Positions 1 to 64,000 of a stretch of DNA of 64,000 nucleotides are shown in pieces. Within the stretch, counting starts at the first letter, position 1. Every line of letters starts with the position of its first letter. The stretch lies in the NCBI GenBank assembly GCA_022539475.1, contig VCMS01000022.1, positions 434,001 to 498,000 on the forward strand, given 5' to 3'. The notes under the pieces are model-generated. The model was not told the origin of the DNA and ran no database searches. It was given only the letters and a program-made list of their open reading frames with translations. Origin of the DNA: Gracilaria domingensis (Eukaryota; Rhodophyta; Florideophyceae; Gracilariales; Gracilariaceae). A program made the translations under genes and the position numbers.

Positions 1-6
1 GAGCCG

Positions 7-765
7 CTAAAGGCCTGGCGAATTGCTACACCCAACGCTAGCGTCAGGTCCTGAGAAAGACACTATCTGTCCACTCGTATCACTCTCTGACTCTGATGAG
101 ACGCCGTCGTATGCCTTTATCCATTCCATTGGAGCAGGGGGTGAGCTGTGGACCGGATGTACAGGAGGAGTTATGTCGGCAACACGTTGTCTCTTCCTCC
201 GTGATGCAAGGGAGCGAAATCCGGACGCGACGGCTTTTCTCACCTCGCCAGCAATTCCATCAAGTTTATCCTCCAGTGCGTTGTCTGGTTGTAATTCGTC
301 ATTTTCGGACGGCACCCTCTTTCTCTTGACTGGTGAGGATGGCTTAACCTGTTGTGGAGTGCTGTTTTCGTCTCTTTGTTGAAGCGCCGTCCTCAGTGCC
401 TGTTCTCTTCGAACGTCGCGAAGACGGCGTCCCTGTAGATCGCGACAGGAGTCGAAGTTTGTGGTTTTCTTGGTGGCCGACGACCCTTTGAGTAGGGCGC
501 CGAAGCCACCCTTTCCACCTGGTAGCGCGCGGCGGATGAAGAGCTGAACAAACGCGGTGTGCTCACCTGGCTTGGTGATGAAACTCTCGGGGCGAAGCAA
601 AACACCTGCTTGGCAGAGATAGAAGGACTGAGAGGGCAGGCCAGTGGTGGAATTTATGGCGAACGTAAGATCTCGGTGGTGCAAAGCACGGCTGTGGTCG
701 CCGATTCGAAGATTGAGGGTGCCCGCGTGGGGAAGACCTGCTAGCAGTACGTTGACAGGAGCCAT
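7..765 (-). CDS. SDE2: SDE2-like protein with N-terminal ubiquitin-like domain
   Basis: 252 aa, ATG start, complete. Residues 1-84 form a ubiquitin-like segment ending in G83-G84, followed at once by K85-G86-G87-F-G. This is the GG|KGG junction of Sde2 proteins, at which a deubiquitinase cuts and exposes an N-terminal Lys on the C-terminal part. Downstream come the Sde2 core (LKGSSATKKTTNFDSCRDLQ, about 92-111), an R/K-rich stretch, a K/R/S-rich bipartite-like region (about 140-195) and an acidic Ser tail. In other eukaryotes the processed protein acts in the spliceosome and in genome stability in the nucleus. It is shorter than animal SDE2 and lacks the extended C-terminal SAP region. Its upstream region faces the 1.2 kb gap that follows the 3' end of SEC24. 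The family call is firm; cellular role is by homology. Confidence 0.85.
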   Translation of the reverse strand: MAPVNVLLAGLPHAGTLNLRIGDHSRALHHRDLTFAINSTTGLPSQSFYLCQAGVLLRPESFITKPGEHTAFVQLFIRRALPGGKGGFGALLKGSSATKKTTNFDSCRDLQGRRLRDVRREQALRTALQQRDENSTPQQVKPSSPVKRKRVPSENDELQPDNALEDKLDGIAGEVRKAVASGFRSLASRRKRQRVADITPPVHPVHSSPPAPMEWIKAYDGVSSESESDTSGQIVSFSGPDASVGCSNSPGL

Positions 766-1998
766 AGCGGAAGGTCTGAGCGAAACAAAGGGGATGCGCG
801 AGCGAGTGAGGATGAGGTGAGAACTTCAGCTCCGGTTGTATCTGACGGCTTGAGCGCAGCAGTACGAATTGTATCGCGATACGAAGGCTGCAGAAAGTTT
901 CGCGTTTTTGGCGGGAGGAAGACCGAAATTTTTCGTTAGAACAGCTTCGCTACGCTGAGAAATCGACGTCAGGAGTCCTGACTCAGGACACACCTGTGTC
1001 ACGCTGCGCTCCACCGTGGGTTTTGCGTCCAAACACACAAACACATCACAGCGCCCTTGGCATGGGCCCCGTAGTGGTCGTTGAAGCGCGCACAGAAAGT
1101 CACCTGTTCAAGATTTTTAGACAGCTTTCTGTCAGGAGCACCGACATACAGTACGAGATGATGTGTCGGACACATTGTGTCGTCGACAAAGGGTTACAAG
1201 GGTAACTTTACACGTAACGTACCTTCGGTAATTCTCGAGAACCGGAGCAACCAACTTTGATGAGTCTGTAACTTTGTCTCCGAGGGGCACCATCATCACA
1301 TCGTCATAACGGGGGTCGCGTTGTGCCGTTGGAGAAAGGTATGCAAGGATACTGCGAGTGGACCGGAACTCGAAGGAAAGAATCCCCGCTAAGCCTTCAT
1401 GGTGACAAGATGAATGAGAATCAAGTCTCAAGAATTGTTGGCCAAAGTACCGTCGGTACCCTGTCGTCTTCACGGGGCGCAGAGGCCTTCCATATTGTAC
1501 TTCGACGACACATTGAGGTTTTTGGAGGTTTGGCGACATATAGTTTCACTAGTTAGCTGTGTCTCTGCTCGAACTAACTACTTTGTTAGACCTCAAAGCT
1601 ATGTCACTCTTCCATGGACAAGGACAAAACGATTTGCTCGGAGCAGTAGCCGTTATCCACAACCAAAGTCGACGAGGAAAAGTTTCTAAACTCAAGAGCT
1701 TGTGATGTATAAATAGTTTGACGTTTTTGAAAACATGGGATCGTTGCGAGTCTTCTTCCTCGGCTTCATGGTCAGTTGCTCCTATAAATATGAAACAGAA
1801 GCTTTTGTAAGCGCCGACAATCTGGAGGAGTAGCACGCTCCTAAGCGCAACCTGCGATGGAACCATGCGTACTATTCGAACACGCAGTTATCATAACATC
1901 GTCTTTAGTATATGTAGGTCTTTAGTTACTGCATCTGCATGACTTGAAAACGTTGGAAAGCGTGGGCTGTGCCATCTAACGAATCTTCACAACTTCCT
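766..1998. other. Intergenic, no recognised gene
   Basis: About 1.2 kb between the SDE2 promoter and the SEC24 stop. Short overlapping open frames occur on both strands (for example 1132-1539 minus), but none resembles a known family and several begin with non-ATG codons. It holds one copy of the recurrent motif ACAAGGGTA (1196-1204) and a relative TACCTTCGGTA (about 1219-1229). Confidence 0.5.
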
Positions 1999-4900
1999 CT
2001 AGTATCCATGATTTAACATCTCCCATGTTTGCAAGTCACTTTGAGCCGAGTCATTGGACATTCTATCCATCACCCGCCTGTGAATCTGTCTCAGATAATT
2101 CACATAACTATATGGACCTGTGCCTTGGTCTTCTATCAATAACGGAATCATGAACTTAGCCTCCCCACCAGCACCAGGGGCACTACGTACAACTACTTGT
2201 GGTCTTGAAAGCCCACGTCTCTCCCCTACGAGCCGCCCAATGATTCTAGCAATCCGTTGTCCCTTCTCTCCAATATCCTTTGTAAGCGCAGCAGACCCGC
2301 CCGTTTCTGCTCGGATGCACAGTCGCCCCTGACCAATTTGCACAACCACATCTTCTGCTTCCCTCTTGTCTACTTGAGCTCCGAGCCATAGCACCAATTG
2401 CATTCCATTCTCCACCAAAAGCATTTTGTTATCGGCCAGTGATTCGGCTCCCAGCGGCATTGTGTTTGGTAGAGCAATAGGCTCCTTTGATGGATTTTGC
2501 GGATGCATAGTGTCACCCCCAGCCGCAGACACCATAGGATCTGCAGGTGGCGGCAACGGAAGTCCAGCCTTCTCATTTAGGTTAGTAAGGTCCCACAGTC
2601 GTGGGTAGCAAAGCGCCGCGACCTCTGATACCTTTCCGCTATTGATAAATGATAAAGTTGCAGCTCGTTCGTCTACCGTAACAGCGTCCGGTGCCTGCAT
2701 TGACAATGCTGCTTTGCGAAACGCTGCAGACTTAAGAAGTCCAAGCATCATTACCGGCAGAACCTTCAACGCCTCTGGCAAGATGAGCTGACCACTTAGT
2801 GATGCAGTTGTACAATGCTTGCGATAGACATAAAACGCTTGAGCAGTCTTGTCGGTAAACGCTTCACCTGCTTTAGAAAAGCTTGTTCCACCAATCAGCA
2901 CGGCTGAACTTGCCTTCTTCGCCATATACGCAGCGGTGGCATCCACATCAGCATGTTTAAAGACATCGGCCAATACTGTTGTCTTCTGCGCAAACATGGT
3001 GTGCACGCGGATGCATCTTCTGCCCAAGAAGTCGGTATGCAGTACAGCGCATTGAACGCATGCATCGTCAAAGAGAGAAGAGCCGCCCCCATACCTGCTT
3101 CCCCCTCGCTTATCTTCAGCATTTAGTTTTGAAGAGACGGTTATCTCAAGCCCCACAGTAGAAGAAGCGTCGAAAACAGGGCCCGCGATGTCGTCGCCTC
3201 TTTGTGGTCTTCCGAAATGACCGATATATTCTCCTTTCACATCGAGCCCCGGCGAGGTTCTAACTCGCAACAAAGCTTCAAACGCACGCGGTTCACTGGC
3301 AGCGACACATAGTGATCGATGCAATGATGCACCATCTCGAATAGGATCAAAACCAGTAAACAAATGCATGCGACCACCACAGGCACGCGGAATTTTCCCT
3401 AATGTAGCTGCATCAATATAGACCGACGACGGAGCCAAGAACAGGTCCACGGTGGCCTGCATCTCTGCGAGCTCACAACCTAGTATCTCATAACTGGGAG
3501 TGGCTTCCTTGAGTAATCCCATCTCACGATCTTCGCCACCACCAATAGCTCCCCCGCCGCGACGTTCGAGCTTTGATACTCCAGCAGTCGGAAGAGATCC
3601 AGCAACAACGAAGGCTTTACCTCCACAATCCGAAAACGCAAGCTTTATAGTTTGCAGTGCAGATCCAAGAGAGCATTCAATGGGAGCCGTGCTTTGGTTG
3701 CCATTAGGCTGTTGCTGAGCACCGGAATTAAGCCCATGTGCCTCAATGGCAGCATCGACGGCAGACAAGGCTTGCTTGGGGGTTAGGAACAAGGCATCAC
3801 CTCCTAGGGGAACAAATGGATCCATAACATCGGGAACGAACTGAGTCGTGACGCTCTTTCCGTCCTCTGCGCCGCGGGCATCAAAGAAGTGAAGCCCTTT
3901 GTCAAAAGTCATAACCGCAATGCGCGCACCTTGGTTGCTTCCAGGCAATAAACTTGAGGCAATGGCTGATCTAATGGACCTAATGGCAAAGGCAGCAAGT
4001 CCCGATGACACAGAACCGGAAGACACATCAAGTGCAAAAATGTAACAGGGAGGGCGAGGGGGACGAATGCAATAATCAGGTGAGCCAACTATATAATCCA
4101 CGGAACCCAATCGAAGCTCATGGCGCTGATCAGCATCCATTCTTAGCCCAGTGGCTGGGGATATCGGGGAGAAATGTTCAGTGGGAGTAGTATTGACATG
4201 CCCACATAAGTTACATTGGAACTGAGATCCACCGCTCATGAACTTGAAGCCTGGGTTTGCGTAGCCATTACAGCGTTCACATCGCAGCGGTCCGCCAATC
4301 TGCTTTGCAGAAAAGTCGACGATGGGCACAGGCATCTCGCCCGGCTCCGGATTTGCAAAAGGAGTGATCATAACAGCCAACGGCAGTCCACTAAGAGCCA
4401 TAAGGCTAGGATCTGAAGCGATTGCATTCGTGGTGAGCCGCATAAAACGCAAGCGAGCACTGCCATCATCGACGGATATAAAATCAGCATTGGATGTGGG
4501 AATGGAAGGAAAGGAAGAACCATCAGCCGAAAGCGACATCCCACGGTGAAAGTACGAGCGCGGAGTGCCACAAGGCGACTCTACAGAACATGGACGCGGC
4601 ATCATAGAAGAATTAAGCTGCTGTTGAGGCTGCGCAGCAGTAGCGGGCGCCGGTTGCGCGGTCGCCCCATACGCAGGCTGCGGCTGACTGCCAGCATAGC
4701 CAGGCGGCAGCGGTCTTGCAGCCATAGTTGCGGGGTTTGGACGCATGTTGGGAGGAGTGGGGCGCATGTTGGACGGCCGCATCGGCGCGGCAGGTGCGAC
4801 GGCAGACTGCACATGCTGCGCTGACGGAGGCGCAGCCGGTGGGGCGTATTGTGCAGCAGACGGACCGTTTGACACCACGCCGTTGGGCTTAAGTGACATG

Positions 4901-5403
4901 GCTTGCATGCGTGAGTGTAACGGCTGCTGCTGCTGCGGGGATGGGCGCATGCCACCATACCGCGCCGCGGAAGGCGCCACCGATTGCTGCATACGCTGCG
5001 GCGCCTGTTGCATCGGCGGGGCTTGTTGCATCGGCGGTGCTTGTGGCATTGGCGGCGCTTGTCGCATTGGCGGCGCTTGCTGCATTGGCGGCGTTTGCTG
5101 CATTGGCGGCGCTTGCTGCATTGGCGGCGATTGCTGCATTGGCGGCGCAGGTCTCATAGACGGCATGGGCCTCGGTCTCATCGGAGGCGCCTGCCGCATC
5201 GGCGAAGCGTGGTGCAAGTTCTGCGGCTGCGACTGCATCATGGGCTGCTGCGCAGGACGCGGCGGCTGCACGGCGTGGAACGGCCCCCCAGTCGGAGGCA
5301 AAGCGGCAGGCTGCGGCGGTTGCTGCTTGGGATCGCCGGGACGGGCGTACTGCGGACGCGGCTGCACGTTGCGCGGCGGGTACGGGGCGCCGGGCGTCTG
5401 CAT
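1999..5403 (-). CDS. SEC24: COPII coat cargo-binding subunit Sec24
   Basis: Sec24 binds cargo in the inner COPII coat (with Sec23, Sar1) at ER exit sites. I chose the ATG at 5403 (1134 aa). An upstream in-frame ATG at 5619 would add 72 residues of Arg/Ala/Pro-rich sequence that reads through a G-run leader and looks like translated 5' UTR. The first ~300 residues are Pro/Gln/Met-rich and disordered, including tandem PPMQQA-type repeats. Then follow the PFA-NP motif, the four-Cys zinc finger (CERCNG...CNLCGHV), the trunk domain (PPCYIFALDVSSGSVSSGLA), a beta-sandwich and helical region, and a gelsolin-like C-terminus ending LQTWEMLNHGY. Length fits the family (900-1150 aa). No intron is evident. 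Divergent from QNG1 across a short promoter. Confidence 0.93.
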   Translation of the reverse strand: MQTPGAPYPPRNVQPRPQYARPGDPKQQPPQPAALPPTGGPFHAVQPPRPAQQPMMQSQPQNLHHASPMRQAPPMRPRPMPSMRPAPPMQQSPPMQQAPPMQQTPPMQQAPPMRQAPPMPQAPPMQQAPPMQQAPQRMQQSVAPSAARYGGMRPSPQQQQPLHSRMQAMSLKPNGVVSNGPSAAQYAPPAAPPSAQHVQSAVAPAAPMRPSNMRPTPPNMRPNPATMAARPLPPGYAGSQPQPAYGATAQPAPATAAQPQQQLNSSMMPRPCSVESPCGTPRSYFHRGMSLSADGSSFPSIPTSNADFISVDDGSARLRFMRLTTNAIASDPSLMALSGLPLAVMITPFANPEPGEMPVPIVDFSAKQIGGPLRCERCNGYANPGFKFMSGGSQFQCNLCGHVNTTPTEHFSPISPATGLRMDADQRHELRLGSVDYIVGSPDYCIRPPRPPCYIFALDVSSGSVSSGLAAFAIRSIRSAIASSLLPGSNQGARIAVMTFDKGLHFFDARGAEDGKSVTTQFVPDVMDPFVPLGGDALFLTPKQALSAVDAAIEAHGLNSGAQQQPNGNQSTAPIECSLGSALQTIKLAFSDCGGKAFVVAGSLPTAGVSKLERRGGGAIGGGEDREMGLLKEATPSYEILGCELAEMQATVDLFLAPSSVYIDAATLGKIPRACGGRMHLFTGFDPIRDGASLHRSLCVAASEPRAFEALLRVRTSPGLDVKGEYIGHFGRPQRGDDIAGPVFDASSTVGLEITVSSKLNAEDKRGGSRYGGGSSLFDDACVQCAVLHTDFLGRRCIRVHTMFAQKTTVLADVFKHADVDATAAYMAKKASSAVLIGGTSFSKAGEAFTDKTAQAFYVYRKHCTTASLSGQLILPEALKVLPVMMLGLLKSAAFRKAALSMQAPDAVTVDERAATLSFINSGKVSEVAALCYPRLWDLTNLNEKAGLPLPPPADPMVSAAGGDTMHPQNPSKEPIALPNTMPLGAESLADNKMLLVENGMQLVLWLGAQVDKREAEDVVVQIGQGRLCIRAETGGSAALTKDIGEKGQRIARIIGRLVGERRGLSRPQVVVRSAPGAGGEAKFMIPLLIEDQGTGPYSYVNYLRQIHRRVMDRMSNDSAQSDLQTWEMLNHGY
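4981..5156 (-). repeat. Tandem 18-bp coding repeat (PPMQQA) in SEC24
   Basis: About nine imperfect copies of an 18-bp unit, read on the plus strand as GCTTGCTGCATTGGCGGC, encode a degenerate PPMQQA/PPMRQA hexapeptide in the disordered N-terminus of Sec24. The copies differ by single substitutions, as expected from slippage expansion of a coding minisatellite. Confidence 0.85.
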
Positions 5404-5759
5404 GGTGGGCGGGCGCGATGGCAGGAGGGGGGGGGGCGGGGGGGTGGGGGCGGTGGGGGGGCGCCGGCTTGATCGCCGCGACGCGAGCGCGATGGCGATG
5501 GCGCTTGCGCTTGGCGTGGCGCAGGCGTGGCTGCGACGGCGCCTGACACGACCCGGCCAGGCGCTTGTTGATTGATGGCTGCTGCGCCGGCGAGCGCTGT
5601 GATTGGCTGTCGCTCGCATTCTGTAATGCGGCCGTCGTTGAACACTTGCTGGCGTTGCCCCGTTGACCTTCGAGCCGCATCGAGTTGGCTCGATCGATCC
5701 CGCACCTACCTTTGGTACAAAGGTAGCCTTCTACCCGCCAGCCTTCTACCCGCCACGCA
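5404..5759. promoter_or_regulatory. Divergent promoter region of SEC24 and QNG1
   Basis: The 356 bp between the two chosen ATGs must hold both promoters. On the SEC24 side (5404-5465) the plus strand carries G-runs of up to 10, so the SEC24 sense leader is C-rich. On the QNG1 side lie a 19-bp palindromic motif (5707-5725) and a direct repeat GCCTTCTACCCGCC (from 5727 and from 5741) just before the ATG. Confidence 0.6.
5707..5725. promoter_or_regulatory. Palindromic TACCTTTG-GTA-CAAAGGTA site
   Basis: The two 8-bp arms TACCTTTG and CAAAGGTA are exact reverse complements around a 3-bp centre, 34 bp upstream of the QNG1 ATG. A rearranged form of the same half-sites (TACAAAGGTACCTTTGGTA) recurs at 62358-62376, and single half-sites occur in several other intergenic regions. 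It is a candidate binding site for a dimeric factor. No factor is identified. Confidence 0.35.
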
Positions 5760-6941
5760 ATGGCGTCTCTTCCGAGCCAGATGGTCAGAGAGACGGCGTC
5801 CTACGTCGCATCTCTGCCCGGTTCCCATGTCTCCGTTAATGCCCAAGCCTGCAGGGCAGCCGCCTCCTTCCTCCACAGCCTCGTTCCGGGTGCTAGACGC
5901 TCTCGCCAATCAGTGTCCGCCTCATGGTGCAACGCCAATGGACTGCACCCTTCCTCTCCCTCCCCGCACGCTCTTAAATGGTCAGTGCTAGTCACCCAAA
6001 TTCCGTGAGTCATTCGTCACGCCAAGCTGCAGCTCACACCCCTCCTCTGTCCCGATAGGATTTTCACCATTGATACCCTCAATTTTTGTTTCTGGACGCC
6101 GCCTGGCGCAGAACCGTTTACTGTATCCTACAAGAACAAGTTGTATACTGGATATTGGGCACTTTGTGCGGCGGTCAACAGGGCGATTGATGATGAAATA
6201 CCGATTACCGAGCCGCATTTTATGAGTACGGTCGATTTGCAGACACTTCAACACGTCTTCAGATCTACGACAAGCACCACCATTCCTCTGCTCGAGCAAA
6301 GAGCCCGCGTACTAAACGAAGCTGGATCTGTGCTTATACGGAGCTTCAACTCCTCAGTGCATTCCCTCGTTCAAAGCGCGAACGGTAGCTCCCAGGAACT
6401 TATCCGAAAACTGGTTTCCCATTTCAAGTCATACAACGATTCTATCTCACCGGACGCGCTTTCCACATCCGGCGCGCATCGGCTATCACAACACACCCAT
6501 GCGCAACCTTCAAGGCTCTGCTTCTACAAGCGAGCTCAGATTTTTGTGGCCGATGTTTGGGCATGTTTTGCAGCAACCAACCAGTACCAATTCCATGACA
6601 TTCACCATCTCACCATGTTTGCTGATTACAGGGTTCCTCAGATACTTGTTTGGCTCGGAGCCCTGAAATATTCCGAGTCCTTGATGAACGATCTCAAATC
6701 GGAGGTTGAACTTGAGTCTGGCAATCCGCGAGAGATTGAAATACGAGGCTGTTCAATTCATGCCGTTGAATTGATTCGAAACGAGCTGCAACAGTTACAA
6801 GCAGACAGAATCGACGAGCATGGTAACTCTGTTCAACTCAACTCGGTCCTGATTGATTTTCTGTTGTGGGACTACGCGACTGCCCACAAGGACAAACTGA
6901 ACCTAGTTCCAATACACCATGTTAAGTCTGTGTACTACTAG
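5760..6941 (+). CDS. QNG1: Queuosine 5'-phosphate N-glycosylase/hydrolase (DUF2419), 2 exons
   Basis: Salvages queuine by releasing it from queuosine 5'-phosphate, feeding tRNA modification. Exon 1 is 5760-5980; the intron is 5981-6058 (donor GTCAGT, acceptor CGATAG); exon 2 is 6059-6941. The product is 367 aa. The join restores the family block ALKWIFTIDTLNFCFW. A second donor, GTGAGT at 6005, is in the same phase and would insert SVLVTQIP into this conserved block, so I prefer the upstream donor on homology. Other family blocks are YTGYWALCAAVNRA, FYKRAQIFVADVWACF, LTMFADYRVPQIL, VEIRGCS-like EIEIRGCSIHAVEL, IDFLLWDYA, and the terminal VPIHHVKSVYY, which matches animal homologues to the last residue. 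Length agrees with the human protein (about 340 aa). Confidence 0.92.
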
Positions 6942-7107
6942 CCACTAAATGTGGTTTGAAACCTTGCAAATACGAAGGTAAAACGTTAAACGTTTCCATT
7001 CGTCCACTTTCCAGTGCATTGCGCCGTGTCCAGAAAGTGTATCAATATCGCGTACTAGAGACGACGGATTCTGACGACGGATCTACTATCGCATCAGCCA
7101 ACCACGT

Positions 7108-8652
7108 CTATGATACACTCCAGTCTGCAATCTTACGCGCCGCAGTTTTGTCGACACTTGCCTGTACGGCGTCAAACCCAATATTGACATCTTGCATCTC
7201 AATATCTCTGTTATCGCTCAGGGCATTAAGAGCAGCTCTCCGACAGGCGCCCTGAATATCTGCTCCGGTGAAGCCCTCAGATTTCTCCGCCCGAACACAG
7301 ACCTGCTCAGCAACTCTTTCTTTCAAATTCATGCGCTTTGCAAAGACGATGCCAATTTGTCTTCGCCCTTCAGAGTTGGGCAACGGAACAAGAACACATC
7401 TGTCAATTCTTCCTGGACGCAAAAGCGATTTAGCTACCATCCATGGAGCATTCGTAGCGGCGACTACTTTTACGCCTGAAGAAAGTTTATCCAAAATGGT
7501 GCCCAATACAGCAGGCAGTCTCTTCATGGAAGGCGCAAAGAGCGCATCAATCTCATCTAGAAAGATCAGTGCAGGTGGGTCTGCAGCTGCTTGTTCAAAA
7601 TGAAAACGCAGTAGACGCTCCGACTCGCCAACTGCTCCCCGAGCTAGCTCCGCCGCCTGCAAAGGTATTATACGAGTATTGGTGGCACTCGCTGCCTCTC
7701 TGACGAGTGAAGTCTTTCCCGTTCCAGGCGCCCCGTACAACAGCAAAGCGCTTGGGGTGCGAACGCCTAGTTTTCTTAATCGTTCTGAGAGCACGATAGG
7801 ATGATACAAGAGTCGCTTCAAATACTTTTCCGCTTCTTCTGCTCCGGGAAGTACAGAACGGACTTGTTGCCAGGACTTTGCCATCCGTTGCTTATCTACT
7901 TTAGGACGCTGTTCACGAGTTACACGGGACGGCAAAGAAAGCACAAGGTCACAGGCGCCGACAACATTTGGGTGCAAGTCGCTGCGGCTGTTAGCCAAAA
8001 GGAGCAAGACAACACCAGCCATATCCCTGAGAGAATGACGAAACGCCAAAAAGATAGCCGCATACCGATTGAGAAGGGGAGCAAACGTAAGGTGAGCATC
8101 ATCGATCACGAGGACTGATGGGCTAGCAGCAATCGCAGCATACGCATAATACATGAGGGATTTCAGCAGTGCTGGAGCTTCGCTAACGCTAAGGTGAGTG
8201 GGCTGTAACCGAATGTAAGTGGCGCCACAACGCCAAACCGCATGGGCAGCAACAGACGATTTTCCACCGCCCGGATCAGACAGCAGAAGGATCGCCCTAG
8301 GTGAGAATGGCTCCATCGCCAACGCCCTACGCAGCATTGCGTGTAACGGCGGCGAGGTGTCGACATCAAGAGAGAAGGGCGAGTTCAATGAAGGCGGTAT
8401 AGGTGGTAGTAAGTATGTCTTCGTGTCATCGGTTGTGTGTAGTGCATCGCCGGGCTCGCAGCGCACGACGATGACGGAAAATGTTCGCGGAAGAAAGGGT
8501 AGCTCATACGGTGTTGCTGGGGGCGGCAACTCGCTTCGCAAGAAATAATCGCGGAGAAGGGCAGCGCTCGCCGTTCGTGCGGCGCGAGATTCCCACGTTA
8601 AGCGAAGTACAAGCGACTTCGCAGCTGGAGGCGATGATGCATCTTGAGTCAT
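7108..8652 (-). CDS. Compact divergent double-AAA ATPase (Cdc48/AFG2/PEX1 class)
   Basis: 514 aa, ATG start. There are two AAA modules. D1 has Walker A GGGKS (128-132) and a Walker B VLVIDDAH (180-187) in which the catalytic Glu is replaced. It lacks a clear SRH, so D1 probably binds but may not hydrolyse ATP. D2 is canonical: GAPGTGKTS (307-315), ALIFLDEIDALF (361-372), sensor 1 VVAATNAPW and LLRPGRIDR with both Arg fingers (R412, R415), then a C-terminal helical lid with GFTGADIQGACRRAAL. D2 sequence (GVRTPSALLLYGAPG, RIDRCVLVPLPN) resembles AFG2/SPATA5-type remodelers of ribosome maturation, but PEX1/PEX6 cannot be excluded. Usual relatives have 750-1200 aa; here the N-domain is at most ~110 residues. 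Convergent with QNG1 and divergent from HisG. Confidence 0.7.
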   Translation of the reverse strand: MTQDASSPPAAKSLVLRLTWESRAARTASAALLRDYFLRSELPPPATPYELPFLPRTFSVIVVRCEPGDALHTTDDTKTYLLPPIPPSLNSPFSLDVDTSPPLHAMLRRALAMEPFSPRAILLLSDPGGGKSSVAAHAVWRCGATYIRLQPTHLSVSEAPALLKSLMYYAYAAIAASPSVLVIDDAHLTFAPLLNRYAAIFLAFRHSLRDMAGVVLLLLANSRSDLHPNVVGACDLVLSLPSRVTREQRPKVDKQRMAKSWQQVRSVLPGAEEAEKYLKRLLYHPIVLSERLRKLGVRTPSALLLYGAPGTGKTSLVREAASATNTRIIPLQAAELARGAVGESERLLRFHFEQAAADPPALIFLDEIDALFAPSMKRLPAVLGTILDKLSSGVKVVAATNAPWMVAKSLLRPGRIDRCVLVPLPNSEGRRQIGIVFAKRMNLKERVAEQVCVRAEKSEGFTGADIQGACRRAALNALSDNRDIEMQDVNIGFDAVQASVDKTAARKIADWSVS

Positions 8653-9066
8653 GCCGCGGCGGGGACAATTGCCGATGCATCTCTTCGACGCCTTATTCGA
8701 TATGAATCGTTTGAGGGTATGATATTCCGATTGATCTCATACTGTACCATGTAGATTTTCGGAAAAAAAAGCCACGTTCTTCGTGCTTGGACTCTCATAC
8801 GCAGGAAGTGCTCATTCTCATCTGCTTTCGTAGTGCCGCTGAGTCAGCATCATACGAGGGGGGGTACATCGAAGCGGAACTGCGAGCCGACTATTTGATC
8901 CGTCGCTGCACTATCGTCATCATCGTCATTCGGCTCTTCTGCCATCGCTGCACTGATATACTTCAGGAGTCTTCTACTTCTATCAGACTTTTTCTCTGCT
9001 TTTCAAGCCTGCTCGAGTTCTTTCAAGTACTTGTTATATCTCTTCGACGCTCTGAGGAACGACATC
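8653..9066. promoter_or_regulatory. Divergent promoter region of AAA ATPase and HisG
   Basis: 414 bp between two divergent start codons. It holds an A8 run near 8763 and pyrimidine-rich stretches ahead of HisG. I see no unambiguous TATA box. Confidence 0.4.
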
Positions 9067-10266
9067 ATGTGTGCTGCCTTTCAAGCACCTCTACCGCTCT
9101 TGTTTCGAGCTGCGTCAACTCCATTTGTTAATATTTTCTCCGTTCCTCAAAGGCACGTCTCACCCTGTCCCCGACTTATACAATGTCAACCTCTTATGCT
9201 TGCTCCAGAGGATCGCACAAAGATTAGGCTTGCAATCCCATCAAAGGGCGATATCCTGAATTCAACCAAACAATTGCTGTCTGAGATTGGAATGGATGTT
9301 CAGCTTCACAACCCACGTCAATACGTAGCTGCGCTCCGTGGTTCTGACCTGGAGGTCTGGCTGCAGCGACCCGCCGACATTGTGCGCAAAGTCCGAGACG
9401 GTCATTGTGATTTGGGCATCGTCGGCCATGATCTCGTTGCTGAGCACGGTGGTACCAAAAAGTCTGTCGTAGCCGTGCATGATCGGCTTGGGTACGGTGA
9501 TTGCCGTTTGTCTGTTGGTGTGCCTATGGCCTGGACCGATTGCGTCGATATGAGCGGTTTGAGAAAACGAGCGTCTATGAATGAGCTTCGAATAGCAACA
9601 AAGTATATTAACGAGACGCGACGGTTTTTGCTCTTCCACGGGATTGACAACTATCGCGTTATCAAAATGGATGGTGCCTTGGAAGCATCGACTCAGATGG
9701 GTACTGCAGATTGTATCATCGACCTTGTTTCTTCCGGCACAACTCTTCGTGAGAATCTTCTCAAAGAGATTACAGGTGGTACTTTGCTTTCTTCCTCCAT
9801 GCAGCTCGTCACAAATCGCAGTCACATATCAGACGAAGGCGCGTTTGGAGAGCGTCTCCGAAGTATCACACAAGAGCTCGTGGAGCGAATTGAAGCCCAC
9901 CTGCTTGGAAAGAACAACTACAACATCATCGCCAATATTAGAGGATCAAGCATGGTTGACGTCAGCCGTCGCCTAGCGTCGCAGAGCGATCTGCGAGGAA
10001 TGGACGGCCCAACTGTCAGTCCGGTGGTACCTCCAGCCGATGCAGATGAGGGGATGTACGCCATCAGTATTGTTCTTCCGAAAGAACAGCTGTATTCAGC
10101 GATTCAACAACTGCGCAGTGTGGGTGGTTCTGGAGTAACCGTGTTGCCAGTGGCTTTTCTGTTTCCGCAACATTGCAAGAGATGGACTACTCTAATGGAA
10201 GACGTCGGCATGGGTTCGACACCTTTTTCTGAACCGGTCCAGGTGCAAAGCGTTGCGCCCTCCTGA
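9067..10266 (+). CDS. hisG: ATP phosphoribosyltransferase, plastid-targeted (histidine biosynthesis step 1)
   Basis: Condenses ATP with PRPP to phosphoribosyl-ATP, the committed and His-inhibited step. Start set at the ATG at 9067 (399 aa); the open frame runs back to a TTG at 9031. Residues 1-45 are basic/hydrophobic without acids (MCAAFQAPLPLLFRAAS...), consistent with a plastid transit peptide with a Phe at position 5. The catalytic core starts at about 52 (KIRLAIPSKGDI). The HisG signature lies at 206-227: EAS..MGTADCIIDLVSSGTTL. After about 310 a linker leads to the ACT-like C-terminal regulatory domain of long-form HisG (YAISIVLPKEQLYSAIQQL). The long form is a homohexamer without HisZ. 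No intron. Confidence 0.93.
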   Translation: MCAAFQAPLPLLFRAASTPFVNIFSVPQRHVSPCPRLIQCQPLMLAPEDRTKIRLAIPSKGDILNSTKQLLSEIGMDVQLHNPRQYVAALRGSDLEVWLQRPADIVRKVRDGHCDLGIVGHDLVAEHGGTKKSVVAVHDRLGYGDCRLSVGVPMAWTDCVDMSGLRKRASMNELRIATKYINETRRFLLFHGIDNYRVIKMDGALEASTQMGTADCIIDLVSSGTTLRENLLKEITGGTLLSSSMQLVTNRSHISDEGAFGERLRSITQELVERIEAHLLGKNNYNIIANIRGSSMVDVSRRLASQSDLRGMDGPTVSPVVPPADADEGMYAISIVLPKEQLYSAIQQLRSVGGSGVTVLPVAFLFPQHCKRWTTLMEDVGMGSTPFSEPVQVQSVAPS

Positions 10267-13200
10267 TAGTCTAGTCTGCATATAACGAAGTTCAGCGCAC
10301 CAGTAGTCAGGGAGCAGGGCCGCGTGGATGCAGAGCCATGTGCAATTCCACACGGACTTGTTTGCTTCGGATAGGTCTATGTTAGTTCGGGAGCGAAATC
10401 CGTTTATCTGCCTTCTGCTATCTGCTATTCACGAAAGCATCCATGTCATCTGCTTACTCGCATCGCTGTTGTTGAAACAAAGAAAAGAGGAGCTTCGCAT
10501 CATAGTTTGATATTATATATAATGGCATCGAACTGAGCGCATAATAGTTTGATATATTTCATAATGTGGTCGAACTGTTTCCCTTCGAAGCAGGATAGCT
10601 CGATCCCATCGATACAAACCTTATACAGAGACCAGATTATGCGAGGACCTTCGCATGCGGCACAGTTTATCTTGCAGATGACAGAGGTTCATATTCGCGG
10701 CAGATGCAGATATAGCACGCAGCAAAAGAGCTCCTGAACCTTTCTTTTTTTTACCGAACCAAACCTATTGCTGATTTAGCAGCTGATTTCTGAAGCAACG
10801 CAATGGCTTCGCCACACAATCTCCATTACATAGAAATATATATATGACCCTCTGCTAGTTGAATTCTACATTTCCAGCGCAAGCGCAGTTCTTCTATCTA
10901 CATCTAGGACAAAACGTGAGCCTCTGAGGTAGCTAGCTTGAGTAGCACTTTTGAAAAGGTACAGAGGGTCGGTTTCGAGTGTCCTTCACACGTTCAAGGT
11001 TTCGGATGGCGTGCGGCTTTTTACTGCGTTTCTGCGTTAGAGCTTGTCGGGGGTGTTTAGCAAACCGCACACGATACGAGAAAATAAGAGTAACGTGTCT
11101 CCAACAAAGAAAGAAGAAAAGAAGACTGCGTTTCTCTGGCTTGTGACGAGAGGTTCGTGAAACGCTGAGAAGTACACCGGAATTAGGCCAAGATACTCAT
11201 AAAGAGAGAGTGTATATGATTCAATTAAGCTCTGGAAAGACAGGACTTCCTGTACGAAGGGCACGGCAACTTCTGATAATTGCTTGTGGGCGAAATGTTG
11301 GGAATTACCATACTCTCGTAAACAGAAGAATCGTGTTGAGCGTCACCATAGCACAGAACTAAGTCCAAAAACTTTGCTAAGAAGACGATTGTTGGAAGCG
11401 ACGATTAAGTGACCTGCCATGAACGACAGTCCACTAAGCAATAAATGGAAAGTTAAGTACATGGTCAAGACTTTCGAAGGCTCAGCCCGTCTAGAGGGCC
11501 CAACCGTTGGCCTAATCTCCGAACACACCTTGAGCTGAAGTGGCCGGCGTGCAGCGCAAGCCTTGCAGTGCAAGGTTCACCTCAGCTGTGCTCTTGGGAG
11601 CAATGTGTGTCGAATAACTATACAAAAGGCCTCCCCGGACTTCCATTATTGTTTTTTTTTTCATGTAATATAAATGCTCTGACATATTGGATGGCATACT
11701 ATAGAACCGTTTGCTCTGCGACAGACAAGTGAGTGAGGCTGTGGCAGACCAGAGAAGAAAACATATTAGCAGGGGCGTATTGGTGACTAATTTTTTCTTG
11801 CACCTTGAAGTCAAATTTTGCTGGTAGTCAACCCTGAACTATCAAAATGTAGTCACCAGTGGTATAAGGCTACGCCTTACGTTTACCAGATACGTTACGA
11901 CGAATGTAGCGAAGAGAGTCTTCTAACATTTTTCTTGCTACTTTCAGTGCCATTTTTCGAAACGCAGAATCATGGGGATGGAGCAAACCGTTTTGAAATA
12001 TTGACCTCCTTGTACCCCTGAATGGACGAATGCTCTGATAATTTCCGTCATCTCCAAAGTTCCCGAAAGAAGTGACTGCCTCTGGTTTCCTTCACAGGCA
12101 AGGTCACTGGAACGTCTCTCAGCTGAAGCAAATGAGGCCTTAGACAATAAAGATTAGAGCAATTCTGTTGGTTCTGAGTCTCGTTATTGTTGTCATGTTC
12201 TTTTGGCGGTGGGTGCAAAGAATCAAACAAACGATTTCTTGTCTGCATTCTGAGCAGAAGTGACACAGAGATCAGGGGTCGGAACAATATTGTTCGAGCG
12301 TATTGGAGACTTTAAACCAATATGCCATACCAATATAATATTCGAGTCTTCATTGAAGAAGAACCAATATATTGAAAGGATTCAAGCAATGTCAAGAAGC
12401 CAGGTGATAACGAAAACCAGCCATCTATTTCTAGCTAGCTTTAAGTCTCAACCCTCAAGTTGTAACCTAAACTTGTCAATTTGAGAAGAGCTAGTTTTCC
12501 TTGGTGCGTTAGTTGTACTGATTGACAACATCTTCTTCTTGCTCTCGAAGTAAAGTGCAAAAACGAAGAGCAACCTCGTTCAGAGAGGGTACAAATGTTC
12601 TTTTTTTTCATTGAGAGACTTAAAGAAGCACAGCTGAGTGTTTTCATATATTAAGAACAGCCTATCAGACTTAAATGTGGATATAAATCTTAAAGAACGC
12701 CTTAAGCTTAGGTTTCCAATATTACATCTGTATTGCTCTCTCAAACCAATACAAAGTTTCTTCGCCTTGCTGTCTAGCAATTCCGTATTGCAATACCCGT
12801 ATTGCAATACCAATCCAATCCAATTTATTGCGTCCGATCCCTGGCAAAGATAGAACCGTATGCGAGAGAACGAATGATTACTAGAAAGATGGGACAGAAC
12901 GCGGAAATCACAACTGCTGATATATTGTTGAATGAATGAATGATATTCTTGAACGCTGCCGGCGGTCGAATTTATCTACTTTAGACCTTTCCAAGATCAT
13001 CTCAGGCCGCATAAAGCTGCTTTAGAGCCATTGCTTTGGGGCAGTAGACAAAGCTGACTACAATATCTGACTACGACATAACTGCTGGAGTGAGTCAGTC
13101 AAAGTCTGTTTAAAAACGGCCGCAGTTAGTCACCGATACGGACCTGCATAATATGTACTAGACCCATCTGGTTCAATAATTCTAAGTAGAAAGGCTGTCT

Positions 13201-14488
13201 ACGTATTATTAATCACCGTACTTTCCCATTACAAGAAGCTTCAATAACAAGCTTTTGAATGCGATTGTTTTATAAGACTCAAAAAGACGTTTCAATGTAT
13301 CCAGTTTCTAGATGGAGGCCAATCTACTGTGAAGAGCGAAAGCGATAGCCATCTATAGGTCAAAAGGGCTAACGTTCTATAGATGTCTCTCGTCGAAGGG
13401 CTAACTAGGCTTCTTTCAATTACAATGAATAGGTCTAGTTACTTACAAGCTCAGTGAAGGTAACCGCTTCCGGAGTTCTACAACGTGATTGGTTGTTCCA
13501 CAGATCGAAATGGGGCCCGGCTGAAGCCATTAGCTTTGATCCTCTGGTTGCGTGGGAACTCCTCTCACAATGCGTTTCTTGACATAGCCTTACCCTACAG
13601 AATGCTTTGTCACCTTTACATTCCCGAAACGACGAGAAACATCATCATCATGACCATCATAATCATCATTGTACTCATGATGGTCAAAGGTTCGCTGGTT
13701 CTTTTATTGACTGAATGGCCACGGGTTTTCTCCAGAAGTCACGGACCGCCACGGGGAACGTCACAAGACTGCCAATGTCTGCCACGGTGCTGAGATTAAT
13801 GGAGTGAAGGGTCAAAACGCTACATTTGTTCGACTTTTATTGAGTTCGGAACATTATAATCATGTCAAATGTGTATAATCCTATTTTGAATAGTTACCAA
13901 ACGTACCTTCTTTCTCAGAAACAATGTCAATGTCATCGACACCGTCTCTGAACCACTTTAGGCTAGTAGCAAGCATATGCTGGTGCGTTGTTTGTTCGGA
14001 TTATATATCTCTAAACAATAAATGTTTCGACGCATTTTCTATGCGTCGTGATTCAAGACTCTTGAAGAAATTAACCTTCGTCTACCACCTTCTTCCCGGT
14101 GATCACGAGAAAGCCCCTGGTGGAGTTCTCAAATCATATCTAGAACAGCTCTCAATCCGTCAAAACGATTCGTATGTCGCATATTCCCACTTTTCTCGGC
14201 GAAAGGCATTCTGTCTGCCATCAAGAAGGAAAGGGAATGTGTAAACGCAGACATGAAGCACTCAAATTGCCAAGAGAATTCTCTTGAATGCACAAAAGCA
14301 CAAAATTGTTAACGATTGTGTGACAAAGCAAACAGCCAACAAACGATATAACTTCACATCGCGAGTATATCATGTACACCCGCAGAGAGCTGAATATCGT
14401 TATTAATCTATTCTGGTAGAATACTTAAAACGCAGCGAGATCTATCTTCCATCCCTCGCCTGTCAGCAAGCAATCGATAGTCCTTTCC
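10267..14488. other. 4.2 kb gene-poor region
   Basis: AT-richer than the flanking genes. Open frames are 60-106 codons, scattered over all frames, with no recognisable domain; two end-to-end frames at 13485-13793 and 13924-14244 (plus) have no family resemblance. Visible structure includes AT-rich palindromes (AACAATATTGTT near 12283; two GTATTGCAATAC at 12785-12810), several ACCAATAT boxes (12314-12372), and a degenerate ATCATC/ATAATC simple repeat (about 13640-13675). It could be UTR, non-coding RNA, decayed mobile DNA, or spliced genes I cannot assemble. Confidence 0.45.
12785..12810. repeat. Two tandem copies of palindrome GTATTGCAATAC
   Basis: Exact 12-bp self-complementary sequence at 12785-12796 and 12799-12810, separated by CC and followed by CAATC repeats. 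Function unknown. Confidence 0.7.
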
Positions 14489-15610
14489 TCACAAGAGGAC
14501 GGATCGCAGTTCACCTGGCACATACTCGAATAGTGGGGTACAAAAGGTGCATAGCTGATACAAAGCGCGAAGAGGAGCCAAGAGCGAATGGGCGGTAATC
14601 TTCTCCACCGACTTTGTGTAAGTAGTGACTCGAATACCATTCACAACAAGGTCACCCTGCAGAGTTTGCGGATTGTACAAACCGTGTGCGATACGTACAC
14701 TGACTTCCAATACGCGAGTGGTTGAACCATCAGCCAAGTACAGCCAATCTCCCCGTTTGACGGCAGCCGGCACGCAAAGACCGTTAGCGTAGAGATAATG
14801 TCCCGCGGTTAGCATTAACGACTGCTCAACATGCTCTGTACGCAGCGAAATGAACGTGTACTGTACACCTTGTTGCTGGTGTGTGAACATGAATACGGGG
14901 CTGTACTCGTGATCTCCAACAAGAAGCATGTCCCCAACAGCAATCTGGTCCATTCGAAGCAAGCTGCCATCCTGAAGCTCGACGAGCGAGTGCGCTGGGA
15001 AGCACACATTATCGTCGTCGTCCTGCGGGGAGGCAATTGGTGCGCTTCCAGTCGGGGATGCTGTTTCAGTTTCAGTTGCGGCCGCAGTTACCGTTGGGGT
15101 CTCAGACGGTGTGGTTGTTGCTGGTGTGGGCGTTGTAGCAGCCAATTGCGACGGGGAGGAAGACGGTTTGGCAGAGGGAGAAGGAGAAGGCAATTGCTCC
15201 GTTTCAGCCCGGCAGCGCGGAGCATTCTTCGCACCATCCTCCTCAGCTACGCCCGGATGACTGAGCATATTGAGCCTGACCTCGGTAGGATCACTCTCAC
15301 TCCACAGACAGCATGGGTCACCCAATTCTTCGCCATTGCTGACACCGTCGTCATCCGAGTCCTTTTCGCATAATTCCTTCGTCCATCGCAAGCCCGCCTC
15401 CTTGAAGTCCAGTCCGAACGGGTTGCGCTCGGCGCCCGGAAAACAATTCTCGTGTCCAAGATAGCGGCACGTGATTCCCGTGCCCTCTTTGCCATGCGCG
15501 TCGCCATTCGGAATGCGCCTCAAGAATTCCGGATGCGCAGCGGCTTGCGCCGCTAGCGCCAGTGCGACGATTACCAAACCGCGAAAGCGTGTCACAAGCC
15601 CGCCGCTCAT
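14489..15610 (-). CDS. Secreted temptin-like domain fused to Hedgehog-type Hint (Hog) domain
   Basis: 373 aa from the ATG at 15610. The open frame extends upstream through 185 codons of very GC-rich, Arg/Ala-rich promoter sequence, which I exclude. Residues 1-25 are a signal peptide (hydrophobic LVIVALALAAQAAA). Residues 26-118 resemble temptin-like Cys-rich domains: HPEFLRRIPNG, NPFGLDFKEAG, WTKELCEKDSDDDG, SNGEELGDPCC. A Pro/Ser/Thr linker (139-198) leads to a Hint domain with Cys203 at its first residue (CFPAHSLVEL), L.DGSLLRMDQIAVGD, LTAGHYL (T268, H271), and the Hedgehog-like tail VVNGIRVTTYT...AHSLLAPLRAL. These domains cleave themselves at the Cys. The residue before Cys203 is Val, not the usual Gly. 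Ligand and acceptor are unknown. Confidence 0.85.
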   Translation of the reverse strand: MSGGLVTRFRGLVIVALALAAQAAAHPEFLRRIPNGDAHGKEGTGITCRYLGHENCFPGAERNPFGLDFKEAGLRWTKELCEKDSDDDGVSNGEELGDPCCLWSESDPTEVRLNMLSHPGVAEEDGAKNAPRCRAETEQLPSPSPSAKPSSSPSQLAATTPTPATTTPSETPTVTAAATETETASPTGSAPIASPQDDDDNVCFPAHSLVELQDGSLLRMDQIAVGDMLLVGDHEYSPVFMFTHQQQGVQYTFISLRTEHVEQSLMLTAGHYLYANGLCVPAAVKRGDWLYLADGSTTRVLEVSVRIAHGLYNPQTLQGDLVVNGIRVTTYTKSVEKITAHSLLAPLRALYQLCTFCTPLFEYVPGELRSVLL

Positions 15611-16238
15611 CTCGATACAGTCGCACCACGTTTGTGCAGGCGCGCCAGAAGAGGAGCTGCTAGCGCTTACAAGCAGCCAGCCACCCCCCTCCACGCCGCC
15701 ACCTCGCGCACGTCGCGCCCCGCCACTTGCAGCCGGCGGCAGCAAAAAACGGCGCGCTCTCCGCGGTGGCGGCGCGCGCGCGCGCGCCACGCATCGCACA
15801 CGCACGCCGCGGCAGTACGCGCAAACCGTCGCGCCGCACTCAGCGACGGCAGCAGGTGGGCGCCCGCGCCGCGCACGCGCACCAGCACACGCCAAACGCA
15901 AGCCGCCGTGCGCGCGCATGCGCGTCGCGCACGACACGCGCGCCAGGCCGACAGCGCAGCCGCCGCCCTCCACGCACGTCGCACGCGCCGGCGCACCGCC
16001 CAGCAGAAACGCGCCCGCCACGCGCCACGGACCGCCGCGCGCGAGTCCGCGATTCAAACAGGCGGCGTGTTTGTTTTGGCGCCATTTTCGCTCCGCTCCC
16101 ATCCCCACCACACCACCAAAACAAAACAACATCACTTTTACCGCTCTATTCACTTCCTTCTTCATTGGTAAAACACAAAACGCTCGACTCTCTACGCATC
16201 ATATACACATACTCAGCCGTTCAAAAAAAGTACAAACT
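15611..16238. promoter_or_regulatory. GC-rich promoter island of the temptin-Hint gene
   Basis: Strongly G+C-rich, CpG-dense stretch, with an alternating (CG)n block near 15773-15788 that could adopt Z-DNA. It lies between the start of the Hint gene and the stop of the bHLH gene, both on the minus strand. Long open frames through it on both strands are due to low stop-codon density. Confidence 0.5.
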
Positions 16239-18299
16239 TCAAGCCGAAGTCATCTCCGACTTGCGAGCTTTTGCCGCTGCGTCGTCACGTCTCTTAGCAG
16301 CAGCAGACATCTTATACTCTTCTGCACGCCGATCGTCACTAGACTTGGATCGCTTCTTCGCCCGACCTCCTTCGCTGCGCTGCATACTCATTTCATCTCT
16401 CTTAAAATCTATCCCACTACCACCTCCACTGCCTATATCCCCCTTGCCTCTCTTCTTGATCCCCACTCCATACGAACGCAATTCCGCCTGCAGCTGCTGT
16501 ACCTCAGTCTTGAGCCGATCATGCTCCTCAACCATAAACTTCTTGTCCTGGCGTAGCTCAGCCTTCTCGGCACGCAAGTCGCGCGTCTCCACCTGCAAGC
16601 TATGGTTACGTTGCTCCAGATCATGAATTAACGTCGCCTGCTTCTTCACATGATCCACCGCCTCAGCCAGTATACTCTCCTTATCCGACTTACCCCCCGC
16701 AGATATCACCAGACACGCAGCCAGCTGCTGAAACCGATTATTCATTGTTTCCCTACGACGTTTCTCGCGCTCGCGCTTACGTTCCGGGCGACTCTGCTCC
16801 TCAGCATTACCAGTGGTACCCCCAACAGCCGCCACACCACTTCCAGCTCCACCACCGCTTCCAGCACCTCCGGCGCCTCCACCAGCCGATCCGCCCTGCG
16901 ACGTACTCGCCTGTTGTTGTGCTTGCACTCCCTGCTGCGCCGCAGCAACCTCCTGCTGTTGCTGCTGCTCCTGCTTCTGTTGCCGCTGCTGCGCCACCTG
17001 TTGCTGCTGTTGCTGCTGCTGTTGATGCCGCGAATTCTGCTGCGCCTGCGATAATCCATGTGGTTGTTGCACAGCAGCCGCCACAGCCAATTGCTGTGCA
17101 TGTGGTTGCTGTGCCACGGCAGCCGCCGCAGCGGCAGCGGCAGCGGCTGCAGCAGCCTGATTCGGATTCTGCAACAACGCCGCATGTTCCTGATTATTTG
17201 CGGCAGCGGCGGCAACCGAAACAGCTCGCACGGTCGAAAGAGCCGCGCGAGACGGAGCGCGAGAGCGTTTCGCAGCGGCACGACTGGTGCGGCGACGATC
17301 TCTTCCGGTAGGAGCGGCAACCGACAGCGATGGTGACGAAGACGGAGGGGGGGTGGGAGCGTTGCGAGCCGAAGGCGTAGCCGACGATTGCTGTTGAGAA
17401 ATGGCGTAGTTGTAGGAGAGCGGTTGGCCATGAGCCGAAGAAGAATAGGTCATAAAAGCGTGATTTGGAATTGTTTCGTGTGACGGTTGCTGCGAGGGGG
17501 CTGGCGGCGGAGGCAGTGCATCCTGGGGGGGAGGGGAGGATGATGGAGGGTGGGTGGAACGAGGGGAAGGAGACGAGTTGTGCTGCTGCGTTGGTGGGTT
17601 CTGAACCGACGCGACAGCATTGGTGGACTGGCGGCGAGACGACAGCTGGTGTTGAGCGTTGGGCAGCGCCTGCGAAGGGTGGTGGAGATGCTGTTGGGCT
17701 TGCTGTTGCTGATGATGCTGCTGAGTCTGGGGCTGTTGTTGCTGCTGCGGTTGATGAGGTTGTTGTTGTTGCTGCTGCTGCTGCTGTTGGTGATGCGTAG
17801 GCAGATTGGCAGTTCGAGACGGATGAGTGGCATAATGACGCGTGATGGAATTGGGAGAGTGGGTAAGATTGGGCATACCTGCAAAAGAATGGTACGGAGC
17901 GGCCGCGGCAAAAGCTGGATGATGTAAGTGGGCCACAGGTGATTGCGGCGGACGATGATGAGTGGGCATGTCGGCAGCGAGAGACGGTTGTAACGGATGT
18001 AAGGCGGCGACGGCATTGTTGAGTGAGCCTAGCGACGGATCGGAGCGGAAGACCGAGAGCGTGCGAGACATGGGGCCGGTGGCGGCTGCAGCTGCAGCGG
18101 CGGCTGCGGCGGTGCCGGGGCCGAGCGAAAGACGATCGGACGACATGGCGGCCGAGAAGGCGGGAAAGGAGAGATTGGAAAAGGCGTGACGAGGAGGAAG
18201 GTGGGCGGAGGGAGGAGGGGGGGGAGCGGAGGCGGGGGGAGGGGCGGCACCGTCCTTGAGCTCGGACAGAAAGCCGGTCATGTCATCATGGTATTGCAT
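16239..18299 (-). CDS. bHLH-leucine zipper transcription factor with polyQ/polyA tracts
   Basis: 686 aa from the ATG at 18299 (MQYHDDMTGFLSEL). An upstream ATG at 18545 would translate a G/C homopolymer leader and is not favoured. Order: Ser/Pro/His-rich N-terminus, Gln tract at about 167-206, Ser/Pro-rich middle, Ala tract about 380-396, second Gln tract about 423-463, Gly-rich linker, then the bHLH (about 508-560): basic ERKREREKRRRETMNNRF, helix 1 QQLAACL, loop AGGKSDKES, helix 2 ILAEAVDHVKKQ. A zipper of regularly spaced Leu follows (about 560-605). The domain is closest in style to plant ILR3/bHLH-IVc factors. Nuclear; low-complexity arms probably act in activation. A second bHLH-zip gene lies at 46622-47764. 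Confidence 0.85.
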   Translation of the reverse strand: MQYHDDMTGFLSELKDGAAPPPASAPPPPPSAHLPPRHAFSNLSFPAFSAAMSSDRLSLGPGTAAAAAAAAAATGPMSRTLSVFRSDPSLGSLNNAVAALHPLQPSLAADMPTHHRPPQSPVAHLHHPAFAAAAPYHSFAGMPNLTHSPNSITRHYATHPSRTANLPTHHQQQQQQQQQQPHQPQQQQQPQTQQHHQQQQAQQHLHHPSQALPNAQHQLSSRRQSTNAVASVQNPPTQQHNSSPSPRSTHPPSSSPPPQDALPPPPAPSQQPSHETIPNHAFMTYSSSAHGQPLSYNYAISQQQSSATPSARNAPTPPPSSSPSLSVAAPTGRDRRRTSRAAAKRSRAPSRAALSTVRAVSVAAAAANNQEHAALLQNPNQAAAAAAAAAAAAAVAQQPHAQQLAVAAAVQQPHGLSQAQQNSRHQQQQQQQQQVAQQRQQKQEQQQQQEVAAAQQGVQAQQQASTSQGGSAGGGAGGAGSGGGAGSGVAAVGGTTGNAEEQSRPERKREREKRRRETMNNRFQQLAACLVISAGGKSDKESILAEAVDHVKKQATLIHDLEQRNHSLQVETRDLRAEKAELRQDKKFMVEEHDRLKTEVQQLQAELRSYGVGIKKRGKGDIGSGGGSGIDFKRDEMSMQRSEGGRAKKRSKSSDDRRAEEYKMSAAAKRRDDAAAKARKSEMTSA

Positions 18300-19236
18300 G
18301 ACGGGGGGAAGGGAGGGGGGGGGGGGAGAGGGGGGGGGGGGGGGGGGGGGCTGATAAGGGGTAGGGGTGGGGGGGTGGGTGTAGCGGAGCGGAGGAAGGC
18401 GGGGGCAAGTGTCGGCGCGTTTCGGTGGAGCGGGGGCGCGGGCGTTACGAAGCGCGCGGTGGCGCGGACAAGCGCGAGACGACGCGCGGCGCGCGCGTGG
18501 AGTGTGCGCGCGGGCGCGACGACGGCACACGGCGGAAGGGCGCACTGCGCGAAGCGTTTACGGGAGCAGCAGCGCGAGCTCGTGCCGCGCACACGACGGC
18601 GGGCGGTGCTGTTGCGGGGCGGCGCGACGAACGGCGAGCAGCGGCGGAGGCGGCGGGAGGAAGCGACGGCGCGGCGGCGGCACGTGCACGCGACGCGGCG
18701 CGCGCGCGCGCCTTTTTAAGCCCGCGGGTGTGACGCGCGCGCCGCCGCGCCAAGCGAAAGACAGCGCGTCCTCAGCCGGCCGCGCCCGGCGTGCAAGCCC
18801 GCGCCGTACACGCCGCGCGGCGCGCGCGTGCACGCGCGTGCGCGCGGCGCGCGCGTGGCCGCCACATGGGCGACCTGGGTGATGTGGCCACGGCGGCGCG
18901 CGCGTTGCGCCACGGAGAGTGGCGGACTGAATGGCGGCGAGATGTGCGCCAATGGGCGCGCGTCGTGCAAGCGCGCGCTGCATCGCGCGCCGCACAAGTT
19001 TGCATGCGGCGCGCGTGCTGCGCGTGCGCTGCCCTCACAGCTGTGTGTGGGCGGCGCGTGTGGCCGAAGCAATCGCGCCGCGCGCGTGCGCGGACCACCT
19101 TTCGGCAGATAAGCTTAGATATCGCCCGCGTCGCGTTCCTCCGCGCCGTCTCGGCCGCGACGTGAACACAGCTGCCCCGTCCGAGTGTCGATGCGCTCCA
19201 TCAGCACCGGCCTCTGCCTCCCCACCCCCCGTCGCC
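18300..19236. promoter_or_regulatory. Divergent GC-rich promoter of bHLH factor and plastid sigma factor
   Basis: 937 bp, very rich in CpG and CGCG blocks (about 18440-19120), separating two divergent genes. The bHLH side carries a long G-run tract on the plus strand. The sigma side ends in a pyrimidine-rich leader (CCTCTGCCTCCCCACCCCCC) just before the ATG at 19237. Confidence 0.55.
18303..18377. repeat. Poly-G tract including a 22-G run
   Basis: Plus strand is nearly all G with few A, C and T, including 22 consecutive G at 18329-18350. It lies 4-78 bp upstream of the bHLH ATG, so the mRNA leader would be poly-C. G-quadruplex formation on the template strand is plausible, and length polymorphism is likely. 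Confidence 0.85.
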
Positions 19237-20703
19237 ATGAGCGCCTCTGTCGCGTTTGCCTCGCCGCCGCTGTCGTTGACCTCGCCCCCGCTGCGTGTCG
19301 CCGTCGCACATGATACGCGCATCAACTCCACCGTCGCCGTGCTTACGCCGCGCCCGCCCAGACGGCGCGTCAGGAGAGTTGTGCGATCGGGTACGGTGCG
19401 AACGCGGCGTGCCGCTTCGACACCGCCCGCAATTCGCGTGCAGGAGGTGCGTATGCCTGATGTAGCCGCGAAGAATGCCACGTCCGTTGGCACGCGTCAA
19501 TCAAAGCGGGGCGCACGAGGAGCTGATGGTGACGCTGTACAGCAGCCTTCCCCGGATGAAGTGCTTGAGCGCGAAAAGAAGCAGAAGAGCTTTTTGCAAG
19601 AGCAACTGGAGCTCAGACAGAAGGAGAACAGTGCTCGAAAGCAGGCAACTACCTACAAGTCGCGCCGCACCCAGAAGCGTATGCGCTCACCGCTTCGTCC
19701 CCGCACGCGCAACGTGTCTAACGCGTTGAAGGATACCTTCCAGATGTACATGGAGGAGATTTCGAGATCCGACCTCTTGGGACAGGCTCAGGTCATTGAG
19801 CTGGCTGCTCACATCAAGAAGTCGGTTAAAGTGGAGGATGAGCAACGCTTGCTCGAGGCTAAGCTGCATCGGAGACCTTCTGTCGATGAGCTTGCGCAGC
19901 ATCTTCGACTTGGGTCTGCCGACGTGCGCCGTATCATATTAAGAGGCACTGCTGCTAAGAATACGCTTGTGTCCGCCAATCTGCGGCTCGTAACCAGTGT
20001 GGCCAGAAAGGTGGCATCATCCAAGACCGACAATGGGTCGGGCATTGCGTTGGATGATATGGTCCAGGAGGGGAGCGTTGGTCTACTTCGCGCCGCTGAA
20101 AAGTTTGACGCGTCGAGAGGCTACAGGTTTTCTACCTACGCTACATGGTGGATTCGCGCCTATGTCATGAGATGTATTACAACTCAGAGTCGCAGCATCA
20201 AGGTACCCAGCACCATTGTTGACGAATATGCGCGCATTCGGAAAGAGTACTCGCAGTTGCGCGAGGAGGGTTTGGCCAGACCGAGCGAAGAGCAGGTAGC
20301 AAAAGCGCTGGGAATTACGGCGGCCAAGCTACGCTTCGTCGTCAATGTGGTCACCCGCAAACCTCTTTCACTGGATCTCACCCTCGGTCCGGCAGATGAC
20401 CCTTCCGGCTCACGTTCACTGGGAGAAATTGTGGAGGGAGATGATCATGTGGAGGAACGATTAGTGCAAACGTATCAAAAGCAAGAATTGGACTTGGCGC
20501 TGCGTCAGTGCCTGCGACCTCTGGAACGAGCCGTAATTCGACTGCGTTTTGGGCTCGAAGACGGGCAACCTCGAACGCTACGGGAGACCGGCGAGTTGTT
20601 GGGCCTTTCGAAGGAGAGGATTCGTCAACTGATATTCCGCGCTTTGCCAAAGATGAAAACCCCGGAGATTCAGCGAATGCTTACCGATGCTGCATCTCGT
20701 TAA
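19237..20703 (+). CDS. Plastid RNA polymerase sigma-70 factor
   Basis: 488 aa from the ATG at 19237 (MSASVAFASPPLSL); the open frame upstream of it is GC-island sequence. Residues 1-75 form an acid-poor, Ser/Pro/Arg-rich transit peptide. The sigma-70 core begins with region 1.2 (DTFQMYMEEISRSDLLG), then region 2 (about 244-320): NLRLVTSVARKVA, LDDMVQEGSVGLLRAAEKFD, GYRFSTYATWWIRAYVMRCI. Region 3 follows (ARIRKEYSQL...), and region 4 (about 423-484) has RLRFGLEDGQPRTLRETGEL and the helix-turn-helix LGLSKERIRQLIFRAL. It directs the bacterial-type RNA polymerase of the plastid. Which SIG paralogue it is cannot be told. Convergent with FolC. Confidence 0.93.
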   Translation: MSASVAFASPPLSLTSPPLRVAVAHDTRINSTVAVLTPRPPRRRVRRVVRSGTVRTRRAASTPPAIRVQEVRMPDVAAKNATSVGTRQSKRGARGADGDAVQQPSPDEVLEREKKQKSFLQEQLELRQKENSARKQATTYKSRRTQKRMRSPLRPRTRNVSNALKDTFQMYMEEISRSDLLGQAQVIELAAHIKKSVKVEDEQRLLEAKLHRRPSVDELAQHLRLGSADVRRIILRGTAAKNTLVSANLRLVTSVARKVASSKTDNGSGIALDDMVQEGSVGLLRAAEKFDASRGYRFSTYATWWIRAYVMRCITTQSRSIKVPSTIVDEYARIRKEYSQLREEGLARPSEEQVAKALGITAAKLRFVVNVVTRKPLSLDLTLGPADDPSGSRSLGEIVEGDDHVEERLVQTYQKQELDLALRQCLRPLERAVIRLRFGLEDGQPRTLRETGELLGLSKERIRQLIFRALPKMKTPEIQRMLTDAASR

Positions 20704-21140
20704 ATCGCACCAAGCTTCTGGTAAGCTGTTCCGGTTTATTCATCAGAGCACGCCTCACAACATATTTGTACATTTCACCCACCGATGGCAGCTCTGAGAG
20801 TGTCTCCATATTGCTCGTTCGTTGGAGCTTGTGGTCAGCTGGATTCCTGGTGGCACGCTACAGCGCAACGGGGTTTCTCCGGGAAACCGACCAGTTGCAC
20901 TGCGCACAGCAGTGACGGCATTGACGTTTCTGCTGATACGAGGGTATATGTGTCTAATCGTTTCTTCCTTGTAGTTTTGTTGCGAGCCTTACTCGCGGTG
21001 TCCTCGTCGTGTATATCATCAGGCATAGACGAACAGTAACAAGTACAACACACAGGCAACACATACGCACACTCACCCACACTTACATATCTCTTAAAGG
21101 AAAGACGGAGATAGTGCACGCCTCGTTTGTGCCTATCTGG
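20704..21140. other. 3' intergenic between convergent sigma and FolC
   Basis: 437 bp that should contain both 3' UTRs and polyadenylation sites. Small open frames on both strands have no family resemblance. Confidence 0.4.
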
Positions 21141-22475
21141 TTACTGTTGTATATGCAGCTCTCTTAGTCTTGGTCGCAATCTTCCTGCCAAATAGAACGA
21201 CCCGATGACCACCAATGTAGTTCTCTTTGCGGACGCTTCTTGGATTGCTTCATGCAGAGCCTCCTCGGCGACGTCGACGACTGTGCTCGATACGTTCGCT
21301 TTCTGCAAGCTTCGCCCTAGCTCAGCAGATGAAACATATTTTTCACTTTGTCCTGCAGATGTTGCAAAAACCTTTGCTGCTTTAGAAGCAACTACTTTGC
21401 ATATTGCGTCACGGTTCTTTTCTTCTCCAAGACCGAGTACGACAACCGGCTTTCGCTCATTGTGAGCCTCTAGCAGCAGCTGACCCACACTTTCTTTTGT
21501 GTGAGCACCGTCGAGAATAACTGAAACCATCGATCCGCCGCACGCAATTTGAAAACGTTCCGCTCGAGCTGGCAGTTGTGCCAGTGCTGAGATAGCGAGC
21601 TGACGTGGCAGCATCAGCTCCCCACTCAGATGGGGGCTGCCCTCAAGAAGAGCAACTTGTTCAAGTGCTTTCCGGGCCAATTGTAGGTTTCGATCAAGCA
21701 ATGACCAGCTTGGAGCATGCGGGCAGAAGTGAACTGTTGCGGGCGGTGACACTCTCGAAGCTTCTGCGGTAAATACGTGTGCTAGTTCATGATCTTCTGA
21801 GAGACCACAGATACAGTGCGATGATGGGGCTATGATCCCTGCCTTCTCGTATGCGATGTTTTCCAGAGCAGGGCCGATGATGTCTGCGTGTTCTAATTGA
21901 ATGTTTGTGATGACGCTAACTGGCGCAGATAGAACGTTTGTGGAGTCTAGACGCCCCCCTATTCCTACTTCCACAGCAGCCCACTTCACTTTGCTATAGT
22001 GGAAACTGAGCAACCCAGTAGCAGAGATAACGTCAAACCAAGTCGCTTCTTGTATCAATGGTGGCCTTTCCCTAGCGTCAAGGACTTCTTCCAGTGATCT
22101 TTTAAGCAGTTCGTCACCAATTGGAACCCCGTTGACTCTTATACGTTCATTCACCTCTTCAACGTGAGGGCTGGTGTATGTTCCCACTGGTGCGTCCACG
22201 AATGGCGCGTTGCGCAAACCTGCGGCGATCAAAGTAGCTGCGGATCCCTTTCCTTTAGAACCAGAGATATGAACAGCATTGAACGAGTTTTGCGGATTTC
22301 CAATACGACCAAGAAGTTTCTGTGCTGGTACTGCAGATACCCTCATCAAACGCTCACCATCACGACTTTTACGACGACGAGTTTCCCAATCAACTAGATT
22401 TTCAAGGCGATGGAGCAACTTCCCAAGCTCAGAAGAGTGCTTCTTGGCGCCTTCGAAAGGCCGTATGAAACTCAT
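21141..22475 (-). CDS. folC: Folylpolyglutamate synthase / dihydrofolate synthase
   Basis: 444 aa, ATG start, Mur-ligase family. It adds Glu to dihydropteroate or folates with ATP. P-loop ISGSKGKGSAAT (70-81) has Ser-Lys in place of the usual Thr-Asn. The folate-binding loop is TSPHVEEVNERIRVNG (101-116). Central-domain motifs are AAVEVGIGGRLDSTNV and ITNIQLEHADIIG; the C-terminal domain has VILDGAHTKESV and VVLGLGEEKNRD. The N-terminus has about 65 residues before the P-loop, some 20-25 more than bacterial FolC; basic but with acids, so targeting is unclear. The length is close to bacterial FolC, not to the longer animal FPGS. No intron. Confidence 0.92.
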   Translation of the reverse strand: MSFIRPFEGAKKHSSELGKLLHRLENLVDWETRRRKSRDGERLMRVSAVPAQKLLGRIGNPQNSFNAVHISGSKGKGSAATLIAAGLRNAPFVDAPVGTYTSPHVEEVNERIRVNGVPIGDELLKRSLEEVLDARERPPLIQEATWFDVISATGLLSFHYSKVKWAAVEVGIGGRLDSTNVLSAPVSVITNIQLEHADIIGPALENIAYEKAGIIAPSSHCICGLSEDHELAHVFTAEASRVSPPATVHFCPHAPSWSLLDRNLQLARKALEQVALLEGSPHLSGELMLPRQLAISALAQLPARAERFQIACGGSMVSVILDGAHTKESVGQLLLEAHNERKPVVVLGLGEEKNRDAICKVVASKAAKVFATSAGQSEKYVSSAELGRSLQKANVSSTVVDVAEEALHEAIQEASAKRTTLVVIGSFYLAGRLRPRLRELHIQQ

Positions 22476-23335
22476 AGTTGCTCGTAGGTGCCCAACATGA
22501 AACGCCCACGGTAGTTGAAATCGTGGAGTACAGCTTAAATGTGAACTGAGTGATGAAAGCGACTCTTCTGCACCCTGAAATAACAGACCATGAAGACTAC
22601 TGATCTTTTTGCCGGATTCCCTCTCCGATGAATGCTTCAGGCGTCATCAGTGCTGGTTCTGTGATGTGCAGAGATTCTCTACGGAGATGGAAGGGTTTTC
22701 AACAGTTAAAACTAGGACAAGGAACGTATCCAATCAGCATTGCAAAGGGAATGTGAAGAGCGATACCGCCTGATAGCTGGGAGAACGAACGAACGATTGC
22801 ACAGCTGGGAGAAGCACGAATGCTACCTCGCCTGCGAGCCCCGCAGTGCGGGGTGTGTTCTTCCAGACCGCATTTTTTATATGATTCCCCCCTTGTTCCA
22901 GCATGCTCGTTGCCATTGAAAAAATTGAGCCCATCTCGTTCTGCACTGCACAGCCGGAGTCCAGAAGCCTGTAAGGCTAGAGAAGGACATCCGTATACCC
23001 TTGGCACATCTTACCCCCCAGGGTATCGCAACTGGCTAGCTTCGTGTCACATATTTGCCTTTCGAACGAAAAGGTTCCCAGAATTGCGGGCACCCAAAAC
23101 ATTGTTTCAATCTAGTTCTGTGAAAGAAAAGTTTTTCTTGTCTACGTATAGAAGTGCACTTTCAAGGACGGTTTATGTTGAAACACAGGAACACTTTGAT
23201 CGCAGTCGAGAACATTGAGCGACCTACTCCTACAAGGGTATAGTGAAAAGGACCTGGGCACTGCGTTCGTGGAAAAAGTAGCCGTCTCCATTGGAGAATC
23301 TCAATCATTTCTCTGATCTGCACTTGGCAACAATA
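22476..23335. promoter_or_regulatory. Divergent intergenic of FolC and SDR genes
   Basis: 860 bp holding two divergent promoters. Motif TACAAGGGTATAG at 23231-23243 lies about 95 bp before the SDR ATG and merges the recurrent ACAAGGGTA box with a TATA-like sequence. A 66-codon minus frame near 22734-22934 starting at an ATG has no resemblance to known proteins and is not called. Confidence 0.4.
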
Positions 23336-24545
23336 ATGGACCTGATTTCCTCGTCCGTATCTCACCTTTCGCAAAATTATGCTTCAGCATGGAATTTGAT
23401 ATCCATCGTCTCACTGTCATTCTTTGCGTTGTACCTCGTTTCGTTCTTGACGTACATTGCACCAATTTTGTTCTTATCATTTCTGAAACCCCAAGATCTA
23501 CGTGAAAAGTACGGACAATGGGCAGTGGTGACAGGGGGTTCAAGTGGGATTGGATTGGCGATTGTCCGTTTATTGGCGTCGCAGGTACGTGCCAATATAC
23601 CAGCTGGACCTATGTTATTTTTTGTGCGATAAGGCTCCCTCTAACCTTGTAATCTGTGCAGGGAGTGAATGTTTTCATCGTCGCTTTGGACGATGAACTT
23701 CTGGCAGATAAGCATAAGGAACTCTGTGAGGAGTTTCCAGATATAGAGTTTCGAGCTATAGGAGTCAATCTTGGAGATGCGGACGGAGATTACATGCAAG
23801 AAGTCATCCAACAAACTGAAGGTGTAGATGTATCTATATTGGTTAATAATGCTGGTTTCTTAGTGATGGGCTTCTTCCATGAACAGCCCATTGAGAAGTA
23901 TATCGCTACTCTGAACTGTAATGCAATAGCAGCAATTCGACTGACGCATCATTTTTATTCACGGATGGTGAGCAAGAAGCACAAAGGGTGTATTATGTTC
24001 ACGTCTTCTGCTGCGTGGTTTCTAGTACGTTTCAACAAACAAACAGAATCAGGCAAAGGTGCAAACACACGAATTGTTAATGCTGACCATGTTGTTGATT
24101 TATGACGCTTTGTTAACATGCAAAAATCACGCCGTATTGTAATATCGTTCAGCCTGCACCGTTTGCGACCACATACGGCGCAAGCAAGGCGTTATTGACT
24201 CACTTTGCAGGTTCGTTGGCCATTGAAGCCCAGGAACATGGTATTGACGTAACTGTTTTTCACCCGTCTTATACACACAGTAATTTGTATGAGAAAACGC
24301 CGAAACTAGACGTTGTGACATTCTTATCCAAGTTTGGATGGACAGGGGATGAGGTTGCTAAAAGGATGTTTGCATGCATTGGGCGTGTCGCTGTGCATGA
24401 AATTGGTTTCTACGCCATTTCGACGAACTTGCTTAGTCGATTTCTGGACAGTGGCTCTTTGGTCAAGTGTATCATACCTTTTCGAGACTCAATGGCTCCA
24501 CAGAAACCAGAAAGTGAGGATGCTGAGGGGAAGAAAGTCCGATAA
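23336..24545 (+). CDS. Membrane-anchored short-chain dehydrogenase/reductase, 3 exons
   Basis: Exons 23336-23584, 23662-24024 and 24153-24545, introns of 77 and 128 bp (both donors GTACGT; acceptors GTGCAG and GTTCAG), both phase 0; 334 aa. Residues 20-50 are a membrane segment. The Rossmann start QWAVVTGGSSGIG (61-73) matches the WAVVTG style of 17-beta-HSD12 / very-long-chain 3-oxoacyl-CoA reductases. NNAG, TSSAAW and YGASK supply the Asn-Ser-Tyr-Lys catalytic set. Splicing joins SSAAWFL to PAPFATTYGASK, which supports intron 2. An ER oxidoreductase of lipids is likely; substrate cannot be assigned. Intron 1 has a CTAAC branch-like motif 20 nt before the acceptor. Confidence 0.88.
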
Positions 24546-25008
24546 CTTTTTCAGGATTGGAACAATTTAAGCTAAGGGGGATAGGCTGGAGTAAGAATGA
24601 CTACGCGATAACAGAAGCCAAGAAATTCCCTTTTGGAAGCGCCTCACAACTGCTCTTGGATTCAGTGGCTCAGCTGCTTGCATTGAATACAATGTATTCA
24701 CACATGTAGGAAAAGCTCAGTTGTGCACTTAGCAAAAGATTTTCTCTTACCAGAGCAACCATTCCCACGAAGGATATGCATGAATGAATGTGAATGCACG
24801 TGAACGCTTGTTTAGACACCGCCATAGTCGAGACGCGTCGCGATTTATGGTGCCGAAACTAGAATTCCATCTAAAACGATTCGACAGATTCATTGAACGA
24901 GAAGGGTCCAGTCTTAACAAGCGTTGACAATGACTCGCAGTCTTCTCTTCCGTGATGATGCATCAACGTGCCCAACGTGTCCAAAAAGAGGAAGTCCCGC
25001 GCAATTGT
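24546..25008. other. Intergenic between SDR and tRNA-Lys
   Basis: 463 bp with no recognised gene. It holds the SDR 3' end and, at its right edge, the tRNA terminator. Confidence 0.4.
24983..24987 (-). terminator. Pol III terminator of tRNA-Lys
   Basis: Run of five T on the minus strand, 21 nt beyond the tRNA 3' end; typical RNA polymerase III stop. Confidence 0.6.
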
Positions 25009-25081
25009 CACCTCCCGCGGGGCTCGAACCCGCGACCAACAGATTAAGAGTCTGTCGCTCTACCGACTGAGCTAGGGAGGC
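25009..25081 (-). tRNA. trnK-CUU: tRNA-Lys (anticodon CUU)
   Basis: 73 nt, no intron and no encoded CCA. The acceptor stem is GCCTCCC/GGGAGGT (G1-U72 wobble), the D arm GCTC..GAGC, the anticodon stem ACAGA/TCTGT with loop CTCTTAA (anticodon CTT), and the T stem GCGGG/CCCGC with loop TTCGAGC; the discriminator is G. Internal A box (TAGCTCAGTCGG) and B box (GGTTCGAGCCC) are intact. It is a nuclear, functional-looking gene and the only tRNA I find in the window. Confidence 0.97.
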
Positions 25082-25751
25082 TTGTCAGAACACCGCTGTA
25101 CCCTACGAAAATTATTTTTTGTTATTAAACGACAAAGATACCAAGGGTGCCACATGCAACGGTACAGGGGTACCTGTACGTTTTTTCAAAGGAGACGCAA
25201 GCGGAACTAATCTTCATCGTCACGCCTCTGCGAGGCAATTCCGGCGTTAACGTGATTGCCTAGATAGGTAGTCTGGGTGTGAGCATCTTATCAAGCGTAC
25301 CCTTGTACTGCAGACCAATTGACTTCCTACGACGACAGAATGACACCAAAAAGCTATCCACACCAGTAAGCCTTCCAGGGCCCGCGTTCTCCGCAATTCC
25401 AACGCAATACATTTGCGCACCAAGCCCGCTCAAATGTGCCGCCACACCATGTCAAGTGTCTTTTCACCTGGCCCATGGTTCCTTGGTAGGGCATTCGAAG
25501 CTTCAATAACAGCATCATTGTGCCACACGCACATTGCTCCGCGACACCACAGTTCCAGTCTGTGTCACTGCTAATATCTGCCACAACCCTTCCCAGGAAA
25601 CTGAACTTGTACGCACTGAAAGGTTGCATATCTTCCGCTCTAAATTGGGAATGTCATATAGCTCTCATTAAAGAGCATTCCAAAGCTGCAGCTTCGTCTC
25701 TATCAGCTCGGCTGATGGTGAAATAGATCTGGTCTGGCATATTTAACGAGG
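25082..25751. other. Intergenic upstream of GT31
   Basis: 670 bp without a recognised gene. It includes the 5' flank of the tRNA and GGTACAGGGGTACCTGTACG (about 25160-25179), a nested palindrome related to the recurrent GGTA motif. Confidence 0.4.
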
Positions 25752-27317
25752 ATGACGTTCCTTCCGCTTCTTTCGAGGTCTACGTTTAAAGACGAATATT
25801 CCCCTTTCCCGATTCAAATTTCACGCCGGATACGACTTCAATTGAAACGACTTTCAAGATTGTCTTGTAGGAAGCGAAACCGGTTGTTTGCTCTTTTTCT
25901 CCTCATTCTTGTACTTCTTCTTGTCACAATATATTCGATTTCACACTTGATCATTCGCACTTCGAACACATTCGATGATGTCTTCGACATGCACCTCGTC
26001 GAACTTGAAGACAAAGAGTATCTTGAACGCCTCCGCAATTCCACTCTACTCGACATATCTGATCCACTACGCGATGAGAACAAAACGGATGTACGGATAG
26101 GGCGTATTCAATGGGATTATTTCTACGGCGCATACGTCAGAAACCCCAATCCACCTATTTTAACCAAGTATAAGAAAAGGCTATTTCGCGAACTATTGAA
26201 CAGAACCAAGTACAAGGTGGAAACCAAACAAAGACTTGCACGTGGTGTATCATGTAATTATGCGAATGATGTTGGGGAGGATGATTCCCCACATACATTT
26301 CAATGCACTCCAACATCTCATCGGTGTCCGGATGGCAGGTTTTTCCCATATCCAGGTTTTGTTCCCAAGGAGGGGACATCGATCACTTGGGCCGAGGTAG
26401 TCATTGTTATGCTTCTGAGTGAAGGTCGTGACAGCTTTATCAGAGCCGCTATGGACACATGGATATCCAGGCTACCGACAGAAGCAACTCTATACTTTGT
26501 GATTGACAAAGGCGTCTCTCTTCCGCAAGAGCTTCTTCGTCGCCCCAATACATTCACGTTTGAGGCTGGATTGACCCCGGGTCTTCAAACATTAGACTTG
26601 AAAGCGCTCATGGGCTGGCGGAACGCACATAGACTCTTCTCATTTGAAGGGAAGAAGTATTTTCTCAAGATCGATGACGACACTTTTCTCTTGGGTCACA
26701 ATCTGATTCGGTTCTTAAACAAGATAGAGTATGTCTCCGGAGGGATGGAAGAGGCTCTCTACTTTGGACATCCGTTCTGCGGTCATGGAGATCTCAAAGC
26801 CCTCAACTACGAAACCTGGTGTTACGCAGGAGGCGGTGCATATGGACTTAGTTTTGAAGCCTTGACTATCTTCCTAAAGCAAGTCAAAGACGGATGCGCG
26901 TACTTCTACGACTACTTGGCCAAGGCTCCTGACATGCTGCCGGAGGACGACAAGTATGGTGGACACTATGAAGATGTTATGGTTGGTCGCTGCCTTCGTC
27001 AAGCCAGAACAAGGCTTCATGACAGAGGGACATCACTTCTTGCCTGCGGTAGCTTCTTTCCATACGCTCCACTTCATTATTATGAAGCGTTTGGAAAGAG
27101 CAAGGAGGCCATGTGTAAGAAGTTGGAGGGGGACCCTATTACTATCCACGATCTTGAACCCTCTGCCATCTTATTCCTGGACCACCTAATGTATGAGTAC
27201 CCGTTGGGCGGAGAAGTTAAGCCATTCTCCCCACAGAATGAGCATGTCCAGGAGCTTATCGACAACTGTCATATGAGAGGTAAGAAAATGTCTTGCGATA
27301 TCTCGCGTGTATTCTGA
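25752..27317 (+). CDS. Type II membrane glycosyltransferase, GT31 family (core-1 beta-1,3-galactosyltransferase/fringe-like)
   Basis: 521 aa, ATG start, no intron. A basic cytosolic tail (1-44), one signal anchor (45-68) and a lumenal stem with Cys residues precede the catalytic domain, about 214-480. There WAEVVIVMLLSEGRDSFIRAAMDTW is the GT31 beginning, KIDDDTFLL holds the metal-binding DDD (308-310), YAGGGAYGLS matches the GG-rich acceptor loop, and GGHYEDVMVGRCL holds the catalytic ED. This order fits C1GALT1/fringe-type enzymes that transfer hexose in beta-1,3 linkage in the Golgi. Donor and acceptor cannot be deduced; cell-wall or glycoprotein sugars are likely. Convergent with the S1-domain gene (196 bp between stops). 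Confidence 0.87.
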   Translation: MTFLPLLSRSTFKDEYSPFPIQISRRIRLQLKRLSRLSCRKRNRLFALFLLILVLLLVTIYSISHLIIRTSNTFDDVFDMHLVELEDKEYLERLRNSTLLDISDPLRDENKTDVRIGRIQWDYFYGAYVRNPNPPILTKYKKRLFRELLNRTKYKVETKQRLARGVSCNYANDVGEDDSPHTFQCTPTSHRCPDGRFFPYPGFVPKEGTSITWAEVVIVMLLSEGRDSFIRAAMDTWISRLPTEATLYFVIDKGVSLPQELLRRPNTFTFEAGLTPGLQTLDLKALMGWRNAHRLFSFEGKKYFLKIDDDTFLLGHNLIRFLNKIEYVSGGMEEALYFGHPFCGHGDLKALNYETWCYAGGGAYGLSFEALTIFLKQVKDGCAYFYDYLAKAPDMLPEDDKYGGHYEDVMVGRCLRQARTRLHDRGTSLLACGSFFPYAPLHYYEAFGKSKEAMCKKLEGDPITIHDLEPSAILFLDHLMYEYPLGGEVKPFSPQNEHVQELIDNCHMRGKKMSCDISRVF

Positions 27318-27513
27318 AGTTGTAGATTAGTCTTCGCTTTGTAAAGCCTTCAGAGAACTACTGCAAATGTTCATATCCTTCGGAAGACCCTCTGTTTTAG
27401 TGCCACCAAGCACCCCACAGTTCATTCTCACTGAGAGAAGACCTCAGCAGCGCCCGAGATCGTACCGATGACTGATGAAAGCCTGAAGTTCATGGATGAT
27501 CGGTTCGCTCGTA

Positions 27514-28824
27514 CTACAGGCCATACTTCTCTTCGAAATATTCATCAGAGAACTTCTCAACCTCCTGAGAGTCTTCATCATCCCCAGAACTCTCGACGTC
27601 AGTCATTCCGTCTTCCCTAGATGTCTGCGGCACAATCTCGCGTTCTTGCGCATATTTCCTTTCATCCGCCTCTGGTTTCCCATGTTTGAGATATTCAATA
27701 ATCTCTTGAGCTCGCCGAACCTCCTCAACGCGAGCGGTCGCAGAATTGACCTTCTCCAGAGCTTCTCTCAGCATCTGGTCTCTGGTACCAATCAGGGTCA
27801 GAGCTATCTGGTCATCTTCAATGTCAGTCACCTCTACATATACCTCCAGCCCTGCTTCGAAGTCTTGCCAGTCTCTTTTTTGTTTTTCAGGCATTCGCGA
27901 GAAATGAATCAATCCGTTCTTCTTGACTCCCACGTTGACAAAGAGGCCATACTTTGCGATGTTGGTTACGATTCCAACCCTTCGGTCTCCCTTCGCCAAC
28001 GTCGAAATTTGAAGCCGTTTTCTTCTCTTCCGTAAGTTCCGAAGATACGCCTCCCTTTCGTTCTCCATATCTTCCTGCGTTACGACGCTAGCATCGAACA
28101 ATAACAACGCATTCTCGGCGTGCACCTTTCGAACCCATACCTGAATATCATCACCAGCTCTAAGCGTTTTGCTAACCTTAGCCGGAGATACTAAATCTGC
28201 ATCACTTGCCCAATCGGTTTTGAAGTTTTCCCTCCGAAGCAATCCAGTGTGACATACAATACGGCCACGCCGCCCGACTCGGTATATGTTTGCGTTCACG
28301 ACAGCTCCGTAACGACCGACAGACATGACTGTGCCATCGAATTTGTCTCCGACGTGAACGTCTTGTATCATCAACGGATGCTCGGGAACATAATTCTTTG
28401 CCACAGGACGGGTTCCTCTTCTAACTTCAATTCGGCCTGAATCAGGTTGCACTCGGTGAACATAAACTGGAACAATGGAACCTGCTCTTTCTCCTCGCTT
28501 AACACCTTGCTTTCCGCGTGCGAAACGTAATCTGGCCATTATCTGTCTTCCGCCCTTTGTGCAAACGCCAATATCAACCCAGCTGCTTTCCGCAGGCCCA
28601 GCAAACCCCACGACGCCTATAAACTCATCTCCAACAGAAACATCAGATATACATCGAGCTCCTGTGATAGGTTTCTTCCTTGATGGTTTCCTTCTCGCAG
28701 GACTTGCGTTAGGTTTCGCTAATGCCGTCCTGCTGCAGCATATGTATGAAGTTCTATTTGGTAAACGTTGTCGGGATTCGAATAGCGGAGCTGGACAACA
28801 AAAAGCCTGTGAAAGACCGAACAT
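27514..28824 (-). CDS. Plastid-targeted protein with three S1 RNA-binding domains
   Basis: 436 aa, ATG start. Residues 1-50 look like a transit peptide (MFGLSQAFCCPAPLF, basic, Ser/Pro-rich, Phe at 2 and 8). There are three S1 OB-folds at about 63-135, 156-246 (with an insertion) and 276-345; the last is most canonical (GIVTNIAKYGLFVNVGVKKNGLIHFSRM). A charged helix and an acidic Asp/Glu/Ser tail follow. The arrangement resembles the S1 region of plastid PSRP-7/EF-Ts polyproteins, but no EF-Ts domain follows. The role is probably binding plastid mRNA or the ribosome. Divergent from tRNase Z. Confidence 0.85.
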   Translation of the reverse strand: MFGLSQAFCCPAPLFESRQRLPNRTSYICCSRTALAKPNASPARRKPSRKKPITGARCISDVSVGDEFIGVVGFAGPAESSWVDIGVCTKGGRQIMARLRFARGKQGVKRGERAGSIVPVYVHRVQPDSGRIEVRRGTRPVAKNYVPEHPLMIQDVHVGDKFDGTVMSVGRYGAVVNANIYRVGRRGRIVCHTGLLRRENFKTDWASDADLVSPAKVSKTLRAGDDIQVWVRKVHAENALLLFDASVVTQEDMENEREAYLRNLRKRRKRLQISTLAKGDRRVGIVTNIAKYGLFVNVGVKKNGLIHFSRMPEKQKRDWQDFEAGLEVYVEVTDIEDDQIALTLIGTRDQMLREALEKVNSATARVEEVRRAQEIIEYLKHGKPEADERKYAQEREIVPQTSREDGMTDVESSGDDEDSQEVEKFSDEYFEEKYGL

Positions 28825-29736
28825 CAGTTATCTGAGTTCCGAAAAGCGGTGCAAGGCAATTCACAATTGAATGTCCTATATCTGTCAAATCTTCTCGATC
28901 TTGGTGGATGTGCGAATTAGCTTCAACGACTGAAGACGTTCGATTACTCTCGCGATGCAAATGTCACCAACGTCAATTCTTCTACAGTGCTACAATCGAA
29001 GCTAAAGAAACTTTCGATCCGATCGGCTCGCTAATCTTTCGAGGTCCAAGGGAGAACGAACGAAAAAAATTTTATTAGCTTGGGAAATCCGATCCTTGGG
29101 ACTCCCGGCTGAATAATTCGCCTATACTGCATTGAGGATCATAAGTTGGGAGGGAATTATTTTTCACACGAAAAGACGGATGTGCGCCAAGCGCCAGTCT
29201 CTGTCACCCGAGGGCCGTTCTTTAGTAGGCGTGCATTCGCGAATGCACGGAAACATGAACGCGAATATGATCAGGAAGGCTTCGCATTGCAAAGTTCCTC
29301 AAACTTTGTCGATCCGTGTCAACTATTCTATGTTAAGTTAATAATCGAGCAATTTTCTTGTTCAATTCCAGTTTAGGCTGAAGTGTCAATGGCTCTTCAA
29401 GACTATTCTTCACACATGAGTGTTCTCTGAGGGTTGCAACATCGGTCGGAGACGTTCTGTGATACCCCCGCTCACATTTGTGAGTCACAAGGGTGCACAG
29501 TTTGCTGCTCATCGAGAGGGGCCTAACCGATCGGCATTGCTTAACTGACTGTTTTGCGCATAGTTCCATTTCTTGCTTATCGTATCGAACATAGGGTTGT
29601 TTTTCTAGTGTTCTGTTGAACACTCTCATTGCAGAGAAATTCTCCAATAACTAGATGTACTTTTCTTTCCTTCGGAGCAGAACCTAGCTTTCGTTTTCTG
29701 TCTTTTAAATTGAGAGAGCTTGTGAGACACAAGGAA
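28825..29736. promoter_or_regulatory. Divergent intergenic of S1 protein and tRNase Z
   Basis: 912 bp with no further gene recognised. The open frame of tRNase Z extends back to 29629 with a TTG; minus-strand frames opposite are shadows. Confidence 0.4.
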
Positions 29737-30726
29737 ATGTGCTCCTTTATCAATTCATCGATATTAGCAAAGAACAGAGGCACATATCTCATCGCATTGA
29801 CACGGAGTAGAGGTCGTGTTCGAAGCCTTTGCGGTATCGTTCAACCACCATCGATTGCCATGCATGCTGATAGAAGCATTCCAGAGAAGATTAATGTCGC
29901 TGGATTTGACATTTGCGGAGTTTCAGTCGCTGCAGTCGAAACTTGCCTATGGATACCGTCGTTGTCACTGGCTTTCGACTCCGGTCGTTGCCCAAGAGGG
30001 GTAGTAGGCATGCGCTACATGGCCATTACACATGGACACTGTGATCATATCCATGGTCTGCCCCTTCATCTAGCCACCAGAACTTTACAACAGCTTCCGA
30101 GGCCACGCTATTTTCTGCCTCAGGCTATCGAGGATGATGTTCGCAACCTGGTTGCGGCTGTTGGAAAACTGGAACATTGCACGTTGGAGATGCAATCAGT
30201 CCCACTAAGGCCAGGTTCTGATGAGGTAGAGCTCAAGAAGGGATGGGTCATGCGATCTGTGCAAACAAAACATACAGTTCCGTCTCAAGGGTATGTAGTT
30301 TTTCGCAAACGAAAGAAACTCAAAAAGGAATTCTTGGGAATGAGCGGAAGTGAGCTTGTTGCTCTTAAGCAAAAAGGCGTTGTAATTGAAGACGTTATTC
30401 AAACACCGGAGATCGCCTATACAGGAGATACACAGCTTGAAGCAATACGAGAATCGGAGGATTTCCAGAAAGCTCGTATACTGATAACAGAAATGACCTT
30501 TATAGATGAAGCCTGTACGCCGAGTGAAGCGGCCCAATTCGGACATATACATCTAAAGGAAGTAATAGAGAAAAGCGATATGTTTCTCCGCAACGAGGTT
30601 GTGATTTTCACGCATTTCAGTGCTCGATATACCAAAGCAGAAATCCTTGAGTCGTTGGATAAGCTTCCAACAGATCTAAGACGGAAGAGTATCGCATTCG
30701 GGATTGGCGGAAAAGCAGCTCCATGA
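29737..30726 (+). CDS. TRZ: tRNase Z, short plant type
   Basis: Endonuclease that removes the 3' trailer of pre-tRNAs. 329 aa from the first ATG; a later ATG at 29860 is possible. Metal-binding motif T98-HGHCDH-I-HGLP, with plant TRZ1/2-like neighbours: LAFDSGRCP before it, HLATRTLQ after it, then SQGYVVFRK, KLKKEFLGMSGSEL, TPEIAYTGDT, GHIHLKEV and FTHFSARYT. The flexible arm typical of bacterial forms is reduced as in plant short forms. Residues 1-45 are basic and rich in Ser/Arg/Leu, so an organellar form is possible, but the later ATG would give a cytosolic one. Faces the gene-poor region at 30.7-35 kb. Confidence 0.92.
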   Translation: MCSFINSSILAKNRGTYLIALTRSRGRVRSLCGIVQPPSIAMHADRSIPEKINVAGFDICGVSVAAVETCLWIPSLSLAFDSGRCPRGVVGMRYMAITHGHCDHIHGLPLHLATRTLQQLPRPRYFLPQAIEDDVRNLVAAVGKLEHCTLEMQSVPLRPGSDEVELKKGWVMRSVQTKHTVPSQGYVVFRKRKKLKKEFLGMSGSELVALKQKGVVIEDVIQTPEIAYTGDTQLEAIRESEDFQKARILITEMTFIDEACTPSEAAQFGHIHLKEVIEKSDMFLRNEVVIFTHFSARYTKAEILESLDKLPTDLRRKSIAFGIGGKAAP

Positions 30727-33700
30727 AGTCGTCTTACCTAATCGAACATATCGTGTAACTTTTGGTATTACAGATCATGGTCTGTGCATATTGCGGTAAA
30801 TATAAACCGCATCTGCTTTGGCTCAGTTCATTTGCTGAGGGATGTGAAAGCGTTCTTCTTGTGCGTTGTGTTATATTTGTTGAAAGATTGGATCGGAACA
30901 TGGTTTAGCATGTGCGCAATCCATTCATGTTAGGATCACCGAGGCGAGACGTATTTGCGAAAGTATATTTGTATGGCTTGATGCTCATCGACGTTTGGCG
31001 CCATAAGGAATATTTGCTTCTCGTTACCCCTTTGGAAACCAGCACATTGCTGTAAATAGATGAAAGTGGCGTTGCTTCTCATGATGTTGGAAGCCACGGT
31101 TGCACTGAGAAAGGACCTAGGCTGAGCGGGACTGAACTCTTCATTTCCATATTTGCGTTCTGATCAACATGGCAAGCGGACAAGAACGATCTGACTGATT
31201 TTGATGTAACGATCTTGTCGAACGAACAACGAACTGAAGCCCATCAAATGTGCCCTCACGGGCAACTTCTGCGCTGCTCTACCCCAGTTTGAATCCTAAG
31301 GACTTCTACCTCTGCGGAAACGGTACAGTTGCGACAGCATCTAATAGTCACGCCTGGCTATTCGCAATGCCATTCGCAATTGATGATGTCAATCGCGATC
31401 ACCTGGTGATCACATGAACTGCAGCTTCTCGAGCTATCCAAAGCCTGGTGCAGAGCTTTTGCACGAAGGTTTCGTCAAAGCTGTGACATCCATGCATCAT
31501 GATGGAAAGTCACCCCAGAACGAGCGAGTCCGGCACTTCTCGTCTAGCTGCTTCACCCAGGGCTAAAAGGTTCGTAGGCATGGTACTACGGTGTGGATAT
31601 TTACACGGTATATTTCTGCCGCTTCACTGGATGTGGCCAGCATGGCTAGCGAGCTATAAGCTACAACCTTAAGGAGGATTGAACAACGAGAAGAAGCGTG
31701 TAGCACTGAGGTGCGTCTTTGGCCAATCGCCATGCAAGCACTTTGCAAGCTCAAGTGCGAATGGCTCAAACAAAGTCATTGATGCAAATTAAGTGGAAGT
31801 CACGGCCAATGTGCATCTATTTCGGCATAGTGCTGTCATCTACTCTTCCCTCTTGTCAAACCTCTTACAAGTACCGACGTCATTGAAAAAAAGATCACTG
31901 CATGTCAACAGCAATCGTCACACTAGCCGAGTGTTGTACTTTTCCCAGTGCCTAGCTAGCTACCAGTGCTATTCCCCCATCATTTCATCATCATAGAACA
32001 ATGGCTTGCTTTTGCACATCTTTTTGGCCTTGTTTTCTGTTGGGTTGGACATCACATGGAACGGTCTCATTGCCTTCTGTCAAGTACGAACTCGACCCAA
32101 CTAAACTATTGTAGAATCCATCAATCTGCAGCGAAAGGCTTGTTGATAGAGCTCAGCGCTCCGCTCCACATCCACACCGCACATTTCATCTAGTCATCCA
32201 ATTACGGAGACGTCATGATATATGAAGGAGCCCTTCGCGGTATTCAACGAAGCAACTTTCAGTAGCTATATTCTCACTGTGCATTGCTTCTCCGCAAAGC
32301 GAAAAGCATGGCTGGCTTAGGAAATGGGACCACTCAGCGCAAACTTAGCCAACGATGTAACCTTCTCACTTCCGTGTAAATCGCGGTTCGTGACGACGAA
32401 GTGCTCCAGTCGTGCATTCATTCATTCATTCACCTACCCCGTGCACATGCACGCATTAGCAGCCAGAAATTGCGAGCAAGCTCCGATAAGGACAACACTT
32501 AGGCTTGTACTGTCTTCTCAGGCGGTGTGAAACCTATGCTGCTCCATTCAGCACCTATCGTGCCCGTGCGGTAGCGACAGTGATCACCCCACCTCCACTG
32601 ATGTCACCATCCCAGTGAAATGCCATCGCTCTTGAGTCCGGACAGACAGCGCATAGCTGACAATATCCAAGTTTATCTGCAGGGCTCTGAAGCTCTGTCG
32701 TGTGGCTGTTATTATTTACGCCCCGTTGGAAGTTGAAGTGAAGGCCCGTTTGTCATGCTAAAACTACTGGAGGTTAACACAAGGGAGCATTCGCACGGAC
32801 GGTGACGGTTCGTGAGTACACAAATGTTCTCCACCATTCTGCTCTGGTTCGCAACATGTATTCCCCGCTTTGTCCCGCCCCTCGGTAGGCCCATGTGAGG
32901 CATCAGATTCTGAAACCTGCTTCTGAACTCATCAAGACTCTTGATGGTAAGGTTAAATCCCTTCCGAAATTCACGCAAATGTCATCGAGAATGTACGCGT
33001 ACATTCTTCGCAATCGATTTGACTCCCGCGGAGGAGGTTTCTTGTATTCAATCGAAATGGCGGCATCTGGCACAACTGTACATATCATACACCCATTTCG
33101 CCCGAAGATAACGATTTTATTTTACGCATCGTGAGGATGCAGCCGTTCTCAGCAGGAGCTGCTGCTCAGATCAATGCCTGGGTTCTGCTTTCTAGCATGA
33201 ACAGTGCTGCAACTCGCCCTTGTAGCCCGGTTCTCTGGGGTTACGTCATCTCTTTTGGAGCATTAATGAGCGCTCTTTAAGCTACGGTTTCTCATCAGTT
33301 GAGCTCTCATCTTCTCCTTGAACTGTCCAAAAACGTGGATAGCTTGTTTCCAGCGCATCGCAGTGCTACAGAAGTGACACTACAGAAATGACACTACATG
33401 CAAGAGTCATTGAGCTTCACGATCCTGAGCGACGCAGACAAAGATCGTGAATTCTGACATTGTCACACCGAGATGCAAGAGATTGTTACGCGTTACAATT
33501 GTGAATCCTGATGTGATGATGATGCAAGTGCACTATCCACGATAGTACGTCGTCTTCTTCTCTATGCGTCGACATAATGGCCATCTCAGAGAAGGAACGA
33601 ATCATATCTCTCCCCTATATATTTGACGTGCTGTTCCCATTTACGTTGAGCGCTGACCATCGACACTGATGGATTCTAGTATGGGATGAAGTCGTATACT

Positions 33701-35060
33701 TCGACCCTATAATCATTGGAGGAACCAAAATGAGACTTTGTCTGATATCTGCATGACACATTCTTCTCTTCACAGGCTGCCTCTTTCCTGTCCGAGCCCA
33801 TAGTCAGATATTCAGCTTCATGTCCAACAAGATCTTCGCTCATTCTCGATTTTTCATCTTGCTTTCAGCTCTATTGTTCGGCTCATCGCTGGCTTGTGTG
33901 GAAAGATATTTCCCTTTGGTATATGACGTTTCAAGTAACGGAGAGCAATAAGCTCTTTCCCTCTCACCAGAGCTGTTCACGTTCAGTTCGACTTGGATCA
34001 ATCTAGAAAGCAGAATCTACCTGTAGTACCACTGGGTTCCCGAGTCAAACTCCAATTCTGCACAGATCATTGCCTTTTCTTCCCATTCGGAATAGCAGGA
34101 CAACTCGAGTCCTATCCCGTAATCTCTCTACAGCATTAATCAGTGAAGATCGTTTTCACTGAAAGGAGCACCGTAGCTTTCTTCTATCTTCGATTTGTAC
34201 AAGGCGCACTGGAAGCGATGGATGGAGCACACCATGAAAGCGGTGAAACGTCTTGTGCATGGGCAGCTCGTTTGTGTATCACAAGCTATTGGATCCCGCA
34301 GTACGGTGAAAGCGTCACTCAAACGCTGACGTCATATACACTTTAATTACCTCATGACGCAAGATCAGCTGCGTACAACAAGAAAGAACTAAAGGAGGCG
34401 ATGTACACGGCTATTTGTAAAGCAAACATAACCCAAATCGTCTTTAAATGGGCCGCCATTGCGAACTTCATTGCCATCAACCAAACATCGCATCAAAAAG
34501 AATATTCCATTCCTTTGACTAGTTCTATCATTTTTTTCGCAGCATTCTGTACTACATCATTCTAAGCAACAAAATGCTGAAGCCGTCGCATAGCAGGATG
34601 AACCGTGACGATGGAGAAGAAGCCAAAAAAAGTCGGCCAAAAGGAAAGGCAAAGACAACCAAGACGGGGACACAAGGAGCTACTCCAGCAGCGGCAGCAA
34701 ACAGACTGTCTTGTGATCGTATTCTCTTCTACTAATTGAGCCTGGGACCGCGCCAACTGACTCAACAAAGCCTGAAACTGGAACATTCCGAGTACGAGAA
34801 GGAAACAACTAATAATGAGGATCTCGTTACAAAACACGTAATTTCTGACGAATGAAGCTCAACGTAATGTACGCACCGCGCCTCTTTAATGCCATGTGTT
34901 TGGGATTGTGTCGACTGCAGTACAATCAAGAAACACACGGTCAAGGCCATATGCTGTTCGGACTATTAGTTTCTTATCGTACAACTACTCAGTAAAGTTG
35001 TTCACCTTCGGACATGCAAGTCCAGCGATGGATGTCCCTCGTAGAACTGGTGCGCACTTC
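30727..35060. other. 4.3 kb gene-poor region
   Basis: No ORF above about 90 codons; none matches a family. Noted: a (CATT)4 microsatellite at 32415-32430; a near-direct repeat of TACAGAAGTGACAC/TACAGAAATGACAC near 33366-33395; a 43-codon ATG frame at 33820-33951 with a convincing signal peptide (SRFFILLSALLFGSSLACVE); and a 54-codon Lys/Ala-rich frame at about 34574-34738. Possible UTRs, non-coding RNAs or short spliced genes cannot be separated from noise here. Confidence 0.45.
33820..33951 (+). CDS. Possible first exon or small ORF of a secreted protein (tentative)
   Basis: 43 codons beginning MSNKIFAHSRFFILLSALL: positive N-region, 15-residue hydrophobic core and LACVE after it, as in signal peptides. 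Beyond the stop, after a possible acceptor CACCAG (about 33970), a frame stays open for about 55 codons to 34139 with two close Cys. No homology recognised; could be chance. Confidence 0.15.
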   Translation: MSNKIFAHSRFFILLSALLFGSSLACVERYFPLVYDVSSNGEQ

Positions 35061-38000
35061 TCAAGCACTCCCAGTTTTACTCGCTATTAGAGACAATATT
35101 CTGTCCAGAATTACCACTGAGATGCGGACAGCCACCCCTTCATAGAGCACTCTTCCTGCTCTCTTCTCTACCAGTCCATTAACTATTTGTGGCCAGACAG
35201 GAATGATAGCGTAAGGATTTGACGAACTGTCTGCGCGTTGAATCGACTGTCTAGCGCGTGCAACATCGAATATCGTTACATGACCTTTTTCATGTCGAGC
35301 GTCTACGTCAATGGCAAAAGCGTTTCTGTTTGCGGTGCCAAACATGACGCGGGCCTTTAAGGCATTCGAAAACCGAACTTTGTACACTGTGGGATCTGCT
35401 GGCAGAGCGGATTGAATGCGAAGAACCATGGGTAGACTCATCTCAAGTAGTTCGCCAAATCTCTTACCCATGTCCATAGCGCTTTCTTGAAGTATTTCCT
35501 CCGCAAAAGGAATGAACTGGTAGGTAATCAATGAGTGACTTGGAGTTGCCTCCACTTCAACAACGCGCTTACCTAACCCAACAACAAAGCTTATGCCATT
35601 GGACTGCACTTCCACGTGAGTCGGCAACTTCCGCACCATTCTGTAAGCTGATGAGTTTGTGTTCAGACCATTCGCCAAGGCCGCAGCTGTTCTTGCTCGC
35701 AACAAATCCCTTGCAAAGTCGTACGCAGTTCGTGGATTATGATCCGGATATCTAAATCTTAAGACACGAATCCTGGGGCAATACGACACGATTTGCCCGC
35801 GACAGTTAAGTTCTTCAAATTGTTCGTTAGCTAGAGTTAGTACAATTTCCCAGCCCCCATTTTCGCGTATGATCAAGTGAGCATTTTCAACCTCCATTGG
35901 CGAGACTTTCACTTTCAGTGGAGTCCGATGAGGCGACTTCAACTGAAAGTCGCCGTCTAAAGGATTTGCGAGTTTAAGAACTTCTAGTTCTCGCAACAAA
36001 TTGTCTCGGCGTATGCGCAGATCGATTACGGTTTTCATACAAGTCCAGTTTCCCATCACACCTGCACTATTCTGAAGTTCATTGGTCCAATTCGGTACGT
36101 TCTCAGGATGCGTACACCGACCTTGAATAAAAGCGTACGAATCTGAGGAAGTGGAAAACACCAAAGGCATACTTCTAGCTCGCTTAGATGTCGAAAGTCC
36201 GGGATACACAAATGGCTCATCTTCTTCATTGGCTACGGAGGCAAGCGTCATAAACCGACGCGGACGTTTCCTTTCGATCGCGACCAGTGGCGGTCGTACC
36301 CGCTTGTCACCTTTCGATGCTTCCGGTTCTTCAACGGATGTCGCCCCCGGAAGCCAGCCGACGACAACATCGTTGCCACCACCCATCGCATTCCTCACCG
36401 TTGTTTCCCTCTGAATAAGTTTGGTTGCCCGCGAAATTAGTTCTTGCAAAACTCGGGAGGAATCAGAGGGGTTTTCTGCGAAGAACTTCTGGCCATCCCA
36501 CAACTTTTTTCGTACATCCTCTGCTAAGGCATCTGATCTCGATAGAGCCGAACTTAGAGGACCTTTGGTCTGTACAAAGAAACTTCCAGCTTTTAAAGCT
36601 ATTCCATATACAATCCCTACTCCTTGCTCGTTAAAGTGGACCACCAATGATGCAGTTGCCCGTCCAGAGGAGTTAATGGATATCGTCACGTCCTTGCTTA
36701 CTTTGGGCTGAACAGCCTCTCGTATTCGCTGCAGCTCATGAATAGCACGAATTCGACAACACTTGAGCAAAAGAACTTCCATGTTTATACTCTTCACCGA
36801 AAAAGATGCGTCGAATGCCCCTACAGGCAGCTCGCTGTCGTGCTCAACCCTGAGTATACTGCTTGTTAACGACTTCAGTTCTTGACCATTAACGGATGAA
36901 ATGGTCATTGCTGATCTCATATGAGAGCGCAACCAGTAGCGAATCTGAACTGGAGAATTGCTTTGCTTATCAGCACCCACTCCGCTAAAGGCGATGTCCA
37001 CGGACTTCCAAAGCTGAGTTGAATGAAATGCAAACGTTTGCGCTCTCACGTGACTCATCGCAAGCATGCCACAACATTCAAAACTCATAGCTTGACAAAG
37101 ACACAACAACATGCTTGGAACTGGATTGGGATCATCCTTGGATCTCGCTTCCTCGTAAGCCCAAAGCATGCGATCACTCAGCATCTGACGAAGAGGTTCT
37201 TTATGTTCAGCGCGCAAGGGAACGGGTCTTTCGCGGTCATGAAACTTGGATCGAATTGCACTCGGAGCGTCTGGGTGGGAGTCAACAAGAATATCAAATC
37301 GGAGAAGTACAACAAACGCATGATCAAGTTTGAGTTTATCCAAAATAACATCCGCAGTCCATGCATCTGGCACGCCAATACGGACGGCGACCGCACAAGG
37401 ATCAACACCAGCTTTAATGAGTTTGACACCATCGGGTAGGGAAGCACAGATGACATTTCTCGTTGTCATTCGTAGGCGCTCGATGGATTCTTTAGTGACT
37501 GCTTCATCCGCTTCATCTTCGTAGTCAGAAGTTGTGGAGTCTGCTGAAACAAGCTTTGAATCCTTCCATGGCTTCTTCAAAACATCCAAATCGCTTTCGA
37601 AGCTGGAGGATCCCGTTGTAGTTTTGGAACCAACGCCTGTCTGAACTGCATCCATAAGCATACGGGTATTCTCTGCATTATTGATATCGTTTGGTTCTCT
37701 CGAAGGACACTGTTTGTGACGAGCCGCAGATGGAGCGAAAAACAGGCGAGATATAGTGCTCAAATCGCGTTTTGTATCAAGACCGATTGCGCTTTCAACG
37801 ATCTTGGGCACTCGGCTGAAACTAGGTATACCACCAAGAACTTGGGCTGCTTCCTGCACGGCGCAGGGATGATCAGCGGCAGCACGCGCGTTAGCAGAAA
37901 CCTGAAACAAAGTATCGGCATCGAGGGTAAACACTGTACTTCTCTCTTGACAAACATTACGCGCAAGTCGGGCAGAGCTGTGAAAGGCGGAATAAGCCAT

Positions 38001-38195
38001 GTACCATTTGACGGTAGCAGACAGTCGCGCAAAGCGATGTCGAATCTTGAGAACAGCGTCCAGCAAACGTGACTGACGGTCCTCTGGTTCATAGTCAGCA
38101 AGAGAGTCGAGAAGCGCATGGAGCTCCTTGTAAGAGTTTTGAACTACATCATGGGTTAGGCGTGATAAAGGCACGTGGGGTCTTTCTGCTTCCAT
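35061..38195 (-). CDS. MED14: Mediator complex subunit 14
   Basis: 1044 aa, ATG start, no intron. MED14 (Rgr1) is the scaffold joining head, middle and tail of the Mediator that bridges activators and RNA polymerase II. The N-terminal 110 residues match the family: VPLSRLTHDVVQNSYKEL, LLDAVLKIRHRFARLSATVKW, and the string LDADTLFQVSANARAAADHP. The remainder is long, weakly conserved and mixed alpha/beta, as in other MED14 proteins, with an acidic insert near 220-250. Length is within the lower family range. Divergent from the LHC gene across a 1 kb promoter. Confidence 0.87.
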   Translation of the reverse strand: MEAERPHVPLSRLTHDVVQNSYKELHALLDSLADYEPEDRQSRLLDAVLKIRHRFARLSATVKWYMAYSAFHSSARLARNVCQERSTVFTLDADTLFQVSANARAAADHPCAVQEAAQVLGGIPSFSRVPKIVESAIGLDTKRDLSTISRLFFAPSAARHKQCPSREPNDINNAENTRMLMDAVQTGVGSKTTTGSSSFESDLDVLKKPWKDSKLVSADSTTSDYEDEADEAVTKESIERLRMTTRNVICASLPDGVKLIKAGVDPCAVAVRIGVPDAWTADVILDKLKLDHAFVVLLRFDILVDSHPDAPSAIRSKFHDRERPVPLRAEHKEPLRQMLSDRMLWAYEEARSKDDPNPVPSMLLCLCQAMSFECCGMLAMSHVRAQTFAFHSTQLWKSVDIAFSGVGADKQSNSPVQIRYWLRSHMRSAMTISSVNGQELKSLTSSILRVEHDSELPVGAFDASFSVKSINMEVLLLKCCRIRAIHELQRIREAVQPKVSKDVTISINSSGRATASLVVHFNEQGVGIVYGIALKAGSFFVQTKGPLSSALSRSDALAEDVRKKLWDGQKFFAENPSDSSRVLQELISRATKLIQRETTVRNAMGGGNDVVVGWLPGATSVEEPEASKGDKRVRPPLVAIERKRPRRFMTLASVANEEDEPFVYPGLSTSKRARSMPLVFSTSSDSYAFIQGRCTHPENVPNWTNELQNSAGVMGNWTCMKTVIDLRIRRDNLLRELEVLKLANPLDGDFQLKSPHRTPLKVKVSPMEVENAHLIIRENGGWEIVLTLANEQFEELNCRGQIVSYCPRIRVLRFRYPDHNPRTAYDFARDLLRARTAAALANGLNTNSSAYRMVRKLPTHVEVQSNGISFVVGLGKRVVEVEATPSHSLITYQFIPFAEEILQESAMDMGKRFGELLEMSLPMVLRIQSALPADPTVYKVRFSNALKARVMFGTANRNAFAIDVDARHEKGHVTIFDVARARQSIQRADSSSNPYAIIPVWPQIVNGLVEKRAGRVLYEGVAVRISVVILDRILSLIASKTGSA

Positions 38196-39201
38196 GATTC
38201 ACAGCGCGAAGAGACGAAAACTCCCGAGCGGATCGGAAGCGGTGACGCCACTGGGCGCCACAGGCGCGACGGTGACGCGCAATGACGGATGGGTGCACAC
38301 AGCAAAATAGCTTCCGTCGCTGTAGAATGAATGATGATACAGACGTGCGAAAGAACGACCACAGCGAAGATAAGAGCAGACAAGAGCGCGTCAAAAATGG
38401 ATGCAAAACTTTCGACAGAACTGGGGCAGGACGAAGTGAACAAGCCAATTCAACACAAGAAGAAGCGCGCTTTTTTTCTTGAAAGGCGGTGCGACACGTC
38501 AGAAGCGGACCCCAAAAACGCACCCAAGCAAAGCAAAATCGGAGAAGATGAGTTGAATTTGAACAGCGCCCCGTGTGAGGTGTTCCGAACGGTAGTCCTC
38601 GGGAAGAAGCGCGCAACGGCGCGCACGCAGCGCCGTAAGTTACTCAACCCAACGCGGAAAGCGAGCAGAACACACACGCGCGCGAACGTCAGCTCGAGCA
38701 CAGCTTGCAGTGCGCGCGCGCAGCTGCCGAAATCCAAACCGTCAAGTCCAAGTTCACCGCGCGCCATGTGCCACAGCAAAAAATGACCCAGCTCGAACAC
38801 ACCGTCTCGCAGCCAATCGAAGCGCACTGCCGCCTTCTTACAGAACGTAGTGTCAGCCAGCGCCATTGACCAATGGGCGTGCGCAGAAAGTGGCCGAAGA
38901 TAACGTCGTCAATCGGCGGTCGCGCGGAGAGAAGAAGGCGGTTCGAGAGGCGGTTCGGGCAAAATATCTGCTCACCGAGCACAAGTGCGACACCTCGCTG
39001 CGCGTCCGCGCGCGCTCGATGGCCGCGGTCAAGCTCAACCACAGAGCCTTCCCCAGCACCTGCTTTTCCCTAATTTCACGCCGCAGCCATACCTTTCCCC
39101 TCCCCCTTCTACGTACTTTATATCCCTTCGCACCCATCGCTCCCACTCCTCCCCCACGCGCCATCGAACTTCACCGTCGCGCTCATCCTCCCCTTCGTAT
39201 C
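38196..39201. promoter_or_regulatory. Divergent promoter region of MED14 and LHC
   Basis: 1 kb. The right half is GC-rich with pyrimidine tracts on the LHC sense strand (about 39085-39110). Long frames on both strands here are low-stop shadows; the LHC frame itself stays open back to 38866 but without protein-like content. Confidence 0.5.
39117..39123 (+). promoter_or_regulatory. Candidate TATA box of the LHC gene
   Basis: TTTATAT, 79 bp before the LHC ATG, directly after a CT-rich tract. Position and sequence fit an RNA polymerase II TATA element for a highly expressed gene. Confidence 0.35.
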
Positions 39202-39798
39202 ATGACTGCCTTCGTCTCCTCCTTCTCCACCGTCGCCCGCTCGCCCTTCGCGGGCGCTGCGCTCGCAGCTCCTCGCGTTCAATCGCGCCCCACTGTCTCC
39301 ATGGTCGCGAGCAAGGCCATCCCCTTCCTGGAGGCTCCCCCCAAGCTGGATGGAACTCTTGCCGGTGACTCAGGATTCGACCCGCTTTACCTCTCCAACT
39401 ACATCAACCTCGATTACGCTCGCGCCGGTGAACTCAAGAACGGTCGTATTGCCATGCTTGCCACCCTCGGCATCCTAGTTCAGGAATTCGTCCATCTGCC
39501 GGGCCCCATGTTCCAGGAATCAAACCCTATCAAGGCTATTTACGCCGTGCCGGTTGAGGGCTGGATTCAAATACTCGCCTTCGTCAGCGTCGTCGAGTTA
39601 GCCACCTTCAAGGCCACTTTTGAGAAGGGAGGTGACCTTGGATTCGATCCACTCGGTCTTGGAAAGAAGGGTGATTACAAAGAACTTGAACTCAAGGAGC
39701 TCAAGAATGCACGGTTGGCAATGATTGCTTTCTTGGGCTTCATAATACAGACTATCGTCACTGGTAAGCCCATCATTGCCCAGCTCACTTCATTCTAA
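39202..39798 (+). CDS. Red-algal type light-harvesting chlorophyll a-binding protein (LHCR)
   Basis: 198 aa from the ATG at 39202. Residues 1-38 are an acid-free transit peptide (MTAFVSSFSTVARSPF) with Phe at 4; cleavage probably falls near Met34-Val-Ala. The mature start KAIPFLEAPPKLDGTLAGDSGFDP is the LHC N-terminal signature. Helix 1 (about 76-95) has E77-LKN80-GR82 and helix 3 (about 163-185) E166-LKN169-AR171, the Glu/Arg pairs and Asn chlorophyll ligands. Helix 2 spans about 117-138. GFDPLG recurs before helix 3. Short length and no ER signal fit LHCR antennae of photosystem I in red algae, in the thylakoid membrane. Confidence 0.93.
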   Translation: MTAFVSSFSTVARSPFAGAALAAPRVQSRPTVSMVASKAIPFLEAPPKLDGTLAGDSGFDPLYLSNYINLDYARAGELKNGRIAMLATLGILVQEFVHLPGPMFQESNPIKAIYAVPVEGWIQILAFVSVVELATFKATFEKGGDLGFDPLGLGKKGDYKELELKELKNARLAMIAFLGFIIQTIVTGKPIIAQLTSF

Positions 39799-40070
39799 GC
39801 TTGTGGTCTTGTATCAGCTGCGTACTGTCCAAGCTCAGTAACAAGCTCCCTTTTTGTGACCTTTGGAGATAGAGAAGGCGGAGAGCTTATTTCTCAAATG
39901 TAAAAGTCTTTCATACATTCGTTTTATAACTGTAATCTCCAAGTTAGAGATTGGAGACTCTAACATTGAGTTGATACTCACTTCGTCTCAATGTGACATG
40001 CCTAGTATATTAGGCGGAAAGCTACCGCTACGCTGCGCACGCCATAACTCGATCAAACAGAGCTCTGTGC

Positions 40071-41633
40071 TCAAGCTCGCGCCCACGTCTCCACCAATCG
40101 ACGAACCCCTTCCATCGTGTTCTTCTCTAATGATCTTCTTATCCACTTCGCTGTCTTGGACTTCTCTCGCATCTCCTCGAGCTGCTTGCTCAGAGAAACG
40201 CTTGCGATTAAGGCATCGACTGACTTTCTTGATCTTTGTGTGTCAAACACCAACTCATTAGGATGGTGAAGTTTGACGTATTCCTTCATCTCTTTCAGCA
40301 TTTTACGCACGCTATTGATCCAGGAGCGATGCAAGCGTGAAACGTATGACTCGTCGGTGCACACGTCCTTTTCTAGCCTTCCCAAATACAGAAGGGTGAT
40401 GTTCTCCACGTCAATGATATATCCCACGGGAGACATCTTTTGAACTGTTGCTGTGCACCACAGCAAGCAGTTCACGTATTCCCGGAATGCTTGACAATGT
40501 CGGTAGAATTTGTCGTCTTCGGGGACGCTATCGAGAGTGGACGCCAGTGGACCTAACTCATGTTGCACCGATACGAGAAGCATTCGCAACGCAGCCTCCA
40601 TGTCCGTTCTTGGCCGTGTTCTGTTGGAAGCAGTCTCGATCATCTTTGCCATTTCTTCGTATGTGCCCTGGGTGTATCCGCTAACCGCAGGTAGCACCCC
40701 CCCAAGCTCCTTCGAAAGTAAAATAAACTCAGTCAAACCACTGTGCATCAACTGATAGAAATCGCCAATGGGGTGAGAATCTTTGCGCATAACACGCTTT
40801 GCTCTACGGTATCCGAGTGGCGTAGAGCCCTGAGCGTAATTCCATCTCAGACCAGCCGGGTGTTCCTTTTCTACATATTTAACCAGCGCTTCCATGACTG
40901 CGTTTAACGCTTCCGCAAAGTCGCTGTGCACTGGGTTACAACCCAGATCTATGTACCGCGATAAGATATCTTCCGCAAGACTGTTGACGACGGTCTTATA
41001 ATCCTTGACATGTTTCAGAGGAGTTGGGGCTACAACCCAGCCCAGTGCAGCTGCGGCGTCTGAAACAGCCATTGTATGATTGTGCAGGGGACTACGGGCG
41101 TCGATGTCGTATTTCAACTCCGCGGCATCAGCACTCTTATCAATGAGATCTTCACATTCGGCCTTAAAGACTTCCGGATTGGATGGTTTTGCCATTTTGG
41201 AGGCTCTGGTTACAAGTGCTCCTTCAGCCTTGATACTGGCCTCAAAAAGGTTTGTCTGTTCAAGGATAATTCCACACGGTGGTCCAAACTCTTTACCAAG
41301 CAAGCTGATTTGTTGTGCAGCCTTCTTGAGTTGCTGAATTGGGGAATCAAGTACCTTGAGGAAGAGCTCTCCCGGATCATAGTCAATAACTTGTGCTTGT
41401 ATATGCGATCGGCCGGTTGTTACAACTTTGGGAAGCGATTCGGCAATGTTCTCGACTCGAACCAGACTAGCTTCTAAGGCGTTGTTGATGGCGCGTTCAT
41501 TCCTGAAAGTGCGGATCTGTAGAGGTGGTAGAGAGTTTCCTTTGAGCTTACTTCTGACAGTAAATTCCTCCAAAGACCGAAGCTTGTGCTCCAAAATTTG
41601 GAGCGCGCCTTCTGGATCAGCCACTGCGGCCAT
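40071..41633 (-). CDS. Protein with two tandem CAP (cyclase-associated protein) N-terminal domains, no CARP domain
   Basis: 520 aa from the ATG at 41633 (the frame extends two codons to a TTG). The N-terminus has a short coiled oligomerisation-like segment (LQILEHKLRSLEEF). Residues about 95-266 are a CAP-N helical-folded domain, with the hallmark ALGWVVAPTPLKHVKDY and KYVEKEHPAGLRWN. Residues about 290-465 repeat the pattern: DFYQLMHSGLTEFILLSKEL, then LLWCTATVQKMSPVGYI at the GWV position, then MKEYVKLHHPNELVFD at the end. CAP-N binds actin-cofilin and recycles actin. The usual Pro-rich, WH2 and beta-helix CARP domains are absent; a basic C-terminal tail ends the protein. Function in actin turnover is inferred. 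Confidence 0.75.
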   Translation of the reverse strand: MAAVADPEGALQILEHKLRSLEEFTVRSKLKGNSLPPLQIRTFRNERAINNALEASLVRVENIAESLPKVVTTGRSHIQAQVIDYDPGELFLKVLDSPIQQLKKAAQQISLLGKEFGPPCGIILEQTNLFEASIKAEGALVTRASKMAKPSNPEVFKAECEDLIDKSADAAELKYDIDARSPLHNHTMAVSDAAAALGWVVAPTPLKHVKDYKTVVNSLAEDILSRYIDLGCNPVHSDFAEALNAVMEALVKYVEKEHPAGLRWNYAQGSTPLGYRRAKRVMRKDSHPIGDFYQLMHSGLTEFILLSKELGGVLPAVSGYTQGTYEEMAKMIETASNRTRPRTDMEAALRMLLVSVQHELGPLASTLDSVPEDDKFYRHCQAFREYVNCLLWCTATVQKMSPVGYIIDVENITLLYLGRLEKDVCTDESYVSRLHRSWINSVRKMLKEMKEYVKLHHPNELVFDTQRSRKSVDALIASVSLSKQLEEMREKSKTAKWIRRSLEKNTMEGVRRLVETWARA

Positions 41634-43455
41634 GTTCAAGTCGCTGATGGCCAGTTGAATACCAAAGGATCGCTCTCAAGACTCTCCTTTTCCCTCTCTC
41701 GCGTTCTCTCGTTCTATTCGTGTGTGTGTTTGTCTGCTTTCGGAGCCGCGTCGTTGCTCAGATGGAAGGTTACCCCCCAAGGGTTAGAATGCACGTCCCC
41801 TGAATCGCGACTGAATGCAGATTACGCTCAGCAGATTACGTTCGGTGTCTGATAGGACACTGGTGACAATGTGGTGGCTTGCTTGCAGCCTGTAATATCT
41901 GCAGGAGTTACAAGGGTACCTGTGCGTTAAATGTATACCATGCAACCCTTAATCTTGCACATAGAGATGAATTCAGCTGCTCAAAATTGAATGGAAACCA
42001 GACGAACAGAGGCACGTGAGATCGCAACAGGAAACCAAGTGCTCTAGAAGAACAATGTTAGCTACCTTTGGTACACAAGCTTGAAACGCCAAGCATAAAT
42101 GGTTGCATTTAAAAACACATGCGGCCCCATTGTGAAAAGCTTCCGTCCCTTGACCCGTTATAGATATGTCTACGAGAACATGTTCAGAGTGGCCTCGAAA
42201 GCCGGTCTTGAGCCCAAATGATTGGGACTGGAAAACTGGGGGTTCGAGTGGACTTGTATGAGCAAACAACATGTTTTGTTGTCCCGTTCAGGATACCTCA
42301 CGGCCAACATATGCTTGCATATAATTCACGCGGCTAAAAAGGGGCTATTTATGCTGGAGTGTAGACGAAATATAAGCCGAAATTGCTCTTTTATGAGAGC
42401 TCCACCAAGAGCTACGTTTATGGGTTTCTTGATAGCCGTTCCAGGCAAGTGTCCCCATCTGATAGAACGCCTTGTTTAATCTATAAAGTTTGGAAACACC
42501 CTCAAACATTGTCGATTCGCCAATGCTGGTAAAAGGCATGAACGAACCACTTCTTCGGGCCTCGGGCCCGTTCTTCACAGCACAAAACAAACTTCTATTT
42601 ATCGATGTTCGAGTGGTCTTCTTCCTGTGACAGGTGTATGCTTTCAAAGTGGGATAAGGAGCCTGGAACATAGGATGGCCGGGTTCTTACTTGCTCAATT
42701 CGTTTGACTTAGCTTTCACTGAAGGTTTGCATGGAGATTTACTGGTTGCTGTTGCTGCATGAAAGAGACCTTCACCTATAATACAATTACTACAGTACTG
42801 TATCGCGCTCGTGCGCTCGGAAAGATGCATGTTTTCGGAAAGTCCACGAGCAACACCGCGAGAACATTTGGAAATCAACACATCGTCCATGACAACGGTC
42901 ATCAGTATAAAGGTAGTCGCAGGACAATCATTGCCAATGGGCCGTGACTATTGAGGTTCAATCGCGGAGGAGGATCTGTTTCAGCTTAATGTAACCGGGG
43001 TGTGCTCCAGATGCACAACCTTTGACGGTTACCTACCCTTGATGCATAACGCGGGCCTCAACTCTACGTCTTGAATGCACACTTGTTTACAAGAGTCTGT
43101 GCTCGTGGTATGAACAGGGACAATTGATGTTAAAATCACAACGTTGCGTTTCCATCGCGCGATGCCATTGGGTGACGTGTTGTGCCATGTGCTTGATTTC
43201 CCACGCGCCAACCAAAGTTTATGGTTTGGCACTCCCTGGGACGGGACAACACCTCCGTGATGAGTTTAGAAAGGATAAGATCATCATGGTTGACAACTGC
43301 ATGTCATTATTTGCACATATGACTGACTATTAAAGACTTGGTTGCCCGTCACAGTAGTTAGTTGCCGAGAAAGACATCCAATTCTCAGGGAAACTTCAAG
43401 AGCAGACAAGTACGCAGAAACAGTATCATCATTCGCTATCGAATTGAAAACCAAA
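41634..43455. other. Intergenic between CAP-N gene and AOX
   Basis: 1.8 kb; divergent promoters for both genes. No recognised gene; short frames of up to 108 codons on the minus strand lack resemblance to known families. It contains three members of the recurrent motif (TTACAAGGGTACC at 41908-41920; TACCTTTGGTAC at 42063-42074; TACCCTTG at 43034-43041). Confidence 0.45.
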
Positions 43456-44722
43456 ATGGCCGGTCGAGCAATGCTCCACGCTTTCAAGCATCTTCCTCGG
43501 ACATTTATGCTAGTGGAAGCCAGACAAAGTCATTCAATCCCGTTTTACTTCGAAAGATTTGGTCATGGCAGTACGTTAACTGTTCGTAACCTCCGCTGTC
43601 TTGCTTCATCTCCGCAAAACGTCCGTAATTTATCTCACATAAATGGAGGGGGAACAAAACCTGTCAGTTCGGGCTTTGGCCTTTATACCAAGCAGCTATG
43701 CACAAAGGCACAGGCAACTATATCTCCCCAACAGAACAGTAGTTCCTCGGGGAATGGCCGATACGACTGGGTAGACGAAGTACGTACGCGTCTTTTCAAC
43801 AAGTGACTCAAAAAGGATCTTTCAAGCAGTATTCATTGAGACTCACACCATCTCTACCCAATTTTACAGGAAGCTACCGAGTTGATAGAAAAAGCATACA
43901 AGCGACATAAGGCTCTGGCAGATAACTCCAAATCATTCCCTCCAAGTCTATCTGTGCAGGATCTAGAAAAGATTGGGAAACCAGTGCACTACCCGCCACA
44001 GGACTTTGTAGACCGCATCGCTCACAACGCAATGAAATTCCTTCGTGTTTTTGTTCACGCCTTCTTTCGCGAAAAGTATGACCATCATGCCGTATGTTTG
44101 GAAACCGTGGCTGCCGTTCCAGGTCTAGTTGGGAGCTTCCACCGCCATTTGCGTTCTCTTCGGAGAATGAAGCGGGACCATGGATGTATGTTGTACCTTT
44201 TGACACAAACTCTCGCACTACGAGTTCTAACTATTACGAATGACCATTTTCCTCTTTTACTGTACAGGGATTACTGTTATGCAAGAAGAAGCTGAGAACG
44301 AACGAATGCATCTTTTGATCTTCATGAAGGTTACAAACCCCAGTGTTCTGGAACGAGGATTGGTCGTATTGGCACAAGGGTTGTATCTCACGTTCTATTC
44401 GGCTCTCTACCTCACATCCCCACGTGCCGCACATCGCCTGACAGGATACTTGGAAGAGGAAGCACACAGAGCATATACCGAGTATCTTGCATGTATTGAC
44501 AATGGAATATTGAAGAACAAGCCAGCCCCGCAAATCGCAAAGAACTATTATCACCTACCCGATAATGCTACCATGCGTGATGTAATTTTGCATGTTCGAG
44601 CTGACGAGGCAATGCATCGCGACGTGAATCATCACTTTGGAAACAAGTATCGGGACGGTGATACGGACTCCCCGACCATCTCGACCGATCCGCAGCAGGA
44701 TGACATTGGGAAGCGGATGTAG
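43456..44722 (+). CDS. AOX: Mitochondrial alternative oxidase, 3 exons
   Basis: Cyanide-insensitive ubiquinol oxidase of the inner mitochondrial membrane. Exons 43456-43779, 43870-44185 and 44268-44722; introns 90 and 82 bp (donors GTACGT and GTATGT, acceptors TTACAG and GTACAG), phases 0 and 1; 364 aa. The first 60 residues are basic, presequence-like. Diiron ligands lie in LETVAAVPG, EEAENERMHLL, LEEEAHRAYTEY and ADEAMHRDVNHH. RRMKRDHGW is split by intron 2 and restored by the join. The RRMKRDHGW and ERMHLL blocks favour AOX over plastid terminal oxidase. Intron 2 has a CTAAC motif. The start is the first ATG; the frame is open upstream to a TTG. Confidence 0.94.
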
Positions 44723-46621
44723 GCAAAGAGCTATATGCCATGTTCCGTTTGATGAACTTGTAATGATGAAGTAGGCGGATATGGCGTGACTAGATATTGT
44801 GTTGCACCAAAGAAATTGTCAACACTAGAGGTAGGGAAGACGAGTTTTGATGGATAGTACTTGATAAGTAGTGCAACGGTATCATTGTGAGGCGGTAGCT
44901 GTTTAGCATTGATCCTTTGAAAGCCAAGAAGCAGGTCAGGAATAGATTAAGCTGCGGATTGCTCCTTTTTCTTCCCATAAGATTTTGTCACCTCAACTGC
45001 AAGACATCTGCGAATCTCCTTGGTAAAGGACCGCATAGAAGTATGTAGACGGTCTTCGGCTGTTTTTTCAAAGAAATTGTTTGTCATCAAGCGCGCCCGA
45101 CGTTCTCTGGAACGGCTCGAAAGCAAGCACAACTTGCAGTTCACGAACCATCTACTTCAACATGAACTATATACACCAATTTGAATGTTTGAGGTGCCCA
45201 AACTAACGAGCAGTTTTTCATTTCAAAGCACAATGAACATGACAGCTCTCGCGACGAGAAGAAAAAGATTGGCACCACCCAGGCGCCTCAGTGATTATGA
45301 TGGTACCAGTGCGCTTAAAGCATAGTGCTTGCGCACCCGTGCACCATGCACTGTGCAGGTGTGAGAGTTTACCCATTGAATGTGGTTTCAGTGCAATTTG
45401 TTAAGCAAGTGGACCCTGTGACCTTGTTCAGTTTGTAGCGTCCAAACTGGCCCAAACTTCTTACAGAACACGCTCGACATTATGGCTCTCTTCTAGTTAA
45501 CATTGCGAAGCAAGGCATTGATGGCCGACGAGAGTCAAGTTTTGCCATACGTGTTCTGCTTCATGTGGTGGTACATGACAGATATACTAGTCTCTGCACA
45601 GTCGTTCCATTTAGTAGTAAGATGATGACGAGACTGTTTGTCACGTGCCGCACGTTGTGCAACTTGTTTGTAAGCTTCTCCTGCGCCTTATTCGAAGCAC
45701 ATCGGCCACGCCAGAGCGCGATGACTAACTTGAGCGAATGAAGGATGCTTGTGTTGAAGATGCTGGCGACAGATTCGAATGAGAGCAGCACAATGAACTA
45801 GAACGCATGCATGCGGGGATCATGAGATCGTTGCAGGGCTCGAGACCGGGCAAGTGACGCGCGTTCCAAGCTACGAAGGTATTTGACTTGACGCGTATCC
45901 TCTTCTTCTGCCCCGGCAGGCAGCGCGCTCCATCATGGCGGTCATAGACGGCGCGCTAGCCGCGCCGCGGGCACGTGCGGCGCCAACAGCTCGGTTCGAG
46001 CGCGCCCCGGCCAGAGCGTGTCGAAGACGGGCGAGCAGCGTAATGAGCACTGCTCGCCGAGCAGTGGAGGCATGCGGACCCCCCCAATGCCCAGCCGCCA
46101 CGGCGCGATGAGATTCGTCGAGAGCTCGCCGCTCACGCTGGTTCGCCGCGCACAGGCCGTGACACGCGCGCCGAGCCGCAGCAAACAATCTGCCGTTTAG
46201 GGTTTGCTCCCGCGCGCCGGCCAATCGCCGCGCGCGCCCGCCGCGCGCGCGCGGCTGCAAGTGGACCAACATGGACCTCCTCCAACGCCATTGCAGTGCA
46301 TTTGGACTGTGTGTGCCCCTGAGAGATGAGCGCTCGCGACTCGCGAGCATGCACGCGCCCTGTTAATCACTGCACTGTCCCACGCCGTCCTCCCGGTGCC
46401 GCGCTCCTCCCCTCGCGGCGCGTCACCAAGTCGCTCCCCGTCATTGATTCGCATCTCGTCCGCTTCTCGCCGCTCGCCGCCTTTCATTTCATCGCGCGCC
46501 CGCGCGCGCCGTGGTCGTTCGCGCTTGTCCATCGCGCACCTCTCGCCGCCTGTTCGCGTTTATTCGTCGCTCTTGATTCTCAAGTTTTATCGTCTCGTAC
46601 CTCTGCTTCGTCGCGAGCCCG
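44723..46621. other. Intergenic between AOX and second bHLH gene
   Basis: 1.9 kb. The left part is AT-rich and apparently empty, apart from a 46-codon minus ATG frame (44947-45087) with a basic Lys-rich end that I cannot assign. From about 45900 to 46620 it becomes a GC-rich, CpG-dense promoter island of the bHLH gene, producing shadow frames on both strands. Confidence 0.45.
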
Positions 46622-47764
46622 ATGCCGGCCTCACCACAGCCAGACCGTAAGCGTGCTAGAACAAGCTCCTCAGCCAAACACGAAGGGAATGCCTCTGACG
46701 TCGACAATGCGCGTGCGGATGACTGCCCGTCCCGCCCGCCGCCGGCGGAGCGCAAACGTGAGTTGGAACGCAACCGCCGCAATCTCGTCAACATTCGCTT
46801 CGTTGAGCTTGAAAAAGAGCTCGTTCGTTCGGGTCCTCGCGCGGCAGATCCTTCGGACAGGGGGTCTGCCTCCTCGTCCGAGTTTGTAGCAAAGGGCAAA
46901 CGAATCGACAAGGAGGCCGTGCTAAAGGAGGCTGCGCAACGTATCGCAGCCTTACGGAAGGAAGTTGAATCGCAGGCCTCACGTATCGTCAGCATGACTG
47001 ACGAGATTTCTCATCTGCGTGCGGAAAAACTTGAACTGCGTGCCGACAAGACTTATCTACGAAACGAGCTTGAAACTGCGCGCAACGAAACGAAGCGTTT
47101 GCGCGCTGACAATATTGGTCTATGGCAGGCGTTGAGGAAGCAGTCCGTTGTCAAGAACTACCTGGCTCCGGACCTGGCTAAGATTCCAATCGACTTGTTC
47201 GCCCGTTCAAAACAGGACAGTATGGCGTCGTCTACCGCACCCTCCTCCAGCACTGTACCCTTTTCTCGGGCATTACAAGCGCAGGCGCCCCGACCCGCGC
47301 TCCGTTCTCCTTCACAACCTCGGCACGGTATTTTTCCGAGTTCGAGCATAACAGGAATTCACCCACAACCTCCAGACCCTGATCCGACACTGCAGACCAA
47401 TCCATCCATGTTGCATGGCGACTCTATTCTCATGCATCAGACATCCGAGGAGCTTAGTGACCTTTTCGCTACATATATCCCGGGCGTTATGACTACTGAT
47501 AATCCCACGGTTCCTAGTGTTGCAGGTATTCCGGATTTGTCCCGGTCAACTTCCCTACCAGTTTCAGAACTCCGGAACCCACAGCTTCAGTTAACCCAGC
47601 TTATGTCATCTGCACAGTCGAACCTGAACCAGCCTATTTTATCTTCTCCATCCAAGGACCAGCAGTCTGGCCACTCGAACAACTCAAAATCTCCAGATAT
47701 TGCCAGCTCGGGAAGAGAGAAAGCTGGTGATGATCCGTTCTCGGACATAGCGTATAGTGTCTGA
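46622..47764 (+). CDS. bHLH-leucine zipper transcription factor (second copy in window)
   Basis: 380 aa, ATG start. Basic region AERKRELERNRRNLVNIRF (42-60), helix 1 VELEKELVRS, a long loop (71-95, including a Ser-rich insert), helix 2 RIDKEAVLKEAAQRIAALRKE (94-114), then a zipper/coiled coil to about 170 (LRAEKLELRADKTYLRNELE). The Ser/Pro/Gln-rich remainder is disordered. The zipper shares wording with the factor at 16239-18299 (LRAEKAELRQDKKFM versus LRAEKLELRADKTYL), suggesting an old paralogue pair of ILR3-like type. Nuclear; targets unknown. Confidence 0.83.
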   Translation: MPASPQPDRKRARTSSSAKHEGNASDVDNARADDCPSRPPPAERKRELERNRRNLVNIRFVELEKELVRSGPRAADPSDRGSASSSEFVAKGKRIDKEAVLKEAAQRIAALRKEVESQASRIVSMTDEISHLRAEKLELRADKTYLRNELETARNETKRLRADNIGLWQALRKQSVVKNYLAPDLAKIPIDLFARSKQDSMASSTAPSSSTVPFSRALQAQAPRPALRSPSQPRHGIFPSSSITGIHPQPPDPDPTLQTNPSMLHGDSILMHQTSEELSDLFATYIPGVMTTDNPTVPSVAGIPDLSRSTSLPVSELRNPQLQLTQLMSSAQSNLNQPILSSPSKDQQSGHSNNSKSPDIASSGREKAGDDPFSDIAYSV

Positions 47765-48935
47765 AGAGGAAAAACGTTTTGCAATCGTACAAGTCAGGGG
47801 GTGCTGTGTACGACATTGTGTCAATCTGTTGCTAGCTCTTGATCCTTTTTTTCGTGGGTAGACGAACAATTGAGGCTTTCAGTTTCAATGTTTTGTAGTT
47901 ATCCACTCTTGTTTCATATTATGTATCTATTTGTCGTGTTGACAAAGTCAAGTTTGCATCCAGTTCTCACTGCTGCAAATTTATACTTGAGCCAGTACAA
48001 TATACCTACGTATTTGCTAATCGTTGTGCCACAATTGGGAGAGGTTCAAAGGGTTTTGATGCTTTGCAAAGCAGTCTGCGGTGCGTTGTTCAGATTCTTC
48101 GTCAGCTTGTTGAGCGTCTTTGTGCTCAGAATTCCATGACATGGAGGACTGCTGCAACTGTGTTGGCTCCATGCCGCAACCCCTGTATCGCATTCTGCAA
48201 CAGGTCAAGTGACAAATATAGATCCTGTACGGCAAGTACGACATTCTGCGTTCACCCTCCTCGCTGTCAAAACCACGTTTTGCCTTACTCTGGGTGTGCA
48301 GCACAGGTTATATCCTTGTAACCCAGGACTTTGATCCCATCGAATTAATTCATTCTGACTTCGTGTGTTGTGGGGACTTGCACACTGCTTGTGCAAGCGG
48401 GCATAGCACCCCTGGGGTTCGACCTGGGCGGTAACTTATACTCTGTAGATCATGGAATGAAGGGTTCTCCTCGAGAGAATACCTACTCTCGTTGGCCAAA
48501 TGATTATGCACCGGGACATTTGCAGGAAACGAAAGTTGGTTTTGAAAAGTTGTGCACATATCTGCATGTGGGGGTGTCGGGTTTTGGGTCGACTGGAAAT
48601 TTTGCCTCACCTTGGCTTTGTTGAGTAGCCTGCTCTCCCACGACTGAGGCAATCCCCAAAACTATGCTAATACGGCTGATACAGAGTGCAACTCAACTAT
48701 GTCCTGGTTGAGCTTGTCCAGTCGGACCCTTCTTCAGACTGCGCGGTATACTAGAGGAAGGGTAACTGCGATCATCGAAAGTAAGCGGCAGCGTCAAATC
48801 TACCCTTGGTACCGTCGATATTTGCCCCAGTGCTTTATCGAAAAGAAGTTGTCACATTTGCCTTGTGGTGATGGGTGGTGATGAGATTGTCGGTTCGACG
48901 GCACCAAAATTAATCTATCTACCGTAAGAATTCTG
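47765..48935. other. Intergenic, no recognised gene
   Basis: 1.2 kb between converging genes. It has short frames only (up to 100 codons, non-ATG). It includes TACCCTTGGTACC at 48801-48813, of the recurrent motif family. Confidence 0.45.
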
Positions 48936-50462
48936 TCATGAAACAGAATGTTTAACAGTAATGCGCTTAATCCAGGACTTGTTTGGAGAACTAATTGTAG
49001 AGTTCACTCCGTCCAACAGCGCATTGTAATGACGAACGAGTGCCTCAACCACCGAAGATGTTGAAGTTAACATATCTTCTAAATCGCTTGTGGTTCTGTT
49101 AAATTGAGATGAGGGTTCGAAATCTAACCAATGCTTCCTTGCGCCGATCCTGTCCTTCATGTCCTGTACAACACAAGATGCATCTTCAAGTAAAGAAGAA
49201 AAGAATGAAGATTCAACCTCATCTATTAGAAGATTCTCAATGAAACTCCCGATATGTGCAGCTCCAGGGTTCATTGGAATCATTGCGTCAGTTTCGGAAG
49301 GCACTATCTTCAGTTCCATGCTATCTGTTCTAGCGTCTGCTCCGAACAGATTATTGGATGATGAACAACAGGACTTAGCTCTCGATACAGAATCAAAGAG
49401 CATATCTCGCTTTCTGCAAACGATATCCACTAGTACCTGAAAGCAGTGAATTCGAAGACGTTGAAGCATGTAAGCCCGGATACATGCTTGCATGGTTCTG
49501 ATGTATGCGTCTTGTCTTTGGAGGTTTTCTGATAAGAGATATGCGTGCACTTCACCACTCAAATCCTTGAACGCATCTTCGGAAACATCTTCAAGCTTTC
49601 TCTTTATACAAGTTGCTGTTCGAGAACGGATATCTCTCAAAAGCGTAGTCATTGACAAGGTCGTCATTTCTAAATGACTACCGTCGTTGATACTCAAGGA
49701 CGTTAGGAAAGCGGTGGATCGGGCAAGTTGAATCTCACAGTTAGTCTGTTGAGCACATATCTTACCATAAGAGCGAAGAACAGAAATAAGTCTCTGGGGA
49801 ATCAAGGTTGATGACTCCTGATTGATTTCGGCATATCGTTGAGCGACATCTGATGCATAATCCGCAACGCGTTCAACATACTTCTGCTCCGCATTATGAT
49901 AGGTCATCAATTCGGCATCTAGAGAAACAGAACCAATATCTCTGCTCATCAGGCGTCTTATGATTCCAATTTTGGAACGATAGCGAGAAAATACCTCTTT
50001 GACCTCCAACTGGTACTGACGTGGGGTACGGCCAACTGTATGGTTGTGGTGTGATTCTTTCTCATCTAAGAGTCCACGCAAAGCATTTCTTTGAGATTTT
50101 AGAAGCTCCAACCTCTTACGAGCGGAAACAAGAACGTCATCGTACTTTTTCTTTAACTCAGTGGAGGAAGGGGCATTTTCGTTCACGGTCGATACTTGAA
50201 ACAATACTTCCGCGGGAAGTCCTGATTTTCCTTTGGTTCGAGATTCGTAGTCCTTGATTTCTTTATCTTGTAGAATGGATGAAGTTGTAAATGAATCACG
50301 AATTGCGTCCATGAGAGGACGAGCATCAGCATGCTGTCCCATCGCTTCAAATGAACTTCTGGCAACATGCTTTAAGCCCAGGTCTTGGAATATGTCTATG
50401 ATCGGCACATTGTTGGTCCTAGTGCTCGAAGCTTTTCGTGTATTTCTTGTGAATGACGACAT
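48936..50462 (-). CDS. Hypothetical helical/coiled-coil protein
   Basis: 508 aa, ATG start, family not recognised. A short basic N-terminus (SFTRNTRKASSTRT) precedes a globular-looking stretch (IIDIFQDLGLKHVARSSFEAM). Coiled-coil helices follow (about 100-140, ELKKKYDDVLVSARKRLELLKSQRNAL) and then all-helical sequence to the C-terminus with few Gly/Pro. The layout recalls subunits of cytoskeletal or kinetochore complexes such as augmin, but no signature proves this. Codon use and ORF length leave little doubt it is a gene. Tandem with the RRM gene on the minus strand, 930 bp apart. Confidence 0.7.
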   Translation of the reverse strand: MSSFTRNTRKASSTRTNNVPIIDIFQDLGLKHVARSSFEAMGQHADARPLMDAIRDSFTTSSILQDKEIKDYESRTKGKSGLPAEVLFQVSTVNENAPSSTELKKKYDDVLVSARKRLELLKSQRNALRGLLDEKESHHNHTVGRTPRQYQLEVKEVFSRYRSKIGIIRRLMSRDIGSVSLDAELMTYHNAEQKYVERVADYASDVAQRYAEINQESSTLIPQRLISVLRSYGKICAQQTNCEIQLARSTAFLTSLSINDGSHLEMTTLSMTTLLRDIRSRTATCIKRKLEDVSEDAFKDLSGEVHAYLLSENLQRQDAYIRTMQACIRAYMLQRLRIHCFQVLVDIVCRKRDMLFDSVSRAKSCCSSSNNLFGADARTDSMELKIVPSETDAMIPMNPGAAHIGSFIENLLIDEVESSFFSSLLEDASCVVQDMKDRIGARKHWLDFEPSSQFNRTTSDLEDMLTSTSSVVEALVRHYNALLDGVNSTISSPNKSWIKRITVKHSVS

Positions 50463-51392
50463 TGGGTTGTGGTTTCAATTTTGCACAAGGAAACCGTTGC
50501 ACTTCATTTGCGTCTGCTTCCCATCAAGTAAAAAACTCAGCCCATTGAATTTGGTGCTCGCGGATACGAAAGCCTCTTCCCTCTTCCTCTATATCGCAAG
50601 GGTATGGTGATATTCGTTATAGCCTATTGTGTTTCTTGAACTACCTTCCTCGAATGCGCGAGTAAGCAAACGGACGAAGGTTCAACTCGCAAGTAAGTCA
50701 ACTTGACCAGGTAATTCGAAAATGCCGAAGGACCTTACCACGACACGTTGTGCTCGCTGAAACGCAGTATCAACTCGCTCGATTGGAATGTTTGATCCCT
50801 ATAGCACGCGGGTGGGCACGTAGATTGCTTTCTGGTTCGCGTGCCTTCTCCAGGTGTTTCGTTTCGTTTACTGCACACTCGCAGTCCGAAAGAGACGAGG
50901 CGTTTCACTCGATTTTGGAGACTCGGCTTGGCCCTTGCAAGAAGTATTTTTAAATATTCAAACCATGTGGGAAAACAGTTTCAAACCTCATCTCTCTCCG
51001 TCTCTCTTTTGTTGTCATTGAACCTCATCGGGGAACCATCATTTTCGGTCGTATACTATTAGATCGACGATGATGATGGTGCTGTGGTGCCGAAACTATT
51101 TGGGCCAAATGGTATCACTGTCACTTTCACAAATTTCGCTCGTGCATCCAGAAAGCCAGCAGAATGCTGAAACTTGCAAAATCTGTTTCGCCCTTTGTCT
51201 CACATGTTTACCGCTTTCTTTATCACTCGCAAACCTAACTTGCGTAACGTTTCAACATTTGTAACTTGATATCCTGATCTGAAACACAATCTATCAGACT
51301 GAACTGCGTTAAGTGAGACAATTGACTAGTCATCGATACGAAAGGGTACAATCTCTGTTTATTGTTGTACTCTCTTCGCTGACTAGAAGGCT
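50463..51392. other. Intergenic between coiled-coil and RRM genes
   Basis: 930 bp: promoter of the coiled-coil gene (CAAGGGTATGG at 50597-50607, 135 bp upstream of its ATG) and 3' end of the RRM gene. No gene recognised. Confidence 0.4.
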
Positions 51393-52328
51393 TCATCGTC
51401 GCTGCGGCCGTCCCCGAAATGGTCTTCTTCCGTTAACAACATCATCTTTGTATCTTTTGTAAACCTTACTCTTCTTGTCTTTCATTTTATCGGCCTGTTC
51501 CATTCGAAGAACACGACCTCGTATTTTGAGCTCACCAACCTTATTCAATGCAGCCCGAATCCCTAAGATGTCATCGAACGACACAAATCCAACACCTCGA
51601 CATGCACCAGTGTCAGTGTCTCGATTACAACGCGCGCCGACAAGCCGGATATTATTCTCTTCAGCAATAGGCTGAAACACTTCAATTAGTTCTTCCTCGG
51701 CACAGTCAAAGGGAAGATTTCCGACGAAAAGACTCATCCGTTGCTTCCCTATTCTTTGCACCGCTGCGGGCATAACCCTGATGTGTTTGTCTTTAAAAAC
51801 TGTCATATTCATTTCTTTGCAAGCATTCTCCATGGTCTTCAGTAATTCCGGATGCGGATGGAAGACGATATAAGCACGAAAGGAATCAACCTTTTCCGAT
51901 ACGCGACCTGTTATGAAGGCTGCCTTCTTGGGTATTTTACGTCCTTGGGAGATGACGCCGCGGATCCTCACAGATTCAATGGGCCCAAAGCGTTTAAACA
52001 GTTTCTTGATATCCTTTCCAGTAGCACTTTTGTCAACATTTCCAACAAAGAGAGTTCTGGTATGTCTGCTCTGACCGTAGTCATTCTCTTCGGAGCGGTC
52101 AGCCGCAAGAGTAAGGTGTTGTACACCCGACTCTTGGTTTTCATGTTCTGAAGGAGAAAAGTGCTTTGCACCATTCCCAGGTTGATCGGACTGGGCAGGA
52201 TATTTTGTTTCCTTAGATAGGTCTATCTTCTGCCGCTTCGGAGTTTTGAAGTGATCATACGTGTGTGCTTTCTTTCGTTTCCTTTCCGCAAGAGTCGGCT
52301 TACGGATGTCTCCTGAAGTGTCGTTCAT
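51393..52328 (-). CDS. RBM34/Nop12-like nucleolar RNA-binding protein
   Basis: 311 aa, ATG start. Basic N-terminus with NLS-like clusters (AERKRKK, PKRQK). RRM1 spans about 91-190 with RNP2 TLFVGNV and RNP1 RAYIVF and the long insertion GRKIPKKAAFITGR typical of RBM34/Nop12. RRM2 (about 198-277) has SLFVGNL and RGVGFVSF. The C-terminus is basic, ending in RG/RP (RRPFRGRPQRR). Nop12 acts in 25S/28S rRNA processing in the nucleolus. It is smaller than yeast Nop12 (about 460 aa) because the N-terminal arm is short. Confidence 0.87.
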   Translation of the reverse strand: MNDTSGDIRKPTLAERKRKKAHTYDHFKTPKRQKIDLSKETKYPAQSDQPGNGAKHFSPSEHENQESGVQHLTLAADRSEENDYGQSRHTRTLFVGNVDKSATGKDIKKLFKRFGPIESVRIRGVISQGRKIPKKAAFITGRVSEKVDSFRAYIVFHPHPELLKTMENACKEMNMTVFKDKHIRVMPAAVQRIGKQRMSLFVGNLPFDCAEEELIEVFQPIAEENNIRLVGARCNRDTDTGACRGVGFVSFDDILGIRAALNKVGELKIRGRVLRMEQADKMKDKKSKVYKRYKDDVVNGRRPFRGRPQRR

Positions 52329-52972
52329 TTCAACGCAAATTTGCTGTTGCCCACGCCTTGTGAGCCCCAGAGAGAAGCAGTATTGAAACTTTCAGTCCTA
52401 CACTACGTGCAAGCAAAGAGCCTTCCAAGCCATGTTCCAGTGGCGGGTCGCGTCCATGTCGCAAGGACAGGACAATGTACGAAGGCACAAAACTGGGCAC
52501 TTTCCTGAAATCGTGTTGCCGTTCTGAAATATTTTATAGATTGCTGAAGTTCCGCCATACCTCCAGTCTGGATGGAGAAGGTATCCTTGTTCTCTCTAGT
52601 ATCCCTAGCAGCCTGATGGTTACCGAAGCCTTCGATAACATCAGGCTGCTAAGGTAGCCTCCGTATTAATTTTAAACTACCAAAAGTTCAAAATATTAAA
52701 ATATGGTCAGTAGAAGAGCTGTGCTCCGTAGCCTTTCGGTTACAATCTGTTGTGAAGATATCTCACCAAGAAGTCAAACAATGGGAGTTTCTTCATGCGA
52801 AGTTTTCTTTCAGAAGGATGTTGCCCGGTTTTTGAAGCCAACTACTGGACGAGGAAGATGACCTGCGAGTTTTCGATGACCAGAACCATAGGCTTTTGAT
52901 TCTCCGATATCCAATCCCGTATAACTCTTGCGAGCTATGGAACAGGCTTCTTAGCTTCAAAGCTTGTATCAA
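52329..52972. promoter_or_regulatory. Divergent intergenic of RRM and GUCD1 genes
   Basis: 644 bp with two divergent promoters; includes a strong inverted repeat (52606-52651) and AT-rich sequence at 52665-52705. Confidence 0.45.
52606..52651. repeat. Perfect 13-bp inverted repeat (hairpin)
   Basis: Arms TAGCAGCCTGATG (52606-52618) and CATCAGGCTGCTA (52639-52651) with a 20-nt loop, itself containing CGAAGCCTTCG. It could be a cruciform, RNA hairpin or remnant of a miniature inverted-repeat element; no target-site duplication is evident. Confidence 0.8.
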
Positions 52973-54014
52973 ATGGAGGCTGGTACAGCAGCTGTTTCTC
53001 ACGATAGGACTCTCCATCGTTTTGCTGAGTCTCAGAAGCATGCGGTTCCGTACATCCGTCAAAAACGCAGTTGGGACTGCGGACTGGCGTGCGTTACAAT
53101 GGCGCTTAAAGCACTGGGGTTTGAGCAGGTGAGTGGAGAGCTTCCTTTTTCCACAACTTGTCTGCTTGGCACTTGAACCTCCTTACAATTCGATCAACTA
53201 ACCGCTATATTTTACGCAGATGTCATTGGAAGATTTGATCAAGCGCTGCAGCGTTGAATCAACGTGGACAATAGATATTGCTTACCTCCTGCATGAATAT
53301 GGAGTTTATTGTTTATACTATACCGTAACTAGAGGGGTGCGTCCTGAATACTTATCACACGCGTTCTACAGAGAAATGCATGACTCTCGGGATACAACTC
53401 GCGTACTGGAGAGATTTGACAATGCTGAAACCTTGGGCGTAACCGTCATCGAAGATAAGGTAAATATTGCCGATATTCAAAGAGCAGTAGGACAACGTCA
53501 ATTAGTCCTAGTTCTTGTGGACAAGCGTTTTTTGAGATGCACATTGTGCAACGGTAAGCAATCAAGCCTTGAAAACCTGCGATCGGGACAAAGAAGCTCA
53601 GATGGATTTCTTGGTCATTTTGTCTTGCTATACGCGTATCATGAAGAGAGCGGCTATTTTTTGATGAAAGATCCAGCTTCTGGACGAGAGCACTGCGTCG
53701 TTTCCGCTTCGAATTTAGACGACTCTCGATTAGCATTTGGCACCGATGAGGACATCATCTTTATTGGGAAGGCAACAGTTCCGCGACAAACCGGTACACC
53801 AGCTTCAACTCCGCAGTTTTCCACGATCAAGAAGCCGATCATGCAGCGAGAGCTTTCTCGAAACGAGATCACCGCTGGTTCTCATACGTCCACTTTAGAA
53901 GTTGAGAGACCTCGCTTGAGATCAGATTCTTCTCCTTCCAGTACAGTAGGAAGGGATATTTTCAATTTTGTGCTCCGCAAGGTCTTCGGTGTTTCCATTC
54001 CGAGGACGAAATGA
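52973..54014 (+). CDS. GUCD1-like protein (guanylyl cyclase domain-containing 1; C39-peptidase-like fold), 2 exons
   Basis: Exon 1 52973-53128, intron 53129-53219 (91 bp, GTGAGT..ACGCAG, with ACTAAC branch motif), exon 2 53220-54014; 316 aa. Family motifs: KRSWDCGLACVTMALKALG (32-50), TWTIDIAYLLHEYGV, QSFYR-like HAFYREMHD, GHFVLLYAYHEESGYFLMKDPA, and FGTDEDIIFIG. The Cys in WDCGLAC and the His in GHFVLL correspond to the Cys/His pair of C39-like peptidases; plant homologues were described as guanylyl cyclases, though that activity rests on motif evidence. The last 60-80 residues are Ser/Arg-rich and lie partly over the convergent neighbour. Start is the first ATG in frame. Confidence 0.88.
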
Positions 54015-54541
54015 CTATGGCTGGACGCGGTCGGCGCATCATCTTCGTCTGATTCTATTTCTGCGTCTGAAAATCTCATATCATCGTCTTCCTCAGCCGG
54101 CGACCAGAATGCGTTTCTGTTTGAGTTCCTTTTGGTCTGCTTCCTATGTTTGGGAGAGCTGTGTAGCTTGTTCATGCTTCTCACCGGGGATGACGATCGA
54201 CTTAACCATTGGTTTTCACGGTTTATTGCCGCCTGCAGAGAGGCCACACCACCCTTGTCATTTCCTAACATGAACTTCTGCACTTCTGAGTTGATCTTCC
54301 TCGGAGAATTTTGGACACTTGGAGAAACCGGGGTGATTGGAAAGATCTTCAAGCTGCTTGGAGAACGAGAATTGGACACTGATTCATCTTTAAGTTGATC
54401 CAACATCTTCACACGGGAAATTATTGTCCTTTGCTTGGCCTTATTTCTGATTCTCCTGCCAAGGTTCGCATTTTCACGAGTGCTATTATTTTCATTATCA
54501 TATGTATATAGTCCCATTTCGCTCCGAGAAGTCTTTTTCAT
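53882..54541 (-). CDS. Hypothetical Ser/Pro-rich protein overlapping GUCD1 3' end
   Basis: 219 aa, ATG start; no family recognised. Low-complexity, basic N-terminal half with several S/T-P sites (SRSPSS, ITPVSPSVQNSP, SSSPVRS), an acidic patch (AEEDDD, ESDEDDAP), and a basic end. This looks like a disordered nuclear substrate of proline-directed kinases. Its last 133 bp overlap the GUCD1 coding region on the opposite strand, so both C-terminal tails are constrained by one DNA stretch. Length, composition and ATG make it likely real; function unknown. Confidence 0.55.
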   Translation of the reverse strand: MKKTSRSEMGLYTYDNENNSTRENANLGRRIRNKAKQRTIISRVKMLDQLKDESVSNSRSPSSLKIFPITPVSPSVQNSPRKINSEVQKFMLGNDKGGVASLQAAINRENQWLSRSSSPVRSMNKLHSSPKHRKQTKRNSNRNAFWSPAEEDDDMRFSDAEIESDEDDAPTASSHSHFVLGMETPKTLRSTKLKISLPTVLEGEESDLKRGLSTSKVDV

Positions 54542-55614
54542 GGTATACAGACTTCAACGAAATCTGACGTTCCCTATAATGTGAACGGAATAGTATTTGA
54601 GAGTGCGATGCAAGGATGATGGGCTGAAGAAAATGTTCTTCGGACCTTAGGGATTCTTCTGTTTTGTGTGTGTGGGCAAGCAATCAGTGCTTGCGAACAT
54701 GCGGTGTTTGCTCTGAAAGATATCTTTGAGCTATGTTGGCCGCAGGCTTTCTGCGCGAAGAGAACAACTACCTTCCCGATAGGCTTGAGTTGAACTATAT
54801 TCCGAAAGAGGAAAGGTACAAACACGACAGCAAGGTCAACCGTGATTCATCGTCGGGATGCCACGCAGTTTGCTGAGGCTGCACTATGTGGGTAACACTG
54901 CAAGGGCTCTTCCACTTAATTTAGGTGAAGATCATCTGATGAACATATTGAATTAGTCCTACCCTGGAGGTTGTTCAAATGGAAGTAACCCTCAAACATA
55001 GACAACCATCGATTTTCTCGATATCTTCATCAGAATATCCTACAGTGGATTCAGCCCTATATGGATATAAGATAACGTTGTGGAAGTTAATGGCCTTTTC
55101 GATGCTTCATACTTTGAAGCTCACGAATCAACTCGCACCTACAACTTTCTGGCAATTCGTTTATGTGATTTGATTATGGCGCTTTAAGGAAGTAATTCAA
55201 ACACCCTGATCCCAGTCACTGATGTGTGCTTGTTTGTGTGATTTGTTGCTGCCTTCTGTGTAGATCATGTACCACGTTGCGGGACAAAAGACTACTTCGC
55301 CGCTTTCAAATACTCTTCGTATGTCCATGTCCTCGAGGAAGAAATCAGGGTCTCTGACATCGTCAAACCCCCTACCGACATTACAAACGTGCAAACGCCC
55401 AAAACTGTACCCTAGGTGGTAATTATCGCCTCAGAAATCGTGAGCGACGAGCTCGCCGCCCCGCCAGAGTAACAGATACTGCTTTTCATCTGCTTCTCCT
55501 GTCAAGCTCATTGAGGAACACGAATGTCCCCTTGAACATTCTGCTATATGAATCAATACATTTCGCATTTTGCAGTAACCAATACGTGAAAAGGTCGTAA
55601 TTTGGTCTGCGGGC
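54542..55614. other. Intergenic with ambiguous open frames
   Basis: 1.07 kb between two minus-strand genes. On the minus strand a frame from about 55546 to 55197 is open except for one TGA at 55431-55433 and has protein-like composition (FDDVRDPDFFLEDMDIRRV). The plus strand is also open over part of this. No family is recognised. Confidence 0.4.
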
Positions 55615-56838
55615 TCACAAATTCTTCAACTTTGTCCTGAGCAGCTCAATCTCATCCGTCAAACTAAGTATAGTGTTGACAGTTTCTTTCCTTTTTGCAC
55701 GAACTAGCTGGTTGCCCTGACTTTCCACGGCGTCAACTCTAAGCATTTGCTGCGTCAGATACTCTTCCAACTCAAGGAGCCGCTGAGATCCATCTGACAC
55801 TTGTTCCTCATTCCCCTGCACCGTAACTAACTGCCGCAGTTGATTCATGTCGTATTTACCGGTTGCGGTGATGTTTTTGATGTTATGAAGGATAGAGCCC
55901 AGAGCGTCTAGCTTCTCGGTTACTGGATTCAATTCTCTTCGAGGCCGATTGAATGAATTTCGCTTTGCAGCGGCTGCCTTTGGCGAAGTTGGGGCGTGGG
56001 ACTGATTCGAAGATGTTATATCAGCGCTTTGCCGAGAACTTGCCCTGTCGGCGCGGTTACCTTGGGCTTGTTGAGTGGGGCGCGAACTTTTCGTTGGTTG
56101 CTGTGAAGGGGGATTAGTGGAGTTATTTTCGGCGGTGTGGGAATTGGGGACCTTGTGGGGCGTGGATGGGGAAGAGGAGCTGTGGTGTGTCGCCGGGGGT
56201 TCGTTCGGGTCAAAAAAGGGAGTCTTTGTCTTTTCCCGCAAGTCTGGGTGTATGTCATTGTCGATGTCGGTGGCTGATTTGGGCTTGCTGCGCCCCAAAA
56301 ATGTTCGTTGCGTCGAGGTGGCGGGAATGGTGTCCGGGGGTCTGTCGGGGAGCCACCGTGAACTGTTTGTCTTCTTATTGAATATATATCGACGGCCGGT
56401 TTCAGGGACGAGCATGAGCACTTCATCGGCAGTGAGACCAAGTGATTTGGGCGCGGCTATCTCGCGATACTTGGGGTTCTCGGTAGTGGGTTGGCGTTTC
56501 GGCGCAGTTACAGGTTTCTTTCGCTGTGAGCGCTTCTCAGTGAAAGGGTTGGTGGAGCCATTGGAGGCTGGGGTTGAGTTGGTGGTTTGTTGCTGATTGG
56601 TGGAATTATGGATGGAAACCGGGCAGAGGTGTTCGTTTTCCTTGGTGACCCACTGACGTTCGCTAGTGACAGTATTGACGAGGTAGTCATTGGACGTTTT
56701 TGGATCATGGTGTCGCGACCAGAGCCATTTGACCTCGCCGGTAACAGGGTGCGAGAGATAGATAAGGCCGTTGTCGGCACGGTGCTGGGACCACTTGGAG
56801 TACGGCAGGTGGACGTTGGCGGCCGCAGGTCTTTGCAT
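55615..56838 (-). CDS. WW-BAG domain co-chaperone (BAG3-like architecture)
   Basis: 407 aa, ATG start. N-terminus has WW-like repeats: YSKWSQHRADNGLIYLSHP...GEVKWLW (13-40), a partial one with YLVNTVTSERQW, and VPETGRRYIFNKKTNSSRWLP near 142-165. They are degenerate in the second Pro. A long Ser/Pro/Asn/Gln-rich disordered middle (about 170-295) follows. The C-terminal ~100 residues form a BAG domain: EKLDALGSILHNI, LLELEEYLTQQMLRVDAVESQG, VRAKRKETVNTILSLTDEI. The BAG domain is the Hsp70 nucleotide-exchange module. WW-linker-BAG is the layout of animal BAG3, which has one WW and a PxxP region. Hsp70 binding is inferred. Confidence 0.75.
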   Translation of the reverse strand: MQRPAAANVHLPYSKWSQHRADNGLIYLSHPVTGEVKWLWSRHHDPKTSNDYLVNTVTSERQWVTKENEHLCPVSIHNSTNQQQTTNSTPASNGSTNPFTEKRSQRKKPVTAPKRQPTTENPKYREIAAPKSLGLTADEVLMLVPETGRRYIFNKKTNSSRWLPDRPPDTIPATSTQRTFLGRSKPKSATDIDNDIHPDLREKTKTPFFDPNEPPATHHSSSSPSTPHKVPNSHTAENNSTNPPSQQPTKSSRPTQQAQGNRADRASSRQSADITSSNQSHAPTSPKAAAAKRNSFNRPRRELNPVTEKLDALGSILHNIKNITATGKYDMNQLRQLVTVQGNEEQVSDGSQRLLELEEYLTQQMLRVDAVESQGNQLVRAKRKETVNTILSLTDEIELLRTKLKNL

Positions 56839-58691
56839 GGCCTACTAAGGAGCTGAGGCGAAGCGCAAGGTCAAGGGCTGAAGGGCGGGCTGCGGGCGGC
56901 GGGGAGCAGTGCGCGCGCGGGCGGGGTGAGCAACGGTGAGCTAATGCGCACAGACGAAGGTAGGAGTATCGTAGCGACCGTCGAGCCGCGACCGAAGCGC
57001 GCGACGTCAGCAAGCAGGGCAGCGCGGGGCGGGACGCGAGCGCACGCGCTTGGCGGTTGCGGTTGACACCGCTGCGCAGGCGCAGCTGCGCAGCTGGCAT
57101 CCACGGCATCCACGGCATCCACGGCGTAAGCATTCGATGGCACTGAAAGCCGCTGAAAGCCACTGAAAGCAGCAGTCACTGCTGGATCTTTTGCCTCCAA
57201 AATCCAAAAGGTGCAAAGTTGCAAAAAAAAATTACACACGCTACGGTCATGACACGAATGCGCAGTCGGCAACTGTAAACGGCCAGTAACGGAAACACGG
57301 ATGCGATGGTTTCTTGGTCACTTTGCGCGCAGCTCTCGGTCCGACAGCGAGCGGAAGACGAAAGCCTGTCTTGTCCACTAGGCCTTCGGGCGCGGCTGGC
57401 GTCGTTGAGAAAGGCGCGATGCTCGGCATTGAGGGGGCTTGCGGCGTGCTAAAGGTACGACGGTAGAGCCAACATAACGTATTCGCGCTGCGTATCTCTC
57501 GGAACTGGGACATGAGCGGTCAGTTGCTGTTGTGCTGATGTGGCAAAGACACGCATATCTATTAGATCAAAGGCGTACAGTTTGATTTGTTCTGCGGCCG
57601 ACTGCTGGCCAGTATGCGCCCAACGCGAGATACAGTAGCGCGCAGCACACAGCAAGCAGCCGCACGCGTGGAGCACGCCTGTGGCGCAATACGGCTATGA
57701 CACAGGCGCAACCGCGCACGGCGACGGTGGCTGCTGTTACGCCGTTTCTCCGCTGGAACGCGTGCGCGCAAGCCAGGCGATGAAGCGCAGCCCGGGCTGC
57801 GCAGCGTTAAAGAGGTGTCGCCACGCTAGCCGGCGCGTTTTGATTTGAACGAGCGCCTCCAACCCTCGTCAAGGTTAATCGAGCAGCGGCCGCACCGCCG
57901 CGCCGCGCGCCACCGCCACGGCCCGTTACGCGCCGCCGCCGCCGCCGCTTCGCCGCCGCACGTCGCGCACGTGGGCGCGTGGCAGGCGCGCCTTGGGCGA
58001 CGCGCGCCGAACGTTACTCATACGCGCCGCCAAACGGCGCGCAAATCATTCGCCGCGCTTAGCCAGACGCGCCGCTGCGCTTTTTTGCTCGTTGCGCTTG
58101 GCGCACGCGCCGCAGCCCCAAAGCGCGCGCGCGCCGCGCAGCGTGCGCCCCTGTGCCCCTCTTTCTCGTCGACCCACGGTGGCGGGCTCTGTGTGCGACC
58201 CCCGCCATCCGCAACGAGCATCCGCGCAGCCTCGCTGCTCGCCCTTTCCCACCCTTCCCCTCCCCTCCCCTCCCCCCTCCTTCTCCCTCCCTCCCTTCCT
58301 CTTCCTTCTCCCTGCATCCTTCCCACGCCCCCCCTCCCCCCCCTCTGTCCCGCTCCGCGGTACCCACTCGTGTCCCTTCCCTCCCGCTACCTCTTCCCCC
58401 CACCGAGCTTCGGCTTTTTCCTACCGTTTTCATTTTCCTCCCATCCCGTCCGCGTCTTGCACTTCTTCTCTCTTAGCCCTGCGCTGCGCGTTCAATCCGC
58501 CCAAACCTTTTGCCGACTTCTACACGCGTTTCCACTGCAACCCCTTTTCCCCCCAGCTTGTCTCCACCGCCTTTAATTTTCACCATTTCCACCCTGTATC
58601 CTATCCCTTACAATCCGCTGCACTCTTGCGGCCTCCCTTGCAGCTTACCGGCTTTTGAGCGGACTCCTCGTCCCCACGCCGCCGCTCTCGC
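56839..58691. promoter_or_regulatory. Divergent GC-rich intergenic of BAG and PP4R1 genes
   Basis: 1.85 kb. GC islands at 56850-57070 and 57700-58160, then a sense-strand pyrimidine tract (58240-58400, CCCCTCCC repeats) and CT-rich leader up to the PP4R1 ATG. Short tandem repeats occur at 57096-57170. Long frames on both strands are shadows of low stop density. Confidence 0.5.
57096..57170. repeat. Two short tandem repeats (GGCATCCAC x3; CRCTGAAAGC x3)
   Basis: Three exact 9-bp units GGCATCCAC at 57096-57122, then three 10-bp units CACTGAAAGC/CGCTGAAAGC/CACTGAAAGC at 57141-57170, about 260-330 bp upstream of the BAG start. Minisatellite or clustered factor sites. Confidence 0.8.
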
Positions 58692-61358
58692 ATGGCGACC
58701 GAAACAGCACCCCCGCACGCTCCGCATCCCTCTCAATCGCCGTCTCCACCCCGTGCGAACGGCACCACGTCTTCCGCAACCCCCGCCAGCGCCACTGTCC
58801 CCGCTTCACAAACTCATGCCTATTCCACTATCCAGGCCCCAAACGGGCTCGGTGCTGATCCGGAAATGCACCCGTCCGACTCGCAACCTGATGAGCAAGA
58901 TCCGAAAACGTTTGATCCAGAAACGGCCGGCGTCGAATTTGTTGTCCTCAATGATGAGGTTCTTACCAGTGTCGCCAATGCCACCTTAGTTCTTCTTGAC
59001 GGTTCCGACCTTGAGAGGTTGGCCGTCATGTTCCAGTTCCCCCAGTTTCTAGAGCATTGCCCGGACGATACGCTTCAAATCATGGTTCCGGAAATATGCC
59101 GCGACGCCGTGCGATGGAAAGATGAAGTACAAATGGCAGCTGCGGAAGCTCTGTACTTTGTGGTTAACATGCACATTCCTGAGACCATTGCGAAGCGCAT
59201 CGTTGTGGCCGCGCTGCGAATTATCCAAATGAGTGAGAGTGGTGACGTTTTCGATGCATGGGGCGAGATTCTTTCAATGATGCTTCCTCAGGTTAAGCGT
59301 GACGACGTCAAGTCTCTTGTGGTTCCTGCTACCATGGACCGCGCATCGAGTCCGACCGTTGAATCTCGGCGATTGGCGGCTCGAATCATAGGTTCCCTCA
59401 ACGATGCCTTGACTGCGAAAGAGCTAGAGGAGCAGTTTTTGGGCCAAGCGATGCGTCTCTGTGACGATCAAGATCCCTCTGTTCGCGCCATGATCGCGCA
59501 ATCTCTAGCATCTGTAGGAGCCAAACTACCCCTGCGTGTTTCGGAGAGACAGCTATGGCCGAAGTTGGATTCTCTCATGACAGACGATAATGCGCGCGTT
59601 CGTGCAGCGGCTATGCGGGCCGTCGCCCGGTCTGCTGAAGCACACAAGATGGAATGCTTGAATTCTCCTAGCTTCAAAAATATGCTACTTCCGACGTTTT
59701 TGCGAGAGTGCGCAACAGCAAGCACGGTTGCTTCCTCAGATCTTCGAAATGTCGATGATGATACATATCTAATGCTTGAGATATTCTCTGAAGTGTATGG
59801 GTATCTTCTATGTGCAGTGCACTCCTTATTCGCAAACGAAGAGACATGGAACACTGCTCTTAATTCATTGCGAAGGATGGTCACTTGCAATGGTCCCACT
59901 GTCCGGCACTGGTGTGCTTTCAATGTTCCTGCTGTCGCTGTGGTCTGTGGTTCCAAACGACCGGAGAAGATCCGCGGTGTGGTTCACGCGTTGTCGGCGG
60001 ACACAGATGTTGAGACCAGAGCAACCCTGGCTGCAGGCATTCACGAGACTGCTCGTGTTCTGGGAAATGGGGAACTACGAGATGAGATTCTTCAGGCTAT
60101 TGCTAATTTGATGACAGATCAGAATCCGCAAGTGCGTATGAATTCATTGTCGCACTTTGCCGAACTTCTTATTCTGCTTTCAACCGGACCTGGGGATGGA
60201 CCTCCACTAAGCCCGAACGCAAAAGATTCCCCTGCGAGGGAACTCTCTCCAGTTTTCCAGTCTCTTGAAACCATGTCTCATGATTCATGGAGAACTCAGG
60301 AGTTATTGGCCAAACAGATTGATCAATGCGCCAACCGTATTCCCCAGGACATGCTCTGTGAGCATGTTGCTCCTTTGTTGTTTCAAATGGCCAGGGAATC
60401 AACTTACTTAGTTCGAAGGGCTTCTATTTCGGCTCTTGTGTCAGTGGTGAGGTACATCCCCGATGTAAGACGAAGAGATCATATACTAAAGCATTTCCGC
60501 TCTGAGTGGGCTAGAGGGAAGGTGTATTGGACGCGTTTGGCTTTCATAGACGGAAGCACAGCAGCTCTCAAATTACTCAGTCATCGATTATTCACGCATC
60601 TTTTCGCATCTGAGTTATTGTCTTTGTCTAGGGATTCTGTGGCGAATGTCAGATTGCGTCTTACTAGGCTTATGCCGGAAATTGCGACAGCCTGTGGAAC
60701 CAAAACGGCCTTTAAGAACGCTATGGAATCCCTTCTAAATGACCCGGACGACGAGATTCGGAGAGAAGCGGAGGTGGCACAAGAAAAGATTAAGAACGCT
60801 CCGCCTCTGACACCTGAAATGGAGACAGAGAATTCTGCAAAGGAAGCAGCAGAACGCAGGTTCTTCATCCAACGACAGAAAAAACGGAACGCTAACAAAG
60901 ATGGTGCTTCAGAGGGAAGTAGAAACCCCGATTTTAAAGGCCCTATGCGGCGCAATGCGTCGTTCACAAACAATACAGACGGTGCTTCTGGGGCGAAACA
61001 AACAGTGGTAATCCATAGTGTGCTGGGAGCACCCGGTTATTCATCGCCTGAAAATCTTTCCCCAGGTCACTTGGCCGCAACACCTGGCGGGCAGGTGAAT
61101 GGTCAAACTGAAAGTGAGGGCGCGAAGCCAGACGGGCGAACTGGAGAAAGGCCGCGACCAAATGGGAAAGCTCCAGATCGATCACATGGTGGAAGAAGAA
61201 AAGGTGAGTTTTGTATTCATTCGCAGGATAGGTTCAGTATTCGTTCATGCGCGCGAGTGGAAGCAGTTCTAACCAATTCTAACCAATTCTTCGATTGTCT
61301 CTGACGAATACTGCGTCTCTGTGAAATAGGTTCGGTATTCCGACGTTGCTTTGCATGA
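58692..61358 (+). CDS. PP4R1: Protein phosphatase 4 regulatory subunit 1-like HEAT-repeat protein
   Basis: HEAT scaffold that targets the PP4/PP6 catalytic subunit. N-terminal 75 residues are Pro/Ser/Thr-rich; HEAT helices span about 95-700. The block WCAFNVPAVAVVCGSKRPEKIRG...TRATLAAGIHETARVLG resembles HCAYSLPGVALTLG...RRTLAFSIHELAVILG of PP4R1, and RESTYLVRRASISALVSVV and DSVANVRLRLTRLMPEI fit its later repeats. The tail is charged and disordered. Exon 1 is 58692-61203. Intron 61204-61329 (GTGAGT..AAATAG, with CTAACC) joins to an exon ending at 61358, giving 846 aa. Without splicing the frame ends at 61304 (870 aa). Splicing is likely but not proven. Confidence 0.8.
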
Positions 61359-62834
61359 GATTCGAAGCCTAAAGTCTCCTCTACGGTTATGGCTTGGGTT
61401 GAACTATGATTTCGCCAAATGTTGATGAGGGCTGCGAGGCGCCTCTGTTGTTATCCATGGTTCCTACATGTGCTGGTAAAGCAGTATCATGTCAAGGCCA
61501 CGAGGGGCCTCGTATGATGGTTCGCCTTTGTAATTGGTTCGATTTGCGACATTTCACTCCAACCGGCGAATTTAAGCCGTTCGTACCGTTGTTTTAACTC
61601 ACCATGTTCTCTCAATACAAAGCATTGTGCTGTGCTGGGTTTGAGCGTGTCTTCCAATTTGGTCTGCTGATAAAGTTCTAGACTATTAACAGCAGGCTAG
61701 ATGAGCACCAGTGTAGAACCGTTCGGGTTTTCAACCGTTCACTTGCTACACTCCGAAAGCAACATGTCTTGGTCTCTCCAAAATTGCTCCGAAGCACTAG
61801 ACGCGTTTTGGCTTTGTCGAGTTCGTGAGAAGGGGGGTTCTTTTGGGCACATGGGAAACGTTGGGAAACTGCGGGCTGGATGTATAGCAGTGGATATGTC
61901 ATTGTGATCTTGCGAGCATTTAAGGTGTATAAAGTGGCAGGAAGTTTCGTTGCTGTGTTGTTTTAAAGTGTTTCTTATTCATATTTGCATCTCAATGTGG
62001 TTAAAAGAAGATGGATATCACTTCTGAAAGCCGAATTGAACTTTTAACGCTGCAGTATCTCACTTCTTGAACCCATGCAAAAACTTTTGCCCATCAGATG
62101 GGTGCATGTCAAACGATTTGAAGTTTTAAGTTCCAGCTCTTCCTTGGTATCTTTCGTTCTAAGTACGTTCGCTCCTGGGAGTCCCAGGAGTTCTGGAACG
62201 CGAGACCAGCGTTCAATACACGTCTGTCTACATATCAATCTTGGTAGGGGGAGGGTAAACGTTGAAACGTTCAACGGAAACAAAATGGCCGTTTTCATCG
62301 GCACCTCAGCATTGCCAAAAAAAATCAGCCATTGTAGATACTGTATCCAACTGTAGATACAAAGGTACCTTTGGTATCTGTAATCATTGAGCATGCATCA
62401 AATGATTGAAACAAATTATTGCAACAGACCAATAGACATTTGGTTTTACAACACCCAAGATTCCTTGCTGAAAGCATTGTCGCGCGTCATCTTCGCTCAA
62501 CGCCACAGGGAATGTTGAGATAACCTCACGCTGTGCAGGGAAACTGCCCTACATGTTTTAGTGTGCTAAGGTACGGCTGCCTCACTTTGCAACCGTCACC
62601 ATCGCGAAAGGCTGCTGCTGCCCTCTTCCTTCAAAAGCGCCTCGAAATCCGGTCGCTGCAGCGACTTCTCTACGGCCGACTTCAAGCGACTGGGGTGAGC
62701 TTCACTCCGGCTTTCGCGTGAACGAAGCTTCTAGGAGTTCGTCTCCTCTGGTTGCCTTCTGAGCCCTCAAGAAGCATTGCGAAGAACCCTTTCTTGTTAG
62801 TGGGACATCGCTTCGCTCCAAGACGGCGAATAGT
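61359..62834. other. Intergenic between PP4R1 and BSD genes
   Basis: 1.48 kb with short frames only. Contains the rearranged double motif TACAAAGGTACCTTTGGTA at 62358-62376 and a CTCCTGGGAGTCCCAGGAG inverted repeat at 62173-62191. No gene recognised. Confidence 0.45.
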
Positions 62835-64000
62835 ATGATGGCCTCTACAGAAGAACCACCCTCTCAGGTGCCACCAGAGGTTCAGGAGAGTCCTACCTCT
62901 AACGACGTACTTGTAAAATCTGAAACCTCTGGAGCTCCATCTCCGACTGACGTCTCTGCACAACAGACCCTTTCTCAGGAGACTTCTCCCTCTGAGCTTC
63001 CGAACAAGGAGTTGGCTTCGGATTCGGGAGAGAATCTGAAAACAGAGGGAGAACCGGAAAAGGGAAGTGTGCAACAGACTCAGGAGATCACTTTTGACGA
63101 CATTCGAGCGGCTGCGGACCAAATAGATGAGAATATTGACAACGCGCTCGGACACGCCGCCGATACACTTTGGAGCTTTGCAAGCTCTGTGCGTGGCACA
63201 ATGTCGAGCGTAGTTAACGACGAGAGTGGACTTGCTGGTTTGCGAAAGAATGTAACGAGTCATCTTGCCCCTCTTGATGACATCGGTCGAGGTATACAAT
63301 CACAGATAGGGGCCTTTGCTCCCAAAGATGTAACATTAGCGAACATTACTGGATCCATGCGCAGCGTCGCGGAAAGCGTGCAACGAAATGCACAGGCCGT
63401 GGAAGAGGCGATAATTGCGAAAGCAAACGAGCCTTCGGCCCCGAAACAAGAAGCAGAACCTGATCAGGCTCAGAAGAGGGAGGCAGCTTCTATACTTGCC
63501 GGGGCAGATGCTGGGATGGATATCCTTTCCGTAATTCCTTCTGGTGAAGGAATTGAGGTAAATCAAGACATCGCCAAGGTTGGTGAGAAAGTGAGTGAGA
63601 AAGTTGGTGGCTTGTCGCATGCCATTGGAGAAACTGTGGGTGGGTTTCTCACAGGCCTATTGGGAGATGAGAATGATGAGTTATACGACGAGATAGCACG
63701 AAGAGCGGCTTCAAAAGTACCAAAAACCAGGTTTGAGAAACGAATTTACGAACTTCAAGCTAATCCTGAGACCTATTGCAAGCAGCCCGACGACATGGAA
63801 TTATTCAATGAATGGGGAAAGGACTTTAACCTTGAAGAGTATGCTGAGTCGTGCATAGAGATTCTGTACATGCATGAAACTATTGCTGACCTTTATGAAC
63901 GCATGGTCCCGAACATTATCGAAGAAGATACGTTCTGGATGAGATACTTCTTCGCCCGCGATGTTCTTCATCAAGAAGAGGGAAGAAGACGAAAGCTCTT
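62835..64000 (+). CDS. BSD-domain protein, 3' end beyond the window
   Basis: Open from tandem ATGs at 62835 and 62838 to the window edge (388 codons seen, no stop). The first ~85 residues are Ser/Glu/Pro/Gln-rich and disordered. Helical segments follow (about 88-270), including ITFDDIRAAADQIDENIDNAL and repeated SV.G/VGEKVSEKVGGL amphipathic stretches that recall membrane-associated helices. Residues about 297-377 are a BSD domain: TRFEKRIYELQANPETY, FNEWGKDF, and the diagnostic Phe-Trp pair in EDTFWMRYFFARDVL. BSD domains occur in TFIIH p62, synapse-associated proteins and DOS2-like proteins. The layout suits the latter cytosolic group. Its end is missing, so other domains may follow. Confidence 0.82.
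   Translation, partial: MMASTEEPPSQVPPEVQESPTSNDVLVKSETSGAPSPTDVSAQQTLSQETSPSELPNKELASDSGENLKTEGEPEKGSVQQTQEITFDDIRAAADQIDENIDNALGHAADTLWSFASSVRGTMSSVVNDESGLAGLRKNVTSHLAPLDDIGRGIQSQIGAFAPKDVTLANITGSMRSVAESVQRNAQAVEEAIIAKANEPSAPKQEAEPDQAQKREAASILAGADAGMDILSVIPSGEGIEVNQDIAKVGEKVSEKVGGLSHAIGETVGGFLTGLLGDENDELYDEIARRAASKVPKTRFEKRIYELQANPETYCKQPDDMELFNEWGKDFNLEEYAESCIEILYMHETIADLYERMVPNIIEEDTFWMRYFFARDVLHQEEGRRRKL

Follow-up and report, generated by a model that had tools for sequence, protein, structure and literature searches.

Non-Hedgehog Hog proteins of red algae and protists, as described by Burglin in 2008, consist of a secreted, often cysteine-bearing N-terminal part followed by a Hint domain with the Hog motifs J and K (PMC2362128). 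In the red-algal representatives the cysteine of motif J is changed to Ser, Thr or Asp, and six Hog fragments were listed for Gracilaria changii; distinct other N-terminal domains appear, in the portion of that paper available, only in GmGIN1 and in the choanoflagellate Hoglet. The Cyanidiales possess multigene Hog families, with up to 17 genes (the number in Cyanidioschyzon), in which a T/P/A-rich linker connects an N-terminal domain to the Hint domain (PMC9812998, Cho 2023; PMC13353863, Plant Cell 2026). These genes are largely subtelomeric, include combinations with kelch (and trefoil) domains, and are mostly haploid-expressed in Cyanidiophyceae (PMC13353863); a temptin pairing is absent from the excerpts of the two papers, which as to mechanism go no further than suggesting that lipid modification may give these proteins a role at the matrix or membrane. 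Hog families of red algae, like the fusion of kelch to Hog, have been published before. Hedgehog proteins (Sonic hedgehog, Drosophila Hh) combine a signal peptide, an N-terminal part, a Hint domain and the first SRR helix, and were described as unique in becoming covalently joined to cholesterol (PMC7242414). Temptin is known in molluscs as a water-borne component, other settings in the literature being a biomineralisation role and fusion to a monooxygenase (PMC2762978, PMC10075465). The latter, a lophotrochozoan temptin-DBH monooxygenase hybrid, resembles the protein described here in that a temptin domain is fused to a secreted module; a Hint domain is not mentioned in the available text of PMC2762978.

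The temptin-Hog gene of Gracilaria domingensis is located on the minus strand at positions 14489-15610 of the window, i.e. the whole stretch of 64,000 nucleotides analysed, and its translation of 373 amino acids plus stop is uninterrupted. The single open reading frame comprises a signal-like start, a Temptin_C domain, a linker, a Hedgehog-type Hint domain and a first SRR helix. The frame remains open 5' of the ATG at 15610, as far as 16165, so that this start is a probable one, chosen for the signal-like N-terminus. In the Pfam search only Temptin_C and Hint were above the cut-off, MGC-24 also being listed far below it; with E values of 3.6e-30 and 3.2e-22, respectively, the two calls are not due to chance. 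The preliminary description had recognised the single frame, the signal peptide, the cysteine-rich temptin-like domain, the PST linker, the Hint domain with its N-terminal Cys, TxxH and the tail AHSLLAPLRAL, and the layout of Hedgehog with an unrelated N-terminal part. All of these were recovered, the signal peptide as a signal-like stretch in hydropathy only (residues 1-25, positions 15536..15610, 3.15 over 10 residues). Read from the DNA, the temptin-Hog is a real gene, which joins the non-Hedgehog Hogs as a new variant. Five annotated neighbours within the window, an AAA ATPase (7108-8652, minus strand), HisG (9067-10266, plus), a sigma-70 factor (18931-20703, plus), a Mur-ligase-like protein (21141-22475, minus) and a CAP_N protein (40071-41633, minus), have no evident connection to the Hog.

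The temptin part (residues 24-121, positions 15248..15541) matched PF24784 over positions 2-98 of the 98 in the profile, with 104.8 bits at a cut-off of 27, and is thus a full-length Temptin_C domain. It contains cysteines at 48, 56, 81, 100 and 101, and the calcium-loop motif DSDDDG (residues 84-89, positions 15344..15361), of which DSDDD at 84-88 agrees with the temptin signature DSDXD, a Ca2+ motif present in snail temptins (PMC10075465). In the whole genome it was the single match to the Temptin_C profile at E<=10, and no solved structural relative was found by sequence, the best match (E 0.84) being an unrelated protein. The linker (residues 122-202, positions 15005..15247) is composed of 81 residues with a high content of A, T, P and S; its last six, DDDDNV, directly precede Cys203.

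The Hint domain (residues 203-339, positions 14594..15004) matched PF01079 over residues 201-357 with 79.6 bits at a cut-off of 29.7; the HMM check proposed in the preliminary description was therefore positive for both domains. A profile built from the family matched solved Hedgehog domains (6td6 at E 1.5e-26, 1at0 at 5.3e-22, 7e2i at 8e-21, and also 6tyy), and two Hedgehog chains were matched through motif K. Matches of the same profile to inteins were partial and began at 1.9e-4, so that the Hedgehog chains match far better than the intein Hints. Compared alone to the structures, the 373-residue sequence matched 7e2i, a Sonic hedgehog structure, at 2.7e-7, and its match to Drosophila Hh was weak. 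A single-sequence AlphaFold2 model of the temptin-Hog had a mean pLDDT of 39.8, and the assignment of the Hint fold rests on the profile matches to 6td6, 6tyy, 1at0 and 7e2i and not on this model.

An alignment of 37 Hint domains of the genome, the temptin-Hog included, has a mean column identity of 33% and only five invariant columns: Cys203 (positions 15002..15004), which corresponds to the catalytic Cys1 of the N-S acyl shift, His244 (14879..14881), His271 of the TxxH block B (T268-A-G-H271, 14798..14809), Gly310 and Gly319. The Thr place of TxxH is occupied by Thr in 20 rows and Ser in 17. In the loop of motif J (SCYA), the temptin-Hog reads TTYT with Thr330-Tyr331-Thr332 (14615..14623), Cys143 being replaced by Thr, one of the replacements described for the red-algal Hogs of PMC2362128, and Tyr364 kept. 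Family-wide the Cys143 place holds Thr in 26 rows, Cys in five and other residues in six, and every one of the 37 rows has an aromatic residue at the Tyr364 place. The residue preceding Cys1 is Ala in 13 rows, Val in nine, Ser in five, Gly in one and others in nine, twelve different residues in all. The Val before the cysteine, to which the preliminary description had drawn attention, is indeed present (Val202) and the Gly typical of Hedgehog is missing; within the family, however, Val at this place is not odd.

The invariant His244 occupies the place of Asp303 of Drosophila Hh (Asp46). In 6td6 its counterpart is the Asp of FMDR, according to both the single protein and the family profile, and in 1at0 it is this Asp according to the profile; in 6tyy both alignments placed it at the His of FMHR. 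The structure 6tyy we take to be that of the Asp46His mutant of Drosophila Hh. A study by Zhao of 2019 reportedly bears the title 'General Base Swap Preserves Activity', and Asp46His chemistry is, to our knowledge, a laboratory swap only. In Hedgehog, Asp46 activates the sterol hydroxyl (PMC9163320, PMC13060885); it has no direct counterpart in inteins, and Drosophila Hh with Asp46His is active and accepts a wider range of sterols (PMC8529194). The text of PMC2362128, in its available portion and figures apart, does not mention an invariant His at this place. A place without an intein counterpart that is filled by an invariant His in 37 of 37 domains argues that the second step, ligation, is under selection.

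The SRR-like tail (residues 340-373, positions 14492..14593, minus strand) is made up of the motif K helix AHSLLAPLRALYQL at residues 340-350 and a short end without HWY. The places of motifs J and K, both of which aligned to Hedgehog, and the human residue numbers were assigned from the alignment of the family profile with Hedgehog. In the first SRR helix the equivalents of human His374, Pro379 and Arg381 are kept in 25, 35 and 35 of the 37 tails, respectively, and jointly in 23, among which is the temptin-Hog. A second SRR helix was not recognisable: HWY occurs in none of the 37 tails, and HW in three others than that of the temptin-Hog. In human SHH the HWY helix is required for cholesterolysis (PMC7242414, PMC7906309), and a mutant lacking the second helix cleaves and ligates no cholesterol (PMC7242414). 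Phe380, likewise required in human SHH (PMC7906309), is Leu in the temptin-Hog as read on the alignment. Tails measured from motif K have a median of 40 residues (n=37). Since the loop between the human SRR helices is dispensable (PMC7242414), short tails by themselves are no argument against function.

In summary of these comparisons, the temptin-Hog shares with Hedgehog the order of its parts and Cys1, TxxH and the Tyr364 place, and differs from bona fide Hedgehog in that the Hedge domain, the Gly at -1 and the HWY helix are absent and Asp46 and Cys143 are replaced by His and Thr, respectively. Like a Hog, it has a Hint domain with Cys1 and TxxH, motifs J and K, and an N-terminal part that appears secreted by hydropathy.

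The genome (77.9 Mb, 680 contigs) gave 44 Hint matches. Of these, 42 were flagged as exceeding the Pfam cut-off, including one that did so only together with its neighbours in frame. The 37-member set comprises the Hint frames open from Cys1 to the stop. The seven matches left aside were a duplicate contig end (L020, sharing its end with L022), two matches regarded as a single frame-broken gene (L035), three fragmentary ones (L041-L043) and L040, which is interrupted by a stop. Thirty-six other Hint proteins were scanned with Pfam, namely L035 and all aligned paralogues but L037 (35 of 36), with L020 also outside the scan; Hint was above the cut-off in all. A survey for the same fusion, carried out in this genome, thus yielded 36 other open Hogs and no second temptin domain.

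By the hydropathy heuristic, a signal-like start was found in 28 of the 37 N-terminal parts as compared to 13% of shuffled ones, and the nine lacking it include at least one, L002, that is preceded by coding frames. In 25 of the 37, at least three of the 12 residues preceding Cys1 are acidic, versus 20% at random places, and in 27 of the 37 the last 60 residues before Cys1 consist to at least 60% of S, T, P, D, E, A and G.

A named N-terminal part above the cut-off was present in six of the 36 scanned proteins: fasciclin in L011, L012 and L016, a protease of the trypsin type in L017 (445-2046, plus strand; E 1e-37), kelch in L006, and a copper type II monooxygenase of the PHM/DBH type, apparently in several exons, in L002 (1486-3482, minus strand). 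With temptin, five named kinds are found here, compared to the two proteins with distinct domains in PMC2362128. Frames upstream of L002 hold more of both monooxygenase domains, and the C-terminal monooxygenase domain was found in the genome at L002 only (two matches in neighbouring frames). The single genome copies of temptin and copper monooxygenase both reside on Hogs, as two separate proteins, in contrast to the lophotrochozoan hybrid. The genome search for fasciclin gave four matches, of which two lie on Hogs and two on contigs that lack any Hint match; adding L012, which this search missed, three of the five fasciclin genes seen in all are on Hogs. As two of the five are not, not every candidate surface protein uses a Hog. 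The secreted protease of L017 may be lipid-anchored through self-processing.

The other 30 scanned proteins had no named N-terminal part above the cut-off; L036 showed sub-threshold pentapeptide matches, and in L005 the frame extends for no more than 39 residues ahead of Cys1. Eleven cysteine-bearing N-terminal parts without a Pfam name (L003, L007, L009, L010, L013, L014, L022, L023, L027, L034 and L035) were chained by pairwise phmmer and represent a candidate new secreted family, some of the links possibly reflecting in part the low-complexity linkers, as whole N-terminal parts were compared. That of L014 also matched two fasciclin N-terminal parts and, at 9.6e-4, the temptin-Hog. L018 (in L047) and L025 have in common a long Cys-rich N-terminal domain that has no Pfam match (phmmer E 9.4e-74). 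L036, L037 and L040-L043 (contigs C126, C238, C114, C164, C121 and C380) are closely similar Hog copies, two of them open with a near-identical pentapeptide-like N-terminal part and four broken or partial; the group looks like a young branch that is duplicating and decaying. A five-row alignment (A2) found no relatives in the collections viral_contigs and genome_contigs, in which this genome is the only eukaryote.

When the 37 Hint domains were placed in a tree, four of the 34 inner branches were starred and 22 were open, the bootstrap not having settled, and the temptin-Hog fell into no strongly supported set. The eight labelled N-types required nine changes on this tree, the mean of shuffles being 11.5 and a value as low being reached in two of 200. 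The N-types are therefore partly clustered, and free exchange of N-terminal parts, which had been considered, is not supported on a tree that is mostly unresolved.

As to a lipid partner, the red-algal sterol is predominantly cholesterol (PMC10817344). According to PMC4584343 cholesterol makes up a smaller share in red algae than in the green and the brown, yet it is among the main sterols, and it is the main sterol of Solieria. GPI-anchor synthesis is reported to have been lost in ancestral red algae (PMC9812998), and a profile search of the genome for the GPI-pathway families Gpi16, Gaa1, GWT1, PIG-A and GPI2 matched none of the five. The absence is supported, yet weakly, because the controls of this search were prokaryotes, among which PIG-A was matched below the cut-off in one archaeon, and four of the five families matched nothing anywhere. 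The same method found STT3 (5.1e-90) and squalene epoxidase (E 2.4e-95) in the genome. Four matches to Patched-type proteins (E 7.4e-28), two of them with an internal stop, are too general to bear on release. In Hedgehog, the N-terminal part is a bystander and the Hint domain needs no partner enzyme (PMC13060885), an indifference that fits the requirement set by the diversity of N-terminal parts in this genome.

These data are best accommodated by a secreted non-Hedgehog Hog precursor that would cleave itself and perhaps sterylate its N-terminal part, the Hog possibly replacing a GPI anchor; we assign to this reading a probability of roughly one half. The precursor would enter the secretory path and the Hint domain would fold, whereupon Cys203 would attack the Val202-Cys203 peptide bond, aided by T268 and H271, to give a thioester. 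The SRR-like tail would hold a sterol, whose hydroxyl may then be activated by His244 at the place of the general base Asp46; this sterol, possibly cholesterol as the reported main red-algal one, would displace the thioester. The temptin domain would thus be left bearing a lipid on its C-terminal linker, and the Hog part would be discarded. Within this scheme self-cleavage is likely, and for sterylation the chances are about even. As the same device occurs on many kinds of secreted part, it is most plausibly a general tag through which surface or wall proteins would be lipidated at their C-terminus without an enzyme. The reported loss of GPI, the lack of a GPI match, the evidence on sterols and the partner-free action of Hint together suggest that the Hog may have taken the place of the lost GPI anchor, as a lipid tag that is built in at the C-terminus.

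What speaks most against a sterol partner is the absence of HWY, and Leu at the Phe380 place, Val at -1 and Thr at Cys143 of motif J point in the same direction in the temptin-Hog. The His at the Asp46 place could equally serve hydrolysis or another nucleophile. The thioester might accordingly be opened by water or a thiol, so that a soluble temptin is released as an extracellular signal or glue, as the preliminary description had imagined; the behaviour of the human SHH mutant without the second helix and the water-borne nature of temptin in molluscs would agree with this. Lipid-free release would, however, make both the invariant His at a sterol-activating place and the kept first SRR helix superfluous, and a protease site is a simpler route to the same result, for which reason we regard it as rather unlikely. 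The pheromone role proposed with it has been set aside, as only the name of a mollusc domain speaks for it and temptin is one of many N-terminal parts on the same device; the temptin part would rather be an adhesive or Ca2+-binding module tethered to membrane or wall than a free pheromone. The matrix-type character of some N-terminal parts (three fasciclin proteins and temptin) and the S/T/P-rich linkers also invite the thought that the thioester is opened by another nucleophile, such as a hydroxyl or amine group on a polymer of wall or mucilage, and that the Hog couples proteins covalently to the matrix. The missing HWY and the greater sterol tolerance of the Asp46His form (PMC8529194) could be counted in favour of such coupling, but the tail helix is conserved and aligns with the first SRR helix of Hedgehog, and nothing positive speaks for a polymer partner, which makes it improbable.

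Val at -1 and Thr for the motif J cysteine, both unlike animal Hedgehog, could be taken as signs of an inactive Hint in a protein that works uncleaved; yet Cys1 and the TxxH His are kept here and in 36 paralogues that have diverged to the mean identity given above, and the Thr place of TxxH is Thr or Ser throughout, so that the chance of inactivity is slim. That two adjacent genes were misread as a single open frame is hardly credible: the gene model comes from DNA alone and 81 low-complexity residues separate the domains, but there is no stop in frame between the ATG and the final stop, the linker style recurs in the paralogues, and 70.6-76.6% of genes in Gracilaria genomes are without introns (PMC10388701).

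With regard to novelty, no literature joining temptin with a Hint domain was found. The preliminary description knew of no function for this pairing, and none was found in the literature searched; red-algal Hog families as such had already been described. Among the matches listed, the literature contained neither the temptin-Hog pairing, nor the breadth of N-terminal modules in one genome, nor the invariant His at the Asp46 place, nor a proposal that Hog substitutes for GPI.

The family-wide pattern is a more interesting result than the single temptin-Hog gene. Thirty-seven open Hogs with varied N-terminal parts and an invariant His, in an alga group with reported cholesterol and in a genome without a GPI match, make the function of non-animal Hogs and their lipidation testable. 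Provided that they are active, protein engineers could make use of them as natural Hog domains of the His type in which twelve different residues occur at -1. It is tempting to extend the argument from this genome to red algae at large, which, lacking GPI, may use dozens of self-lipidating Hog tails with a natural His as general base as a general anchoring system; this wider proposal is tentative, and we hold the odds to be against it. If it is true, protein sterylation would be a general means of anchoring outside animals and not a peculiarity of Hedgehog.
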